Positions 1-64,000 of a DNA stretch of 64,000 nucleotides are shown here, one piece after another (positions within the stretch are counted from its first letter, which is position 1; the number at the start of each line of letters is the position of its first letter). The position numbers were made by a program, and so were the translations under genes. Source of the DNA: Arcobacter sp. F2176 (GTDB taxonomy: Bacteria; Campylobacterota; Campylobacteria; Campylobacterales; Arcobacteraceae); NCBI RefSeq assembly GCF_004116465.1, contig NZ_PDJV01000003.1:124001-188000 (forward strand), read 5' to 3'. Below the pieces are notes generated by a model, which did no database searches, was not told the origin of the DNA, and saw nothing but the letters and a program-made list of their open reading frames with translations.

Positions 1-1506
1 CCCTTTTAATCTTGGAGAGTAGACGTTTATCTCTTTACTTCTAATAAACTTGCTTAATTGTTCTACTTCTTTTGGAGATGAGGAAAAACCATGTAAAGTT
101 ATAATACAAACATCTGAAACAGCATGATTATAATATCTTGGTCTTCCTATTTCTTTATCTTTTATATTAGGAAAATCTTTAAACTTTTCATAATCAGATT
201 CAAATTCATCATGTTCTTCTTTCTCTAAAGTAGAAAGAAGCAGTCTATCTATCTCTTCTTTTTCTTTTAAAACTAAGTTTTTTGCTAAAATATTTAGTTT
301 ATCTATTATTAGTACTTCATTTAAAATTACATGAAGTATATTTTTAAGACGAATTGTATGGTGAGTATAACTATTTAAAAGAGCATCTTTATTTAAAAAA
401 TAGTTAACTTTGTCCTCTAAAATTATGTTGTCTTTTAGAGCAATTTTTAAAATATTTTCAAAGGGAAGAAACTCTTCATAGGAAATGAGGTTTATAATAT
501 TACTTTCTTGTTCAATATTATAAGAAAATAAGTTTTCTTTAAGTTGATTCCATAGAAGGTAAATCATTCTTTTTAAATGGTTTTTATTGATTGATTTTTT
601 AGGATATAAAAAAATAATAAGTACAAATATATGGTCAAAATTTATATTTAAATTTTTATAAATATTATCCATAAAACGATGTGTTAACTCATATCTATAT
701 TTATTTATTATATTATTGTGATTCTTCTCTTTTTTATAAATATCTTTCAAAATATCTTGGGTGCTAATTGGTTTTAGAATTTGAATTGTGATTTTAGAAT
801 TTAAAACAATATTTGATTCTATTTCTAACTCTTCTAAAAAGTGTTCTCCAATATTATCCATAAATTTGGAAACCATATCAAGTAAAAAGTTTTTTCCAGT
901 GCGAAGATTTGAATAAGAGATATTAATAGGTACAATCATTGTCTCTTGTTCTTTTATATCTTTACATTCATTTATGAAATATTTGTGTTGAAATTTCTTG
1001 AAATTTTTGATTTTTTTATTAAAATAATCATTTCTTAATAATTGGGAATTTAATGCAAAAAAAGCAGAACCAGTATGTACAACTTGGCAAGTTCCATTTA
1101 TCTTTACACAGAAATGATTTTTTTGTTTTGATATATCTTTAGCTTTTACCATTAATCCTTCTGGAAAAATCAACCAATCTTTACATCCTGTAATTAAATC
1201 ACCAATAATAGTATTATTTCTAAAAGGCGATGATTTTGGCATTGCTCCAATATCTTCTAAAAAATCTCCAAAATAAGTGTGAAATAAACTATCATCAGCA
1301 ATAACACCTACTTTTTTATTTGTAAGTTCATATAAAGCATAAGGCACAAGTAAAGCTTCCATTCTTGTAAAATGATTTGCCACAAATATTTTAGGATTAT
1401 CTTTTGGAATATTTTCTATGCCTTTGACCTCTATATTTGCATCAAATATTTTTTCTAAAATATTTAGCAAAATACCACTTGAATTTATAAGCAAATCTTT
1501 TTTCAT
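1..1506 (-). CDS. Acyltransferase / alpha-beta hydrolase fusion protein, partial at left edge
   Basis: Reading frame open from an ATG at 1506 to the window edge, 502 residues seen, C-terminus missing. Residues about 35-220 look like a PlsC-type glycerolipid acyltransferase: NHFTRME at 44-50 stands in for the usual NHxxxxD block, followed by a FPEG motif near residue 105-110. A long middle section has no recognised motif. From about residue 466 an alpha/beta hydrolase begins (VCIITLHGFSSSP, an HG oxyanion motif); its GxSxG nucleophile would lie outside the window. It is the last visible gene of the fad operon, 4 bases after fadE, so it probably acts on acyl chains or lysolipids. The acyltransferase active-site block deviates from consensus (E in place of D), so activity is uncertain. 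Confidence 0.75.
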   Translation of the reverse strand, partial: MKKDLLINSSGILLNILEKIFDANIEVKGIENIPKDNPKIFVANHFTRMEALLVPYALYELTNKKVGVIADDSLFHTYFGDFLEDIGAMPKSSPFRNNTIIGDLITGCKDWLIFPEGLMVKAKDISKQKNHFCVKINGTCQVVHTGSAFFALNSQLLRNDYFNKKIKNFKKFQHKYFINECKDIKEQETMIVPINISYSNLRTGKNFLLDMVSKFMDNIGEHFLEELEIESNIVLNSKITIQILKPISTQDILKDIYKKEKNHNNIINKYRYELTHRFMDNIYKNLNINFDHIFVLIIFLYPKKSINKNHLKRMIYLLWNQLKENLFSYNIEQESNIINLISYEEFLPFENILKIALKDNIILEDKVNYFLNKDALLNSYTHHTIRLKNILHVILNEVLIIDKLNILAKNLVLKEKEEIDRLLLSTLEKEEHDEFESDYEKFKDFPNIKDKEIGRPRYYNHAVSDVCIITLHGFSSSPKEVEQLSKFIRSKEINVYSPRLKG

Positions 1507-1510
1507 CTTT

Positions 1511-3871
1511 TTATCTCATTGTTTTGTATGTTCTTGCTTTATACGAGTCAACTTCTATGATTGATTGTTTTAGTTTATTTGCTTTTTTTAATTGTGCTAA
1601 CTCATTTTTATCAACAATTCCTTTTTCTAAGGCTTCTTCAAACATATTTTCTAAAGAGTCTTTTTTTATATCACCATTTTTAATAGCCAATTTTATTTTT
1701 ATAAAAGCTGGTTTTGTTTCATTGTTTAATTCAATCGCTTTTTCTAGGATATTTAACCTATCTTTTGCATCACTTGATACAAATACACTTGAAGTTAGTT
1801 CTTTTAGATATGCTTCATTTTTTAAGTTATTTACAATCTTTTCATTTAATTTATCTGGTGCTTTTACACTTAATGGATTTAACCTTACTAATGGTAAGAA
1901 AACTTTTAACATAGGAAGATTATATAAGATATTCTCTTTTGCTTTTTGAATCTCTTCAAAGGCATAGTTACATATATAATTTACTAAATCTTTATCTTCT
2001 TCTTTAGGATTATTATCAAACTCCCTAAGGGTTGCAGTTATTAAATACATATATGAAAGCATATCTCCAAATCTAGCAGAGATGTTTTCTCTTTTTTTAA
2101 GAGCTGGTCCTAAAAGAGCAAGAGTTGTATTACTCAATAGTGTAAACTCTGAACTTGCCCAAATAAGTTTTTGTTTGTATCTTTTAAAATTTCCTTGTGT
2201 TTTTAAGAAATATCCTCTTGTGAAATAACAAGTAATAGTTTTAGTAAAAGCTTTAACTACAAGTTTTATATGAGAAAAAAATGCTTCATCAAAAGCTTCC
2301 ACATCATTTTTATTTAAAGCTTGTATCTCTTTATAAATATAAGGATGTGATTTAATTAATCCTTGTCCAAATTGCATCAAATTTCTAGTAAGAATATTTG
2401 CACCTTCAACAGTAATAGAAATGGGAAGAGCAAAATATGCATGGGCTAATAAGTTTTTTTCACCTCTTATAATTCCACTTCCTCCTACTACATCCATAGA
2501 GTCATTTATCACTTCTCTAAATTTTTCAGTTGCATGGTATTTCATAACAGAGTTTATAACCCCTGGTCTTACTCCATTATCTATTGCATCAAGGGTATAG
2601 TTTCTTGAAGCATTTAACATATAAGTAAAGGCTGCAATTTTTGCAATTTTTTCTTCAACACCTTCAAATCTATCAATACTAAGTCCAAATTGTTCTCTAA
2701 TTTGTGAATATGAAGATACTACTTTTAAAGCAAGTTTACTTCCTCCTAAAGAAACACTTGGAAGTGATATTCCTCTTCCAATAGATAGTGACTCAACAAG
2801 CATTTGCCAACCAAGTCCAATACCGTCAATTCCTCCTATAATATCATCTATTTCAATAACTACATCTTTGCCAAATAAAGGAGAGTTTACAAATGGAATA
2901 CCAAGTGGGTCATGTCGTCTTGAATTATCTATTCCTTTTAATTTAGAATCAAGTAATCCAAAAGTGATACCTAAATCTTTTTTCTCACCTAATATTTGTT
3001 CTGGGTCGTGTAGTTGAAAAGCAATACCGATAAGAGTTGCAATATTTCCTAAAGTTATATATCTTTTTTCAAAATTTAGTTTAATTTTTATTTTTTTATC
3101 TTCATCTTTAAATATAACACCACTTGAAGTAATTGAAGTAGCATCACTCCCTGCATTTGGTTCAGTTAGTCCAAAACAAGGAACTTGTCTACCATTTGCT
3201 AAGTCATCAAGATATTTATCTTTTTGTACTTGTGTTCCATATTTTAAAATCAACTCAGCAGGTCCAAGAGAGTTTGGCACCATAATAGTAATAGCTAATA
3301 CTTGTGATCTTGTAACAAGTTTTTCTATTACATGTGAATGGGCAGTTGCAGAAAAACCTAAACCACCATACTCTTTTGGAATAATCATTCCAAAGAATTT
3401 TTTATCTTTTATAAATTTCCAAACCTCAGGACTTAAATCCCTATTTTGAAATATTTCCCAATCTGTAGTCATAGAACATAGTTCATTTACTTCATTATTT
3501 ATAAAATCTTGCTCTTCTTTTGTAAGTTTTGTAACATACTCTTCTTTTATTCTTTTGAAGTTTATATCTGCTTTAAAATAATCAGATTCAACCCAATTTG
3601 TTCCAGCTTGAAGGGCTGCTTCTTCTGTAGCAGATATTTTTGGTAATAATCCTTTTTTCATAATAAACTTAACTAAAGGAGAAGTAATAATCTTTATTCT
3701 ATTTTTTTGTATTATAAAGGTTACTGCTAAAATGGCAAATATAACCCAAAATAAAATATTTGTATCAAAAAATATTAGTGAATATACACCAATAAAACCA
3801 AACCATAAAATCAATGGATATGAAAAATATCCAAAAATAATAAGTATAAGTACAAATGCTAATGCTTCCAT
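1511..3871 (-). CDS. fadE: Acyl-CoA dehydrogenase, FadE type
   Basis: 786 residues, close to the 814 of E. coli FadE. It should catalyse the first, FAD-dependent step of beta-oxidation (acyl-CoA to trans-2-enoyl-CoA). Residues 1-55 are strongly hydrophobic and probably anchor the protein in the inner membrane. The dehydrogenase core shows CFGLTEPNAGSDATS near residue 230-245, and ITVEGANILTR near 490, which holds the catalytic Glu in the FadE subfamily. The C-terminal 250 residues match the FadE-specific extension. Its start overlaps the end of the preceding fadJ-type gene by 13 bases, indicating one transcript. Confidence 0.93.
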   Translation of the reverse strand: MEALAFVLILIIFGYFSYPLILWFGFIGVYSLIFFDTNILFWVIFAILAVTFIIQKNRIKIITSPLVKFIMKKGLLPKISATEEAALQAGTNWVESDYFKADINFKRIKEEYVTKLTKEEQDFINNEVNELCSMTTDWEIFQNRDLSPEVWKFIKDKKFFGMIIPKEYGGLGFSATAHSHVIEKLVTRSQVLAITIMVPNSLGPAELILKYGTQVQKDKYLDDLANGRQVPCFGLTEPNAGSDATSITSSGVIFKDEDKKIKIKLNFEKRYITLGNIATLIGIAFQLHDPEQILGEKKDLGITFGLLDSKLKGIDNSRRHDPLGIPFVNSPLFGKDVVIEIDDIIGGIDGIGLGWQMLVESLSIGRGISLPSVSLGGSKLALKVVSSYSQIREQFGLSIDRFEGVEEKIAKIAAFTYMLNASRNYTLDAIDNGVRPGVINSVMKYHATEKFREVINDSMDVVGGSGIIRGEKNLLAHAYFALPISITVEGANILTRNLMQFGQGLIKSHPYIYKEIQALNKNDVEAFDEAFFSHIKLVVKAFTKTITCYFTRGYFLKTQGNFKRYKQKLIWASSEFTLLSNTTLALLGPALKKRENISARFGDMLSYMYLITATLREFDNNPKEEDKDLVNYICNYAFEEIQKAKENILYNLPMLKVFLPLVRLNPLSVKAPDKLNEKIVNNLKNEAYLKELTSSVFVSSDAKDRLNILEKAIELNNETKPAFIKIKLAIKNGDIKKDSLENMFEEALEKGIVDKNELAQLKKANKLKQSIIEVDSYKARTYKTMR

Positions 3872-5979
3872 AATTCTTCCCCTGTTTTAAAATCTTTATT
3901 CTCTTTATCTAATTTTTCTAATAATAAACTTGGTTTAAATCTTTCCCCAAAAACTTTTTCATATTTTTTTAGTTCATCTACAACATATGAAATTCCCATG
4001 TCATTTGCATAGGCACAAATCCCACCTTTATATGGAGGAAAACCTGTACCTGTAATCATAGCAAAATCTATAATTTTTGGGTCATTTACAATACCTTCTT
4101 CCAAACATCTTGAGGCTTCATTTACCATAATAAACATACATCGTTCAATTATCTCTTTTTGGGTAAATTCTTTTCTATTTGTTGGAAGTAGTTTTGTAAT
4201 TTCTTCATTTATCTCTAAGTTTTTTGTGTTATGAAGATAAAAACCTTTTTTGTCTTTTTTACCTAATAACTTTAAGTCTTTATACACTTTTGTAACTATA
4301 GGAGCTACAGTCATACGTGAACCATATGATTCTTGCAATATTGTTGCTACTTTAAAACCTATATCAATACCAACAGTATCTGCTAAAATAAAAGGTCCCA
4401 TAGGTAAACCAAAATCTTTTAAAATTTTATCTATGGTTTTAATATCTGACCCCTCTTCAAGTATAAAAGCAGCTTCATTGATATATGGAAGTAAAATACG
4501 ATTGACGATAAAACCTGCACAATCTCCAACTACTATGGGTGTTTTCCCGCAAGTAGTTAATAACTCTATTACTCTATTTATAGTCTTTTTAGAAGTGTGT
4601 GATGAAGGGATAACTTCAACAAGTGGCATCATATTTACAGGATTAAAAAAATGTATTCCTAAAAAGTTTTTCTTATTTTTTAGTTCACTTCCAAGTTTTT
4701 CTATGGAGATAGAGGAAGTATTTGTTGCAATAATTGCTTCTTTATCAAGAATTTCTTCCAACTCTTTAAAAGCCTCTTTTTTTGCATTTTCATCTTCAAT
4801 AATAGCTTCTAATGCTAGTTGAGTTTGACCTAATCCATTAAATTTATCAGTATAAGAGACTTTATTTAATTTAAAATCAACTTGATTTTGACTCATATTT
4901 CTTCTTTTTATAGAACTATCATATAGTTTTGCAACATCTCTTATGATGTCATTGGCTTGTTCTATTTTTCTTATTTTGATTCTTACTTCATTTAGAAATT
5001 TTGAAAATAACCAAATAATTCCTTTACCCATTACCCCATTTCCAAGTACCGCAACATTTGAAATTGGAGTTGGTGTTTTTTCGAAGTTCTTATTTAGTTT
5101 TTCAAACATGAAAAATAACTCTATCATATACTTAGATTCTTTTGTTGCTGCTAGTTGTGAAAAAGCTCTTGCTTCTATGTCAATGCCTTTTTCAAAGCTT
5201 TCAGTAAAAGTATTTTGTATAACTTCTAAAGCAGTATAAGGTGCTTTAAAATCTCTATTTACTTTTTTCTCTATTCCTTGTAATGATTTTTTGTAAATGT
5301 ATGCCCTTGTGAAAGAAAATTTTTCCATAAGATTATTTACAAAAGGTAGTTTTTTCCTTTGAACTTTGTTTTCAAGAACTTTTGTAATAAACTCTTTTAA
5401 CTTAAACTCTTTTTGTCCATTATCAAATATTTCATCCACAAGACCCATTTTTAATGCTTTTTTAGCATCATGGTTTTTACCCGTTAAAATCATCTCAAGG
5501 GCAGTTATAAGCCCTACAAGTTTTGGAGCTCTTTGTGTTCCCCCAAGACCTGGAAAAAATCCAAGTTTTATCTCAGGAAAGGCTAATTTTGTTTTTTCAT
5601 TTGTAGTAGCAACTCTATATTTACAACATAAAGCAAGTTCTAAACCTCCACCCATACAAGCTCCATTAATATATGCTATTGTTGGTATACTTAAGGCTTC
5701 TAGTTTAGTTAAGATATTATCACCTTTTGTGATTTGCTCATAAACTTCTTCTTCTGTGCTCATAGCCTCTATCTCTTTAATATCAGCACCTGCAATAAAG
5801 ATAGTAGGTTTTGCACTATCAATAACAAGAACTTTTATTTTACTATTTTGTTTTATCTCATCTAAGGCATTGTCTAGTTCACTTAATACTTCAAAAGATA
5901 GTTTATTTGCCTTTGTGTTTTTTAAATCAAAGGTTAGTGTTGCAATATCATTATTTATTTCTAAATTTAAATTATTCAT
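3859..5979 (-). CDS. fadJ: Bifunctional enoyl-CoA hydratase / 3-hydroxyacyl-CoA dehydrogenase
   Basis: 706 residues, the usual FadJ/FadB length. Residues 1-190 form the crotonase domain: IFIAGADIKEIEAM supplies the oxyanion region, and GACMGGGLELALCC and AFPEIKLGFFPGLGGTQR contain the two catalytic Glu. Around residue 308 a Rossmann fold begins (VAVLGNGVMGKGI, NAD binding). IHFFNPVNMMPLVEV carries the catalytic His of the dehydrogenase, and two C-terminal 3HCDH segments follow. It performs the second and third steps of beta-oxidation and would partner the thiolase encoded one base upstream. FadJ versus FadB cannot be settled by eye; pairing with a FadI-like thiolase favours FadJ. Confidence 0.92.
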   Translation of the reverse strand: MNNLNLEINNDIATLTFDLKNTKANKLSFEVLSELDNALDEIKQNSKIKVLVIDSAKPTIFIAGADIKEIEAMSTEEEVYEQITKGDNILTKLEALSIPTIAYINGACMGGGLELALCCKYRVATTNEKTKLAFPEIKLGFFPGLGGTQRAPKLVGLITALEMILTGKNHDAKKALKMGLVDEIFDNGQKEFKLKEFITKVLENKVQRKKLPFVNNLMEKFSFTRAYIYKKSLQGIEKKVNRDFKAPYTALEVIQNTFTESFEKGIDIEARAFSQLAATKESKYMIELFFMFEKLNKNFEKTPTPISNVAVLGNGVMGKGIIWLFSKFLNEVRIKIRKIEQANDIIRDVAKLYDSSIKRRNMSQNQVDFKLNKVSYTDKFNGLGQTQLALEAIIEDENAKKEAFKELEEILDKEAIIATNTSSISIEKLGSELKNKKNFLGIHFFNPVNMMPLVEVIPSSHTSKKTINRVIELLTTCGKTPIVVGDCAGFIVNRILLPYINEAAFILEEGSDIKTIDKILKDFGLPMGPFILADTVGIDIGFKVATILQESYGSRMTVAPIVTKVYKDLKLLGKKDKKGFYLHNTKNLEINEEITKLLPTNRKEFTQKEIIERCMFIMVNEASRCLEEGIVNDPKIIDFAMITGTGFPPYKGGICAYANDMGISYVVDELKKYEKVFGERFKPSLLLEKLDKENKDFKTGEELWKH

Positions 5980-5980
5980 T

Positions 5981-7255
5981 TTATACCTCCACTAAAAAAC
6001 TTGCACCTTGCCCACCACCAACACAAAGTGTAGCAAGACCAGTTTTTAGGCCTTTTCTTTTAAGTTCTTTTATTGTGTGAAGCACAATTCTAGCTCCACT
6101 CATACCAACTGGATGACCAATGGCAATTGCTCCTCCATTTACATTTAATATCTCTTCATTTATTTCACCAAGAGGCTCAGAGTTAAACTCTTTTTTACAA
6201 AAACTTTTTGATTTAAAAGCTTCAAGGTTTGCAATAACTTGCGCGGCAAAAGCTTCATTTAGTTCTATTAAATCTATATCTTTTAGACTGACACCTGTTT
6301 TATCAAATAGTTTTTTTGTGGCAAAAACTGGACCCAAGCCCATTCTATTGGCATCAAGACCAGCATAAGCATAATCTTTTATAAAACCTATTGGCTCAAG
6401 ACCCAACTCTTTTGCTTTTGATTCAGAGCATAATATCATCATACAAGCACCATCTGAAACTTGAGATGAGTTTCCAGCTGTTACAGTTCCACTTGTTCTA
6501 TCAAAAATAGGACGAAGTTTTTTTAAAGCATCGATATTTTGATTAAATCTAATTCCATCATCATCCATGATTGAAGAATCTTTTGTCATAATAGGGTGTA
6601 TTTCATCTTTTAAAATTCCACTTTCTATTGCTTTTTGTGCTTTTAAGTGTGATTGTAATGAATATTCATCTTGGGCTTGGCGACTTATTTTAAACTCATT
6701 TGCAAGATTTTCAGCAGTAATTCCCATGATTTTCCCAGAAATAGGGTCTGTTAATCCAGAAATTAATCCAATAGTGGGTTTTAAAAAACTAAGCCGAAAA
6801 CTTGTAAGTAGTTTTAGTTTTTCACTTGCACTTTTTGCATAGGTAAATTTTGTCATAAAATCTTTAAATTGGTTTGAAAAGAATAGGGGAATATTGCTCA
6901 TAGATTCAACTCCACCTGCCAGATATATTTCCCCTTGATTTGTATATATTTTTTCAATTGAGCTTGATAGGGCTTGCATACCTGAAGCACAATTTCTATG
7001 AACAGTATATGCAATAGTTTTTTTAGGAAAACCAGCTCTCATAGCTAAAACTCTTGCTATATTTGCTGCATTTGCTGGTTGGGCAACATTTCCAATAATA
7101 ACTTCATCAAAATCATCATAGGGTATATTATTTCTAAGAACTAACTCTTTTGCAATAATTGCACCTAAGCTATCAGCACTTACATTATTTAATTTCCCAT
7201 TTGCTTTTGCTACTGGGCTTCTTAATCCATCAATTATCGCTATTCTTTCACGCAT
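5981..7255 (-). CDS. fadI: Acetyl-CoA acyltransferase (3-ketoacyl-CoA thiolase), FadI type
   Basis: 424 residues, thiolase fold. The nucleophilic Cys is in HRNCASGMQ (Cys89). The C-terminal pair is GGAIAIGHPVGMSGAR (His) and LCVGGGQGASFLVEV (Cys). It releases acetyl-CoA from 3-ketoacyl-CoA in the last step of beta-oxidation. It lies between fadD (9-base gap) and fadJ (1-base gap) on the same strand. Length and the FadJ-type partner suggest FadI rather than the shorter FadA, but this is a family-level judgement. Confidence 0.92.
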   Translation of the reverse strand: MRERIAIIDGLRSPVAKANGKLNNVSADSLGAIIAKELVLRNNIPYDDFDEVIIGNVAQPANAANIARVLAMRAGFPKKTIAYTVHRNCASGMQALSSSIEKIYTNQGEIYLAGGVESMSNIPLFFSNQFKDFMTKFTYAKSASEKLKLLTSFRLSFLKPTIGLISGLTDPISGKIMGITAENLANEFKISRQAQDEYSLQSHLKAQKAIESGILKDEIHPIMTKDSSIMDDDGIRFNQNIDALKKLRPIFDRTSGTVTAGNSSQVSDGACMMILCSESKAKELGLEPIGFIKDYAYAGLDANRMGLGPVFATKKLFDKTGVSLKDIDLIELNEAFAAQVIANLEAFKSKSFCKKEFNSEPLGEINEEILNVNGGAIAIGHPVGMSGARIVLHTIKELKRKGLKTGLATLCVGGGQGASFLVEV

Positions 7256-7264
7256 TTTAAGCTC

Positions 7265-8986
7265 CTAATACATACTTTGAATTTCTTCTTTATATTTATT
7301 TTCAATTGCTTCTCTACAAACTTTCATAGAAGGGGTTAACTCTCCACCTTCTATTGTGGCTTGTTTTGTTATTAGTTTATATTTTATAATCATTTCCCAT
7401 TTATTTACTTTTTTGTTTAATCTATCTATATGGTTTTGTATAGATTTTTGAATTCTACTTTGTTTAAAATACTCCTCTATAGTTAAGTTACTTGATTTTC
7501 CATGTTGAGTATATCGTTCATGGTCAACAAAAAGTAAGGCTGTAGTATATTTTCTATTGCTTGATATTAAAACTGCAAACTCTATATATTTATTTTTAGA
7601 AAGTTCTTGTTCAATTGGAATTGCATTTACATACTCTCCTGTAGAGGTTTTAAATATATCTTTTTTTCTACTTTGAATATAAATATATCCATCTTCATCA
7701 ATTGAAGCAACATCTCCTGTATGAAGCCAACCCTTTTCATCAATAGTTTTTTTAGTTAGTTCTTCATTATTTAAATATCCTTTCATCAAAGAAGGACCTT
7801 TTACTAGAAGTTCCTCATTTTCAATCTTAACTTCTGCGGTTGGCATTGCTTTACCAGAAGTACCCACACGATTTGCCCCAGGATAATTTGTAGAGATTAC
7901 TGGGGAAAACTCAGTCATACCATATCCTTGATATAGTGGAACTCCAATATTTAAGAAAAATTGATAAATATTTTTTTCTAAAGGAGCACCTCCTGAAACT
8001 AGCCACTTGATTCTTCCACCAAATATTTCTCTAAATTTAGAATAAACAAGTTTATCAAAAAATTTAAATAAGATTGAGTCTTTATTTATATTCTCTTTTA
8101 GTGCATAGTGAAAGGCAAAAGAAGCAATTAGTTTACTAAAAAATGGTTTGTCAGATATATTTGTTTTTATTTTGTAATATATTTTCTCTAAAAGTCTTGG
8201 TACTACAGTCATCATTGTTGGACGGACAGTTTTCATCAAAGTTGCTACGTTTGTAATATCATCTATAAAGTAAATAGAAACACCCCTTGAGATATAGTAA
8301 CTCATAACAGCTCTTTCAAAAATATGAGCAAGGGGAAGTATAGATAAGATGACTTCTTTTTTATCTAATTGAATTAATTCATTTATATCTTTTACTTGGG
8401 AGATAATATTTTTATGGCTTAAAATAACACCCTTTGGATTACCTGTATTTCCACTTGTATAAACAATAGAAAAAATATCATCTTCTTTTGGTTTATGCTC
8501 TACATATTCAAGTCTATTGCAAATCTCTTTTCCCATAACTATTATTTCATCTAAATTGTAATAGTTTTTCTCTTTTATACAAAAATTATGGGTGATGAAA
8601 ATAATCTCTTCTTTTATGTCATTTATTCTATTTATATCATCTATAAAGATATATTTACATTTTGAATCTTTAAGTTCAAAGTTTAGATTTTTTGTTGAGA
8701 TGTTGGCAAATATGGGAACAGATATTGCTCCTAGTTGTTGAAGTGCAAAATCAAATATCAACCAAAAAGGAGAAGACTTTGCAAAAACAGCAACCATTGT
8801 GCCTTTTTTTATACCCAAGTTTTGTAAAGCAGCACATAAGCAAATCACTTTTTCTTTGAATTGTAATGCTGATATTGATTCATATTTATTATTTGCATTT
8901 ATGAAGTTTAATAAAGTAGGATTATCATAAGTAGTTGTTAGATAGTCAAACATTTCATTGTAAGTAGAAAATCTATATGAATTCAT
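7265..8986 (-). CDS. fadD: Long-chain fatty acid--CoA ligase (AMP-binding), FadD-like
   Basis: 573 residues of the ANL superfamily. The P-loop is YTSGNTGNPKGVILSH near residue 170; the usual second T of TSGTTG is N here. Other motifs are YQGYGMTEFSP near 355, GWLHTGDVASIDEDGYIYI near 418-436 and the hinge RKKDIFK. It activates free fatty acid to acyl-CoA at the cost of ATP, feeding the downstream beta-oxidation genes. It is the first gene of the minus-strand operon; a promoter with an extended -10 element is visible just upstream. Chain-length preference cannot be read from sequence. Confidence 0.9.
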   Translation of the reverse strand: MNSYRFSTYNEMFDYLTTTYDNPTLLNFINANNKYESISALQFKEKVICLCAALQNLGIKKGTMVAVFAKSSPFWLIFDFALQQLGAISVPIFANISTKNLNFELKDSKCKYIFIDDINRINDIKEEIIFITHNFCIKEKNYYNLDEIIVMGKEICNRLEYVEHKPKEDDIFSIVYTSGNTGNPKGVILSHKNIISQVKDINELIQLDKKEVILSILPLAHIFERAVMSYYISRGVSIYFIDDITNVATLMKTVRPTMMTVVPRLLEKIYYKIKTNISDKPFFSKLIASFAFHYALKENINKDSILFKFFDKLVYSKFREIFGGRIKWLVSGGAPLEKNIYQFFLNIGVPLYQGYGMTEFSPVISTNYPGANRVGTSGKAMPTAEVKIENEELLVKGPSLMKGYLNNEELTKKTIDEKGWLHTGDVASIDEDGYIYIQSRKKDIFKTSTGEYVNAIPIEQELSKNKYIEFAVLISSNRKYTTALLFVDHERYTQHGKSSNLTIEEYFKQSRIQKSIQNHIDRLNKKVNKWEMIIKYKLITKQATIEGGELTPSMKVCREAIENKYKEEIQSMY

Positions 8987-9008
8987 GTCATAATCCTTAA
9001 CTAATATA

Positions 9009-9018
9009 ACAATATTGT
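9009..9018. promoter_or_regulatory. 10-bp perfect palindrome at fad transcription start region
   Basis: ACAATATTGT, lying just downstream of the minus-strand -10 element and 22 bases before the fadD start codon, a place where a repressor would block the fad operon. Its halves (ACAAT/ATTGT) also occur in the larger dyad at 9111-9137. The binding protein is unknown. Confidence 0.4.
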
Positions 9019-9021
9019 ATC

Positions 9022-9030
9022 ATTATAACA
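9022..9030 (-). promoter_or_regulatory. Extended -10 promoter element for the fad operon
   Basis: On the minus strand this reads TGTTATAAT, a TGnTATAAT extended -10 that would start transcription near 9015, about 28 bases before the fadD ATG. No clear -35 hexamer is seen, which is common for housekeeping promoters of this phylum. Confidence 0.55.
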
Positions 9031-9110
9031 AAAAAATAACAGAAATGTTCTAATTAATAATTATATTTAAGAAGAATATAACATTTATACTTAAAATCAA
9101 AAATTAAGTT

Positions 9111-9137
9111 TATATTGTACAAAAATTGTACAATATA
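9111..9137. promoter_or_regulatory. Large perfect dyad, 12-bp arms, 3-bp spacer
   Basis: TATATTGTACAA and TTGTACAATATA are exact reverse complements separated by AAA. There is no following U-tract, so it looks like a protein-binding operator rather than a terminator. It lies between the fad and acnB promoters. A second dyad at 9291-9317 shares the TTGTACA core. Confidence 0.55.
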
Positions 9138-9290
9138 AGAATGAAAGCACAAAACATAGACAAATGGCAAAAAATCAATAGAAAAAAATCACTAAGAAAT
9201 AAAAGTAAAAATATTGACAAAAGGCCTATGTAGAGTATTTTAAGCTAGATGAAAGTTTTTTTTGTAACTTATATATACACAAATTAAACT

Positions 9291-9317
9291 TGTACAATTC
9301 ATATCAAGAATTGTACA
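9291..9317. promoter_or_regulatory. Perfect dyad upstream of acnB, 10-bp arms, 7-bp spacer
   Basis: TGTACAATTC and GAATTGTACA are exact reverse complements. The dyad ends 21 bases before the acnB -10 element, so it covers the -35 area. It shares its core with the dyad at 9111-9137, suggesting one regulator acting on both fad and acnB. Confidence 0.55.
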
Positions 9318-9338
9318 TTAATACGCTTGGGTATATGC

Positions 9339-9344
9339 TATAAT
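9339..9344 (+). promoter_or_regulatory. -10 element of acnB
   Basis: Consensus TATAAT preceded by a T-rich stretch, 27 bases before the acnB start; the ribosome site AGGAG lies at 9361-9365. No separate -35 hexamer is obvious at the normal spacing. Confidence 0.6.
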
Positions 9345-9371
9345 CAATTACAAATTAATTAGGAGAGATAT

Positions 9372-11948
9372 ATGAGTTTAATCGCTGATTATAAAGCACA
9401 TACGCAAGAGAGACTTAATGAAGGTGGTCTTCCTCCATTGGCATTGACTGCTGATCAAACGGCACAATTGGTTGAACTATTAAAAGCAAATACTGTAGAA
9501 GATTCAGATTACGCATTAGATATGTTTAAAAATAAAATTAACCCAGGTGTAGATGATGCTGCATATGTAAAGGCTGCATTTTTAAATGATGTAGTGCAAG
9601 GGAATGTTACCTGTTCTGTTATTTCTAAGATTGAAGCAATTGAAATTTTAGGGACAATGATGGGTGGGTTTAATGTCCTTCCATTAGTTGATGCATTAAA
9701 AGTAGAAGAAACTGCAGCAGATGCAGCAAAACAATTAAAAAATACAATTTTAGTATATGATTCATTCAATGATGTAAAAGATTTAGCAGATGCTGGAAAC
9801 AATTATGCTAAAGAGATTATTGAATCTTGGGCAAATGGTGAATGGTTTACAAACAAACCAGCATTAGAAGAAGAAATTACTTTAACAGTTTATAAAATTC
9901 CTGGTGAAACAAATACAGATGATTTATCTCCTGCAACTGTAGCATTTACAAGAGCTGATATTCCATTACATGCAACTGCAATGTTACAATCAAGAATGGA
10001 AAAACCATTAGAAAAAATGGTTGAACTTAAAGAAAAAGGTTTCCCTTTAGCATACGTTGGTGATGTTGTTGGAACTGGAAGTTCTAGAAAATCAGGTATT
10101 AACTCTGTTCAATGGCATATGGGTAGAGATATTCCAGGTGTTCCTAATAAAAGAACAGGTGGAGTTGTTATTGGTTCTATTATCGCTCCTATTTTCTTCA
10201 ATACAGCAGAAGACTCAGGATGTTTACCAATTCAAGCAGATGTAGATGCCCTAGAAACTGGTGATGTTATTACTGTAAAACCTTATGCAGGACAAATATT
10301 AAAAGAGGGAAAAGTTGTTTCTGAATTTACTTTATCTCCAAATACATTAACAGATGAAATGAGAGCAGGTGGAAGAATTCCATTAATTATTGGTAAAGGA
10401 TTAACTGCAAAAGCTAGAGAAGCTTTAGGTTTAGAAGCTTCTGATTTATTCATTACTGCATCTCAACCAGCAGCTTCAACTAATGGTTATACTCAAGCTC
10501 AAAAAATGGTAGGAAGAGCGTGTGGTATGGAAGGTGTTAAACCTGGTATGTATGTTGAGCCAATTTGTACAACTGTTGGATCACAAGATACTACAGGACC
10601 TATGACAAGAGATGAGATTAAAGAACTTGCTGCACTATCTTTTGGTGCTGATATGGTTATGCAATCATTCTGTCATACTGCTGCTTATCCAAAACCATCA
10701 GACATTAATTTACAACATACACTTCCTGAATTTATTACTTCAAGAGCGGGTGTTACTTTAAGACCAGGTGATGGTGTTATTCACTCTTGGTTAAATAGAT
10801 TATGTTTACCAGATACAGTTGGTACTGGTGGAGATTCTCATACAAGATTCCCAATTGGTATTTCATTCCCAGCTGGTTCTGGTCTTGTTGCATTTGCAGG
10901 GGTTACTGGTATGATGCCTTTAACTATGCCTGAATCTGTACATGTTAAATTTACTGGTGAATTACAACCAGGAATTACATTAAGAGATTTAGTTAATGCT
11001 ATCCCTTACCAAGCTATTAAAGATGGTTTATTAACAGTTGAGAAAAAAGGTAAGAAAAATATTTTTGCAGGTAATGTAATCGAAATTTCTGGTCTTCCAC
11101 AACTTAAAGTTGAGCAAGCATTTGAACTTTCAGATGCAGCAGCAGAAAGAAGTGCAGCAGCTTGTTCTATTCAATTGGATAAAGAACCAATTATTGAGTA
11201 CTTATCTTCAAATATTGCTTTAATTGAAAAAATGATTGAAGAGGGTTACCAAGATGCTAGAACTTTACAAAGAAGAGCTGATAAAATGAAAGAATGGATT
11301 GCTAATCCTGAATTAATCACTCCAGATGAAGATGCAGAGTATTTAGCAACTATTGAAATCAATTTAAATGAAATCACTGAGCCATTATTAGCTTGTCCTA
11401 ATGATCCAGATGATGTTGATACTTTAACAAACATTTTAGCTGATCCAAAAAGACCAACTGAAAAAATTGATGAAGTATTTGTTGGTTCTTGTATGACAAA
11501 TATTGGATTATTTAGAGCTTTAGGTGAAGTACTTAAAGGTGAAGGTCCAGTTCCTGCAAAACTTTGGGTTGCACCACCAACAAAAATGGATCAACAACAA
11601 TTAACTGAAGAGGGTTATTACTCAATCTTTGGAGCAGCTGGTGCTAGACTTGAAATACCAGGATGTTCATTATGTATGGGTAACCAAGCAAATGTTGGTC
11701 AAGGTGCAGTTGTATTTAGTACATCTACTAGAAACTTTGATAACAGACTGGGTAAAGATTCTAAAGTTTATTTAGGTTCTGCAGAAGTTGCAGCATTAGC
11801 AGCACTTTTAGGAAGACTTCCAACAAAAGAAGAATACCTTGATATGGTTCCTAAAAAAATCACTCCTGAAAAAAGAGATGATATTTATAAATACTTAAAT
11901 TTCCACTTATTATCAGGTGATGAGTTAACTAACTTAGTTCACTCTTAA
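9372..11948 (+). CDS. acnB: Bifunctional aconitate hydratase 2 / 2-methylisocitrate dehydratase
   Basis: 858 residues, matching the AcnB family (865 in E. coli). It interconverts citrate and isocitrate in the TCA cycle through a [4Fe-4S] cluster. The cluster Cys are in VGSCMTNIG and GCSLCMGNQ in the C-terminal third. The N-terminal HEAT-like domain and the swivel domain ([12 protein letters not shown] near residue 235-245) precede the catalytic domains, which is the AcnB order. A strong ribosome site precedes the ATG. It is monocistronic, closed by a strong terminator. Codon use looks optimised relative to neighbours, which suggests high expression. Confidence 0.97.
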
Positions 11949-11956
11949 TAGAAAGA

Positions 11957-11985
11957 CAAAGAGGTTTTACCTCTTTGCTTTTTTT
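11957..11985 (+). terminator. Intrinsic terminator of acnB
   Basis: Stem CAAAGAGGT / ACCTCTTTG with a 3-base loop, followed by CTTTTTTT. It overlaps the stop codon of the convergent HAD gene, so it may also slow transcription coming from the other side, although the U-tract on that strand is weak. Confidence 0.88.
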
Positions 11986-12749
11986 ATTTCTTCTTTCAAT
12001 TCTATCAAAGACTTAAAACTCATAAAATCAAAATCAAGTGTATTAGATGGTAATTTATTACCAGAATTTATCCAACCAGCAGATATATTTGCATTTTTTG
12101 CCCCTAAAATATCAGTTTCAAAAGTATCACCAATCATTAGAGTCTCGCACTTTTGCTTATCAAACTTTGATAATATAGTATCAAAACCATAAGGACTTGG
12201 TTTACCTATAACTTGAACCATTTTTTTAGTATACTCTTCAATTATATCAATCAAAACTCCACACTCTAACTCAAAGCCATCTTTTAGGGGAATTAGTTTA
12301 TCTGGATTGGCTGCTATTATTTGTGTATTTTCACTTATTAAATTAATAGTATTTGATATATCTTTTAATGTAATGTTATTTTCCATCCCAAGTATTACTA
12401 TATCAGGATTTTTATCATTTCTTTTATATTTCTCATATAGATTTTCTTGTAACTGTTTACTTCCTAGAACATAAATATTATCTAAATTATTTTCAAATAA
12501 ATAGTGTTCAATTAGTTTTGTTGTAGTGAAAATATTTTTTTCACTTACATCAACACCACAAGTTAAGAGTTTTTCTTTATATCTGTGAATTTTATAATTG
12601 GAGTTGTTAGTAAAAAAGCAGTATTGAATATTTTCTTTATTCAAATAATCAATTATCTCTTTTGTTCCCTCTAAACTTTGCTCTTCCCTATAAAATACCC
12701 CATCTAAATCAAATATAATAAAAGTAATATTTTTTAAAGCTTCGTACAT
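11967..12749 (-). CDS. HAD-superfamily sugar/glycerol phosphatase (HAD-IIA, NagD/AraL-like)
   Basis: 260 residues. HAD motif I is FDLDGVFYREE (Asp14, Asp16), motif II is FFTNNSN near residue 48, and motif IV is MIGDTFETDILGAKNA near residue 206, with the large C2 cap between them, which defines the HAD-IIA class. Family members hydrolyse small phosphoesters such as 2-phosphoglycolate, glycerol-3-phosphate or 4-nitrophenyl phosphate. It is the last gene of the ugp-like operon and overlaps ugpE by one base (TAATG). Context suggests it dephosphorylates the imported phosphoester or a by-product of it; this is inference. Confidence 0.82.
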   Translation of the reverse strand: MYEALKNITFIIFDLDGVFYREEQSLEGTKEIIDYLNKENIQYCFFTNNSNYKIHRYKEKLLTCGVDVSEKNIFTTTKLIEHYLFENNLDNIYVLGSKQLQENLYEKYKRNDKNPDIVILGMENNITLKDISNTINLISENTQIIAANPDKLIPLKDGFELECGVLIDIIEEYTKKMVQVIGKPSPYGFDTILSKFDKQKCETLMIGDTFETDILGAKNANISAGWINSGNKLPSNTLDFDFMSFKSLIELKEEIKKAKR

Positions 12750-13546
12750 TATTTAATTCCTGTATGTAAAAATGAATTAACAAACTGTTTTTGAAAAATC
12801 AAGAATGCTAATAATAAAGGTGCAACTGATATCAAAGTTGCTGCTGATATTGTAGACCATTGAACTCCCGATTCAGGAGCTGCAAATATTGCTAATCCAA
12901 CTGTAAGAGGTTTTACATTGTTTGAATTTGCAATAATAAGTGGCCATAAAAAATTATTCCAATGATAAGAAACAGATACCAAAGCATAAGCTAAGTATGT
13001 AGGCTTCGAAAGAGGAATATAAACTCTAAATAAAATCCCTATTGGAGAACATCCTTCCATCTTAGCTGCTTCATCAAGCTCATTTGGTATAGTTTTAAAT
13101 GTTTGTCTTAAAAGAAATATTCCAAAAGCTGAAGCAATATAAGGTAATGCCATTCCCCATGTTGTATCTACTAAATTAAAATATGAAATAGTTTTATAAT
13201 TTTCTAAAATCAAATTTTCTGGCATAATCATTAGTTGCATGAGTACTAGAAAAAAAGCAACATTTTTACCATAAAATTCAAATTTTGCAAAAGCATATGC
13301 AGCAAGGGTACATAATATCATTTGACCTATTAATATAATTGTAACTAAAGTAAATGTATTTATCAAATAGTGTAAAAATGGTGCCTGATTCCAAGCATCA
13401 TAAAAACTTTGAACACTTAAAGGTGCAAATAAATCAAAGTTTGCTGAGTATTGTTCCGTATGAAAAGCAGCCCAAAAAGTATAAAATAAAGGAAGTATCC
13501 ATATAAGGGCTAAAGTATAAGTTGATATCTTTTGTAATAATTTCAT
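12749..13546 (-). CDS. ugpE: ABC transporter permease, UgpE-like (carbohydrate/glycerol-3-phosphate)
   Basis: 265 residues with about six membrane segments. The cytoplasmic EAA loop LDEAAKMEGCSPIGILFRV (about residues 177-195) docks on the ATPase. It belongs to the MalG/UgpE branch of CUT1 permeases. It is encoded between ugpA (5-base gap) and the HAD phosphatase. UgpE is favoured over a sugar system because of the DeoR/GlpR regulator and the phosphatase, but the substrate is not proven. Confidence 0.85.
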   Translation of the reverse strand: MKLLQKISTYTLALIWILPLFYTFWAAFHTEQYSANFDLFAPLSVQSFYDAWNQAPFLHYLINTFTLVTIILIGQMILCTLAAYAFAKFEFYGKNVAFFLVLMQLMIMPENLILENYKTISYFNLVDTTWGMALPYIASAFGIFLLRQTFKTIPNELDEAAKMEGCSPIGILFRVYIPLSKPTYLAYALVSVSYHWNNFLWPLIIANSNNVKPLTVGLAIFAAPESGVQWSTISAATLISVAPLLLAFLIFQKQFVNSFLHTGIK

Positions 13547-13551
13547 AGTCT

Positions 13552-14415
13552 CTACTTGTAGTGAATTTTTTTCTCAATTAATCCAAATTGAATTAATGAA
13601 ATAATGATTAAAATTGAAAGTAACACAATAGTAAGTGTTGCTGCATATGAATAATCAAAAAATGAAAAGGCAACATCATAAATATAATATAGTAATAAAT
13701 TTGAGGCATTATCTGGACCACCTTTTGTAAGTATAAACAGATGGTCAATCATCTTAAATGAGTTAATCAAAGCATTAATCATAACAAAAAAGGTTGTAGG
13801 CATCAAAAGAGGAAAAGTAACTTTTGTAAATGTCATCCATGAAGATGAACCCTCAATTTTTGCAGCTTCGTACAATTCTTTTGATATACCTTGAAGTGCT
13901 GCTAGATAAAATATCATAAAAAATCCTGCCTCTTTCCATACAGTCATAACTATAGTTGAACCTAAAACTAAATCTCTATCTCCTAAAAAATTGTATTCAT
14001 TAAATCCAAAGTAGTGAAGAACTTGATTTATTAAACCAATTTCAGGAGCATAAAAAAACAGCCAAATATTTGCAACTGCAACCATAGGTAAAATTGTAGG
14101 AGTAAAATATGCAAGTCTTACAATTGATCTAGCTTTTATTTTTTCTTGAACAAAAATTGCCATTGCTAAAGCTATCATGATTGATAGAGGAACCGTTGTT
14201 AGTGAAAAATAAAGTGTATTTTTAAGCGTTTGCATAAATATTGGATCATGTATCATATACTCATAGTTATCAAGCCCAATAAATCTTCTGGGCTTGAGTA
14301 CTGTTTGATTAGAAAAAAATGAGTTAATAAATGTTGTTACAGTTGGATAATGTGTAAATGCAACAATTAAAATAAATCCAGGTAATAACAATAACCAACC
14401 GTAAACATGTCTCAT
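13552..14415 (-). CDS. ugpA: ABC transporter permease, UgpA-like
   Basis: 287 residues, six predicted membrane segments, MalF/UgpA branch. The EAA motif LYEAAKIEGSSSWMTFTKV is near residues 187-205. It would form the heterodimeric channel with the UgpE-like protein. The gene sits 8 bases after the binding-protein gene and 5 bases before ugpE. Confidence 0.86.
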   Translation of the reverse strand: MRHVYGWLLLLPGFILIVAFTHYPTVTTFINSFFSNQTVLKPRRFIGLDNYEYMIHDPIFMQTLKNTLYFSLTTVPLSIMIALAMAIFVQEKIKARSIVRLAYFTPTILPMVAVANIWLFFYAPEIGLINQVLHYFGFNEYNFLGDRDLVLGSTIVMTVWKEAGFFMIFYLAALQGISKELYEAAKIEGSSSWMTFTKVTFPLLMPTTFFVMINALINSFKMIDHLFILTKGGPDNASNLLLYYIYDVAFSFFDYSYAATLTIVLLSILIIISLIQFGLIEKKIHYK

Positions 14416-14423
14416 AATCTTCC

Positions 14424-15692
14424 TTATTTATAATCTTTTAATAATCTTGTTGCTTGGTTTTGAGCATCATTTAATGCATCTTTGGCACTTTTTTTATCTG
14501 TTAATACAGCTTGAATAGAGTCATCTAATATCTTTCTAACTCTTCCAGTTTGGTAAGTAGATAATTCAGCAGTTGCAAAGTCTAATTGATCTCTTGCAAC
14601 TTTTGCAGGAGGAAACTCTTCAACATATTTTTTAAGTGCAGGTGTTTCATAAGCAGCTTTTGAAATACCAATATATCCCGTACCAATTGACCATTTTGCA
14701 GAATTCTCAGGGCTAGTCATAAATTTGATTAGTTTTAAAGAAGCTTCTTTTTGTTTTGGTGTTGTATTTTTAAACACATAAAAATTACCTCCACCTGTTG
14801 GAGTTCCTCTCATTTCTTTTGCTGGTAACATAGCAACACCAAAGTCAAAAGTTGCATTTTTCTTAACAGCTGTTAAATTACCAGTTGAGTGCCACATCAT
14901 AGCAGTCTTACCACTTAAGAAATTTTTTCTAAGTGTTCCCCATTCAATTGTACCTTCTGGCATAATTTTATATTTGCTTGATAAATCTTTCCAGTATTGT
15001 AAGGCCTCAATAACTTTTGGATTATTGAAATAAGTTTTTGTTCCTTCACCATTCATAAGGACTTCACCATTTTGTTTAGCAAGTGCTCCAAACATCCAAT
15101 ATGGATAACCAGTTGAAGGAATCATTAATCCCCATTGTTTATCATTTGTAAGTTTTTTACCCATAGAAATCATTTCATCCCAATTTTTTGGTGGTTTGTT
15201 TGGATCTAAACCTGCTTTTTTAAATGCATCTTTGTTATAATACATTACAATGGTAGAACGTTGAAAAGGGATACCCCAAACTTTCCCTAAAGTTGTACCA
15301 TTTTCCATTAAAGCTGGATAAAAACTTTTTAGCCATTTTTTATCTTCTTGGGATTTTGCAAGGTCAGAGAAAGATACAATGGCATTTTGCTCAATTAAGT
15401 CGTAAACATCAATAGAGAACATTACGGCTAATTGGGCAGGTTCTCCAGCTTTTAGGGCTGCAAGTGATTTAATTCTTGCATCATTATAATTACCAGCATA
15501 TATTGCTTTTACATCAATATCTGGATTTTGTTTTTCAAAATCATTAACCATAGAATCAACTATTTTTGTTAATGGCCCACCCACAGATACAGGATAATAC
15601 ATTGTTAGTTTTGTTTTATCTGCATTTGCACTAGTTAGCAAACTTGCACCTATAACACTATACATAGCAACTTTTTTCATAAGTTTTAACAT
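14424..15692 (-). CDS. ugpB: Extracellular solute-binding protein, UgpB-like
   Basis: 422 residues. A Sec signal peptide covers residues 1-24 (basic MLKLMKK, hydrophobic core, cleavage after SANA). The mature protein is a family 1 binding protein beginning DKTKLTMYYPVSVGGPLTK, with the SGKTAMMWHSTGN block in the middle that is common in UgpB proteins. It delivers substrate to the UgpAE channel in the periplasm. Glycerol-3-phosphate or a glycerophosphodiester is the likely ligand. Confidence 0.87.
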   Translation of the reverse strand: MLKLMKKVAMYSVIGASLLTSANADKTKLTMYYPVSVGGPLTKIVDSMVNDFEKQNPDIDVKAIYAGNYNDARIKSLAALKAGEPAQLAVMFSIDVYDLIEQNAIVSFSDLAKSQEDKKWLKSFYPALMENGTTLGKVWGIPFQRSTIVMYYNKDAFKKAGLDPNKPPKNWDEMISMGKKLTNDKQWGLMIPSTGYPYWMFGALAKQNGEVLMNGEGTKTYFNNPKVIEALQYWKDLSSKYKIMPEGTIEWGTLRKNFLSGKTAMMWHSTGNLTAVKKNATFDFGVAMLPAKEMRGTPTGGGNFYVFKNTTPKQKEASLKLIKFMTSPENSAKWSIGTGYIGISKAAYETPALKKYVEEFPPAKVARDQLDFATAELSTYQTGRVRKILDDSIQAVLTDKKSAKDALNDAQNQATRLLKDYK

Positions 15693-15719
15693 TTTATTTC
15701 CTATTATTAAAAATACTAT

Positions 15720-16793
15720 TTAAGATAAGATTTCTCTTCTCTCACCAAAAGAATCAAAAAAATTAATCTTTGATTCCTGCCAATTTACCCAAACCCTATC
15801 CCCAGTTTGATAACTATTTTTTTTATCACTTCGCACTAAAATTGGTTTTTCTAAGTCATTATTAAGTGTTTGAATACCCAATATTGTGTCAGAGCCATGA
15901 TAGTCTTGAAAAACAACTTTTGCTTCTATACCTTGATCTTTTTCTACAAAGAAAATATCTTCAGGTCTTATACCAAAGTAATTTGTTTTATTGGAAATAC
16001 GGTTTGAGTAAGTAGATTTAAACTCTTGGTCATCTATATAGATTTGTGTACCTTCTTTTTTTACTTTTATTATGTTCATAGGTGGAGTTCCTATAAACTT
16101 GCCCACAAAAGTGGAAGCAACATTTTCATACAATTCTTGTGGTGTTCCTTGTTGTTCTATTTCTCCTTTATTTAATAAAATAATATGGTCAGCCATACTC
16201 ATAGCTTCTGTTTGGTCATGGGTTACATATAAAACTGTCATTTTTAGTTGTTGCTGTAGTTTTTTTATCTCTATTCTCATCTCATTTCTTAATTTTGCAT
16301 CAAGATTTGATAGGGGTTCATCCATAAGACATATTTTATTTTTTGCTACAAAAGCACGAGCTAATGCAACTCGTTGTTTTTGACCACCTGATAATTGTGA
16401 GGGCTTATTATCCAATAATCCTTCAAGACCTACAAGTTTTACAACTTTTTTCAACCTTTTTTCTTGGGTTTGTTTAGGTACTTTTCTTACCTTTAATCCA
16501 AAAAGAATATTTTCTTCTACACTTAAGTGAGGGAATAAAGCATAAGATTGAAATACCATAGAGATACCTCTTTTAGAAGATTGTAGTTTTGATACATCTT
16601 TTCCATCTATTAAAATTTCACCTGAGCTTATCTCTTCAAGTCCTGCAATCATTCTTAAAGTGGTAGATTTTCCACATCCTGAAGGTCCTAATAAAACTGT
16701 AAAACTCTCTTCTTTTATTGTAAAGTTTAAATTTTCTATAATTATTTTTTCTTCATATTTTTTTGTTATATTTTTTAATTGTATTGATGACAT
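15720..16793 (-). CDS. ugpC: ABC transporter ATP-binding protein, UgpC/MalK-like
   Basis: 357 residues. Walker A GPSGCGKST is near residue 36-44, Q-loop FQSYALFPHL follows, the signature is LSGGQKQRVALARAF and Walker B is CLMDEPLSNLD. A C-terminal TOBE/regulatory domain (FGIRPEDIFFVEKD) is typical of MalK/UgpC. It powers the import system encoded directly downstream. Confidence 0.9.
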   Translation of the reverse strand: MSSIQLKNITKKYEEKIIIENLNFTIKEESFTVLLGPSGCGKSTTLRMIAGLEEISSGEILIDGKDVSKLQSSKRGISMVFQSYALFPHLSVEENILFGLKVRKVPKQTQEKRLKKVVKLVGLEGLLDNKPSQLSGGQKQRVALARAFVAKNKICLMDEPLSNLDAKLRNEMRIEIKKLQQQLKMTVLYVTHDQTEAMSMADHIILLNKGEIEQQGTPQELYENVASTFVGKFIGTPPMNIIKVKKEGTQIYIDDQEFKSTYSNRISNKTNYFGIRPEDIFFVEKDQGIEAKVVFQDYHGSDTILGIQTLNNDLEKPILVRSDKKNSYQTGDRVWVNWQESKINFFDSFGERREILS

Positions 16794-16805
16794 TAAATAT
16801 TTCCT

Positions 16806-17570
16806 CTATTCATTTTCATAGTTTATTTCTACGCCGTTTTTTTCTAATAATTTACAGATATTTTCAGGAGGTTTTTTATCACAAAAGATAGAATCAACAT
16901 TTGATATATTTCCACTTCTTATGTAGGCATTTCTTGTAAATTTTGAATAATCAGCCACTAAAAACACTTTTTTACTAGATTTACTTATGGCTTCCCTAGC
17001 TTGGCACTCTTCTTGTGTAAAATCTAATAATGAACCATTTTCTTCTATTGCACCAACTCCGTATATTCCAAAATCAACACTATATGAACTGAAAAATTTC
17101 TCAATATCATTTCCCACTATGTCTCTGTGTTTATTTCTTAATAATCCACCATGAAGTGTTACTTCAAAAGAGGAATTTTCACAACATACAAGAGCCACAT
17201 TTAAATTATTTGTAAAGATTTTTAGATTTTTGTGATTGATTAGTTCTTTTGCAATTATTTCAGGAGTTGTACCAATTGAGAAAAATAAAGAAGAGTTATT
17301 TGGAATTTGTTTAGCAATTAATCTTGCAATGATTTTTTTTTCATCATAATGAATTATTTTTCTACTATCATATGATATATTATCTTTTTGAAGTGCCATT
17401 TCAACACCACCATATATTCTTCTTAAAAGTCCTTCTTCACATAAAAAATTTATATCTTTTCTAATAGATTGTACAGATACAGAAAAAATCTTGCTTAATT
17501 TTTCTACTGTTGCAGATTTTTCTTGTCTTACTTTTTCTAAAATATAGGCTTGTCTCTCTTTTGGTTTCAT
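16806..17570 (-). CDS. glpR: DeoR-family transcriptional regulator, GlpR-like
   Basis: Chosen start gives 254 residues. The open frame extends 22 codons further upstream (to 17636), but that part has no ribosome site, and the DeoR family starts with the MKPKERQAYIL block. The N-terminal winged helix is KLSKIFSVSVQSIRKDINFL, then GLLRRIYGG. The C-terminal effector domain has SIGTTPEIIA and DFGIYGVGAI, as in sugar-phosphate sensors. It is probably the repressor of the ugp-like operon, responding to the imported phosphoester. Confidence 0.85.
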   Translation of the reverse strand: MKPKERQAYILEKVRQEKSATVEKLSKIFSVSVQSIRKDINFLCEEGLLRRIYGGVEMALQKDNISYDSRKIIHYDEKKIIARLIAKQIPNNSSLFFSIGTTPEIIAKELINHKNLKIFTNNLNVALVCCENSSFEVTLHGGLLRNKHRDIVGNDIEKFFSSYSVDFGIYGVGAIEENGSLLDFTQEECQAREAISKSSKKVFLVADYSKFTRNAYIRSGNISNVDSIFCDKKPPENICKLLEKNGVEINYENE

Positions 17571-17705
17571 TATAAGCTTTCGTTTATATAGTTTAAAATC
17601 TTTCGTTCGAAAGAAATTACGGAAGTATAAATACAAATTATTACATTGTGATTACAAAGAAAAGAGTTTTGATTCTTATGTTTAGATTTAATTATTAGAA
17701 TATGG

Positions 17706-17715
17706 TGAATATTCA
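17706..17715. promoter_or_regulatory. TGAATATTCA palindrome in front of tetR
   Basis: Perfect 10-bp palindrome 58 bases before the tetR start. The same core recurs before hydA1 (20876-20885). Related sites with four central bases lie at the other hydrogenase promoters. This fits autoregulation by the TetR protein. Confidence 0.5.
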
Positions 17716-17773
17716 TTTATTATTAACATAGATTTTAATATTATATATCATTATTAAATTAAGGTAAAAAATT

Positions 17774-18370
17774 ATGTCTGTAAAAGAAGAGAAAAAAAAT
17801 AGTATTATTAGAAATTCGTTGATACTATTCGCTAAAAAAGGTTTTTATAATACAACTATTCCAGATATAGCAAAAGCTATGAGTATGAGTGTTGGTAATA
17901 TGTATAATTACTTTTCCTCAAAAGAAGAATTAGCAAAAGTTGCTATAAAATATTCTACAAATATTATGGCAGATGATTTGAGAAAAATCAATAATATGGA
18001 TATTACTTCAAAAGAAAAACTTTATTTATTTATTAAAAACTATTTGAAAAATGTAAAAAATTCTCCTGAAGTAATAAATTACTTTTTAAGAGTTTATTTA
18101 TCAAATAGAGAAGTATTTAAAGAAGGGTGTGAGGGGTTTTTGTGTGTAGGTGAATTTGTAACTGAAGTTATGATTTTACTTGATGATGGTGCACAAAAAA
18201 AAGAGTTTAGAGAACAAGAATTTTTCCCAGCATTTGGTATGCTAATGGGAAGTTTAGGTGGATTTGCATTTATGAGTGGAGAAAATGTATTAGAAAAAGA
18301 TTTACTTGAATATTCTGATTCTATTGCTGAAAATATTTATAGAGCACTAAAATATGATGAAAATGCATAA
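17774..18370 (+). CDS. TetR/AcrR-family transcriptional regulator
   Basis: 198 residues. The N-terminal HTH covers about residues 27-47 (TTIPDIAKAMSMSVGNMYNYF), followed by an all-helical ligand domain without recognisable specificity motifs. Its stop codon lies inside the start region of the hydrogenase small-subunit gene, so the two are translationally coupled. TetR-type palindromes flank this gene and the hydrogenase and hyp promoters, making it the prime candidate for the regulon's DNA-binding protein. Whether it represses or activates, and what it binds, are unknown. The operator resembles the TGAATGA-type boxes of acyl-CoA-responsive TetR proteins, so an acyl-CoA ligand is an alternative to a protein partner. 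Confidence 0.9.
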   Translation: MSVKEEKKNSIIRNSLILFAKKGFYNTTIPDIAKAMSMSVGNMYNYFSSKEELAKVAIKYSTNIMADDLRKINNMDITSKEKLYLFIKNYLKNVKNSPEVINYFLRVYLSNREVFKEGCEGFLCVGEFVTEVMILLDDGAQKKEFREQEFFPAFGMLMGSLGGFAFMSGENVLEKDLLEYSDSIAENIYRALKYDENA

Positions 18371-19289
18371 AACAGCTTTACCAAAAGTTGTTTGGCTTCA
18401 AGGTATTACTTGCAATGGTAATACCCACTCTTTTTTATCTGCAAATTCATCAAGATTTGAACAATTTAATAATAATTTTGATTTGATTTATCATCCTAGT
18501 TTAACTGTTGATACTACTCTTGATGAGATTTTAGAATCAAAAGATAGAATTGATTATTTGTTAGTTGAAGGTGCAATAACAAATGATGAATTCTATTTTT
18601 CAATTTCTAACAAAAATTTATCAGATGTTTTAACTGCACTTGTTTTAAAATCAAATTTTTTAATTGCCGTTGGTTCTTGTGCTTCTTATGGAGGAATCCA
18701 TGCAAAGTTTGAACAAAATGGCAAAACTGGTGGATTAAAAGATTATATTTCCAATGAAAATCAAGCATCACTTTCCCATGAAATTATAAATCTTACTGGT
18801 TGTCCTGTTCATCCAGAATGGATAATTCAAACTCTTTTTACCTTGAAATTTAATGGTTCAATTACCCTTGATAATAAATCAAGACCAATAGAGTTGTATG
18901 GAGGTCTTGCTCACCATGGTTGTACTAGAAATGAGTACTTTGAGTGGAAAGTAGAGGCAAAAAGTTTTGGATTAAAAGAGGGTTGTTTATTTTATAATGA
19001 AGGGTGTCGTGGACCAATGACACACTCAAATTGTAATAAAATTTTGTGGAATGATGTTAGTAGTAAAACAAGGGTTGGTATGCCCTGTATTGGCTGTACA
19101 GAATATGATTTTCCAAGACTTAATATGTTTGAAACTAAAAAACATATAGGTATACCTTTTGAGCCACCACTTGGAATTCCTAAAAGAGCATATTTATCAA
19201 TTTCAGGTGTTGCTAAAACATTTACGATTCCTAGATTGAATCAAAAATTAAACCACTTTTATGAAAGTAAAAATAATGAAAACAGTTGA
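18354..19289 (+). CDS. Cytoplasmic [NiFe]-hydrogenase small subunit, sensor/group 2-like
   Basis: 311 residues with no Tat or Sec signal; three in-frame ATGs (18354, 18357, 18363) all overlap the tetR end. Cluster ligands seen: WLQGITCNGN (Cys20, with Asn23 where a second Cys is usual), VGSCASYGG, TGCPVHPEW, AHHGCTR (His and Cys of the distal cluster), EGCLFYNEGCRGP, SNC and PCIGCTEYDF. No C-terminal membrane helix is present. Absence of export signals places it in the cytoplasm, as for HupU/HoxB H2 sensors or cyanobacterial-type HupS. From memory, CxGN at the proximal cluster is known for group 2 HupS proteins. A sensor role is inferred from the partner's C-terminus. Confidence 0.88.
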   Translation: MMKMHKTALPKVVWLQGITCNGNTHSFLSANSSRFEQFNNNFDLIYHPSLTVDTTLDEILESKDRIDYLLVEGAITNDEFYFSISNKNLSDVLTALVLKSNFLIAVGSCASYGGIHAKFEQNGKTGGLKDYISNENQASLSHEIINLTGCPVHPEWIIQTLFTLKFNGSITLDNKSRPIELYGGLAHHGCTRNEYFEWKVEAKSFGLKEGCLFYNEGCRGPMTHSNCNKILWNDVSSKTRVGMPCIGCTEYDFPRLNMFETKKHIGIPFEPPLGIPKRAYLSISGVAKTFTIPRLNQKLNHFYESKNNENS

Positions 19290-20628
19290 TATAGTAGAAC
19301 GAATTGAGGGTGAAGCAAAGCTTAATTTAACTTGGAAAGATAAAAAAGTAAGTGATGCTTCAATTGACTTTTTAAATTTTAGAGGCTTTGAATATATTTT
19401 AGAGAATAAACCTATTTTAGATGCTTTAGTTTATACCCCAAGAATTTGTGGAATATGTGGACAAGCTCACCTTTTAGCAACTGTTAATGCAATAGAAAAT
19501 TTATATAAAAATTCTGGTAACGAATTACAAATAACAAATAAAGCTAAAATACTTAGGGAATTAGGATTGATTATTGAAATAATTGATTCACATATTAAGT
19601 GGTTTTATATGTTTATAATGCCAGATGTTATAGCAATATCTAAAAAACAATATGAGGGATATACTCCCTTAAAAGGAGAAAAATGGCTAGGAGCACAAAA
19701 AGGTGCTAGTGAAATAATCAAAGCCTTAGCAATTTATGCAGGACAATGGCCACATACATCTTATATGATTCCTGGTGGAGTTATGAGTGATCCAACGCTA
19801 TTAGATATTGTAACTTGCGAAAACTATATTGATCAAACAATAAAGTATTTTGAAAAAGATATAGCAGGAATAAGCATTGAAAATTATTTATCTTTAAATA
19901 GTTTTGAAGAACTAACTTTACTATCTTCATCTTTGAGAGATTTTGTTGATATCTCTTTTGAAACAAAACTAGAGCAAGTGGGAAAGGCACACAATAGACA
20001 TTTAGTTTTATCAGACATGATAGATGTAAAACCTGGACTTTATAATAAAAAGATATCTAATAATATTGATTTAGCAAAGATAAAAGAGAGTGAAGAATAT
20101 ACTTTTAATATAAATAAAAAAGATAATAAAAAAGCTCATACATGGTCTAAAAGTGTTCAATATAATAAACATTTTTATGAAGTAGGGCCCTTATCAAGAG
20201 CTGTTATAAATGAAAGAGAGTTTATAACAACCTTACATAATAAGTATGATGATTCAACATTTACAAGAGTAATGTCAAGGGTTGATGAAATAGCACATCT
20301 TTTAATCTACAGTAAAAAACTTATAAAACAAATAGATATAAGTGAAGACTCATATATTAAGCCTAAAATAGATTTAAAGAGTCTAGAAAATATAACTGCA
20401 ACTTCTAGTGTAGAAGCATGTAGAGGTTCACTTGTTCACACCCTTAGTGTAAATAAAGGGCTTATTACAAAATATGATGTCATTACACCTACTGTTTGGA
20501 ATTTGGGTCCAAAAAATAATATAGAATTAGGCGTTGCCCAAAAAGCAATTATTGGTTCTAAATCACTAAATGAATCAAAAATTATATTAAGATCATTTGA
20601 TGTATGCTCTGTTTGTACAACACATTAA
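19261..20628 (+). CDS. [NiFe]-hydrogenase large subunit without C-terminal extension, sensor-like
   Basis: 455 residues from ATG 19261; ATG 19276 gives 450 and is equally likely. NiFe ligands are RICGICGQAH (Cys63, Cys66) and the terminal DVCSVCTTH (Cys449, Cys452). The protein stops exactly at the His where maturation proteases cut other large subunits, so it needs no processing. This is a hallmark of regulatory HoxC/HupV hydrogenases. DVC replaces the usual DPC. The start overlaps the small-subunit gene. No HupT/HoxJ-type kinase is encoded in the window; the neighbour is TetR. Confidence 0.9.
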   Translation: MKVKIMKTVDIVERIEGEAKLNLTWKDKKVSDASIDFLNFRGFEYILENKPILDALVYTPRICGICGQAHLLATVNAIENLYKNSGNELQITNKAKILRELGLIIEIIDSHIKWFYMFIMPDVIAISKKQYEGYTPLKGEKWLGAQKGASEIIKALAIYAGQWPHTSYMIPGGVMSDPTLLDIVTCENYIDQTIKYFEKDIAGISIENYLSLNSFEELTLLSSSLRDFVDISFETKLEQVGKAHNRHLVLSDMIDVKPGLYNKKISNNIDLAKIKESEEYTFNINKKDNKKAHTWSKSVQYNKHFYEVGPLSRAVINEREFITTLHNKYDDSTFTRVMSRVDEIAHLLIYSKKLIKQIDISEDSYIKPKIDLKSLENITATSSVEACRGSLVHTLSVNKGLITKYDVITPTVWNLGPKNNIELGVAQKAIIGSKSLNESKIILRSFDVCSVCTTH

Positions 20629-20642
20629 TGAATGTTTATTCA
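20629..20642. promoter_or_regulatory. Hydrogenase-type operator after the sensor large subunit
   Basis: TGAAT-GTTT-ATTCA, starting at the base after the stop codon of the sensor large-subunit gene and about 140 bases upstream of the putative hydA1 promoter. Half-sites match those before hydA2 and hypB. Confidence 0.5.
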
Positions 20643-20779
20643 AAAAGTAGAGTAGTTTTGTAACAAGCTTTATAAATTGTTAAAATTCCTATTACTTATG
20701 TATTCCTAGAACTAAAGTAAAATCAAGTACCAACTTATCGTAATATTTGAAATTATTATAATTATAAAGCTTAAAAATA

Positions 20780-20809
20780 TTGATATAAATGCTACTTTAT
20801 TGCTATACT
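20780..20809 (+). promoter_or_regulatory. Putative promoter of the first hyd operon
   Basis: TTGATA (20780-20785) and TATACT (20804-20809) with an 18-base spacer, about 100 bases upstream of hydA1. The remaining leader of roughly 90 bases contains the TGAATATTCA operator. No sigma-54 type GG/GC pair was seen. Confidence 0.45.
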
Positions 20810-20875
20810 AGCCCATTATTTAGATACTAAATTAAGTTTTAATTAAGTAAGCAAAAGTTAAATTACGATAATAAA

Positions 20876-20885
20876 TGAATATTCA
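20876..20885. promoter_or_regulatory. TGAATATTCA operator before hydA1
   Basis: Core of a 16-bp perfect palindrome (AAATGAATATTCATTT, 20873-20888), lying between the putative promoter and the ribosome site AAGGAG of hydA1. It has the same core as the site upstream of tetR. A protein bound here would act as a roadblock to transcription. Confidence 0.55.
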
Positions 20886-20907
20886 TTTTTTAATTTAAGG
20901 AGAACAA

Positions 20908-22155
20908 ATGGCTTACGATTCTCAAGAGATGGTTAAAAAAGTTTTTAATCAAAACTCTGCAAGGGTGGATACGAACAAAGGTGAAGAGTTTTACAATAAT
21001 CTGTTTGAAAAAACAAAAGCTAGATTAAGTAAACTAAGAAAACAACCAGCTCTTAAAGATATCGATATTATTGATATAGTTGAGAGTGAAGGCGTAAATA
21101 GAAGAGATTTTATGAAGTGGGCAAGTGCAACAACTGCAACACTTATGTTACCTCCTATGTTTACTCCTTTAGTTGCAGAAGCTGCTGAACTTATGAATAG
21201 ACTTCCTGTGATTTGGATTGAGTTGCAAGATTGTGCTGGAAACTCTGAAGCACTATTGAGATCATCAACACCTACTGTTGATGATTTAATTTTTGATGTA
21301 TTATCTTTAGAATTTCATGAAACCATTATGGCTGCAGCTGGTCATCAAGCAGATGCTCAACTTGAAGATGCGGTTGAACATTTCAAAGGTAAATATTTAT
21401 TATTTGTAGAGGGTGCAATTCCTACAGCTATGAATGGTCAATATGGAACTATTGGAGCTTCAGGTGAGACTTTCCAAGAACACTTGATGAGACTATCAAA
21501 AGATGCAGCAGCTGTGGTTGCTGTTGGTTCATGTGCTACTTTTGGTGGTATTCCAGCTGCTGCTCCAAATCCAACAGGTGCAGTTGGTGTTATGGATTTA
21601 GTTAAAGGTAAACCTGTAATTAATATTCCTGCCTGTCCCGCAAACCCTGCAAATATGGTTGGGGTTGTACTTCATTATGTGTTAACAGGCCAAGTTCCAG
21701 AACTTGATTCATTACTTAGACCAAAATTTGCATTTGGATATAGGATTCATGATAATTGTGAAAGAAGAGCACATTTTGATGCAGGTGAATATGTAGAAGA
21801 GTGGGGTGATGAAGGTGCTAAAAATAACTGGTGTCTATACAAAATGGGATGTAAAGGTCCAATGACATTTAATAATTGTTCAATTATAAGATACAATGAT
21901 GGAGCAAACTGGCCAATTGGTGTTGGAAGAGGGTGTATTGGATGTTCTGAACCTGATTTCTGGGATAAGTATGCATATGAAAGACCTATGGCCGATGCAC
22001 ATATAAAAGCTCCAACAGGTGGAGTTGAAAAAACTGTTGATGAATTTGGATTAGGCTTGTTAACAGCAACTACAATAGGTATAGGAGTTCATGCAATTGC
22101 TTCAGCAGTTGTTGGTAAAAGATCAGTAAATAATGGCGAAAGTGAGGAGGCATAA
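20908..22155 (+). CDS. hydA: Membrane-bound [NiFe]-hydrogenase 1 small subunit
   Basis: 415 residues. A Tat signal RRDFMKWAS sits at residues 65-73, after an unusually long N-region, with cleavage expected near AEAAE (about 90-93). Ligands: LQDCAGNSEALL has Cys109 but Asn112 where CTGC is usual; VGSCATFGG, PACPANP, IHDNCERR, NWCLYKMGCKGP, NNC and GCIGCSEPDFW are all present. The C-terminal helix GLGLLTATTIGIGVHAIA anchors it in the membrane facing the periplasm. It transfers electrons from H2 to the cytochrome b encoded downstream. The missing proximal-cluster Cys distinguishes it from the second copy. Confidence 0.94.
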   Translation: MAYDSQEMVKKVFNQNSARVDTNKGEEFYNNLFEKTKARLSKLRKQPALKDIDIIDIVESEGVNRRDFMKWASATTATLMLPPMFTPLVAEAAELMNRLPVIWIELQDCAGNSEALLRSSTPTVDDLIFDVLSLEFHETIMAAAGHQADAQLEDAVEHFKGKYLLFVEGAIPTAMNGQYGTIGASGETFQEHLMRLSKDAAAVVAVGSCATFGGIPAAAPNPTGAVGVMDLVKGKPVINIPACPANPANMVGVVLHYVLTGQVPELDSLLRPKFAFGYRIHDNCERRAHFDAGEYVEEWGDEGAKNNWCLYKMGCKGPMTFNNCSIIRYNDGANWPIGVGRGCIGCSEPDFWDKYAYERPMADAHIKAPTGGVEKTVDEFGLGLLTATTIGIGVHAIASAVVGKRSVNNGESEEA

Positions 22156-23891
22156 TGAGCAAGCATATCGTAATAGATCCTATTACAAGAATTGAAGGAC
22201 ACTTAAGAATTGAAGCAGTAATTGATGAAAACAATGTAGTTACTGATGCATATAGTTCTTCAACAATGTTTAGGGGAATAGAAGAGATTCTAAAGGGAAG
22301 AGATCCAAGAGACTGTGGACTTTTGGCAATGAGAATTTGTGGTGTTTGTACTGGTACTCATTACCAAAGAAGTATTGAAGCAGTTGAGCATGCATTTAAA
22401 GTAACTATTCCTAAAAATGCAAGATTAGTACGAAATATGATGCAAGGTGCTTTATACATCCATGACCATGTTGTACATTTTTATCATCTTCATGCACTTG
22501 ATTGGGTTGATATTACAAAAGCACTTGAAGCTGATCCCAAAAAAGCAGTTGAAGAAGCACAAAAATGGGCGAAACTTTCAGGTCAAAGACCTTGGAATGC
22601 AAGTGAAGATGTATTTGCTGAAGTTCAAGAAAGAGTTACAAAATATGTAAAACAAGGAAGACTTGGTGTATTTGGTAATGCTTATTGGGGAAGCAAAGCT
22701 TATAAACTAACTCCTGAGCAAAACCTAATAGGTCTTTCTCATTATTTAGATGCATTAGAGTTACAAAGAGAGATTGCAAAAGCACAAGCTATTTTTGGAG
22801 GTAAAAATCCTCATCCACAATCAATTGTTGTAGGTGGTGTTACTTGTGTTCAAGATATTAAAAATCCAGCTAGAATAGCAGAATTTAAAGATATTATTCA
22901 AAAAGCACAAAAATTTTCTAAACAAGCATATCTTCCTGATGTTTATATGGCAGGAACTATGTATGCTGATGAAGCCCTTGATGGAACAGGTGGTGGTTTA
23001 GGTAACTATATGTCTTATGGTGATTTCAATTTAGATGATACATCTTTTTATGAAGCTGCTAAACTTTTCCCTTCTGGAATAGTTATGAATAAAGATTTAT
23101 CAAAAGTTTATGACTTAGACCAAACAAAAATATCAGAAGATGTGACTCACTCTTGGTATGAAGGTAAAACAAATTTACACCCATATGAAGGTGAAACAAA
23201 ACCAAACTATACAGGTTTTAAAGAGAAAAAAGATGGTATTGCATATTTAGATATTAAAAATAAATATTCTTGGATTAAATCACCTTTATACAATGACAAT
23301 AGAATGGAAGTTGGTCCACTAGCTAGAATGATAGTAGGGGTGGCAAAAGGTGATGAAAGAATTAGTAAATATGTTACAACATTCTTAAAAAATGGAAACT
23401 TACCAACAAAAGTTTTATTTTCAACTGTAGGAAGAACAGCTGCAAGAGCAATTGAGACAGAAATGATGTGTGATGTTGTAATTGAATGGGCAGATGAATT
23501 AGCTAAAAATGCAGCAGGTGGTGATTTATCTACTTGGACTGAATTTGATTTTGATAAAGTATCTAAAGATGCTCAAGGTTTTGGTATGGCTGAAGCTCCA
23601 AGAGGTGCTTTAGGACATTGGATTAAAATTAAAGATGGAAAAGTTTTAAATTATCAAGCAGTTGTTCCTTCAACATGGAATGCAGCACCAAAAGATTATA
23701 AAAACAGAATGGGTGCTTATGAAGCTTCTTTAGTAGGTACTAAAGTTGTAGACCCTGATATGCCACTAGAGATTTTACGAACTATTCATAGTTTTGATCC
23801 TTGTATTGCATGTGCTGTGCATATTATTGATACTAATGGAAAAGAATTAGGTGTATATAAAATAGATCCAACAGGTGTTTGCCGTGCGTAA
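22155..23891 (+). CDS. hydB: Membrane-bound [NiFe]-hydrogenase 1 large subunit
   Basis: 578 residues, overlapping hydA by one base. NiFe ligands are RICGVCTGTH (Cys62, Cys65) and DPCIACAVH (Cys550, Cys553), with HLRIE near the N-terminus. A 22-residue peptide after His556 should be removed by the HydD protease once nickel is inserted. It is exported with HydA by the small subunit's Tat signal. About 60 percent of positions look shared with the second copy by eye. Confidence 0.95.
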   Translation: MSKHIVIDPITRIEGHLRIEAVIDENNVVTDAYSSSTMFRGIEEILKGRDPRDCGLLAMRICGVCTGTHYQRSIEAVEHAFKVTIPKNARLVRNMMQGALYIHDHVVHFYHLHALDWVDITKALEADPKKAVEEAQKWAKLSGQRPWNASEDVFAEVQERVTKYVKQGRLGVFGNAYWGSKAYKLTPEQNLIGLSHYLDALELQREIAKAQAIFGGKNPHPQSIVVGGVTCVQDIKNPARIAEFKDIIQKAQKFSKQAYLPDVYMAGTMYADEALDGTGGGLGNYMSYGDFNLDDTSFYEAAKLFPSGIVMNKDLSKVYDLDQTKISEDVTHSWYEGKTNLHPYEGETKPNYTGFKEKKDGIAYLDIKNKYSWIKSPLYNDNRMEVGPLARMIVGVAKGDERISKYVTTFLKNGNLPTKVLFSTVGRTAARAIETEMMCDVVIEWADELAKNAAGGDLSTWTEFDFDKVSKDAQGFGMAEAPRGALGHWIKIKDGKVLNYQAVVPSTWNAAPKDYKNRMGAYEASLVGTKVVDPDMPLEILRTIHSFDPCIACAVHIIDTNGKELGVYKIDPTGVCRA

Positions 23892-24603
23892 TTTTAAAAG
23901 GGTTGAAAGAATGACTCCAGTCATGCGAATAATACATTGGACAAATGCTATTTGTATGATTGTTGCAGTTGCAACCGGGCTTTATATAGGTCATCCATAT
24001 TATCAAACATTTATTGCAGATCCAGCTGTTGATAAGTATGTTATGGCATGGAATAGATGGGGACACTTTATTGTGGCAATTATATTTGATGTAACAGCTA
24101 TTTTAATTGGTTATTTATATCTTTTCTCTAGATTTGAAAAACCATATAGAAAGATTTTACCGACAAAGAAAAACTTTATAGAATTCTGTGAAGTTTTTTT
24201 CAATCTAATAACTTTTAATAGAAGAAAAAAGTTTGATTCAACATATAGTGATAGTTATAATATTATGTTTTTTACACTTTTTCATATATTATTAGTATTT
24301 ATGCTTTTAACTGGACTTCAAATGTATGTTCATGGTTTAGCTTCAGGACAAAGTTCAATTGGAGCATGGTGGCCATGGCTTTTACATTTTTCTACTGACT
24401 GGACACTTTGGGTATTTGGTGGAAATATGGGTGTTAGAATTGCACATCATACAGCTATGTATCTTTTATTGATGTGGGTTTTTTCACATATTTATTATCA
24501 AATTTGGAGAACGATTTTTTGGAGAGAAGGAGACATCAATATTGTATTTGGTGGAACAAAATTTATAAATGATGAAGTTAACTCTAAAAATCTAGATAAA
24601 TAG
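23884..24603 (+). CDS. hydC: Ni/Fe-hydrogenase b-type cytochrome subunit 1
   Basis: About 240 residues, four membrane segments, cytochrome b561/HydC family. RIIHW near the start, RWGHF, and RIAHH..MYLL..HIYY provide His candidates for two b hemes. It accepts electrons from HydA and reduces the quinone pool. Start choice is uncertain: GTG 23875, GTG 23884 (overlapping hydB) or ATG 23911, which has the best ribosome site (AAAAGGG) but a shorter N-terminus than HydC of the second operon. Confidence 0.88.
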   Translation: MRNFKRVERMTPVMRIIHWTNAICMIVAVATGLYIGHPYYQTFIADPAVDKYVMAWNRWGHFIVAIIFDVTAILIGYLYLFSRFEKPYRKILPTKKNFIEFCEVFFNLITFNRRKKFDSTYSDSYNIMFFTLFHILLVFMLLTGLQMYVHGLASGQSSIGAWWPWLLHFSTDWTLWVFGGNMGVRIAHHTAMYLLLMWVFSHIYYQIWRTIFWREGDINIVFGGTKFINDEVNSKNLDK

Positions 24604-24629
24604 AAGTTATGAGCATAGCTCATAACTTC
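24603..24629 (+). terminator. Perfect hairpin between hydC1 and hydD1
   Basis: Twelve perfect base pairs (GAAGTTATGAGC / GCTCATAACTTC) with a 3-base loop, starting on the last base of the hydC1 stop codon. No U-run follows, so it is a poor intrinsic terminator. It more likely protects the hydABC message 3' end or marks a processing site. Confidence 0.5.
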
Positions 24630-24704
24630 TATTACTTACATAATATATCCATAAGTAAAAGTTGTTTTGTTTTTGAATGTATTAAATAAATATGAAGGTT
24701 ATAT

Positions 24705-25280
24705 ATGAGAAATATAGTAATAGGAGTTGGAAATCTACTTTTTAAAGATGAGGGAGTAGGTATTTTAGCTGCTAAATATTTAGATGAAAATTATAAATTT
24801 GAAGGTGATATAGAGATTATTGATGGGGGAACTTTAGGTTTTAAATTGATGACTTATTTTCAAGAGTATGATAATGTTATTATTTTAGATACTGTCTCTA
24901 TTGAAGATAAAGTAGGGGATATTTATAGACTTCCTTCTGATGTTTTGTTGGGGCTTGGTCAGTATAGAAAAACAGCCCATGAAGTTGAAATTGTAGAGAT
25001 GTTAGAGATATGTTCTGTATTAGATAAACATGCAGAAGTAACAATAATTGGTATTATTCCTGAAGATATTGTTAGTGTTCAAATTGGACTTACAAAAACT
25101 ATTGAAGATAAGTTTATAGGATTAATAAATCAGGCTCTTACTGATATTGAAAACTTAGGAATAAAAGTAGAAAAGAATGAAGAACAAAAATCTATTTCTC
25201 AAATTTGTAAAGGAATCTTGGGATCATATAACGATGAATATGATGAACGAATACCAAATGAAGAGGATACTACAAGATGA
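24705..25280 (+). CDS. hydD: Hydrogenase maturation protease 1
   Basis: 191 residues of the HyaD/HybD endopeptidase family. GVGNLLFKDEGVG (Glu nickel ligand), DGGTLGFKL, ILDTV and TAHEVEIVEML (His) are the expected metal-sensing and binding positions. It should cut the C-terminal peptide of HydB1 after the last NiFe-ligand motif. It is separated from hydC1 by 101 bases holding a hairpin, and overlaps hydE1 by four bases. Confidence 0.92.
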   Translation: MRNIVIGVGNLLFKDEGVGILAAKYLDENYKFEGDIEIIDGGTLGFKLMTYFQEYDNVIILDTVSIEDKVGDIYRLPSDVLLGLGQYRKTAHEVEIVEMLEICSVLDKHAEVTIIGIIPEDIVSVQIGLTKTIEDKFIGLINQALTDIENLGIKVEKNEEQKSISQICKGILGSYNDEYDERIPNEEDTTR

Positions 25281-26821
25281 AACTATTTTACAAAATAGAA
25301 TTTAACAGTACAAACTTATATTATAAACATATTTTAGAAAATCTAATAGAAGAGTATGACATCAATGCAAATGTGAAACAATACATCGGTTTTATTTTAA
25401 TAACATGCAATGATAGTGAAGAAAAAATTGAAGGCTTTTTCAAATATTTAGGTGAAACCTTACCTTTATCAGTATTTTTAAAAAATTCATATGTTGTTAA
25501 TGATTTTGATGAATCCATAGAAGAGATTGAAGATAAAAATATACTTCAAAATGTCCTTACTTTTACTAATAAAGATATTAAAAATATAATAAACGAAAAT
25601 ACAAATATTGATTTTTCAAATGATATTAAAAGAATAAAAGAGGGAAAGATTTCTAAAATAGAGACACATAATGGACTTAAAAATATATTTTTGCCTTCAA
25701 AAGCTTTAAGAGAAGAGTTTGAATCTAAAAATTGTGAAGTAAAACTTTTCATTTGTAACATAAATAAATTATCAGAATTATTTTCTTTGAATCAAAAGGA
25801 CTTACAACTTCTTTGTTCTATTGAAAGACCTTTAGTAAAATTAAAATTCAATATTTTAGAAAATAAAGAAAAAGAGTATTCAAAAAGTAATTTTATATAT
25901 GCAAAACTTCCAGATGATAAAGAGACTATACTTTTTGCAAATGCTTTGCAAAAAGAAGGTATTGACTATTTACTTTATGTAAAAGAAGAGAGTTTACAAG
26001 ACGGACTTAAAGTTACTTATTTTAATAGTGACAATATAATTATAAATGGAGAAAAATCTCTGTTTCCAAAATATGATTATAATTTAAACAAAAAGTATAA
26101 TAATTCAAAGGAATTTTTTGGTGATAATGGAGGAGTTATAAAAGCTACACTTGCAACAAATAATAAGAGAATAAAACCAAGTGTATCTATATATTTTTCA
26201 TATAACAGTGATAATAGTTCTATTTCCTTGAATATTCCAGGAAAAGGACTAAGAGATATTATTTTAATTCCAAATATTATTTATGATATTAATAATGCGA
26301 TGGAAGAAATATCTCTAATTGATGAAAATACAGCAAGATTGATAATAAATTATAAAAATAAGTTCTCACAAAACTTTAATAAAGAATTTAAAAATAAAGA
26401 TATAAATGGATTTGAATCAATCTTAAATATTGCCTCTTATGTACTTGGATTAGAAGATTATTTAGACTTTGAAAATGCTGCTTTTAATTGTAATGTTAAA
26501 AGTGGATTACAAATTGATATGAAACTAATAAAGATTGATAATATAAATTATTTGGACTATAGACGGATCATTCAAAGTATAATGAGTTATAAAATGGCAG
26601 ATGTATCAAATGAAATATTGGCTTATTCTTTTTATGAGAGTTTAAGTGAATTTATTACTAATCAAGTTGATACACTTAAAAAAGAGTTGAATTTCAATGA
26701 TGTTATTTTATGTGGAAATATGTTTTCCAATTCTCTTCTTTTAGAAAAAACTTATAAGATTTTCACTAAAACATTTAATACAATTATTCCAAAAGAATAT
26801 CCATTAGACATGGAGTTTTAA
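25277..26821 (+). CDS. HydE-like hydrogenase accessory protein 1, degenerate HypF homologue
   Basis: 514 residues, overlapping hydD1. It aligns by eye over its whole length with the 552-residue protein at 31279 and, more distantly, with HypF: a degenerate acylphosphatase-like N-terminus, a YrdC-like block (FICNINKLSELF..LLCSIERPLVKLKFN), and a Kae1-like C-terminus (ILNIASYVLGLEDYLDF..SGLQIDM, then VILCGNMFSNSLLLE). The zinc ribbon Cys of the second copy and HypF are absent, as are acylphosphatase Arg and Asn and the HHxxH metal site. Position matches hydE of Helicobacter, a gene required for hydrogenase activity. A scaffolding or delivery role is inference. Confidence 0.72.
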   Translation: MKLFYKIEFNSTNLYYKHILENLIEEYDINANVKQYIGFILITCNDSEEKIEGFFKYLGETLPLSVFLKNSYVVNDFDESIEEIEDKNILQNVLTFTNKDIKNIINENTNIDFSNDIKRIKEGKISKIETHNGLKNIFLPSKALREEFESKNCEVKLFICNINKLSELFSLNQKDLQLLCSIERPLVKLKFNILENKEKEYSKSNFIYAKLPDDKETILFANALQKEGIDYLLYVKEESLQDGLKVTYFNSDNIIINGEKSLFPKYDYNLNKKYNNSKEFFGDNGGVIKATLATNNKRIKPSVSIYFSYNSDNSSISLNIPGKGLRDIILIPNIIYDINNAMEEISLIDENTARLIINYKNKFSQNFNKEFKNKDINGFESILNIASYVLGLEDYLDFENAAFNCNVKSGLQIDMKLIKIDNINYLDYRRIIQSIMSYKMADVSNEILAYSFYESLSEFITNQVDTLKKELNFNDVILCGNMFSNSLLLEKTYKIFTKTFNTIIPKEYPLDMEF

Positions 26822-26937
26822 AATATTATTTTTTTAAAAGTACCAATAAGTAACATATGATCATAATTATTTTACAAAATTAACTTTTATTATAAAGTTA
26901 AGATTAAGTTAAGAATCTTATTTGTAATATTCATTAA

Positions 26938-26951
26938 TGAACAAGCGTTCA
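26938..26951. promoter_or_regulatory. Operator 1 upstream of hydA2, with adjacent TATAAT
   Basis: TGAAC-AAGC-GTTCA, extended to AATGAACAAGCGTTCATT (26936-26953). A perfect TATAAT begins at 26953, so the operator occupies the -35 position of a promoter that would start near 26965 and reach a terminator at about 27009. Confidence 0.55.
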
Positions 26952-26976
26952 TTATAATAATAAAAGATTTAAAGTT

Positions 26977-27009
26977 AAAAGCCAACTTCTTTTTGAAGCT
27001 GGTTTTTTT
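26977..27009 (+). terminator. Terminator-like hairpin 1 before hydA2
   Basis: Stem CCAACTTC / GAAGCTGG with one mismatch, a T5 loop, preceded by A-rich sequence and followed by TTTTTTTA. It could end read-through from hydE1 or a short RNA started at 26965. Confidence 0.68.
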
Positions 27010-27022
27010 AGTATCTTAATAA

Positions 27023-27036
27023 TGAATAGTTATTCA
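27023..27036. promoter_or_regulatory. Operator 2 upstream of hydA2
   Basis: TGAAT-AGTT-ATTCA, 14 bases after the first hairpin, followed two bases later by a weak -10-like TTTTAT. Confidence 0.55.
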
Positions 27037-27052
27037 CTTTTATTTATTTATG

Positions 27053-27079
27053 CCAATCTTTTAAAGGGTTGGTTTTTTT
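27053..27079 (+). terminator. Terminator-like hairpin 2 before hydA2
   Basis: CCAATC pairs with GGTTGG (one G-U) with an inner A/T-rich extension, followed by TTTTTTTA. The flanks GCCAA..TTGG or CTGG plus TTTTTTTA repeat those of hairpin 1, suggesting a tandem duplication of a terminator-operator unit. Confidence 0.6.
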
Positions 27080-27092
27080 ATACAAAAAATAA

Positions 27093-27106
27093 TGAATGAT
27101 TATTCA
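27093..27106. promoter_or_regulatory. Operator 3 upstream of hydA2
   Basis: TGAAT-GATT-ATTCA inside 9-bp perfect arms (ATAATGAAT / ATTCATTAT, 27089-27110). A -10-like TATTAA begins at 27108 and the ribosome site AAAGG lies at 27126-27130. This is the most extended copy of the motif. Confidence 0.6.
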
Positions 27107-27137
27107 TTATTAAAATTTATTTATAAAAGGATTAATT

Positions 27138-28301
27138 TTGGATATGTCAAAATTATTTAACAAATTATCAAAAAGATTAGAGAACTTAGAAAAACTTCCT
27201 AAATTAGATGATAATAAATCAATCCCTGATGTTTTAATAGAAAAAGGGATTAATCGTAGAGATTTTATGAAATGGGCAAGTGCAATGACTGCAATGCTAG
27301 CTCTTCCTGGGTCATTTTCACCATTAGTTGCAAAAGCAGCAGAATTAAGTGATAGATTACCAATTATATGGCTTCATATGGCTGAGTGTACAGGATGCTC
27401 TGAATCACTTTTAAGAACAGATGCTCCAACAATCGATTCATTGATTTTTGATTATATATCTTTAGAATATCACGAAACACTTATGGCAGCAGCTGGTTGG
27501 CAAGCTGAAGGAAACTTAGAGAATGCAATAGAAAAACACAAAGGTAAATATATCTTGATGGTAGAAGGTGGAATTCCTCATGGTGAAAGTGCTCATTTTC
27601 TAACTATTGGTGGACATGGTAAAACAGGAGAAGAAAATGCAAAAGCTGCCTGTGAAGATGCAGCTGCAATTTTTGCTATTGGTACATGTTCATCTTTTGG
27701 TGGAGTGCAAGCTGCTATTCCTAATCCAACTGGTGCAGTAGGACTTTCAAAAATTACAAATAAACCAGTAATTAATGTACCGGGTTGTCCTCCTAGTGAG
27801 AAAAATATTGTAGGTACTCTGATGCATTATATTTTATATGGAAGCTTACCTGCCCTTGATGCTTATAATAGACCAAAATGGGCTTATGGAATGCGTATTC
27901 ATGACTTATGTGAGAGAAGAGGTCATTTTGATGCTGGTGAGTTTGTAGAAGAGTTTGGAGATGAAGGTGCTAAAAAAGGTTATTGTTTGTATAAAGTAGG
28001 ATGTAAAGGTCCTTATACTTTCAATAACTGTTCTAAAAATAAGTTTAATTCACATATGTCTTGGCCAATACAAGCAGGTCATGGATGTATTGGTTGTAGT
28101 GAACCAGATTTTTGGGATACTATGGGGCCATTTGAAGAACCAGTTGCAGATAAACTTTATAACACAGTTTTTGGTGGAGGTGGTGCTGATGCAACTGCTG
28201 ATAAGATAGGTATTGGATTATTAAGTGTTACAGCAGTTGGTATCGCAGCGCATGCAGTTATAGCAAATTTTAAAAATCCAAAAAGTGATGATGAGGAATA
28301 A
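27138..28301 (+). CDS. hydA: Membrane-bound [NiFe]-hydrogenase 2 small subunit
   Basis: 387 residues from TTG 27138, whose spacing to AAAGG is right; ATG 27144 is an alternative. Tat signal NRRDFMKWAS at residues 39-48. All cluster ligands are canonical: ECTGCSESLLR (Cys84, Cys87), IGTCSSFGG, PGCPPSEKN, IHDLCERR, GYCLYKVGCKGP, NNC, GCIGCSEPDFW. A C-terminal helix (GIGLLSVTAVGIAAHAVI) anchors it. It is the standard group 1 uptake type, close to Wolinella HydA. No extra Cys of the oxygen-tolerant CTCC type are present. Confidence 0.95.
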   Translation: MDMSKLFNKLSKRLENLEKLPKLDDNKSIPDVLIEKGINRRDFMKWASAMTAMLALPGSFSPLVAKAAELSDRLPIIWLHMAECTGCSESLLRTDAPTIDSLIFDYISLEYHETLMAAAGWQAEGNLENAIEKHKGKYILMVEGGIPHGESAHFLTIGGHGKTGEENAKAACEDAAAIFAIGTCSSFGGVQAAIPNPTGAVGLSKITNKPVINVPGCPPSEKNIVGTLMHYILYGSLPALDAYNRPKWAYGMRIHDLCERRGHFDAGEFVEEFGDEGAKKGYCLYKVGCKGPYTFNNCSKNKFNSHMSWPIQAGHGCIGCSEPDFWDTMGPFEEPVADKLYNTVFGGGGADATADKIGIGLLSVTAVGIAAHAVIANFKNPKSDDEE

Positions 28302-28303
28302 CA

Positions 28304-30034
28304 ATGGCAAATAAAAGAATAATAGTAGATCCAATTACTAGAATTGAAGGACACTTAAGAATAGAAGTTGAAATTGATGAAAATAATGTTATAAAAAATG
28401 CTTTTGCTTCATCTACTCTATGGAGAGGTTTAGAAACAATAGTTAAAAATAGAGATCCAAGAGATGCCGGATTTTTGATGCAAAGAATCTGTGGAGTATG
28501 TACTTTTTCACATTATAGAGCTGGTATTGAAGCAGTAGAAGATGCCCTTAATATTACTCCTCCTTTAAATGCAAAACTAACTAGAAGTTTGATGAATCAA
28601 GCATTATTTATGCATGATCATTTAGTACATTTTTATCATTTACATGGTTTAGATTGGGTTGATATTACATCTGCATTAAAAGCGGATCCTGCAAAAGCTA
28701 GTAAAGAGGCTTTTAAATATACAAAGTATCCAATTGCAACTGGTGAAAATGATTTAGTAAAAGTAAAAGATAGAGTAAAAGAATTTGCTGCAAGAGGTGA
28801 ACTTGGACCATTTGCCAATGCATATTGGGGACATGAAACTTTTAGATTAACTCCTGAACAAAACCTAATAGCTTTAAGTCACTATTTAAAAGCTTTAGAA
28901 GTTCAAAGAACTGCTGCTCAACTTATGGCAATGTTTGGAGGAAAGCAACCACATCCTCAAAGTTTAACAGTAGGTGGGGTTACTTGTGTAATGGATTTAT
29001 TAGATCCTTCAAGAATGGCCGAATATTTAACAAAATACAAAGAAGTTTCAAATTTCATTGAACATGCTTATTGTGCTGATATTTTAATGGCAGGACAAGC
29101 TTATGCAAAAGAGCCAAGTGTTACTGCAAAAGCTGGAACTATGAATTTTATGTCTCATAAAGAGATGCAACTAAATAGAACTGAATTTCTTTTTGACACA
29201 GGAATTATTTTAAATGGTGATTTATCAAAAGTTCATCCTATAAATGAAGATTTGATAACAGAAGAAGCAACACACTCTTGGTATAAAGATGATGAGCCTT
29301 TACATCCTTATGATGGAAAAACAAATCCAAATTATACAGGTATGAGTGAAGCCATGACAATAGGAGCCCAAGGAAAAGAAGTTCACTCTAAAGTTATTGA
29401 TGAAAAGGGTAAATATTCTTGGATAAAATCACCTAGATATGATGGAAAAGCTATGGAAGTTGGACCTTTAGCTTCTGTTTTAGTTTCATATGCAAGTGGA
29501 AATAAAAAAATAGTTAAAATTGTAGATGAATTCTTAGAACAAACAGGACTTCCTACAGAAGCTTTATTTACTACTTTGGGAAGAACAGCTGCAAGAGCTT
29601 TACAAGTAAAAGCTATTATTGAAAATGGTTTAGAAACATTTGATACCTTGATTGAAAATTTAAAAGTAGACCAAGAAACATATACTACTTATAAAATCGA
29701 TAAAGATAAAGAGTACAAAGGTAGATTTATCGGTGATGTTCCAAGAGGAATGTTAAGCCATTGGATAAGAATCAAAAATGGAGTAGTTGAAAACTATCAA
29801 GCTGTTGTTCCTTCAACTTGGAATGCAGGTCCTGAAGATTCAACGGGATTAAAAGGTCCATATGAGTCAAATCTTATTGGATTAAAAGTAAAAGACATAA
29901 CACAACCTTTAGAGATTATTCGTGTTATTCATAGTTTTGATCCTTGTATTGCTTGTGCTGTTCATGTTATGGATACAAAAGGCAATGAATTGGGAAGTTA
30001 TAAAGTTGATCCAACTTATGGCACTTCGTGTTAA
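28304..30034 (+). CDS. hydB: Membrane-bound [NiFe]-hydrogenase 2 large subunit
   Basis: 576 residues, 2 bases after hydA2. NiFe ligands RICGVCTFSH (Cys63, Cys66) and DPCIACAVH (Cys548, Cys551), followed by a 22-residue C-terminal peptide to be cleaved by HydD. Works with HydA2 and HydC2 as a periplasm-facing H2:quinone oxidoreductase. Confidence 0.96.
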   Translation: MANKRIIVDPITRIEGHLRIEVEIDENNVIKNAFASSTLWRGLETIVKNRDPRDAGFLMQRICGVCTFSHYRAGIEAVEDALNITPPLNAKLTRSLMNQALFMHDHLVHFYHLHGLDWVDITSALKADPAKASKEAFKYTKYPIATGENDLVKVKDRVKEFAARGELGPFANAYWGHETFRLTPEQNLIALSHYLKALEVQRTAAQLMAMFGGKQPHPQSLTVGGVTCVMDLLDPSRMAEYLTKYKEVSNFIEHAYCADILMAGQAYAKEPSVTAKAGTMNFMSHKEMQLNRTEFLFDTGIILNGDLSKVHPINEDLITEEATHSWYKDDEPLHPYDGKTNPNYTGMSEAMTIGAQGKEVHSKVIDEKGKYSWIKSPRYDGKAMEVGPLASVLVSYASGNKKIVKIVDEFLEQTGLPTEALFTTLGRTAARALQVKAIIENGLETFDTLIENLKVDQETYTTYKIDKDKEYKGRFIGDVPRGMLSHWIRIKNGVVENYQAVVPSTWNAGPEDSTGLKGPYESNLIGLKVKDITQPLEIIRVIHSFDPCIACAVHVMDTKGNELGSYKVDPTYGTSC

Positions 30035-30045
30035 AAGGCTAAAAG

Positions 30046-30735
30046 ATGATTGAAAGAAAATATGAGTTTTCCGGTGTTTTAAGATTAAATCACTGGATTA
30101 GAGTAGTTACTTTATTAATATTAGTTGTGACAGGTTTTTACCTTGCAAAACCTTTTTTAACACCATATATTACTGATGAACCAGTAAATTTCATGAATGC
30201 ATTGTGGAGATTCTGGCACTTGGTTTTTGGATTTGTATTAATTGCAACAACAATATTTAAAGTATATTTATTTATTTTTGATAGACAAAGTAGAAATGAA
30301 AGAGTTTCCTTTTTTGATTTTATTAGTCCAAGAGTATGGATTAAACAAATTAAATATTATATGTTAATTGGTACTCATCCAGAAGGAAAAGGTATATATA
30401 ATCCTTTGCAGTTTATTGCATATTTTATGATATTTATGACTCTGTTTTTAGTATCTCTAACAGGATTAATATTATATATACATGTTTATCATGATGGATT
30501 AGCTGGATTACTTTTTCCACTACTTCGACCAATAGAAGTACTTATGGGTGGATTGGCTAATGTAAGAGAATTGCATCACCTTACAATGTGGATATTTTTG
30601 ATATTTATTCCTATTCATATTTATATGGCAGTGTTTAATTCTGTGTATGGGAAAAGTGGTTCTATGGATACTATTTTTAGTGGATATAGTTGGCATAAAA
30701 AACATGAAAAAAAAGAGAGTAAAGCAAAAAAATGA
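30046..30735 (+). CDS. hydC: Ni/Fe-hydrogenase b-type cytochrome subunit 2
   Basis: 229 residues, four membrane segments, HydC/HyaC family. RLNHW at the start, FWHLVFGF, and ELHHLTMWIFLIFIPIHIY carry the likely heme His. It links hydrogenase 2 to menaquinone. It overlaps the maturation protease gene by four bases (ATGA). Confidence 0.93.
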   Translation: MIERKYEFSGVLRLNHWIRVVTLLILVVTGFYLAKPFLTPYITDEPVNFMNALWRFWHLVFGFVLIATTIFKVYLFIFDRQSRNERVSFFDFISPRVWIKQIKYYMLIGTHPEGKGIYNPLQFIAYFMIFMTLFLVSLTGLILYIHVYHDGLAGLLFPLLRPIEVLMGGLANVRELHHLTMWIFLIFIPIHIYMAVFNSVYGKSGSMDTIFSGYSWHKKHEKKESKAKK

Positions 30736-31295
30736 ATATTTTAATATTAGGAATAGGAAATATTCTTTTTCAAGATGAAGGAATAGGTGCACATTTTGTG
30801 CACTATTTAGATGAAAAATATACTTTTAAATCTAAAAAATCAAAGGTTACAATCATAGATGGTGGAACTTTGGCTCAAAGATTGATCCCCGAAATTATAA
30901 AATATGATGAAGTAATTATAATTGATTGTATCGATGCAAATAATGCAAGTGCAGGGGATGTTTATTTTTTTGATTATAATGCTATTCCCAATTGTGTTAA
31001 TTGGCAAGGAAGTGCCCATGAAGTTGAGATGCTTCAAACACTTAAAATGATAGATATGAATCAAGACTTACCTTTTACTAAAATACTTGGAGTTATTCCA
31101 AAAAGAGTCGCAGATGATACTACTTTTGAATTAAGTGAAGAGATTCAATCTTCAATTATAACTATGGAAAATAGTGTTAGAAATCATTTAAAACTATTTG
31201 ATGTAGAAATGTGTGTCAAAAAAGCTGATACATATATTACAAATATTGCAGAGATAAGTTATAAAAGGGACATCCTAAATGGTCCTTATTTATAA
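30732..31295 (+). CDS. hydD: Hydrogenase maturation protease 2
   Basis: 187 residues. ILGIGNILFQDEGIGAHF, DGGTLAQRL, IIDCIDA and SAHEVEMLQTL match HyaD-type endopeptidases. Presumably specific for HydB2, as each hyd operon carries its own copy. Its last 17 bases overlap the next gene. Confidence 0.92.
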   Translation: MNILILGIGNILFQDEGIGAHFVHYLDEKYTFKSKKSKVTIIDGGTLAQRLIPEIIKYDEVIIIDCIDANNASAGDVYFFDYNAIPNCVNWQGSAHEVEMLQTLKMIDMNQDLPFTKILGVIPKRVADDTTFELSEEIQSSIITMENSVRNHLKLFDVEMCVKKADTYITNIAEISYKRDILNGPYL

Positions 31296-32937
31296 GTTTG
31301 AATACTTTTCAAATAATTTTACACTTATACATAATATAAAAGCATGCCTAAAAAATTTTGAAATTAATTATAAAATTTCAAAAGCTAATAATCACATAAA
31401 TTTATTTGTTGAAAGTACAAAAGAGATACTAGACGAATTTTCTAAGATTTTATCAACATTTCTTCCAATGTCTATTTTTCTAAAAAATGTCGAAGTTGAA
31501 AGTGTTGATGAATTTCCTACTTTTCCAGATATTAATCATTTGGACTGTTCTGTTTTAACTTTTTGTACTAAATGCTTAAAAGCAGTTGAAGAAAAAGGTA
31601 ATAAAAACTATTATAATCCTTTTATTTTTTGCGAAGATTGTGGGCAAGATTTAGAGGCAAAAGCTTTAATTTTATTTGATGGAAAAAAAGAGATAAAAAA
31701 ATCAAATTATATTGAGTATTTTGAATATACCTCTAAACTTATAAATGATGGGAAAAGAGTTAAAATAAAAACTTTAAGTGGTGAGTTCGTTTTTTCAAAA
31801 CTAGAAGCTATAGATAAAAATAAAAAAGATAAGATAAAGTTATTATGTACAAATTTAAATAATATCTCAGATGTTCTTATTGCATCTAAGCAAGAGATAA
31901 TAGCCCTAGCATCTATTGAAAAGCCAAGAATAAATTTAAAAATAAATGAAGTCTTTAAATCTAAAAAAATTTTGATAAATGAAAATATTGATGTTAGATA
32001 TGCAAGTGACATGATTTTGTATTTATTATGTTTGGAGTTAGAGAAATATAATATTAACTTTTTGGCATATTGGAAGAGTGATACTTTTGATTCATCTTTA
32101 ACTTTTATTAGTAGTACTTTATATAAAAAGATTGAGATTCCTAAAATCTCTATTTTAGATAATGGACAAGTAATAGTTTTAAAATCAAAAAATTATGATA
32201 AAAGTTTAGATGATGTATATAAAGAGTTTGATGAAAAAAATAAGTCACAATTTATGGTTTTGTTAAGTGAAAATTATTTATTTGATAAAACTATTTTAAA
32301 TACCTATGCAAGTACAAAACATGAAGATGGCTTGACACTTTATTCTACAAAAATAGATGGGATGATAGATATATTTAAATATGAATTACCAATTAGTATG
32401 AGTGAATTATTTGATGAAATAAAAAAAGATACTAATGGTGCAAAACTTATTTTAAATTATGAAAAGTCTTTTCCCGATATTTATAAAACGGCACTTAGTT
32501 TTGATTTGTCTTCTATAAATGAAAACTCTGTTTATAGTATATGGAAAATTGTATCAGTAATTTTAGGTTTTGAAGTGGATTTATTAACTGGTGCACATAA
32601 TGCTTTGGGTGATAAAGGTCCTAGAATAGATTATAAATTAGATGAAAGTGATAAAATATATAAAAGAAGATTTAATATTTATAAATTAATACAAAGTGGT
32701 ATAAGTTATAAACTAGCTGGAACAAATGATAATCTAATATGTTTAGGATATATTGAGAGTTTTGCTCATTTTGTATCTTCTTGTGTTGATATGGTAAATG
32801 ATGAAATGAAACTTGATGGAATAAGTCTTTGTGGAGACTTGTTTGCTAATAAACTTATTTCTTCTTTTGTACATAAAAGCATTACAAAAAATTATAAAAT
32901 ATATTATAATAAGGACTTTCCTATACAAATTGATTAA
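31279..32937 (+). CDS. HydE-like hydrogenase accessory protein 2, HypF-derived with one zinc ribbon
   Basis: 552 residues, AAAAGGG ribosome site inside hydD2. Collinear with HypF: residues 1-85 look like a degenerate acylphosphatase; FCTKCLKAV..FIFCEDCGQDL (about 95-123) keeps the first HypF zinc ribbon but not the second; LLCTNLNNISDV..LASIEKPRINLKIN matches the YrdC-domain block; IVSVILGFEVDLLTGAHN..GPRIDYKLDE and ISLCGDLFANKLI match the Kae1-like C-terminus. The catalytic GFRPF, the TSAN motif and HHYAHA are missing. It therefore looks like a non-catalytic HypF relative kept for hydrogenase assembly. The gene corresponds in position to hydE. Confidence 0.75.
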   Translation: MVLIYKFEYFSNNFTLIHNIKACLKNFEINYKISKANNHINLFVESTKEILDEFSKILSTFLPMSIFLKNVEVESVDEFPTFPDINHLDCSVLTFCTKCLKAVEEKGNKNYYNPFIFCEDCGQDLEAKALILFDGKKEIKKSNYIEYFEYTSKLINDGKRVKIKTLSGEFVFSKLEAIDKNKKDKIKLLCTNLNNISDVLIASKQEIIALASIEKPRINLKINEVFKSKKILINENIDVRYASDMILYLLCLELEKYNINFLAYWKSDTFDSSLTFISSTLYKKIEIPKISILDNGQVIVLKSKNYDKSLDDVYKEFDEKNKSQFMVLLSENYLFDKTILNTYASTKHEDGLTLYSTKIDGMIDIFKYELPISMSELFDEIKKDTNGAKLILNYEKSFPDIYKTALSFDLSSINENSVYSIWKIVSVILGFEVDLLTGAHNALGDKGPRIDYKLDESDKIYKRRFNIYKLIQSGISYKLAGTNDNLICLGYIESFAHFVSSCVDMVNDEMKLDGISLCGDLFANKLISSFVHKSITKNYKIYYNKDFPIQID

Positions 32938-32946
32938 AGAGAGTGA

Positions 32947-35163
32947 ATGAGTAAGTTTATAATTGAAGTTCAAGGTATTGTTCAAGGTGTTGGATTTCGT
33001 CCATTTGTATATAATCTTGCCCTAAAACTCAATCTAAATGGATATGTTAACAATGATGATAAAGGTGTAAACATCTTACTTCAAGGTAAGAAGAATAGTA
33101 TTGATACTTTTTTAAATGAACTAAAAAATAACCCTCCTATTTTGTCAAAGATAGATAATATTTCCATACTAGAAGATACTTCTTTAGATGACTTTGAAGA
33201 CTTTAAAATTATTCAAAGTGCTAATCAAAACAATAAATCTACTTTAGTTTCACCTGATATTGCCATATGTGATGATTGTATAAAAGATATTGAAAATATT
33301 GAAAATAGAAGATACAAATATGCTTTTACAAATTGTACAAATTGTGGTCCTAGATACTCTATAATTAATACTGTACCTTATGATAGAATCAATACTTCTA
33401 TGAATGATTTTGTTATGTGCGAAGAGTGTAAAGAAGAATATGAAGACCCAACAAACAGACGCTACCATGCTCAACCAATTTGTTGCCCTAACTGTGGACC
33501 ACAAATAAAATTATATGATAATTTCAAAAATGAAATAAGTAATAATGATAGTATTAAAGAAATAGCTCAAAAAATAAATTCTGGATTTATAGTTGCTATA
33601 AAAGGAATAGGGGGCTTTCATATAATCTGCGATGCAACAAATGAAAATGCAGTTAAAAAACTAAGAGAAAAAAAGAATCGCCCATCAAAACCTTTTGCTG
33701 TAATGTTTAAAAATATAGATGAAATAAAAAAATATACAAATATTTCAAATAAAGAAGAAAAGACAATTCTTTGCAAAGAAAAACCAATTGTAATAGTAAA
33801 TAAAAATTCTAATTGCAAAATTAGTGAACTAATAGCTCCTAATATAGATAGACTTGGTGTTTTTTTGCCATATACTCCTTTGCATATTTTACTTTTTGAA
33901 TATCTTAATAATCCAATAATAGCCACAAGTGCAAACTTGAAAGATGAACCAATAATAAAAGATGTAAAAGATATTTTTAGTAAATTGTCTAATGTGGTTG
34001 ATTATGTATTAGATTTCAATAGGGACATAATAAATGCCTGTGATGACTCTATAGTGCAAGTTATAAATGATGAGATTCAAATATTAAGACTAGCAAGGGG
34101 ATATGCTCCATTTTCATATAAGACTAGTAACAAGTTTAATAAAAATAATTTAGCTATTGGTGCTAATCAAAAAAGTTCTATTTCTTTAGGTTTTAATAAT
34201 AATATGATTTCTTCAGCATATATTGGAGATATGAATTCTATTGTTTCTATGGAATATTTTAAAAGAAGTGTAAGTACCTTTGAAAAGTTTTATGACTTTA
34301 AAACACAATTAATTGTTTGTGACAAACACCCCGCTTATGAAACAACAAAGTGGGCGATGAATCAAGGCAAAGAGATAAAACAAATTCAACATCACTATGC
34401 ACATGCATTAGCCACTATGGCTGAATATGATTTAGATGAAGATGTTTTAGCTTTTGTATTTGATGGAACAGGATATGGAGATGATGGTAATATCTGGGGT
34501 GGAGAAGTCTTTATTTCAAATAGAAGCTCATATAAAAGAATCAATCATTTAAAATATTTTAAACTCCTAGGTGGAGAAAAAGCAGTAAAAGAGCCAAGAC
34601 GGATTGCCTTGTCTTTGTTGTTTGATAATTTTACCATTGAAGAAGTTTTAACTTTAGATAATGCTTGTGTAAACTCTTTTACTAAAAATGAGATTGAATT
34701 ACTATACAAAATGTGGCAAAAAAATCTAAATACTCCACTTACTAGTTCTTTTGGAAGAGTATTTGATGCCATAGCTTCATTTTCTAATATTTTACAATTA
34801 CAAACATATGAAGGTGAAACAGGGCTTCAAATAGAAAAAGAGTATGATGAAAATTTAAATGAATCATACTCTTATGAAATAATAAATACTCAAATTGATT
34901 TATCAAAAGCAATATTAGAAATACTAAAAGATAAAGATAAAAAAGTTATTTGTTCAAAGTTTATAAATATGATTGTAAATATCATAAGTGAAATATCTTT
35001 AGAAAATAAGAACTTAAAAATTGTCTTAGCAGGTGGAGTTTTTCAAAATAAAACACTATTAGAACAATTATCTAAAAAATTAAAAAGAAAGTTTTATTTT
35101 TCTAAAACTATTCCTTTAAATGATCAAGGAATTTCCTTTGGTCAACTATACTTCCAAAACTAA
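32947..35163 (+). CDS. hypF: Carbamoyltransferase HypF
   Basis: 738 residues with all HypF domains in order: acylphosphatase (VQGVGFRPFVYNLA, residues about 10-23), two zinc ribbons (CDDC..CTNCGPRYS and CEEC..CCPNCGPQ), YrdC domain (PFAVMFKN..KPIVIVN, IIATSANLKDEPI), and Kae1-like domain (HHYAHALATMAEYD, FVFDGTGYGDDG, LAGGVFQNKTLL). It makes the carbamoyl-AMP-derived group for HypE and so the CN ligands of the NiFe site. It is the last gene of the hyd2 operon, away from the other hyp genes. Confidence 0.95.
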   Translation: MSKFIIEVQGIVQGVGFRPFVYNLALKLNLNGYVNNDDKGVNILLQGKKNSIDTFLNELKNNPPILSKIDNISILEDTSLDDFEDFKIIQSANQNNKSTLVSPDIAICDDCIKDIENIENRRYKYAFTNCTNCGPRYSIINTVPYDRINTSMNDFVMCEECKEEYEDPTNRRYHAQPICCPNCGPQIKLYDNFKNEISNNDSIKEIAQKINSGFIVAIKGIGGFHIICDATNENAVKKLREKKNRPSKPFAVMFKNIDEIKKYTNISNKEEKTILCKEKPIVIVNKNSNCKISELIAPNIDRLGVFLPYTPLHILLFEYLNNPIIATSANLKDEPIIKDVKDIFSKLSNVVDYVLDFNRDIINACDDSIVQVINDEIQILRLARGYAPFSYKTSNKFNKNNLAIGANQKSSISLGFNNNMISSAYIGDMNSIVSMEYFKRSVSTFEKFYDFKTQLIVCDKHPAYETTKWAMNQGKEIKQIQHHYAHALATMAEYDLDEDVLAFVFDGTGYGDDGNIWGGEVFISNRSSYKRINHLKYFKLLGGEKAVKEPRRIALSLLFDNFTIEEVLTLDNACVNSFTKNEIELLYKMWQKNLNTPLTSSFGRVFDAIASFSNILQLQTYEGETGLQIEKEYDENLNESYSYEIINTQIDLSKAILEILKDKDKKVICSKFINMIVNIISEISLENKNLKIVLAGGVFQNKTLLEQLSKKLKRKFYFSKTIPLNDQGISFGQLYFQN

Positions 35164-35338
35164 TTCTTTAAACATAAACCAATAAAATTTTTATTCTAAA
35201 ATCACTAATTAACTATCAATTTAAGATTAAATTAATTTATTATATAAAAAATAAAGTATTAATTTAAATATATTGGAATAATATTATTGAAAATAATTAA
35301 TTATTTTTTAGTTTTAAATAGTAATTTAGGAGTAGATT

Positions 35339-37306
35339 ATGAGTATCAAAAATAAAATTGTTGGATCTTTTGTTATTTTAATTATTTTGTCAGTATTATC
35401 AAGTATTTATGTTTCCTCAAATATAAAAAGCATAAAAGATAACTTTTTAAATCTTTGTTATAAAGAATTTGCAGGGATTGTTGTATTATTAGAAGGAGAT
35501 AGGGATTCTTATCAATCAAATATTTCATTGTTACAGATTATGAATTTAAAAGATGGCATTGAAATCAAGAATAAAATTGATGAAGGAGTAAATGGAAATC
35601 TGTTGCAAGTAAAAGAAAGATTTGATAAGTTTAGAAATCTTTTGGGCAATGAAATAGAAGAACAAAAATTTAATCAATTTGAAGATTTATATGATAAAAC
35701 AAAAATCAATACTGATAAATTAATTCAATTAGTAAATTTAAATAAAATTGAAGAGGCAAAGGATTTTTATTTTCAGTTATATCTACCTACTTATGAAAAA
35801 ATGAGAACATTACTTGATGCTTTTTCTACAGAAGTGTATACAATCATAAAGAAAAATGAGGAATATACTTCTAGTTTAATCTCTTCTTCTCTTTTTATTT
35901 TTATTACTATAACAAGTACAATTATCTTTACAACAATTTTCTTATCATTTTTATTAAGAAGAAATATTGATAAATCAATAAGTAGTTTTGAAGATGGTTT
36001 ATTAAATTTCTTTAAATTTTTAAATAGGGAAAGTAATGATGCAATATTGATTAGTGAAAAGGGGAAAGATGAATTTTCACAAATGGCTAAAGTAGTAAAT
36101 AAAAATATCGAATTGACTAAAAAAGGTGTTATAGAAGATAGAAAATTAATCGATGAAACTATTGCTGTACTTTCAGAATTTGAACAAGGGGATTTATGTC
36201 AAAGACTAGATATAAATGTTTCTAATCCCGCATTAATGCAATTAAAAGATGTTTTAAATAAGATGGCTGAGAATCTTGAAAGCAATGTTGATAAAATACT
36301 TAATATTATAGAAGAGTACTCCGCATATAATTATCTTAATAAAGTTTCAACAAAAGACTTAAAAGAACATATTCTAAAATTGGCAAATGGAATTAACTCT
36401 CTTGGTGATTCTGCAACAAGCATGCTAATCGAAAATAAAAGTACAGGATTAAGATTAGGACAGAGTTCAGATATATTATTAAAAAATGTTGATAAATTAA
36501 ATAAAAGTACAACAACCGCTGCAAGTTCATTAGAAGAGACAGCCGCAGCAATAGAAGAGATTACAAGTAATGTTAGAAATAATACTGAAAATATTGCAAA
36601 AATGGCAAGTTTTTCAAATAATGTAACAGATTCCGTAAATAAAGGTGAAAATTTAGCAAATGAAACAACAAAAGCAGTAGAGGAAATAAATGCAGAAGTT
36701 ACAGCTATAAGTGAAGCAATTACTGTGATTGATCAAATAGCATTTCAAACAAATATATTATCATTAAATGCAGCAGTAGAAGCAGCAACAGCCGGAGAAG
36801 CAGGGAAAGGATTTGCTGTAGTTGCAGGGGAAGTAAGAAATCTAGCATCAAGAAGTGCAGAAGCTGCAAAAGAGATAAAAAATTTAGTTGAAAAAGCTAC
36901 CGTAAAAGCAAATCAAGGAAAAAATATTGCGGCAGAAATGATAAATGGATATAAAAATTTAAATGATAATGTTTATAAAACAATAAATTTAATTTCAGAC
37001 ATAAAAAATGCTTCTAATGAACAATTATTAGGAATAGAGCAAATAAATGATGCTGTCTCACAACTTGATAGACAAACACAAGAAAATGCTATGGTAGCAG
37101 CAGAAACAGATCATGTGGCAATGGTAACTGATGAAATAGCAAAATTAATTATTAGTGACACCCAATCAAAAAATTTTCTTGGAAAAGATAATGTAAAAGC
37201 AAAGGTTATTGGTAAAAAAGATACATCAAGTAATAATTCAAAAAGTGTAAAAATTAAAGAAATAAAAAAAGTAAATGAAGATAAAGATAGTTGGGAAAGT
37301 TTTTAA
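35339..37306 (+). CDS. Methyl-accepting chemotaxis protein
   Basis: 655 residues. Membrane segments at about 8-26 and 181-206 enclose a helical periplasmic domain of the four-helix type. A HAMP-like linker follows, then the signalling domain with the conserved hairpin [20 protein letters not shown] and [18 protein letters not shown]. The ligand is unknown. It is monocistronic; 175 AT-rich bases separate it from hypF, and no hydrogenase-type operator is present there. Confidence 0.93.
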
Positions 37307-37332
37307 AAGACTAGCCAAAGCTAGTCTTTTTT
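37307..37332. terminator. Bidirectional terminator between MCP and DUF2892 genes
   Basis: Stem AAGACTAGC / GCTAGTCTT with a 4-base loop, T-run on the plus strand and TTTTAAAA on the minus strand, between two convergent genes. Confidence 0.85.
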
Positions 37333-37524
37333 ACAATTATCTTTATCACAAGTTGTATTTATTTTTAATGGACAATATAATGGGCACCATCCAATGAGTG
37401 CTGTACCTAATGGAATCAATCCAATTACACCTAACCAACTATTTGTCATAAAACCATATGCTATAATGGCTACTCCTACAATAATTCTAACTATCTTGTC
37501 TATTTTGCCTATATTTTTGTTCAT
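37321..37524 (-). CDS. DUF2892 small membrane protein
   Basis: 67 residues, two hydrophobic segments (about 10-24 and 30-45) and a Cys-rich tail with WCPLYCPL and TTCDKDNC. The pattern NIGKIDKIVRIIVGVA is typical of DUF2892 proteins, relatives of the membrane part of YgaP rhodanese. Function unknown; the Cys tail may bind a metal or sense redox state. Confidence 0.8.
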   Translation of the reverse strand: MNKNIGKIDKIVRIIVGVAIIAYGFMTNSWLGVIGLIPLGTALIGWCPLYCPLKINTTCDKDNCKKD

Positions 37525-37621
37525 ACAATTCCTTTAAATATTAGTTTTACTAATGATACTATAAATATAATATATTTGTATGAAAAGAAATTAAATAATA
37601 TAAAATTAGATTTACTTATAA

Positions 37622-37918
37622 TTATGCTAATGCTAGTTTTTTGATTTTTCTTTCAATAAAAAACAAACCAAATGGAATAATTGAGTATATAAAAAGTTCT
37701 ATTGTTAATCGTATATTCCAATTATATTTTTTCATTGATTCATATAATAATATTAAAAATATAATGAATAAAATTCCATGTGTCATACCTATAATTTTTA
37801 CTGGATAAGGATTCTCAGCGATATATTTTATAGGCATTGCTATAAAAAGTAATGTCAAATAAGATAATCCTTCTATTATTGAAATAATTCTAAATCTATA
37901 CAAAGCTGTTTTAATCAT
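37622..37918 (-). CDS. DUF3817 membrane protein
   Basis: 98 residues, three predicted membrane segments. FRIISIIEGLSYLTLLFIAMP and GMTHGILFIIF are typical of DUF3817. Function not established. Encoded alone, after DUF2892 on the same strand with a 97-base gap. Confidence 0.8.
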   Translation of the reverse strand: MIKTALYRFRIISIIEGLSYLTLLFIAMPIKYIAENPYPVKIIGMTHGILFIIFLILLYESMKKYNWNIRLTIELFIYSIIPFGLFFIERKIKKLALA

Positions 37919-38016
37919 TTTTGTTCCTTTATTTTGACAAATATTAACTAATTTGCTTTAACCTAAAATTAATAAAATTGGCTATAATCTATAATTAAAT
38001 TAATAGAGGAATTTTA

Positions 38017-38550
38017 ATGGATAAAAGATTACATGAAATTATGGCACAGTGTGCAATTATTCATGAAACTAATATAAAAACAAATATAATAGATGATTTA
38101 GACAAAATAGAAGAGAATTTAAGTGAAGGTGATAGTGATGTAAAAGATCATTATTTATCACTTTTGATGCAATATTATTTTCAAAAGAATAAATTAGAAC
38201 AGTTAAAACAGTTACTTTTAGAAGGCTATAAGTTTGATATGAGATTTATTGATGTAGTTGAAGCTTTTTGCCATTTAAAAGATGATGAAGATAATGTTAT
38301 TGAGTTTTTAGGAGATAATGTTGTAATGCTAAAAGATAGTATTACAGAAAATGATTTAAGAAAGATGCATGAATATTATCAATCAAATTTAGAGTATAAA
38401 AATTTTATAGATGAATCTTTAGATCTTATAAAAAAAAATAGATATGTTTGTGCTCAAGCATATAAGAGTAAAGAAGAGTTTGCAAAGTTCTTTTTAAATG
38501 AAGACTTACTTGAATCACTTAAAAGAGATATGCCCTTTATTTTGAAGTAA
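38017..38550 (+). CDS. Hypothetical helical protein
   Basis: 177 residues, soluble, acidic and probably all-helical. I recognise no family. The start is supported by an AGAGGA ribosome site. It converges on the zinc-finger gene with only 4 bases between the stops. No conserved motif or export signal is visible. Confidence 0.75.
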   Translation: MDKRLHEIMAQCAIIHETNIKTNIIDDLDKIEENLSEGDSDVKDHYLSLLMQYYFQKNKLEQLKQLLLEGYKFDMRFIDVVEAFCHLKDDEDNVIEFLGDNVVMLKDSITENDLRKMHEYYQSNLEYKNFIDESLDLIKKNRYVCAQAYKSKEEFAKFFLNEDLLESLKRDMPFILK

Positions 38551-38554
38551 GAGT

Positions 38555-39211
38555 TTAATCTTTGAAATATAAATCTTTTAAAATATTTATTTGTTTATTT
38601 TGTAAGTAGTTAAATTTGAACTCGCACTCTTTTAAGTAATAAAAGAAATTTTTTTCATCAACTCCTTTGTATTTTTTCAAATTTTCTTCAAGGTATTTCC
38701 AAAAGATACTTAAAGGGGTTTTATAGGAGTTTATAGAGTAGAGTTTATGCCATTTTAAATAATATTCATAATCTTTTGTACTACTCTCAATACTATGCTT
38801 AGGAAGTCTTGGCATAAGTAGAGTATATATTTTTTTACTTGAATAAAAGCCAATAATATTTATAGCATCAAATAATGAACGGTTTTTTTTATTTTGTTCT
38901 CTTGTTGTAAAGTAATAATACTCTTGATAGGAGCTATTATCTTTTATACTATTATTATACTCCTCATCCAAAAAGTTTGCTATGAGTTTTCTAAAAAGCA
39001 TATATCTATTTTGAACAGTTCTATAATTTACTTTTAATATCTGAGCTGTCTTATTTGCATTTATGTTATTGCAAAAATAGTTTATTATAGTTATATCTGT
39101 TTCTAATTTTTTTAATGAGAATTTTCTTTTGCAAGATTTACATTTTTTATAGTTATCTTGTAAGTTATAGAGTAAGTGATGATTACAAAAAGGGCAATTA
39201 GTTAAATTCAT
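38555..39211 (-). CDS. Transposase-like zinc-finger/HTH protein, IS1595-type N-terminus
   Basis: 218 residues. The N-terminus has a zinc finger CPFCNHH..KKCKSCKRKFS (Cys6, 9, 23, 26) and a helix-turn-helix ANKTAQILKVNYRTVQNRY, as in IS1595/ISXO2 transposases. No DDE/DDN triad, no transposon ends and no target duplication are apparent. It may be a domesticated transposase remnant used as a DNA-binding protein. The call is at family level. Confidence 0.65.
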   Translation of the reverse strand: MNLTNCPFCNHHLLYNLQDNYKKCKSCKRKFSLKKLETDITIINYFCNNINANKTAQILKVNYRTVQNRYMLFRKLIANFLDEEYNNSIKDNSSYQEYYYFTTREQNKKNRSLFDAINIIGFYSSKKIYTLLMPRLPKHSIESSTKDYEYYLKWHKLYSINSYKTPLSIFWKYLEENLKKYKGVDEKNFFYYLKECEFKFNYLQNKQINILKDLYFKD

Positions 39212-39283
39212 AAAAAATTATAGCTAAAATAGAATTTATATAAATTGATAAGTAAAAAAGCATATAATCAATAAAATTAAATT

Positions 39284-39634
39284 ATGGAGAGATTTATGAA
39301 TAATACTGCAAAAATATTATGGGCAAGTGATAATAAAGAGACAGCATTAAGTATGGTATGTTTATATGCACATAATGCGAAGATAAAAGGTTGGATTGAA
39401 AATGTTCAAGTTTTAGTTTGGGGAGCTTCTCAAAAACTTATAAGTGAAGATAAAGAAGTACAAGAGAAAGTAAAAGCAATGATAGCTGATGGTGTTGAAG
39501 TAATTGCTTGTCAAAAGTGTTCTGAAGATTTGGGTGTAAAAGATGAATTACAAGCTTGTAATATGCAAGTTTATTACACAGGTGAATTATTAAGCTCTTG
39601 GATTAAAAGTGGAGAGAGTATTATCTCTGTATAA
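39284..39634 (+). CDS. DsrE-family protein
   Basis: Open frame of 116 residues; ATG 39284 has a weak leader, while ATG 39296 follows GGAGAGATTT at good spacing and is probably the true start (112 residues). The DsrE fold is indicated by VLVWGASQKLI and the Cys in VIACQKCSEDLGV, plus VYYTGELLSSWI at the end. Family members include sulfur-transfer proteins and relatives of unknown role. It overlaps the convergent MFS gene by 14 bases. Confidence 0.8.
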   Translation: MERFMNNTAKILWASDNKETALSMVCLYAHNAKIKGWIENVQVLVWGASQKLISEDKEVQEKVKAMIADGVEVIACQKCSEDLGVKDELQACNMQVYYTGELLSSWIKSGESIISV

Positions 39635-40769
39635 CTTTTTTTATAATTACTACTAATAGAACAATTACAAATAGTGAAGCACCTATTATAGAGAAGAACT
39701 TTTGTATTTCAAAAATAGCAACTAATGGGTGAAAAACTATAGGTGAAAGAAACTGTCCTAAAAAAATAGATGAAGTGAAGTATCCTGAACTTTTGACTCT
39801 TTTTTTAGGATTTGTTTTACTTAACATCCATGCAACTGCATTTGTCATCATAAATCCACCAGAAAAACCCAATATTGGTGCTGATATAAAAAAGAAATGA
39901 ACATTTGTTATTATTCCTACTAAACTTAAGCCAAAAGCAATAAGTGTTAACCCTATGATATAAATAGTGGAGTATGAATATATCTTTTTTAATTTTGAAA
40001 AGACAATAGCCCCTAAAGCATTAAAAAAGAATGCAGTAGCAATTATAGTCCCCGCGTAAGAACCACTTACTTTAAATTTTTCTATAAGTAAAAAAGGAAA
40101 TTGAGTTGGTAAAATAAAAAATAAAAGCATATAAAAAAAAGCAAGAAAATATACAAATAAAATATTTTTACTTATGTTTATAGTCTCATCTTCTTGCATA
40201 TCTTCTATTTTTATCTCTTTAATATTTTTTAGAACAAAAGGTATTAGAAGTATTCCAATAAAATAAATGCCAAAAGGAAATCTCCAATTCATATCAGATA
40301 ACATTCCTCCCCCGACGACAAAAAAGACTCCACCTAAAGCCATAAATGCACTTTGATAAGCCATGAATTGATGTCTTTCTTCTTCTTTAAAATAATCTCC
40401 AACAAGAGATGTTGAAACAATCATCAAAGTAGCAACACATAATCCAAACAATGCTCTTGAAGCCAAAAGTGTCTCTATGCTATCAAGATATAATCCAGCT
40501 GTTCCAAAAAATGAAAAGAAAAAAAGTGCTATAAGAACTGATTTCTTTTTTCCAAATCTAAAAATAATATGTCCTAAAACGGGAGCTAATAGTGCAATAG
40601 CAAGGGAAGGTAGAGTAAGCATCAATCTTGAATAAAATTCTATATTAGCTGTATGTTTAAAATACTCTTTTAAGTGTGGCAAAGATGTAACTATGGCTAC
40701 ATTTGACATGACAGTTGTCATTGCTAATAAAAGAAGAGTAAGGAGGGTAAATTTGTTTATATTTTTCAT
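39621..40769 (-). CDS. MFS transporter
   Basis: 382 residues, about 12 membrane segments. The loop 2-3 signature is present as GHIIFRFGKKKSVLIA, and an acidic central loop (EIKIEDMQEDETI) divides the two halves. Probably a proton-coupled efflux carrier; substrate unknown. Monocistronic. Confidence 0.88.
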   Translation of the reverse strand: MKNINKFTLLTLLLLAMTTVMSNVAIVTSLPHLKEYFKHTANIEFYSRLMLTLPSLAIALLAPVLGHIIFRFGKKKSVLIALFFFSFFGTAGLYLDSIETLLASRALFGLCVATLMIVSTSLVGDYFKEEERHQFMAYQSAFMALGGVFFVVGGGMLSDMNWRFPFGIYFIGILLIPFVLKNIKEIKIEDMQEDETINISKNILFVYFLAFFYMLLFFILPTQFPFLLIEKFKVSGSYAGTIIATAFFFNALGAIVFSKLKKIYSYSTIYIIGLTLIAFGLSLVGIITNVHFFFISAPILGFSGGFMMTNAVAWMLSKTNPKKRVKSSGYFTSSIFLGQFLSPIVFHPLVAIFEIQKFFSIIGASLFVIVLLVVIIKKVIQR

Positions 40770-40884
40770 TTGTGGCAGTGTATCATCATTTAAATTAAAA
40801 ATTTAATTGTTTATGGAGTAAAAATTGCATAATATTATAATATAAGAGTATGATGCTCGTATAAATAAATAAAAGGTGAATATA

Positions 40885-41277
40885 ATGAAAATAGCAATTC
40901 CCGTAAAAGACGATAAATTAAGTTTCTTTAGCAATGCAGGACATACTCCAAAGTTTGCAATATATGATTTAAGTGGAACAGGGATGTTCCGTTCTTTTAA
41001 TTTAAACTCTGTAATAAATAACCCAAGAAGTGACCTAGACCATGACCATCCAGAAGAAGAGCATGCTTGTGATCATGCACATGATGATGAAGAGCATATA
41101 GCACAACATGCCAAAATGGGTGTAGCACTTAATGGATGTGATTATGTTGTAGTTAAAAAAGCTTGTAAAAATACAGCTAAATCTTTTACTTCACAAGGTA
41201 TAAAGATAGTTAAGTACAATGGTGAATCACTAGATGTAAATGATATATTAAAAGAGACATCTGCGAACTTTGCGTAA
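40885..41277 (+). CDS. His-rich NifX/NifB-domain (FeMo-cofactor family) protein
   Basis: 130 residues from ATG 40885, which follows AAAAGG at 8 bases (a GTG nine bases upstream is less likely). The N-terminus MKIAIPVKDDKLSFFSNAGHTPKFAIYD is the dinitrogenase iron-molybdenum cofactor domain. A central loop HDHPEEEHACDHAHDDEEH adds many His and acidic residues. It precedes His-rich hypB by 121 bases on the same strand, so a nickel or iron storage or delivery role in hydrogenase maturation is plausible but unproven. No nif genes are in the window. Confidence 0.78.
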   Translation: MKIAIPVKDDKLSFFSNAGHTPKFAIYDLSGTGMFRSFNLNSVINNPRSDLDHDHPEEEHACDHAHDDEEHIAQHAKMGVALNGCDYVVVKKACKNTAKSFTSQGIKIVKYNGESLDVNDILKETSANFA

Positions 41278-41360
41278 TAAATGCTTTTTTAGTTCTAAAA
41301 GTACATAAGAAAATAAAATTTTAGTTTGGTTTTATATTACTTGCATTACACTACAGTAAA

Positions 41361-41374
41361 TGAACAAGTATTCA
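41361..41374. promoter_or_regulatory. Hydrogenase-type operator before hypB
   Basis: TGAAC-AAGT-ATTCA, 24 bases before the hypB ATG. Its left half is identical to operator 1 of hydA2 (TGAACAAG). A TATATT at 41333-41338 upstream and TAAACT at 41375-41380 downstream are both possible -10 elements. Confidence 0.55.
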
Positions 41375-41398
41375 TAAACTAAACTAAAAGGCAAAAAC

Positions 41399-42178
41399 AT
41401 GTGTAAAGATTGCGGTTGTAGTATAACAGACCATCATCATCACGATCATGAGCATAGCCACTCTCATGATAGTCATTCTCACCAAGCGGCACACGAAACA
41501 CTTCATCATAATCCACAATTAAATGATTCAAAAACAATCTCAGTTATCAAGAAAATTCTTGATAAAAATGATCATGAAGCAGTTCACAATAGAGCTCACT
41601 TTGAAGAACATAAAGTATTAGGTATAAATCTAATGTCAAGTCCAGGAAGTGGGAAAACAACTTTATTGGAGAGTTTTGCAAGTATGACTGATTTTAAATT
41701 TGCAGTTGTGGAAGGTGATTTAGAAACATCAAGAGATGCAGATAGATTAACAGCAAAAGGAATAAAAGCAGTTCAAATACAAACAGGAAGTGCCTGTCAT
41801 TTAGATGCTTTTATGGTACACAAAGGATTACATGATATTCCATTAGATGATATAGATGTCTGTTTTGTGGAAAATGTTGGAAACCTTGTATGTCCAGCAT
41901 CATATGATGTGGGAACTCATTTAAATATAGTATTAGTATCAGTTCCAGAAGGTGAAGATAAAATAGAAAAATATCCAGTTATGTTTAGATGTGCTGATTT
42001 AATACTTATCACTAAAACAGATTTACTACCATACTTTGAATATGATATTCAAAAAGAAAAAGAGTATGCAAGAAAACTAAATCCAAGTGTTGATATATTA
42101 GAAGTATCAACGAAAGATGAAGAGAGTATTAAAAAAGTAATAGAGTGGATAAATTTTAAGAGAAGTATGAGAAAATAA
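41399..42178 (+). CDS. hypB: Hydrogenase nickel incorporation GTPase HypB
   Basis: 259 residues. The N-terminus CKDCGCS is followed by a His stretch (DHHHHDHEHSHSHDSHSH) for nickel storage. The GTPase core has the P-loop SSPGSGKTTLLES near residue 80-92, VEGDLETSRDADR, and NLVCPASYDVG. It inserts nickel into hydrogenase large subunits together with HypA. First gene of hypBCD, two bases before hypC. Confidence 0.96.
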   Translation: MCKDCGCSITDHHHHDHEHSHSHDSHSHQAAHETLHHNPQLNDSKTISVIKKILDKNDHEAVHNRAHFEEHKVLGINLMSSPGSGKTTLLESFASMTDFKFAVVEGDLETSRDADRLTAKGIKAVQIQTGSACHLDAFMVHKGLHDIPLDDIDVCFVENVGNLVCPASYDVGTHLNIVLVSVPEGEDKIEKYPVMFRCADLILITKTDLLPYFEYDIQKEKEYARKLNPSVDILEVSTKDEESIKKVIEWINFKRSMRK

Positions 42179-42179
42179 A

Positions 42180-42461
42180 ATGTGCCTATCAATACCATCA
42201 AAAATAAAAAGTATAAACAAAGAGACTAATACTTGTGTAGTAGATACTATGGGAGTAGAGCGAAGTGCAAGTTTAGACTTAATAGACCAAGAGGTTGTTA
42301 TTGGAGATTATGTACTTATTCATATAGGTTTTGCTATGAATAAAATAGATGAAGAAGATGCTTTGGCATCACTTGAAGTTTATAAAGAGATAATAGAAAA
42401 GATGGAAGAACAAGATAGACTGCGAGAAATTGAAAATGCAGAAAATTGTCCTTCTAGGTAG
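42180..42461 (+). CDS. hypC: Hydrogenase assembly chaperone HypC
   Basis: 93 residues with the essential N-terminal MCLSIPSKI (Cys2). The HypC beta-barrel pattern GVERSASLDL and GDYVLIHIGFAM follows. It escorts the Fe(CN)2CO unit from HypD to the large subunit precursor. The acidic tail is slightly long. Confidence 0.95.
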   Translation: MCLSIPSKIKSINKETNTCVVDTMGVERSASLDLIDQEVVIGDYVLIHIGFAMNKIDEEDALASLEVYKEIIEKMEEQDRLREIENAENCPSR

Positions 42462-42466
42462 AGTTT

Positions 42467-43591
42467 ATGAGTGAGCTAAAATTAAAAGACTTATACGATG
42501 GATTTAGAGATCCAAAAACAATAAAAGCTTTAAAAAAACTAATAGACCAAGAAGCTAAAAAACTCAATCGTAATATAAATATCATGGAAGTATGTGGAGG
42601 ACATACACATACTATTATGAAGTATGGACTTCCTCAACTTCTTCCTTCAAATATTAACTTTGTACATGGTCCTGGTTGTCCTGTATGCGTTATGCCAAAA
42701 GAGAGAATAGACCATGCTTATATACTAAGCTTACAAGAAGATGTAATACTTGTAACGCTAGGTGATATGATAAAAGTTCCAGGTAGCAGGGGAAGCTTAC
42801 AAGATGCCAGAAGTAAAGGTGCTGATGTAAGATTTGTATATTCACCTTTAGATACTATAAAAATAGCAAATGAGAACCCAGAAAAAAAGATAATCTTTTT
42901 TGCTATAGGCTTTGAAACAACTACTCCTATGACAGCAGCACTATTGGAGCATGTAACCAAGAGTGGAATAAATAATATACTATTTCACATAAATCATATA
43001 ACAGTACCAGAACCTATGAGAGCACTACTTGATAGTAGTGATTGTAAAATAGATGCTTTTATAGGACCTTCACATGTGAGTGTAATCACAGGTTCTAAGA
43101 TATATGAAGAGTTTGTAATAGATTATAAAAAGCCAGTAGTAGTAAGTGGCTTTGAACCAGTAGATGTAATGCAATCAATTCTATCTATTATAAAACAATT
43201 CAATGATAATAGATGCGACCTAGAACTACAATACTCAAGAGCAGTATCATATGATGGAAACCTAAGAGCCCAAGAGTTAAATAATAAGTTCTTTACAAAA
43301 GCAGAACACTTTAGATGGAGAGGCTTAGGGGATATAAAAGATTCAGCATATAAACTAAGTGATAAATACTCTTCTATAGATGCTGAGATAATATATAAAG
43401 ATATCTTACCAAATGAAAAGATAGATGACCATAAACTTTGTATCTGTGGAAGTATTATGAGGGGTGTAGCTAAACCAAATGATTGTAAAGTATTTGGAAC
43501 AGCATGTAAGCCAAGTAGTCCATTAGGGTCTTGTATGGTTTCAAGCGAAGGTGCATGTAGTGCATACTACAAATACGGAAATCTAATTTAG
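42467..43591 (+). CDS. hypD: Hydrogenase formation protein HypD
   Basis: 374 residues, 5 bases after hypC. VCGGHTHTIMKYG, HGPGCPVCV and FAIGFETTTPM are the redox and iron-binding motifs. The C-terminal [4Fe-4S] site is built by CICGSIMRG, CKVFGTACKP, GSCMVSSEGAC. With HypC it assembles the Fe(CN)2CO moiety. Confidence 0.96.
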   Translation: MSELKLKDLYDGFRDPKTIKALKKLIDQEAKKLNRNINIMEVCGGHTHTIMKYGLPQLLPSNINFVHGPGCPVCVMPKERIDHAYILSLQEDVILVTLGDMIKVPGSRGSLQDARSKGADVRFVYSPLDTIKIANENPEKKIIFFAIGFETTTPMTAALLEHVTKSGINNILFHINHITVPEPMRALLDSSDCKIDAFIGPSHVSVITGSKIYEEFVIDYKKPVVVSGFEPVDVMQSILSIIKQFNDNRCDLELQYSRAVSYDGNLRAQELNNKFFTKAEHFRWRGLGDIKDSAYKLSDKYSSIDAEIIYKDILPNEKIDDHKLCICGSIMRGVAKPNDCKVFGTACKPSSPLGSCMVSSEGACSAYYKYGNLI

Positions 43592-43737
43592 AGCATCATC
43601 TTTTGGCGAAACTCTGCGTTGAAAATAGAAATTTAGATACTCACTTACTACCTGTAAGCTCCTACCTAAATTTCTATTTCCGCCTTGATTTTAACAAAAA
43701 TACAATACTCTAAATCAATTTATTCTAAATATAGGAA
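43592..43737. repeat. Long inverted-repeat element between hypD and the next gene
   Basis: A 14-bp perfect inverted pair, AAATAGAAATTTAG (43623-43636) and CTAAATTTCTATTT (43666-43679), encloses a second stem CTTAC / GTAAG (43644-43648, 43654-43658) with loop TACCT. GGCG (43605-43608) and CGCC (43681-43684) could pair outside. There is no U-run. It looks like a REP or MITE-type intergenic repeat, or an RNA processing structure separating hypBCD from the distal genes. No second copy is present in this window. Confidence 0.55.
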
Positions 43738-44583
43738 ATGAAAATGGATAAAAATGAACTTGCTAGTATTTTAAAAGAAATGTATGAGAATGCAAAAACA
43801 GGAAAAAAAGTTTCAGAAATTCATATGTTTGGAATGTTATATGCTGATGAAATAAAAAAAATATCTAATGCCTCTGAAATTGTAAAAATTGCAGGGCTTA
43901 AAAGTTCATATTCTACTGAAGTTAGTAAAGGGATAAAGATAGAAGAATCTTTACCTTTTCGTAAAGTTTTTAAACCAAATAATTTTGAAGCAACTTTTAA
44001 TTTACCAAAAGAATATCAATCTATTTTAAAGTCATATTTACAATATTTTGAAGAGTTTTTAAATGATTTATGTATCGAAAGCAATGTAAGTATTCAGAAA
44101 TTAGGTGAAGATACAATCCTTTCAATTGAACCTAAAAATAAAGACGAAGCTTTAGAGAAAATTGCAGATGCACTAAAAGCTTATTTATGTGCCCCTATAT
44201 TAGCAAATGGTGTTAGTCTAGATGAAAGTTTGCAAATGAAAACATCATTGGCAAAACTTTATGCTCAATGTAAAAATTTAGAATCTCAAATGATGTATAA
44301 AGAACTTAGTATTCAAGAATTAAGTAAACAAATTCAATTGAGAGATGAAACTATAAATGAATCTAAAAGAGTCTTAATTGAATTGGGAGTTGATAGTAAA
44401 ATTATTACACAAAATAATGTAATGTTGTTAGATAGTTTAAAAGAAATAAAAATAAATGGTAAATTGACAGAGAAAAAAACTTTTTTTAATTCAATAAAAG
44501 CATCAGTTAAAATTCCTCTAATATTTAGTGTAGGTATTGAAGTTACAAAAAAAGAATTTGATAAGGGGAAAAATGACAAATAG
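43738..44583 (+). CDS. Hypothetical protein in the hyp cluster
   Basis: 281 residues; ATG 43744 follows AGGA at 8 bases and may be the real start. No recognised family. The N-terminal part has mixed character (a region around [21 protein letters not shown]), and residues about 180-225 look like a coiled coil. No membrane segment or metal-binding cluster is visible. It lies between hypD and hypE, overlapping the downstream VF530-type gene. Nothing in the sequence itself ties it to hydrogenase maturation. Confidence 0.72.
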
Positions 44584-44818
44584 TACTGAAAACAAAAACA
44601 ATCCTCTTCATGGTATAAAACTACAAGACATCTTAGAATATCTTGTGGATAATTTTGGATTTAAAGGTTTAGGTAATCGTATAAATATTAGATGTTTTTT
44701 AGTTGACCCATCTATTAACTCAAGTTTGAAGTTTCTTAGAAAAACTCCATGGGCAAGAACAAAAGTAGAAGAATTATATTTAAAAACTAAAGCAAAAGAA
44801 AATGAGGATAAAAGATGA
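44573..44818 (+). CDS. VF530-family DNA-binding protein (DUF2132)
   Basis: 81 residues from ATG 44573, preceded by AAGGGG. The block [20 protein letters not shown], then RINIRCF and [17 protein letters not shown], is the VF530/DUF2132 signature, a small helical fold annotated as DNA-binding. It overlaps the previous gene by 11 bases and hypE by 4 (ATGA), so it is co-transcribed with hypE. A role in hydrogenase regulation is possible but unsupported. Confidence 0.85.
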
Positions 44819-45813
44819 CTAAAACAATAACACTAGCACATGGTAATGGTGGGCAAGAGAATAATGAGCTTATAACGCAAGTTTTTTATAAGGCTTTTAA
44901 AAATGATATTCTAAGTAAGAGTGAAGATGCTGCTGTTATTCAAGATGGTACTTTAGCTTTTTCTACTGATAGTTTTACGGTTAGTCCTATAGAGTTCCCG
45001 GGTGCCAATATTGGTAAACTTGCTATTTGTGGTACTTGTAATGATTTAGCGATGATGGGTGCGAAGCCTAAATATCTTACTTGTTCTGTTATTCTTGAAG
45101 AGGGCTTTGATGTTGAAACTTTAAATAGAATTGTAAGTAGCATGAAAAAAGAGCTTGAGGTAAATGGTGCTATTGTTGTAAGTGGAGATACTAAAGTTGT
45201 GCCAAGAGGAAGTGTTGATAAAATTTTTATAAATACTACTGGTATTGGAGAGATAGAACAAAAAGGTATATCTTCTAATAGTATTAAAGAAGATGATGTA
45301 ATTATCGTATCAAATTCTATTGGAAAGCATGGGGCGACTATTTTTGCTGCTAGAGAAGGAATAGATTTTTCTACAAGTTTAAAATCTGATTGTGCTTCAC
45401 TTTGGCCTGTTGTTAAAAAACTTATAGATTCAGATATTAAAATAAGAGCCTTAAGAGATGCAACAAGAGGTGGAGTTAGTGCTGTATTAAATGAGTGGGC
45501 AAAACAATCAAATATTTGTATAGAAATAGAAGAAGAAAAAATACCTGTATGCGATGAGGTAAGTGGTATTTGTGAAATGTTAGGTTTTGAAGCTCTAAGT
45601 TTAGCAAATGAAGGTACTTTTGTGATGGCTATTTCAAAAGATCAAGTTGATAGTGCTTTAGAAGTTTTAAAATCGTGTGAGACTTCAACTGAGGCAGCTG
45701 TAATTGGAAAAGTTACTTCTAGACATAAGCATAAAGTAGTTTTAAATACAGCTTGGGGAACACAAAGATTTATTGATTTGCCAACAGGTGAATTGTTACC
45801 AAGAATCTGTTAA
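44815..45813 (+). CDS. hypE: Hydrogenase expression/formation protein HypE
   Basis: 332 residues of the PurM/ThiL/SelD ATPase fold. [13 protein letters not shown] opens the protein, [14 protein letters not shown] and [11 protein letters not shown] form the ATP site, and the C-terminus LPRIC ends in the catalytic Cys that is carbamoylated by HypF and dehydrated to thiocyanate. Coupled to the VF530-type gene by overlap. Confidence 0.96.
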
Positions 45814-45914
45814 GTACAACTCGTTGTACTCTTTAGGGTTTGCTTCTTTAAAAGGAATTTATTTCCTTTGTTAAAAGAAGTTAAAAAATATATAGGTCCC
45901 TTTTTAAATGGGAC
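45813..45914 (+). other. Three tandem hairpins between hypE and hypA
   Basis: Hairpin 1: AGTACAA / TTGTACT with loop CTCG (45813-45830), starting on the hypE stop. Hairpin 2: nested CTTCTTT / AAAGAAG and AAAGGAA / TTCCTTT (45843-45880). Hairpin 3: GTCCC / GGGAC (45896-45914). Only short U-runs follow. They may modulate read-through from hypE to hypA. Confidence 0.5.
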
Positions 45915-45933
45915 ATTTAAAAAGGATTAAAAA

Positions 45934-46275
45934 TTGCATGAATATTCAATTGTTCAATCACTCTTAGAAAGTTGTGAAGAACACGCAAAAGCTAATAATG
46001 CCACAAAAGTTACTAAAGTAATAGTAAAAATAGGTATTCTAAGTGGAGTTGAACCTGATTTACTCCAAACTGCATTTGATACATTTAAAGAAAAAACAAT
46101 ATGTGATGAATGTGAGTTTATTATAAATAAACAAAAAATAGTCATAGAATGTCAAGACTGTAAAGAAGAATCAATTTTGAAAAAAAATGAATTTACTTGT
46201 CCCAAATGTGATTCTTCGAATATACGAATATTAGATGGAGAAGATATGTATTTAATGTCATTAGAAATGAATTAA
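45934..46275 (+). CDS. hypA: Hydrogenase nickel insertion protein HypA
   Basis: 113 residues. The TTG start at 45934 is chosen because HypA begins MHE (His2 binds nickel), which this start gives as MHEYSIVQSLLESCEEHA, and AAAAGG stands 8 bases upstream. The zinc site is ECQDC..FTCPKC. It delivers nickel with HypB. It follows hypE after 120 bases of hairpins. Confidence 0.95.
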   Translation: MHEYSIVQSLLESCEEHAKANNATKVTKVIVKIGILSGVEPDLLQTAFDTFKEKTICDECEFIINKQKIVIECQDCKEESILKKNEFTCPKCDSSNIRILDGEDMYLMSLEMN

Positions 46276-46366
46276 CTTAAAACTAAAAATTAAATTTCAG
46301 TAATAGATAAAAATTAAAAATTAAAATAATAATATACTGATATTAACCTTAGGCTAAGGCATATTA

Positions 46367-48262
46367 ATGAAAAAGACAACATTAAAAGAGATAATTTATA
46401 AAAATTATCTTAAAACAACTTTATCCTCTATCTTTTTTATTGAGTTAGTTTTGTTAATTTTATATTTTTATGCTAATAATAATATTTTAGAAAAAAGTAA
46501 AAACTTAGTTTTAAAAGATCTCAAAGAGAGTGTTAATGAAAGAATTATTTTTATTAAAAAGGATATTAATACTTCTTTTAAAAATATAGAAACCAATCTA
46601 AAATATTTGCAAAATGAACAACAAAACTTTTTTGAAGAAATTAATAATATAAAAAATGATAATAATGTTGAATTTAAACATACTATAAATGGCGCTTACT
46701 ATAAAAGTATTGATAATGGAGGCTCTTCCGTTTGGGTTAAAAAAATAGCAAATCTTACAGATACTCTAAAAGCCGAACTAAATAAAACTGAATTATTAGA
46801 TAATAATTTAAAAACAAGTGTTGTAAATAATGAACTAGTAGTAGCTGCATATTATAATTCAAGATATAATTATTCAAGATATTACCCTTTTATAAAAGAT
46901 GTATATAATGTTATTTCAGATGATACAAAAGTAGAAGAGTACACTTTTTATTATAATGCAGATTTAAAACATAATCCCCAAAAAAAAGTTGTTTGGACAG
47001 ATGTATATTTAGACCCGGCAGGATTAGGTTGGATGATAAGTGCACTTATTCCTATTTATAAAGATAATATATTAGAAGGAGTAACTGGAATTGATGTAAC
47101 TATTAATAAAATTATTGAGAATTTTCTTAATTTTAAAATTCCTTATAATGGTTCAACTTTTTTGATTGACAAAGATTTAAATATTATTGCAATGGATAAA
47201 ATAATAAAAAATGAGTTTAAGATTAAAAATTTTAATGAATATAAATACTCAAAAAATGAAAAAATATCACATACAGTTTTTAGAAAAGAAAAAGAATTAT
47301 TATTATTTAAAAATAAAGAACTATGTAATATATTAGAAGATATTGTTTCAAATAAAAATTATAAGAATGAATTTAAAAAAGCTGATGATAAATATTATAT
47401 TTTTTCAAATAAACTTGATAAATTACCTTGGTATACAATCACATTAGTTAAAGAATCCAATGTGTTAAAAGGTGTAGAAAATTTAAAAGAAGAATATATT
47501 CATTTAGGTATTATAATTATTGCATTTATTGTAGTATTTTATTTTTTGTTTTTTATTTATTTATATAAAAAAGCAAATGATTTTGTTTTATTAATAAATA
47601 CTCCAATATTAAAAATAATTAATATGACAAAAATTCTTGGAAGTAAAAAAAATGAAATATCTTTAGAAAATTGTGGAATTATTGAAATTGATAAATTGAA
47701 TGAAAATTTCAATAATCTTGCAAAAGAGTTAGATATACGAACTAAAGAGTTAATAAATGCAGAAACTAGTCGTGCTTTTCATGAAAAGTTATCAAATACA
47801 GATGCTTTGACAAAAGTTTATAATAGAAGATTTTTAGAAGATTTTTCTAAAAAATATTTTGAAATGATTAAAAGAGAAAAAAATACTTTATCTATATTAA
47901 TAATTGATATTGATGATTTTAAAAGTATAAATGATAATTATGGACATGAAGCAGGTGATGAAGTATTATTAGGCTTAGTAGAAATTTTACAAAATAAAAT
48001 TAGAGAAAACGATTTTATCGTAAGACTTGGTGGTGATGAGTTTTTAGTGCTTTTACCAAATTCTGATATTCAAGGAGCAAAAATAGTAGCAGAAAAATTA
48101 ATTAAATCTATATGTGAATCTAAAAATGAGTATAAACGATTTACAGTAAGTATTGGTAGTTCTGAATATAATTTTGAAGATAAAGATATTAATTGTCTAA
48201 TACGAAGAGCTGATGAAGAATTATACAAAGCAAAAAAATCTGGTAAAAATCAATTATCTTAG
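46367..48262 (+). CDS. Diguanylate cyclase with periplasmic Cache sensor domain
   Basis: 631 residues. Membrane segments at about 15-37 and 378-400 enclose a large periplasmic region with Cache-type features (VVWTDVYLDPAGLGWMISALIPIY). The C-terminal GGDEF domain has DIDDFKSINDNYGHEAGD and VRLGGDEFLVLLP; an RxxD inhibitory site (RENDF) lies just before it. It should make cyclic di-GMP in response to an unknown small ligand. Confidence 0.9.
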   Translation: MKKTTLKEIIYKNYLKTTLSSIFFIELVLLILYFYANNNILEKSKNLVLKDLKESVNERIIFIKKDINTSFKNIETNLKYLQNEQQNFFEEINNIKNDNNVEFKHTINGAYYKSIDNGGSSVWVKKIANLTDTLKAELNKTELLDNNLKTSVVNNELVVAAYYNSRYNYSRYYPFIKDVYNVISDDTKVEEYTFYYNADLKHNPQKKVVWTDVYLDPAGLGWMISALIPIYKDNILEGVTGIDVTINKIIENFLNFKIPYNGSTFLIDKDLNIIAMDKIIKNEFKIKNFNEYKYSKNEKISHTVFRKEKELLLFKNKELCNILEDIVSNKNYKNEFKKADDKYYIFSNKLDKLPWYTITLVKESNVLKGVENLKEEYIHLGIIIIAFIVVFYFLFFIYLYKKANDFVLLINTPILKIINMTKILGSKKNEISLENCGIIEIDKLNENFNNLAKELDIRTKELINAETSRAFHEKLSNTDALTKVYNRRFLEDFSKKYFEMIKREKNTLSILIIDIDDFKSINDNYGHEAGDEVLLGLVEILQNKIRENDFIVRLGGDEFLVLLPNSDIQGAKIVAEKLIKSICESKNEYKRFTVSIGSSEYNFEDKDINCLIRRADEELYKAKKSGKNQLS

Positions 48263-48336
48263 ATTTTCAATTATGTATATTTATATATTTAAACTATAAT
48301 ATAGTATAGTAATCAATTAAAAAATGGGAGAGTAAT

Positions 48337-49464
48337 ATGAATATATCGAAAAAAATTTTAGGTCTTAGTGTTGCTACACTTTTATCTTGTAGTTCACTTT
48401 TAAGTGCTAAAGAGATTAAAATTGGAGCGGTTATGCCTATGTCTGGACCTCTTGCAGCTTATGGGCAAGTTACAGATCTTGGCGTTAAATTAGCACATAA
48501 ACTACAACCAAAATTAAAAAATGGTGATACTATAAAAATAGTATTATTAGATAATAAAGGTGATAAAGTTGAAACAGCAAATGCTACAACTAGATTAATT
48601 TCATCTGATAAAGTTGTTGCTATTTTAGGAGCTTTAACCTCTACTAACACTGCACAAACAATTGCTATTGCTGATAAGAAAAAAGTACCAGTTATTGCAG
48701 CAGTTGCAACAAATGATAAATTAACTGCAAAAAGAGAATTTGCAAATAGAGTTTGTTTTACTGACTCTTTTCAAGGTGAAGTTGTTGCAAACTATGCAAT
48801 ATCACAAGGATATAAAACTGCTGTTGTAGTTGTGGACCAAGCACAAGTTTATTCTTTAGGTCTTTCTAAAGCTTTCCAAAATGCATTTAAAGCAAAAGGT
48901 GGAAAAATTGTTAAAAAAATCAAAATCACTTCGGGTGACAAAGATTTTAAAGCTGTAGTTTCACAAATCAAACAAATAAACCCAGACTTTATGTTTTTAC
49001 CTTTATATCATCCAGAAGCTTCTATGATTGCTAGACAATCTAAACAATTAGGATTAGATAAACCAATGTTTAGTGGAGATGGTGTTGCAAATCAAACATT
49101 TATTGATTTAGGTGGAGATTCTATTGAAGGGTATATGTTTACAGACTTTTTTGATTATGCAAATCCTCCATCAAAAACTTCAGCTGATTTTGTAGCTTTT
49201 CATACAAAAGAGACTGGTGATAAAGAAATGAACTCTTTTTCTGCTTTAGGTGCAGATACATACAATATTTTAATTGATGCAATGAATAGATGTGAAGACC
49301 CTACAGATTCTATTTGTATTAATAATGAAATTAAAAAAACAACTGATTTTGATGGTGTATCTGGAAAAATTACAATTGATAAAGATGGTAATGCAACTAG
49401 ATCTGCTGTTATTAAAGAGATTAAAAATGGAAAAGCTGTATTTAAAGCAACTGTAAATCCATAA
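48337..49464 (+). CDS. livJ: Branched-chain amino acid ABC transporter substrate-binding protein
   Basis: 375 residues, signal peptide to about residue 24 (LLSCSSLLSA), mature protein starting KEIKIGAVMPMSGPLAAYGQ, a Leu/Ile/Val-binding fold (type I periplasmic binding protein). A terminator separates it from the permease genes, as expected for excess binding protein. Ligand could be another amino acid or amide. Confidence 0.91.
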   Translation: MNISKKILGLSVATLLSCSSLLSAKEIKIGAVMPMSGPLAAYGQVTDLGVKLAHKLQPKLKNGDTIKIVLLDNKGDKVETANATTRLISSDKVVAILGALTSTNTAQTIAIADKKKVPVIAAVATNDKLTAKREFANRVCFTDSFQGEVVANYAISQGYKTAVVVVDQAQVYSLGLSKAFQNAFKAKGGKIVKKIKITSGDKDFKAVVSQIKQINPDFMFLPLYHPEASMIARQSKQLGLDKPMFSGDGVANQTFIDLGGDSIEGYMFTDFFDYANPPSKTSADFVAFHTKETGDKEMNSFSALGADTYNILIDAMNRCEDPTDSICINNEIKKTTDFDGVSGKITIDKDGNATRSAVIKEIKNGKAVFKATVNP

Positions 49465-49483
49465 TTAAAATAAAAAGAAAATT

Positions 49484-49516
49484 AAAAAAGTTTAGTCATA
49501 AGGCTAAACTTTTTTT
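49484..49516 (+). terminator. Terminator after livJ
   Basis: Stem AAAAAAGTTTAG / CTAAACTTTTTT with an 8-base loop, ending in a T-run. It is likely to be leaky, since livHMGF follow on the same strand. Confidence 0.85.
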
Positions 49517-49586
49517 GTAATAGTAAAATTAATTGGTGTTATTTTTATTATTGCAAAAAAAGTATTAATATGAATTGGGAGATTTA

Positions 49587-50483
49587 ATGGATATATTAAC
49601 GTTTATGCAGCAGATGGTAAACGGTTTTAGTTTGGGTAGTATGTATGCCCTTATTGCGATTGGTTATACGATGGTTTATGGTGTGTTAAGATTGATAAAT
49701 TTTGCACATGGTGATATTATGATGGTTGGAGCTTTTTTAGCTTATACTTTTATGGCAGTATTTGATTTACCTTTTCCTCTTACAGTACTTTTGGCAGTTA
49801 CTTTATCTGCTGTACTTGGAATGCTAATGGACAAAATTGCATATAAGCCATTAAGAGAAGCTCCAAAAATATCTTTACTTATTACTGCTATTGGAATATC
49901 TTTCTTTTTAGAAAATGCCTTTACTGTATTTGTAGGTGGAGTTCCTCGAGCTTTTCCTGTTCCTTCTTATATGGAACAAATATTTACAGTAGCTAATGTT
50001 ACTTTTTCAGTTTCATCTATTACTGTTCCCCTTGTAACTTTGGTATTGCTTTTAGGGATTTTGTATGTTTTATATAGAACAAAATATGGTATGGCAATTA
50101 GAGCTTTATCTTTTGATATAAAAACAGTCAATTTAATGGGTATTGATGCAAATATGATTATATCTTTGGTATTTGCATTAGGTTCTGCTTTGGCTGCTGT
50201 TGGTGGAATATTTTGGGCTATAAATTATCCTTCTGTTGAACCTATGATGGGGGTATTGGTTGGATTAAAAGCTTTTGCTGCTGCAGTTGTAGGAGGAATT
50301 GGCTCTGTTACGGGTGCTGTTTTAGGTGGATTTATTATTGGATTTACAGAAGTTGTAGTAATCGCATTTTTTCCTGAAATGGGTGGATATAAAGATGCTT
50401 TTGCTTTTGTATTCTTGATATTAGTATTATTATTTAAACCTACTGGTATTATGGGTGAAGATTTGGAAAAGAGTAGGTTTTAA
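49587..50483 (+). CDS. livH: Branched-chain amino acid ABC permease LivH
   Basis: 298 residues from ATG 49587, which has GGGAG six bases upstream (a TTG at 49575 would overlap that site). Hydrophobic throughout. GSMYALIAIGYTMVYGVLRLINFAHGD is shown here only in part: the diagnostic motif is YALIAIGYTMVYG followed by INFAHGD. It forms the membrane channel with LivM. Confidence 0.93.
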   Translation: MDILTFMQQMVNGFSLGSMYALIAIGYTMVYGVLRLINFAHGDIMMVGAFLAYTFMAVFDLPFPLTVLLAVTLSAVLGMLMDKIAYKPLREAPKISLLITAIGISFFLENAFTVFVGGVPRAFPVPSYMEQIFTVANVTFSVSSITVPLVTLVLLLGILYVLYRTKYGMAIRALSFDIKTVNLMGIDANMIISLVFALGSALAAVGGIFWAINYPSVEPMMGVLVGLKAFAAAVVGGIGSVTGAVLGGFIIGFTEVVVIAFFPEMGGYKDAFAFVFLILVLLFKPTGIMGEDLEKSRF

Positions 50484-50484
50484 T

Positions 50485-51525
50485 ATGATAAACAATTCAA
50501 TTTTTACAAAACAAAGAATTATTAACCTAGGTATAATTATTACTGCTATTTGGTTTACTTGGTTTGCTCAACAGGTATTTGATGAATATACAGTAAGAAT
50601 TATAAATAATGTTGCTATTTTTATTATTCTTGCAGTTTCTTATAATTTAATAAATGGTGTTACTGGACAATTTTCATTAGAACCAAATGGTTTTGTTGCA
50701 ATTGGTGCTTATGTTACAGCAATATTATTAGTTGATAGTGAGGGTATGTTATATCAATATGATATTTCTGATCCATACCCATGGGTTCTAGCATTGCAAA
50801 CTAATTTTCTTTGGGCTTTGATTTTATCAGGTATTATTTCAGCACTTTTAGCGTTATCTTTATCTTTTCCTGTATTTAGAGTAAGAGGTGATTATCTTGC
50901 AATTGTTACTCTTGGATTTGGTTTTATTATTAGAATTTTGGCTATTAATTCACCAGAAATTACAAATGGTTCTTTAGGAATAAATGATATTCCTCAATTC
51001 TCAAATTTGTATTGGACAGGTGGAATCGCTATTTTTGCAGTTTTAGCTATTTTGAATATAATTTATTCAAAATATGGTCGAGCTATGAAAGCAGTTCGAG
51101 ATGATGAAGATGCAGCAAGTGCTATGGGTATTAATACTTTTAAAATAAAAACATTGGCTTTTACTACATCAGCATTTTTTGAAGGTGTTGGTGGTGGACT
51201 ATTAGCTGCACTATTAACATCAATCAGTCCAGATTTATTTACTTTCTTCTTTACTTTCCAATTATTAATTATCATCGTAATAGGTGGACTTGGAAGTACT
51301 ACAGGAGCAATAATTGGTACGGTTATGGTTATGGCTGGATTAGAATGGATGAGATTCTTAGATGAACCAATTAATTTTATGGGAATACATACAGATGGAT
51401 TACCAGGGATGAGAATGGTTGTATTTGCCTTGATTTTAATTGTTGTAATGCTTTTTGCAAGAGAAGGTTTAATGGGGAAAAAAGAGTTAAAAGATTTATT
51501 TAAAAAGAAAAAGGCAAACAAATGA
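50485..51525 (+). CDS. livM: Branched-chain amino acid ABC permease LivM
   Basis: 346 residues from ATG 50485, right after livH; an upstream GTG inside livH is less likely because the family begins near the first membrane segment. NGVTGQFSLEPNGFVAIGAY and GDYLAIVTLGFG are LivM signatures. Overlaps livG by four bases. Confidence 0.92.
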   Translation: MINNSIFTKQRIINLGIIITAIWFTWFAQQVFDEYTVRIINNVAIFIILAVSYNLINGVTGQFSLEPNGFVAIGAYVTAILLVDSEGMLYQYDISDPYPWVLALQTNFLWALILSGIISALLALSLSFPVFRVRGDYLAIVTLGFGFIIRILAINSPEITNGSLGINDIPQFSNLYWTGGIAIFAVLAILNIIYSKYGRAMKAVRDDEDAASAMGINTFKIKTLAFTTSAFFEGVGGGLLAALLTSISPDLFTFFFTFQLLIIIVIGGLGSTTGAIIGTVMVMAGLEWMRFLDEPINFMGIHTDGLPGMRMVVFALILIVVMLFAREGLMGKKELKDLFKKKKANK

Positions 51526-52289
51526 TTTTAGAAGTTTGCAATGTAACTAAAAACTTTGGTGGAGTAACTGCTATAAAAGATACTTCATTTCAAGTAAAAG
51601 CAAAAGAAATATATGGACTTATAGGTCCAAATGGTGCTGGTAAAACTACTATGTTTAATATTATTACTGGAAACTATGAACCAACACATGGAGATATAAA
51701 GTTTCATGGTCAAAAAATAAATGGAATAAAACCTTATAAAATAGTTCATAGAGGAATAGCAAGAACTTTTCAAAATATTAGACTTTTTACTTCAATGACA
51801 GTTTTAGATAATGTACTTATTGGATTTGATTATCAAGCTTCATATTCATATTTAGAAACAATTTTTAGATTGCCAAGATTTTTTAAAGAAGAAAAAAGAG
51901 TAAAACAAAGAGCTTTGGAAATTATGGAAGTGTTAGGAATCGCTGATTATGCAGATGAATTGGCAACATCACTTTCATATGGAAGTCAACGAAAAGTTGA
52001 GATTGCAAGAGCATTAGCAGCAAACCCTCAACTGCTTTTATTAGATGAACCAGCAGCAGGAATGAACCCACAAGAAACACATGAATTAGCAAAACTATTT
52101 TTTAAAATAAGAGATCAATTTGATATAACTATTTTATTAATAGAACATGATATGAAATTTGTAAATCATTTATGTGATAGGGTTATGGTATTAGATTATG
52201 GAAAAACTATATTTGAAGGTAAAATAGAAGATGCCATCAAAGACGAAGAAGTAATTAAGGCTTATTTAGGAGATTTCAAACATGCTTAA
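51522..52289 (+). CDS. livG: Branched-chain amino acid ABC ATP-binding protein LivG
   Basis: 255 residues. Walker A GPNGAGKTTMFN, the signature LSYGSQRKVEIARAL, Walker B LLLLDEPAAGMNP, and the C-terminal IEDAIKDEEVIKAYLG are typical of LivG. Overlaps livF by eight bases. Confidence 0.94.
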   Translation: MILEVCNVTKNFGGVTAIKDTSFQVKAKEIYGLIGPNGAGKTTMFNIITGNYEPTHGDIKFHGQKINGIKPYKIVHRGIARTFQNIRLFTSMTVLDNVLIGFDYQASYSYLETIFRLPRFFKEEKRVKQRALEIMEVLGIADYADELATSLSYGSQRKVEIARALAANPQLLLLDEPAAGMNPQETHELAKLFFKIRDQFDITILLIEHDMKFVNHLCDRVMVLDYGKTIFEGKIEDAIKDEEVIKAYLGDFKHA

Positions 52290-52980
52290 AGTGAAAAATT
52301 TAGAAGTCTTTTATGGTCTTATAAAAGGTGTAAAAGGAATTGATTTTGAAGTTCAAGAGGGGAAAATCGTCTCTTTAATTGGCTCAAATGGAGCAGGTAA
52401 AACTTCAACATTACAATCAATTGTAAATGATGTTAAAAAAACTGGAAGTATTTTTTTTAATGATTTAGACATTTCAAAACTTCCAACACATAAAATAATC
52501 CAAAAGGGTATTTCTTTAGTTCCAGAAGGGCGAAGGGTATTTCAAAATCTCACTATTGAAGAAAATATGAGAATGGGATCTTTTAATCAAAGTGAAGCTT
52601 TTTATGAAGAGCATCAAGAAAAAATGTTCAAGTTATTTCCAAGGTTAATTGACAAGAAGGGACAATTAGGCGGTACTATGAGTGGTGGAGAGCAACAAAT
52701 GTTAGCAATCGCTAGAGCATTGATGAGCTCTCCAAAACTTCTTATGTTGGATGAACCATCACTAGGTCTTGCTCCAAAGATTATTGGAGAACTTTTTGAG
52801 ACGATTATTAAATTAAAAGAAGATGGAATTACAATATTATTAATAGAACAAAATGCATATGCAGCCTTAGAAATTTCTGATTATAGTTATGTATTAGAAA
52901 ATGGGCAAGTTGCATTAGAGGGTATAGGAAATGAGCTTTTAAAATCAAATGATATCAAAGCAAAATATTTAGGTGCTTGA
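52282..52980 (+). CDS. livF: Branched-chain amino acid ABC ATP-binding protein LivF
   Basis: 232 residues. Walker A GSNGAGKTSTLQ, VPEGRRVFQNLTIEENM, signature MSGGEQQMLAIARAL, Walker B LLMLDEPSLGLAP. Last gene of livHMGF. Confidence 0.94.
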   Translation: MLKVKNLEVFYGLIKGVKGIDFEVQEGKIVSLIGSNGAGKTSTLQSIVNDVKKTGSIFFNDLDISKLPTHKIIQKGISLVPEGRRVFQNLTIEENMRMGSFNQSEAFYEEHQEKMFKLFPRLIDKKGQLGGTMSGGEQQMLAIARALMSSPKLLMLDEPSLGLAPKIIGELFETIIKLKEDGITILLIEQNAYAALEISDYSYVLENGQVALEGIGNELLKSNDIKAKYLGA

Positions 52981-53054
52981 AATATTTTACTGTTTACCAT
53001 TGATTAATAGTTAAATAGTAAAGTGCATTATATAAAAATCGGGGAAGATAATAT

Positions 53055-53456
53055 ATGTTATTAATGAAATTAGAAACTAAAGAAAAGTTTGCTTTTTTGC
53101 AGTTAGCTCAACATTTAGCAAGAGTTGATGGTGAGTATGGAAATAGAGAACAAGATGTTATAGATGAATATTGTGTTGAAATGGGAATTGATAAACCAAG
53201 ATTTTTCAATGAGGCAGATTTTAATTTAGATGAAATACTTTGTTCTTTTAAATCAAAAAAGAGTAAAAAAATTGTTATTTTGGAACTTATGATTTTAGTT
53301 CACATTGATGATAAATTTGATAAAAAAGAACATGAATTGACTAAAAAAATAGTCGATTCTTTTCAAATTAATGATAAAGATTTAAAATATTTTTCTTTTT
53401 GGGGGAAAGCTGTTTCTTCTTTATATGAACAAGGTAAACTTTTTATCGAAGATTAA
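53055..53456 (+). CDS. TerB-like protein
   Basis: 133 residues, preceded by GGGGAAG. FLQLAQHLARVDGEYGNREQ and the second acidic repeat ILVHIDDKFDKKEHEL resemble the TerB/DjlA-type helical domain that binds metals through paired acidic motifs. No other ter genes are nearby, so a tellurite phenotype should not be assumed. It converges on the VOC gene with a four-base overlap. Confidence 0.72.
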   Translation: MLLMKLETKEKFAFLQLAQHLARVDGEYGNREQDVIDEYCVEMGIDKPRFFNEADFNLDEILCSFKSKKSKKIVILELMILVHIDDKFDKKEHELTKKIVDSFQINDKDLKYFSFWGKAVSSLYEQGKLFIED

Positions 53457-53824
53457 TAGGAAATTTTTGTATAGATCTGAAATAGGTGACTATTTGGATC
53501 TATAAAAAATATCTCTTTTTTAGAAGAGCTTTGTCTTACTTTCTTATTATTTAATTCACTTATATTGTCACCAAATAATAATTTTTCTTTTCTAATATTT
53601 GCAATTAATTCATCAAAAGAAATTTCATCTACTTCAAAAACATAATGATTATTTGTATATTCTTGAATCTCTTCTAATTCAAATTTTAATTTTTCGTTTA
53701 CAGTTACAATAAAATTTTTATTTTCAGCTTTAATAGACTTAAAATTAAAAATTCTTTTATAAAAGTTTTTAGCAATTACAGCATCGATACATGGGACAAT
53801 AAAATGTACAAGATTGATATTCAT
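53453..53824 (-). CDS. VOC-family (glyoxalase/bleomycin resistance-like) protein
   Basis: 123 residues from ATG 53824, supported by AAGGG upstream; the frame extends 13 codons further without a ribosome site. NLVHFIVPCIDAVIAKNFYK at the N-terminus and EIFFIDPNSHLFQIY at the C-terminus fit a VOC fold with the usual metal-binding ends (His, Glu candidates). Substrate unknown. Confidence 0.8.
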   Translation of the reverse strand: MNINLVHFIVPCIDAVIAKNFYKRIFNFKSIKAENKNFIVTVNEKLKFELEEIQEYTNNHYVFEVDEISFDELIANIRKEKLLFGDNISELNNKKVRQSSSKKEIFFIDPNSHLFQIYTKISY

Positions 53825-53911
53825 AGAATAACCCTTATTTATTTCTTTATTATTATACATCATATGTATAAAATTTATTGTAATAGTTATAAAATTTAGA
53901 TAAAATCACGC

Positions 53912-54112
53912 ATGGAAATAACTGAAATACTTAATACACAAATAGACAAACTATTAGAAGATTATGAATTATTAAAGTCTAAAAATCAATACCTTACAAT
54001 AGAACTTGAAAAGTTAAAAAATAAAAATGATGAATTAATTAGAAATAATCAAGATATGCTTTTAAAAATTGATAGTACTTTAACTTTAACAAAGGCAAAG
54101 AATGGAGAATAA
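53912..54112 (+). CDS. Short coiled-coil protein
   Basis: 66 residues, nearly all predicted coiled coil (LLEDYELLKSKNQYLTIELE with leucines in heptad register). It overlaps the next small gene by 11 bases. The shape is reminiscent of ZapB-type cell-division proteins, but there is no diagnostic motif; function unknown. Confidence 0.65.
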   Translation: MEITEILNTQIDKLLEDYELLKSKNQYLTIELEKLKNKNDELIRNNQDMLLKIDSTLTLTKAKNGE

Positions 54113-54317
54113 AAAACTAACCTTTCACATTGATAATATGGCATATAGTATTAATGTAGACCCAAAACTAGAGATGGAACTAACAAAATTTTTATCTCCT
54201 GATAGATCACACACAACAAAAGAACTTTTATATGCTTACCTTTGTAAATCCCAAGAACATTTTACTTTTAAAGAAGAAGTAGAAAAGATTTCAAGCAAAC
54301 TTCCAAAACTTTCATGA
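54102..54317 (+). CDS. Small conserved-looking hypothetical protein
   Basis: 71 residues, soluble. Starts with a beta-like stretch (KLTFHIDNMAYSINV) followed by helices. Overlaps genes on both sides by 4-11 bases, so it belongs to the operon leading to priA. Its size and the coiled-coil neighbour would allow a ZapA-like role, but I see no clear match. Confidence 0.62.
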   Translation: MENKKLTFHIDNMAYSINVDPKLEMELTKFLSPDRSHTTKELLYAYLCKSQEHFTFKEEVEKISSKLPKLS

Positions 54318-54775
54318 AAAAAGCTTTTTCCTTATTAGAAATAATAATTGTTGTCTTAATAGTTGGATTATTAGGGACATTTGCTATTAACAAACTTTTT
54401 TATTCAATTGATAAATCAAATATATTTAAAATTAAATCAGAAGTTATACTTATAAATAATGCAATAAATAAGCTATATTCAGATCAAGTTTTATTAGGTA
54501 ATTCATCCTTTACCTTAGATAGGTTAGATGATGCTTCATCAAATACAAGTGGAGAATCATTGTTTATAGGTTACAATGAATATATTTTGTTAGATATTGT
54601 TATTTTGTCAAGTTCTGATAATAATAAAGAGATAGGAAAGTGGATAAAGAGTTCTGAAACAACATATAAAACTTATATTTCAAAAGATAAGCTTATAACT
54701 TTTGAGTTTGATAGAGATGAAGGTACTTTCTCTTGTAAAAAAAGTGATGAAACTTGTAAAGAATTTATGCAATGA
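54314..54775 (+). CDS. Type II pseudopilin / prepilin-like protein
   Basis: 153 residues. The N-terminus KKAFSLLEIIIVVLIVGLLG is a class III prepilin signal: cleavage after KKA, Phe at +1, Glu at +5, then the hydrophobic helix. The C-terminal half has a Cys pair (FSCKKSDETCKEF). Overlaps priA by four bases. Could be a pilin or T2SS-type component, or a stand-alone surface pseudopilin; no secretion genes are nearby. Confidence 0.83.
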   Translation: MKKAFSLLEIIIVVLIVGLLGTFAINKLFYSIDKSNIFKIKSEVILINNAINKLYSDQVLLGNSSFTLDRLDDASSNTSGESLFIGYNEYILLDIVILSSSDNNKEIGKWIKSSETTYKTYISKDKLITFEFDRDEGTFSCKKSDETCKEFMQ

Positions 54776-56622
54776 GTTTTTATTATGAATTGGCACTATT
54801 AAAATCTCCTTTAGATCCTTTGACTTATTGTAGTGATGAAAAAATAGAAATTGGAACACTAGTAGAAGTCTCTTTGCAAAGAAGAAAGGTATTGTCTAAA
54901 GCAGTAGTTGTAAAAGAGGTTGAAAAACCAACTTTCAAATGTACAACAATTCAAACAATTACAAATCTCTTTTACTCTACTGATATGATAAAAATAGCTA
55001 CTTTTACTTCTATGTATTATGTTTCTTCACTTGGTGAAGCTTTATCTTTATTTATTCCTTTTGATAAAGATATAATTGAAAATAAAGATGAAAATAGATT
55101 TGAGTCAAATATTCTGTTATCAAAAGAACAAGAAGAAGCATATAAATTTTGTTTAGAACACAAACAATCTTTACTTTTTGCAAATACTGGTGCAGGTAAA
55201 ACAGAAATTTATATTAAAACTATAGAAAAATATTTAAATGAAAATAAACAAGCAATTCTGCTTATGCCTGAAATCTCTTTAACTCCTCAAATGCAAAAAA
55301 GACTAGAATTAGTATTTAAAGAAAAAGTTGCTATTTGGCACTCTAAAATTACTAAAAAAAGAAAAGAAGAGATTATCAAAAAGGTTTTATACGGTGAAAT
55401 AAAACTAGTTGCAGGTGCAAGGTCTGCTTTGTTTTTGCCCTTAAAAAACTTAGGATTAATTATAGTTGATGAAGAGCATGATGAATCATATAAAAGTGAT
55501 AGTAAACCAAGATATAATACAAAAGATTTGGCTTTGTACATTTCAAAGACTTTAAATATACAAGCTATATTAGGAAGTGCAACACCATCCTTAAATACTT
55601 ATCATAAAATACCTTTTTACAGATTATCTAAAACATATTTTGATACTAAAAAAAGTATAAATTATGATGATAGTACATCAAATTTAAGTCCTAAGATTGT
55701 AAATAAAATAAAAAGTACAATAGAACAAAATCATCAAGTAATTATTTTCCTTCCCACAAGAGCTAATTATAAATATCAAGTTTGTACATCTTGTGGAAGC
55801 TCAGTGGAATGTCCTTTTTGTTCTGTATCAATGAGTTTACATAAAAATTCTCTTGCCTTAAAGTGCCATTATTGTGGATATACTCAAAAAATACCTAAAT
55901 CTTGTCCTTCATGTAAAACAGGTGTTCTTCATAATCTAAGAGTTGGAACTGCTCAAATAGAAGAAGAATTAAATTTTATATTTCCTCAAAAAAAAATAAA
56001 AAGATTTGATAGGGATGAAGTAAAAACAGATACACAATTGCGAAAAGTATTAGATGAGTTTAATAATAATAAAATCGATATTTTAGTTGGTACTCAAATG
56101 CTTTCTAAAGGTCATGATTATCATAATGTAAAACTAGCAGTTGTTCTTGGGATTGATTCTGTTTTAAAAATGAATTCATATAAAGCAAGAGAAAGAGCAT
56201 TATCTTTATTAATTCAAATTTCTGGAAGAAGTGGAAGAAGAGGTGAGGGTGAAGTTATTATTCAAACTCAAAATAAAGATTTCTTTGATTTTTATTTAGA
56301 AAACAAAGATTATAAAGAGTTTTTAGATGAAGAACTTACATTTAGAGAAGATTTATATCCTCCTTTTTATAAATTAGCAAAAATTATTTTTGCTCATACA
56401 AATGGATTAAAAGTAAAAGATGAGTTTGACAAATATACAAATATTTTAAAATCAAATGAAAAGATTGAAGTTGTAGGTGCAAATCAATCTCCTATTTTCA
56501 AGTTATCAAATAAATATAGATATGAAATTTTACTTCGTTCTAAAAATATAAAAGCTTTAATTGAAGTTCTTCATAGTATAAAATCACCAATGGCAATCAT
56601 TGATATGGATACAATTTATTAA
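54772..56622 (+). CDS. priA: Primosomal protein N' (PriA helicase)
   Basis: 616 residues. Walker A ANTGAGKTEIY near residue 140, DEEHDESYK as the helicase DEXH box, eight Cys of the zinc module (CTSC, CPFC, CHYC, CPSC), and GTQMLSKGHDYHNVKLAVVLG with QISGRSGRRGEGEVIIQT in the C-terminal helicase lobe. It restarts stalled replication forks. The shorter N-terminal DNA-binding part is usual for this phylum. Confidence 0.94.
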   Translation: MSFYYELALLKSPLDPLTYCSDEKIEIGTLVEVSLQRRKVLSKAVVVKEVEKPTFKCTTIQTITNLFYSTDMIKIATFTSMYYVSSLGEALSLFIPFDKDIIENKDENRFESNILLSKEQEEAYKFCLEHKQSLLFANTGAGKTEIYIKTIEKYLNENKQAILLMPEISLTPQMQKRLELVFKEKVAIWHSKITKKRKEEIIKKVLYGEIKLVAGARSALFLPLKNLGLIIVDEEHDESYKSDSKPRYNTKDLALYISKTLNIQAILGSATPSLNTYHKIPFYRLSKTYFDTKKSINYDDSTSNLSPKIVNKIKSTIEQNHQVIIFLPTRANYKYQVCTSCGSSVECPFCSVSMSLHKNSLALKCHYCGYTQKIPKSCPSCKTGVLHNLRVGTAQIEEELNFIFPQKKIKRFDRDEVKTDTQLRKVLDEFNNNKIDILVGTQMLSKGHDYHNVKLAVVLGIDSVLKMNSYKARERALSLLIQISGRSGRRGEGEVIIQTQNKDFFDFYLENKDYKEFLDEELTFREDLYPPFYKLAKIIFAHTNGLKVKDEFDKYTNILKSNEKIEVVGANQSPIFKLSNKYRYEILLRSKNIKALIEVLHSIKSPMAIIDMDTIY

Positions 56623-56693
56623 AAAATATATTTAATTTTCTCTTAGTAAAGTTTATAGTATAATCCACAAAAATTTACATAGGACAGAATAAT

Positions 56694-57881
56694 ATGATTT
56701 ATACGGCAGATGAATTTAAAAAATTAGTTGAAGAAGTTCAATCACAAAATTGGTACAGAAATCCAATAGGATTTGGTATAGCTAGAGTTGATAGGGGACA
56801 ATTAAATCCAGAAAAGATCTTACAAGCAACATATCCAGTTGTAAATTGGAATGAAAACCTTGGAAGTGCAGCTATATTTTTAAAAGCGTTAAAAGATTCA
56901 GGAGCAGATGTAGACACAACTAAATCAGAATTAGTATGTAATGTTACAGATGATTTTTTAACTTCTTGTATTGAAGCTTTTAGACCATTTAATCCAGAAG
57001 CAAAAGGTGATGCACATAGAAATGTACAAGTTATCTCATCACTTGCTACTTTACCTTTGGATTCAGGTCTTAGTGCTGATGATTTTAAAGTGGTATTTAT
57101 ATTTGAAGATACAAATCCTTTAACAGTAGAATCTGTTTATTTAAAACTTTATGCACTATCACTAGGAAAAGCAAAATTAAGAAGTCTTAATTTAAATGGT
57201 GCCTTTGGTGTATTAGAAAATTGTGCATGGACTGGAAGTCAACCAATTGAATTAGATTGGTTAAGAGCAAATGAAATTTCATTAAAAATAACTAATCAAT
57301 ATCCAGAAATCACTATGGTAGATAAATTTCCAAGATTTTTATCTCATGTTATCCCTGCTGATAATACAAGAATTTTGGAAACTTCAAAAGTAAGATTTGG
57401 AGCACAATTAGCAGCGGGAACAACTGTTATGCCAGGAGCTGCTTATATTAATTTTAATGCAGGAACTGAAGGTTCTGTTATGGTTGAAGGAAGAATTTCT
57501 TCAAGTGCAATAGTTGGTGCTGGTTCTGATGTTGGTGGTGGAGCTTCTATTCTTGGAGTTTTATCAGGAACTGATGGTGTACCTGTTTCAATTGGAGAAA
57601 ATACACTTTTAGGTGCAAACTCTTGTACAGGTACTGCTATTGGTGATAGTTGTATACTTGATGCTGGTGTTACAATCTTACCAGGAACAAAAGTTACACT
57701 TTCTGAAAAAGCAGTTGCTGCATTAAAAGAGATTAATCCAAGTAAAGAAATTACAACTGTAATGAAAGGTAGTGATTTTATTGGAGTTAATGGAGTTCAT
57801 TTTAGAGTAAATTCTCAAACTGGTCAAACAGTTGCTATGAGAAGTACTAGAGAAGTAAAACTTAATTCAGATTTACATTAA
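56694..57881 (+). CDS. dapD: 2,3,4,5-tetrahydropyridine-2,6-dicarboxylate N-succinyltransferase
   Basis: 395 residues, the long form seen in Campylobacter rather than the 274-residue E. coli type. The C-terminal half is a left-handed beta helix with hexapeptide repeats (VMVEGRISSSAIVGAGSDVG, SIGENTLLGANSCTG). It catalyses the succinylation step of the lysine and diaminopimelate pathway in the cytoplasm. Monocistronic. Confidence 0.93.
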   Translation: MIYTADEFKKLVEEVQSQNWYRNPIGFGIARVDRGQLNPEKILQATYPVVNWNENLGSAAIFLKALKDSGADVDTTKSELVCNVTDDFLTSCIEAFRPFNPEAKGDAHRNVQVISSLATLPLDSGLSADDFKVVFIFEDTNPLTVESVYLKLYALSLGKAKLRSLNLNGAFGVLENCAWTGSQPIELDWLRANEISLKITNQYPEITMVDKFPRFLSHVIPADNTRILETSKVRFGAQLAAGTTVMPGAAYINFNAGTEGSVMVEGRISSSAIVGAGSDVGGGASILGVLSGTDGVPVSIGENTLLGANSCTGTAIGDSCILDAGVTILPGTKVTLSEKAVAALKEINPSKEITTVMKGSDFIGVNGVHFRVNSQTGQTVAMRSTREVKLNSDLH

Positions 57882-57882
57882 T

Positions 57883-57919
57883 AAAAAAGGGGATGAGTTT
57901 TAACTCATCCCCTTTTTTT
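57883..57919. terminator. Bidirectional terminator between dapD and diguanylate cyclase
   Basis: Seventeen-base perfect stem with arms A6-GGGGATGAGTT and AACTCATCCCC-T6 and a tiny loop, giving U-runs on both strands between convergent genes. Confidence 0.92.
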
Positions 57920-57939
57920 ATAGCTATTAAAATATAATG

Positions 57940-59775
57940 TTAAAATAATTCTACACTAGTTTTCTGTTCTTTACTAAATCTTACAACCTTATCTCTACCG
58001 CTACTTTTTGCTTCATATAAAGCAATATCAGCATTTTTTGCCACAGTATCAAATAGATTTGAATCATCTGGATACATTGATAAGCCTATACTTACTGTCT
58101 TTTTAATTGTAGTACCTGCATAAACATCTATCTCATTTTCTCTTACTTTTGTTCCAATTTTATGTGCTATATTCATGGCATTTTCTTCTGAGTCAACACC
58201 AATAAGAAGAACCATAAATTCTTCCCCACCATATCTAACTATAATATCTGAATCTCTTACACTATCTTCTAGAACTCTTGATAAACTTTTTAATACTCTA
58301 TCTCCAATATCATGTCCATATTCATCGTTAACTGCTTTAAAATGATCCATATCTAGCATTAATAAACCAATTTTTTTCTTGTCTCTTTTTATTTGAGGAA
58401 GAAGTTTTTTCAAATGTTCTTCAATAAATTTTCTATTATACAGTTGAGTCAATCCATCTTTAAATGCAGAGTCTTCTAATGCTTGCATTAAAAGTTTTAC
58501 TTCAACAGCTGGTCTGGCTTCTTTTAAAAATCTATTTATAAATAAACTTTTATTTTTAAGTTCATCAAGTTCTTTTTCTGTGTCCACAACAAAATGTATA
58601 ATTAAATATAGGTTTTCAACAATATCAATATTTAAACAATAATAAAATTTATCTTTTTTAGTAAAGTATGGGCAACTTTCATGAAAATCTATTGAAATAA
58701 CATCACTTTTTGTTCTTGCTGCTCTACAAAGGTGAGGATTATCTTTTATTGCATCATGACAATAAAATGATTCTCCTTCACTAATTACTTTTTGCATTTT
58801 TTGTTTTTTTATATCTATTTCGAAAAAAGTGAAGTTTTTTAAATGAAACTTATTTTTAAAAACTTGAGAAATTCTCTGATAAATCTCTTCTTTTGTACTA
58901 TCTAGTTCCACTTGCTTTTTGAATTGATATAAATTTGATAAGTTATCGATTATATCTTTTGATTCATTGAGTGGATTTGTATTTAGATTAGTTCTATCTC
59001 TATACCCTACAAAGCCTTGAAGTTTTTTATCAATATCAAGGGAAGTATCTTTAAATATGGTAATTAAGTTATTATAATCATTAGTTACCTGTACTACATC
59101 AGTTGTTAAACCATTTGGAATATCTATTCTTTTAAATTTACCAACTTTAGCTTGATTGATATTATCTCTTAATTTCATATATAATGAAAGATAAGGATTA
59201 AATACTTTTTTAGAAAATAAAAATACAATAATTACCGCTAATAAAATAATAGTTAGTATGACATAGATTGACCTAACTCCAATCTCTTTTAAAGTACTAA
59301 CATCTAATACTATACTAATAGCACCTAAAGTATCACCTTCTTGAACATTATTATGGCATGCTAAACAGCTAATCTCTGCTTTATAAGGAATTGTAACTCT
59401 TACATTAGTATTAATAAAGCCTTCTTTTACAATATATTTTGTTTCACCACTTCTAATAACTTCTTTATCTAAGTTATCTTTTGGATTTTTAAAACTTCTT
59501 GTTTCAAATTCTGGATTTTTGATATTATCACTTCTTACAAGCCATAACTCTTTTATATTCCGAATAGCTGACACATTTTTCAAAAATTCATCTACATTAG
59601 AATCGTTACTTACATGCAAGGCTAAGCCACTTTTTATCACTTCAGATATTGATTCTGCTGTGCTAACTGAAGATTTAATTGACACTGTTCTTAGATTATA
59701 AAGTGAAATTCCTGTAATAAAAATAGCAACTAATATAAGTAGAATTAAAAATTGTACGATAATATTTTTTTTCAT
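57940..59775 (-). CDS. Diguanylate cyclase with periplasmic c-type heme motif
   Basis: 611 residues. Membrane segments at about 8-25 and 168-188 enclose a periplasmic domain that ends with a CLACH heme c motif (Cys137, Cys140, His141), as in heme-containing DUF3365/Tll0287-type sensors. A cytoplasmic linker follows, then a GAF-like region with four Cys (339, 350, 368, 380), and a GGDEF domain (LDMDHFKAVNDEYGHDIGD, RYGGEEFMVLL). It likely couples periplasmic redox, NO or O2 state to cyclic di-GMP. The role of the Cys quartet is unknown. Confidence 0.9.
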   Translation of the reverse strand: MKKNIIVQFLILLILVAIFITGISLYNLRTVSIKSSVSTAESISEVIKSGLALHVSNDSNVDEFLKNVSAIRNIKELWLVRSDNIKNPEFETRSFKNPKDNLDKEVIRSGETKYIVKEGFINTNVRVTIPYKAEISCLACHNNVQEGDTLGAISIVLDVSTLKEIGVRSIYVILTIILLAVIIVFLFSKKVFNPYLSLYMKLRDNINQAKVGKFKRIDIPNGLTTDVVQVTNDYNNLITIFKDTSLDIDKKLQGFVGYRDRTNLNTNPLNESKDIIDNLSNLYQFKKQVELDSTKEEIYQRISQVFKNKFHLKNFTFFEIDIKKQKMQKVISEGESFYCHDAIKDNPHLCRAARTKSDVISIDFHESCPYFTKKDKFYYCLNIDIVENLYLIIHFVVDTEKELDELKNKSLFINRFLKEARPAVEVKLLMQALEDSAFKDGLTQLYNRKFIEEHLKKLLPQIKRDKKKIGLLMLDMDHFKAVNDEYGHDIGDRVLKSLSRVLEDSVRDSDIIVRYGGEEFMVLLIGVDSEENAMNIAHKIGTKVRENEIDVYAGTTIKKTVSIGLSMYPDDSNLFDTVAKNADIALYEAKSSGRDKVVRFSKEQKTSVELF

Positions 59776-59819
59776 ATTTGCCTTTCAAAAAATGTATTTT
59801 AATATATTTATTATTAATG

Positions 59820-61124
59820 TTATTGAAATATGTCTGCAGGGTCTATATATTTATTATTTACAATTGCTTCGAAGGTTAAAGTTTCATCAACTCTACCTAC
59901 TACATAACCTTTTTTTATCCATTTTCCAACTTTTAGTGTCGGAGAAATTTGATCCAAATGTGAATAAATAGTATATAAACCATTTTTATGTTGAATAATT
60001 ACAAGGTTTTCCAACATACCAGAATTTTGTTTTGAATATACAACTTTCCCATCAAGTACAGAAAAAACTTTTGCATCGGGTTCATTTGTTTTTAATAGAA
60101 TTGATTCATTAAATAACTTTATTTTATAAACAGGATCATAATATTTACCAAATTTCTTTAAAACTGAATATGATTTTAAAGGAGCAATTGTTTTACTACC
60201 TCTATATTTACCAATTTTAACACCTTTAGTAGAAGAACCTAAAATTCTAACATCTAAATCAATTTCTTCTGCATTGTCTTTTTGTACTGATTCTTGTGTT
60301 TTTTGTACATTATTAGATTTGTTTTTTGCAGCTGTTGCTAATCTTTGTTCTTCTTTTTTCTTTTTAAGTGCTAATAATTTATCTCTTTTTCTTTTTTCTT
60401 CTTCTTTTTTTATCTCTTTTTCTTTTAAAATATTAAGTGTTGAAAGTAAGTTCGTTAAAGAGTTTTGCTTTTTTATTATTGTTTTTAATTCATTTTGATA
60501 AAGTTTGTGTTTTTCTTCAATTGAAGATAGTGATTCAGAGTGTTTATTAAGTAAATAATTTAATATTTTCTTTTTCTTTTCTCTTTTTTCAATATAAACA
60601 TTTAATTTTCTAATTTCTCTTTCATTGTCACTTTTATTTTGGGTTATTTGCATATATTGATTATCAATTTTTAACATATTATCTTTTGCTTCTGAAGATA
60701 ATATTTCGTAAATTTCACTTTGTGTTAATTCTTGTAATGAGTCTTTATTTGCAAGTTTCATAGCAACACCAGAAGAATAATCTTCAATAATAGTATTTAT
60801 TAATTCCTCTTCGTAATCTTTTTTCTGGTTTTGAAGTATTTTACCTTTGATGCTTAGTTCATCTAAGTTTTTTCTGGAAGCATTTAACATTTCTTTGTGC
60901 TCATTAATATCTTTTGTTACAAGATTAATTTCTTTTTCTAATTTTTTTAACTCTTCATTTTGATCTTCAATTTGAGTAGCTAAGGACTGTATTTTTTGTT
61001 CAGTTCTATTTTTTACATTTTTATTTTTAGATAATATTGTTTTATTATTTTGTATTTTATCATCAATAGAGCTAGCGTGAATGATAAGAGTGATAAATAA
61101 AGTTAAGTATAATAGTCTATGCAT
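59820..61124 (-). CDS. EnvC-like murein hydrolase activator (degenerate M23 domain)
   Basis: 434 residues from ATG 61124 (MHRLLYLTLFITLIIHASS signal peptide; the upstream ATG adds residues not expected before a signal). Residues about 20-290 are a long coiled coil; the C-terminus is a LytM/M23 fold. Of the metal ligands, only the HKNGLYTIYSHL segment is present; the first HxxxD and the final HLHFE His are missing (LTFEAIVN), so it should be an activator rather than an endopeptidase. Encoded directly after ftsX, with which EnvC-type proteins act at the septum. Confidence 0.87.
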   Translation of the reverse strand: MHRLLYLTLFITLIIHASSIDDKIQNNKTILSKNKNVKNRTEQKIQSLATQIEDQNEELKKLEKEINLVTKDINEHKEMLNASRKNLDELSIKGKILQNQKKDYEEELINTIIEDYSSGVAMKLANKDSLQELTQSEIYEILSSEAKDNMLKIDNQYMQITQNKSDNEREIRKLNVYIEKREKKKKILNYLLNKHSESLSSIEEKHKLYQNELKTIIKKQNSLTNLLSTLNILKEKEIKKEEEKRKRDKLLALKKKKEEQRLATAAKNKSNNVQKTQESVQKDNAEEIDLDVRILGSSTKGVKIGKYRGSKTIAPLKSYSVLKKFGKYYDPVYKIKLFNESILLKTNEPDAKVFSVLDGKVVYSKQNSGMLENLVIIQHKNGLYTIYSHLDQISPTLKVGKWIKKGYVVGRVDETLTFEAIVNNKYIDPADIFQ

Positions 61125-61935
61125 TTTTGATTTTATATCTAAAAAGTACTCCAAAAATTGTAACTATTGATATACCAAAAGATAATAAAAATAGCTTTAA
61201 AACCTCTAATTCAACAAAAATTTTTGTGTTTAAAATATCATTTAATTCAGCAGGCAAAAGCATGTTTAAATTATATGAAACAAATACGAATAATGATGCT
61301 GCAATAATAAAAGATAAAAAAGCACCATAAATAGCATGTTTTATAACAGGTGATGCACTATATAAAATAGAAGCACCATGTAATTGAAAAATCATAATTC
61401 TTTGATTATGTGCAAAAAACCAAATAGTAACTTGTTTTGAAAGAATAATTACTACAAATATTAGTATCAATCCAAACAATACGATTATTATATTATTTAT
61501 CATTAAAAGCAAAAGATAAATCTGATTATGGTTTTTTGAAAATATTTCTATTCTTTTTATATTTTTGTCATTGAGAAGTGAGGCTCGTATTTTCTTTAAT
61601 TCAGTTGATGTGGGAAAAGAGTTTAAATGTATTTCATAAAAGTGTGGTAATCTTTTATTTAATAAATCAATTGAACTATTTGATAAAGTACTTTTAACAT
61701 TGTCTATAATACTTCTATTTGATAAAGTATTTATTTTATCAACTTTTATTCCAGCTATTGTGTCAAAGTTTTCTTTTATCAAGGGAGTATGAGTAATTAT
61801 TACTATAGAATAGTCACTTGATATCTTTTTTTTATAAGTGTTAACAACATTATTTGTTAAAAGATATATAGAAAATGTTATTAGCATCACTGTTAAAGGA
61901 ATGACAAAAGTAAGAGTATTTTTAAGAGACTTCAT
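61117..61935 (-). CDS. ftsX: Cell division protein FtsX
   Basis: 272 residues, four membrane segments (first at about 10-27, last near the C-terminus) with the large extracytoplasmic loop after the first. It forms the ABC-like complex with FtsE and transmits its ATPase cycle to the EnvC-like partner. Overlaps ftsE by 14 bases and the EnvC-like gene slightly. Confidence 0.88.
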   Translation of the reverse strand: MKSLKNTLTFVIPLTVMLITFSIYLLTNNVVNTYKKKISSDYSIVIITHTPLIKENFDTIAGIKVDKINTLSNRSIIDNVKSTLSNSSIDLLNKRLPHFYEIHLNSFPTSTELKKIRASLLNDKNIKRIEIFSKNHNQIYLLLLMINNIIIVLFGLILIFVVIILSKQVTIWFFAHNQRIMIFQLHGASILYSASPVIKHAIYGAFLSFIIAASLFVFVSYNLNMLLPAELNDILNTKIFVELEVLKLFLLSFGISIVTIFGVLFRYKIKNA

Positions 61936-62584
61936 ATATTATTCCATCTTCAATTGATAATTGTCTAAATCTTATTCCAAAGTTTTTAGGTACTCTGTGA
62001 GTTACTACAACTACAGTGATTCCTAGTTGTTCATTTGCACCTTTTAGTAAGTTCCAGACTACATCAGCTGAATAATCATCAAGGTTACCTGTTGGCTCAT
62101 CTGCAATTATTATTTTTGGATTATGTGCTAAAGCTCGTGCTACTGCAACTCTTTGTTGTTCTCCACCACTTAGCTCATTTGGATAATAACCTTTTCTATG
62201 AGAAAGTTTTACATGGTTTAGTAGTTTATTTGCTTGTTCAGCTGATATTTCATGAGAGTAACCATTTATTTTAAGAGGTAACATTATGTTTTCTTCTATT
62301 GTCCACTCTTGAATTAATTTATAATCTTGAAATATAACACCTACATCTTTTCTTAGATCTCTTAGGTTTCTATTTCCTATGTGTGCTAATTCAAAATTAT
62401 CAATTATAAAACTTCCATGTTTTAATGCAATATCCCCATACATTGCTTTTATTAGAGTTGACTTTCCACTTCCACTAGCTCCTCCTATAAATATAAACTC
62501 TTTATGCCCTATGTGAAAAGTTCCTTTTTTTATGACAAATTTATTTTCATCATAAGCTAAATATATATTTTTAGCAGTAATCAT
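61922..62584 (-). CDS. ftsE: Cell division ATP-binding protein FtsE
   Basis: 220 residues. Walker [15 protein letters not shown]-loop VIFQDYKLI, signature [15 protein letters not shown], Walker [13 protein letters not shown]. FtsE motifs with a phylum-typical sequence. Gene order trmB-ftsE-ftsX-M23 matches Campylobacter. Confidence 0.92.
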
Positions 62585-63773
62585 TAGTTAATATCTCTTT
62601 CATTTTATTGTGAGCTTTTATATTACTACTTGTTGGAATTGGTTCACCTTGATAGTAAGATATAATTCCATCTCTTATTATTAAATATTTTGATAAGGGT
62701 CGGTTAAAAGAACCAAAGGTTATTTGAATAAGTCCAGAGTTTTTTTCATTTTCGATAAGGTAAAAATCTTCAATGTGGTAAAAATAATCATCAAAAATTA
62801 CAGCTTTTTGTGATATGTTTTCAAAAGTTTTTATTAAGTTATTTATCTTTCCAAAAGAGAAATCTTTATTTGGTTCAATCTCTTCATCAATAGTAAAAGA
62901 GTGCAAAGTTACATCATAAATATTTTTATTTTGCTTTTTCCATCTATCTTCATACTTACTAGATATTGGCAAGTCTTTATTTATATCAATTTCAATTTTT
63001 CCACTGCTTAGGTTTGTCAATAATTCAACACAAAAATCAAAATATTTTCTACTATCAGTTCTAAGTTCTAATGTTCCTGTAAACTTTAATACTCTTTTTG
63101 CTTCATATATGAAATCATTGCTATAAACTCTTCTGTGAGGTTTTTTGTCCCAAGGTACAGGGAAGTGAACAAATATTTTACCAACTGAATTTGATTTAAT
63201 AAACTCCATAAAAAGTCTAGCATCATAATTTACAATTATTATATTTCTGATATTAAGAATTTTTATTTGTTTAAGTACTTGTTCTATAGAAGGAGTATGA
63301 ATCTCTAAACCTATAAATTGAACATCAGGATTATTTTGTGCTTGATATAATAGGTGTCTTCCTGAACCAAATCCAATCTCTATTTGAATCTCATTGCTTG
63401 TTTCAAATTCATTTACAAAATATTCTATATCTTTTAAGTACTCTTTTTGAGGTTCAGCTTTTTGTGAAAAATTACTTGTATTTGAAAACAGTACATTTGC
63501 GTTTGTATGTTTTACATAAGTATTTAAAGCATCTTTTACAATTGTAACAGGAGTAACTCTTGTTATTTTATCTGCTTTTACTATTTTATTTTCTTTATTA
63601 TCTTTTAATGTTAATAAAAAATCTTTTGTCTGATTTGAAACACCTATTTTATACTCTGTTTTTTTAGGTTTTTCACTTACATTATAAGATTTTGCAATAA
63701 ACTTAAAATCAACACCATCTTTATTTGATGGTGTTATTAATTCACCATTATTATTAAATACTATGTGAGGCAT
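62571..63773 (-). CDS. trmB: tRNA (guanine-N7-)-methyltransferase
   Basis: 400 residues, longer than the ~240 of E. coli TrmB but usual for Campylobacterota. SAM site IEIGFGSGRHLLYQAQNNP near residue 140, FIGLEIHTPSIEQV, and HFPVPWDKKPHRRVY (a PDPWxKxxHxxRR-type block). Extra domains lie on both sides of the core. It methylates G46 of tRNA. Overlaps ftsE by 14 bases. Confidence 0.92.
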   Translation of the reverse strand: MPHIVFNNNGELITPSNKDGVDFKFIAKSYNVSEKPKKTEYKIGVSNQTKDFLLTLKDNKENKIVKADKITRVTPVTIVKDALNTYVKHTNANVLFSNTSNFSQKAEPQKEYLKDIEYFVNEFETSNEIQIEIGFGSGRHLLYQAQNNPDVQFIGLEIHTPSIEQVLKQIKILNIRNIIIVNYDARLFMEFIKSNSVGKIFVHFPVPWDKKPHRRVYSNDFIYEAKRVLKFTGTLELRTDSRKYFDFCVELLTNLSSGKIEIDINKDLPISSKYEDRWKKQNKNIYDVTLHSFTIDEEIEPNKDFSFGKINNLIKTFENISQKAVIFDDYFYHIEDFYLIENEKNSGLIQITFGSFNRPLSKYLIIRDGIISYYQGEPIPTSSNIKAHNKMKEILTNDYC

Positions 63774-63774
63774 G

Positions 63775-64000
63775 TTATTTATCTAATAGTTTAGGTAATA
63801 CTAATAGTGTTTCATCTGTTCTTTCTGAAACAATACCATTTTCATCAACTGCTTCAACAGAATAGTTATATTCAACACCTCTTACGATATCTTTGTCTTC
63901 AAATCTTAAGTCTGTAATATTTGTATACTTTTGTTTTCTTACTTTAAAAAAACCATCTTTTATAGTTTTATATACATTGTAAGATACAGCTCTATTATCT
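63775..64000 (-). CDS. Fibronectin type III domain protein, FlpA-like, partial at right edge
   Basis: The last 75 codons are visible, ending KLLDK and stop two bases before trmB. YNVYKTIKDGFFKV and GVEYNYSVEAVDENGIVSERT are fibronectin type III strands (the Tyr/Val..Asp pattern of F and G strands). In Campylobacter the fibronectin-binding lipoprotein FlpA precedes trmB, which supports the call. The signal sequence lies outside the window. Confidence 0.75.
   Translation of the reverse strand, partial: DNRAVSYNVYKTIKDGFFKVRKQKYTNITDLRFEDKDIVRGVEYNYSVEAVDENGIVSERTDETLLVLPKLLDK

Follow-up and report, generated by a model that had tools for sequence, protein, structure and literature searches.

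The locus described here raises the question of whether a cytoplasmic hydrogenase may report the presence of H2 to the uptake hydrogenase genes by way of a TetR-family regulator. The regulatory hydrogenases HupUV/HoxBC signal via the histidine kinase HupT/HoxJ and the response regulator HupR/HoxA. In the window (the whole 64-kb stretch of DNA that was analyzed) of an Arcobacteraceae genome (G000; 3.27 Mb in 98 contigs), by contrast, the partner of the hydrogenase is a TetR protein; the gene cluster contains no kinase, and a search of the source genome turned up none of the HupT/HoxJ type. Of hydrogenase gene regulation in the Campylobacterota almost nothing is known, according to one paper (PMC5357620). 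The initial annotation had proposed that a sensor hydrogenase acts with or through TetR, a wiring that it did not know to be described, and the literature searched likewise yielded no description of a TetR-hydrogenase H2 sensor, operator included. A TetR gene beside hupSL is already known in one species; what appears undescribed is the wiring to hyd.

The tetR-huaS-huaL trio and the class of its hydrogenase

Three genes on the plus strand make up the module: a TetR-family regulator of 198 amino acids (17774..18370; Pfam TetR_N, 1.2e-12), a cytoplasmic [NiFe] hydrogenase small subunit of the HuaS type without a Tat signal (18354..19289; assigned by Pfam/NCBIfam and alignments), and a HuaL-type cytoplasmic large subunit without a maturation tail (19276..20628, in an ORF that opens at 19261). 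Pfam assigns the three products to the TetR HTH and to the small and large hydrogenase subunits, respectively. Also on the plus strand are hydA1B1C1 (20908..24603), a membrane-bound uptake hydrogenase and the presumed target operon, and hydA2B2C2 (27138..30735), a second uptake hydrogenase and presumed target; the hydD1 protease is encoded at 24705-25280. The hyd operons further encode proteins of 514 and 552 amino acids (window 25277-26821 and 31279-32937) that have only faint HypF-like matches and evolve fast compared with their neighbors. The gene overlaps noted in the initial annotation (18354-18370 and 19261-19289) are present as described, with a refinement to the second: since relatives of HuaL begin with MKTVDI in the alignment, HuaL probably starts at 19276 rather than 19261, and the HuaS/HuaL overlap would then be 14 nt, not 29. 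The claim that TetR is "fused by translation" to the hydrogenase does not stand, as the genes overlap but the proteins are separate. Among related loci, tetR and the small-subunit gene overlap or lie no more than 10 nt apart in 57 of 61.

Both hydA copies carry a Tat signal and HuaS carries none, in keeping with the initial annotation, which had also placed the end of the large subunit exactly at CTTH. HuaL indeed ends in FDVCSVCTTH, and the same end point, without a tail, is found in all 141 homologues read (some genomes being counted in two collections). The NiFe ligands C63, C66, C449, and C452 of HuaL are invariant in the alignment, and the FeS-cluster ligands of HuaS are retained except at the proximal CxGC, which reads CxGN. 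With its NiFe ligands and almost all of its FeS ligands in place, HuaSL appears capable of cleaving H2 and transferring electrons.

Like HupUV/HoxBC (group 2b), HuaSL consists of a cytoplasmic small and large subunit without a Tat signal, its large subunit has no C-terminal extension, and its genes cluster with the hydrogenase genes presumed to be under its control. However, the tree places HuaL in a separate clade with full support and HoxC and HupV in another, identity to HupUV/HoxBC is 26-29%, and the proximal motif of HuaS is CxGN, not CxGC. The L1 motif also differs, reading CGICSVSQ in HoxC/HupV and CGICGQAH or CGICGHAH in HuaL, with His in place of Gln. Regulatory hydrogenases of group 2b have a Gln where a His is otherwise conserved close to the active site (PMC5665086), and we read the L1 position as the one meant there. 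Because of the separate clade and the His in L1, HuaL is, by sequence, not a HupV/HoxC. The likeness to HupUV/HoxBC drawn in the initial annotation thus holds for build and proposed function but not for descent, given the clade and the missing Gln. The HuaL clade lies nearer to enzymes of Thermus, Sulfobacillus, and Runella, which have a protease; it extends to Aquifex-type genes and groups with cytoplasmic pairs of Campylobacterota and Aquificota. On a Runella plasmid (L255; NC_015693), a different [NiFe] hydrogenase, one that comes with a protease, is preceded by two TetR genes, which may be a parallel case.

The label of HydDB group 2d (HuaSL/HupSL of Campylobacterota and Aquificota) is taken from a study of A. 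butzleri (PMC12286921), in which the genome carrying huaSL also has two hynAB sets, as here. Group 2d hydrogenases have been described as catalytic or unclear in role, and TetR and operator wiring to hyd is absent from those descriptions. By phylogeny, the group 2 hydrogenases of Nautilia have been called H2-sensing (PMC2628731; PMC10092268), and that of Sulfurimonas has been considered possibly sensing (PMC7952632).

Co-occurrence of regulator, hydrogenase, and palindrome

The generality of the trio, a point that the initial annotation had left to be checked, is evident from 397 Campylobacterota genomes: HuaL was found in 112 and TetR in 115, and among the 111 holding both, the genes are contiguous in 110, with TetR on the same strand and upstream by roughly the length of the small subunit (a median gap of 883 nt). 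Several exceptions can be described individually. In G379 the locus ends at a contig edge, in G365 the trio is present below threshold, and G298 holds a broken TetR remnant; G048 and G103 have TetR and the small subunit with the remainder missing or cut; in G418 and G239 huaSL is deleted or replaced and TetR, the palindrome, and hydAB are kept; and G112 carries the trio without a HydB match. In 136 Aquificota genomes, TetR and HuaL were each found in 57 and both in 53, linked in 20 and unlinked in 33. When named genomes were scanned, Hydrogenothermaceae and Persephonella also proved to hold the trio. In Aquificaceae, huaSL stands apart from tetR, often by hypE, with TetR elsewhere in the genome, and at most of the loci read the unlinked Aquificota TetRs adjoin hypB, hydAB, hypD, or hypA. 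Since 33 of the 53 Aquificota co-occurrences are unlinked, the association argues for a shared pathway and not merely an inherited operon. Fisher values for co-occurrence (1e-92 and 6e-28) ignore kinship and so overstate independence. The trio is real, not a chance arrangement. A group 1b HydB is encoded in nearly all genomes with the putative sensor, but the putative sensor is missing from most genomes with HydB; relatives with hydAB but no HuaSL also have no close orthologue of the trio TetR. Plasmids of Sulfurimonas paralvinellae and Sulfurovum mangrovi carry the module together with uptake hydrogenase genes. In Sulfurospirillum multivorans, a TetR-like gene lies upstream of hupSL in the same gene order as here (PMC5357620), and Sulfurospirillum relatives carry the trio.

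The palindromes to which the initial annotation had referred are present, and more were found ahead of hydA2 and hypB. The candidate operator GGTGAATATTCATT (17704..17717) precedes tetR and lies immediately before a -35-like element, and AATGAATGTTTATT (20627..20640), with one mismatch, overlaps the end of huaL. The hydA1 operator-like palindrome AATGAATATTCATT (20874..20887), conserved across species, is situated between the promoter and the ribosome-binding site. Upstream of hydA2 are the candidates ATGAACAAGCGTTCAT (26937..26952) and ATGAATAGTTATTCAC (27022..27037) and the perfect operator-like palindrome ATGAATGATTATTCAT (27092..27107), and a further candidate, ATGAACAAGTATTCAT (41360..41375), lies upstream of hypB. 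Within the window alone the palindrome count shows no excess over shuffles, and its significance is therefore taken from comparison across species. In Arcobacteraceae, 56 of 61 loci have ATGAA-N2-TTCAT in the 60 nt before hydA1 (the 61 include one that is not a true hydA1 locus); none of 179 control promoters, taken from other genes of these loci, has it, and shuffles give about one; at hydA2, 18 of 25 promoters carry the palindrome within 60 nt. In other families and the Aquificota, where it takes the form of ATGAAT and ATTCAT with N0 or N4 between, it was found at hydA in 33 of 36 promoters, compared with 3 of 335 random windows, and it is also present in relatives of S. multivorans. In genomes without the putative sensor the hydA palindrome is lost together with TetR and HuaSL, only 1 of 13 promoters retaining it and 12 lacking it. 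A genome-wide pattern search of four genomes gave counts similar to those of a reversed control pattern, the short core not being specific by itself.

When 52 hydA promoters are aligned, the palindrome is mostly found downstream of a -10-like TTTTACAAT and ahead of the ribosome-binding site, which is a typical repressor position. Persephonella-type promoters were read by eye because a scan of one such locus (L168) gave nothing at threshold; they show TTGACA with one palindrome directly after it and a second just before the ribosome-binding site. The site at tetR is weaker and degenerate in some genera, while that at hydA is near-perfect. Two other elements were seen in the same promoters. Of 60 related loci, 32 have a direct repeat, GCTATnTTAnTGCTA (at 20791-20805 in the window), some 105-140 nt upstream of hydA1; genomes without the putative sensor do not have it, and it may serve another regulator. 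Upstream of the palindrome there is also a tandem TTAAG element, which some of the genomes without the putative sensor retain as well.

A model of H2 signalling through TetR, and its alternatives

The AlphaFold2 model of TetR has a TetR fold (pLDDT 88) whose closest solved folds are FadR-type TetRs, with a TetR_N HTH and a predicted helical ligand domain. The fold and the DNA-binding domain are common to FadR/BetI-type repressors; however, the trio TetR scores far below the cut-offs of those families and bears an invariant C-x4-C loop. The pair C119-x4-C124 (C-x-G-x2-C), found in 127 of 127 TetR homologues, lies in a loop (residues 111-125) between two helices of the ligand domain, which is unusually conserved; the loop is less certain in the model. 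Two of three close TetR paralogues are missing the pair. These features suggest to us a redox or metal site in the trio TetR. In some genomes close TetR paralogues lie near the module (L266:12867-14085, L268:3514-4122). In Aliarcobacter-type loci (L073, L074, L031, L044, L082, and L095), no ATG opens the conserved TetR N-terminus, which is read in frame from ATT or ATA; this suggests a rare start codon, by which TetR would be kept low.

Taken as a whole, the data allow a model to be drawn of how H2 may be sensed. The model proposes that in the absence of H2 the hydA promoters would be held shut by TetR, predicted to bind the palindromic operator before hydA1 and hydA2 and to repress both, and probably acting also on hypB and on its own gene. 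HuaSL would serve as a cytoplasmic H2 detector; once reduced by H2 it would relay its state to TetR, either through electrons passing from the distal FeS cluster to the C-x4-C pair or by direct contact, whereupon TetR would leave the operator and the uptake hydrogenases would be made. The sequences establish the conserved trio, the palindrome and its co-loss, the lack of a HupT/HoxJ-like kinase in this genome, the intact NiFe ligands, and the invariant Cys pair; TetR binding to the palindrome, repression, H2 as the signal, and the signal route to TetR are what we infer. We consider it probable that an H2-responsive TetR-HuaSL circuit governs hyd. What stands of the tie that the initial annotation drew between sensor and TetR is a cytoplasmic, unprocessed hydrogenase tied to TetR, without HupT/HoxJ and with a hyd palindrome co-lost with TetR; the fusion and the HupUV/HoxBC kinship are given up. 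A bolder version, which we hold tentatively and would sooner doubt than assert, makes TetR itself the redox switch: H2-reduced HuaSL would hand its electrons straight to C119-x4-C124, where a thiol pair or metal cluster would accept them, and DNA would be released, a kinase-free H2 sensor that would be a general hydrogenase control in Campylobacterota and Aquificota, with much of group 2d being sensors and not the catalysts they were presumed to be.

Some observations count against the circuit. The two genomes that have lost huaSL (G418 and G239) keep TetR, palindrome, and hyd, G112 has the trio but no HydB match, and HuaSL, with its catalytic ligands, could be an ordinary enzyme. An unlikely alternative is that HuaSL works as a cytoplasmic uptake hydrogenase with ferredoxin as the acceptor it reduces, supplying for instance the reductive TCA (rTCA) cycle, while TetR would regulate hyd and hua via another ligand and the hydrogenase would stay outside signalling. 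All NiFe and nearly all FeS ligands are retained in HuaSL, published proposals give such a role to the Aquifex relative and to S. multivorans HupSL (PMC2628731; PMC5357620), huaSL stands apart from tetR in Aquificaceae, and FadR-type TetRs, the nearest folds, bind small ligands. However, this alternative does not account for the co-occurrence of TetR and HuaSL, linked or not, and no conserved electron-partner or acceptor gene was seen beside huaSL among the genes compared. Expression in A. butzleri bears on it as well. In strain hDNRA1, both hynAB sets are 2- to 6-fold higher with H2 and huaSL is lower, in cultures that also differed in electron donor (PMC12286921). The rise of both uptake hydrogenases fits the TetR-HuaSL model; the simultaneous fall of huaSL, left unexplained if HuaSL is an uptake enzyme, speaks against a major uptake role, although plain derepression of all sites would not predict it and it thus counts against the circuit too. 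In addition, huaSL is kept in this A. butzleri strain, which is without key rTCA genes (PMC12286921), and because these are missing HuaSL is unlikely to feed CO2 fixation there.

S. multivorans invites a second alternative. Its TetR has been proposed to repress hupSL (Kruse et al., 2017; PMC5357620), and the organism has been read as having no H2 sensor, which differs from the reading given here. Its hydB is near-constitutive and hardly responsive to H2, a point against the circuit, and its hupL transcript is almost absent (PMC5357620); since the organism produces H2 itself during fermentation (PMC5357620), its expression is weak evidence either way. That TetR is a local repressor of its own hua operon, with the hydA palindromes belonging to another regulator, would agree with that proposal and with the candidate site at the tetR promoter, but we deem it very improbable, as the hydA palindrome is lost along with TetR and HuaSL, the tetR site is the weaker and often degenerate one, and G418 and G239 keep TetR and the hydA palindrome after loss of huaSL.

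Scarcely credible is H2 control through an unrecognized two-component system with the trio as an accessory, for which the many histidine kinases of G000 and the conserved repeat upstream of hydA1 might speak: of the 45 partial matches there to Cupriavidus necator HoxJ nearly all cover the ATPase domain only, the longest and best (HoxJ 29-422, 25%) is a large receptor kinase apparently with solute-binding domains, no clear full-length relative was found, and a HoxA search of G000 returned a sole HoxA-like sigma54 activator that is NifA-like. Near a NifA-like activator lies a further [NiFe] hydrogenase (L070:7956-12034, contig C5 of G000), whose small subunit is fused behind a FAD/NAD(P)H oxidoreductase-like part (806 amino acids) and has no evident Tat signal.

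Implications for hydrogen metabolism

The TetR-HuaSL circuit offers a specific and widespread candidate for hyd regulation in the Campylobacterota, comprising a regulator, a sensor, and an operator, and the module could yield a compact H2 biosensor. The role of the cytoplasmic group 2 hydrogenase of Campylobacterota has been left open in several papers, and a sensor role is a candidate answer. If the circuit is true, it would be unsafe for genome surveys to score group 2d genes as a capacity to consume H2, and H2 sensing would have arisen with a second output, in which a TetR protein replaces the kinase.
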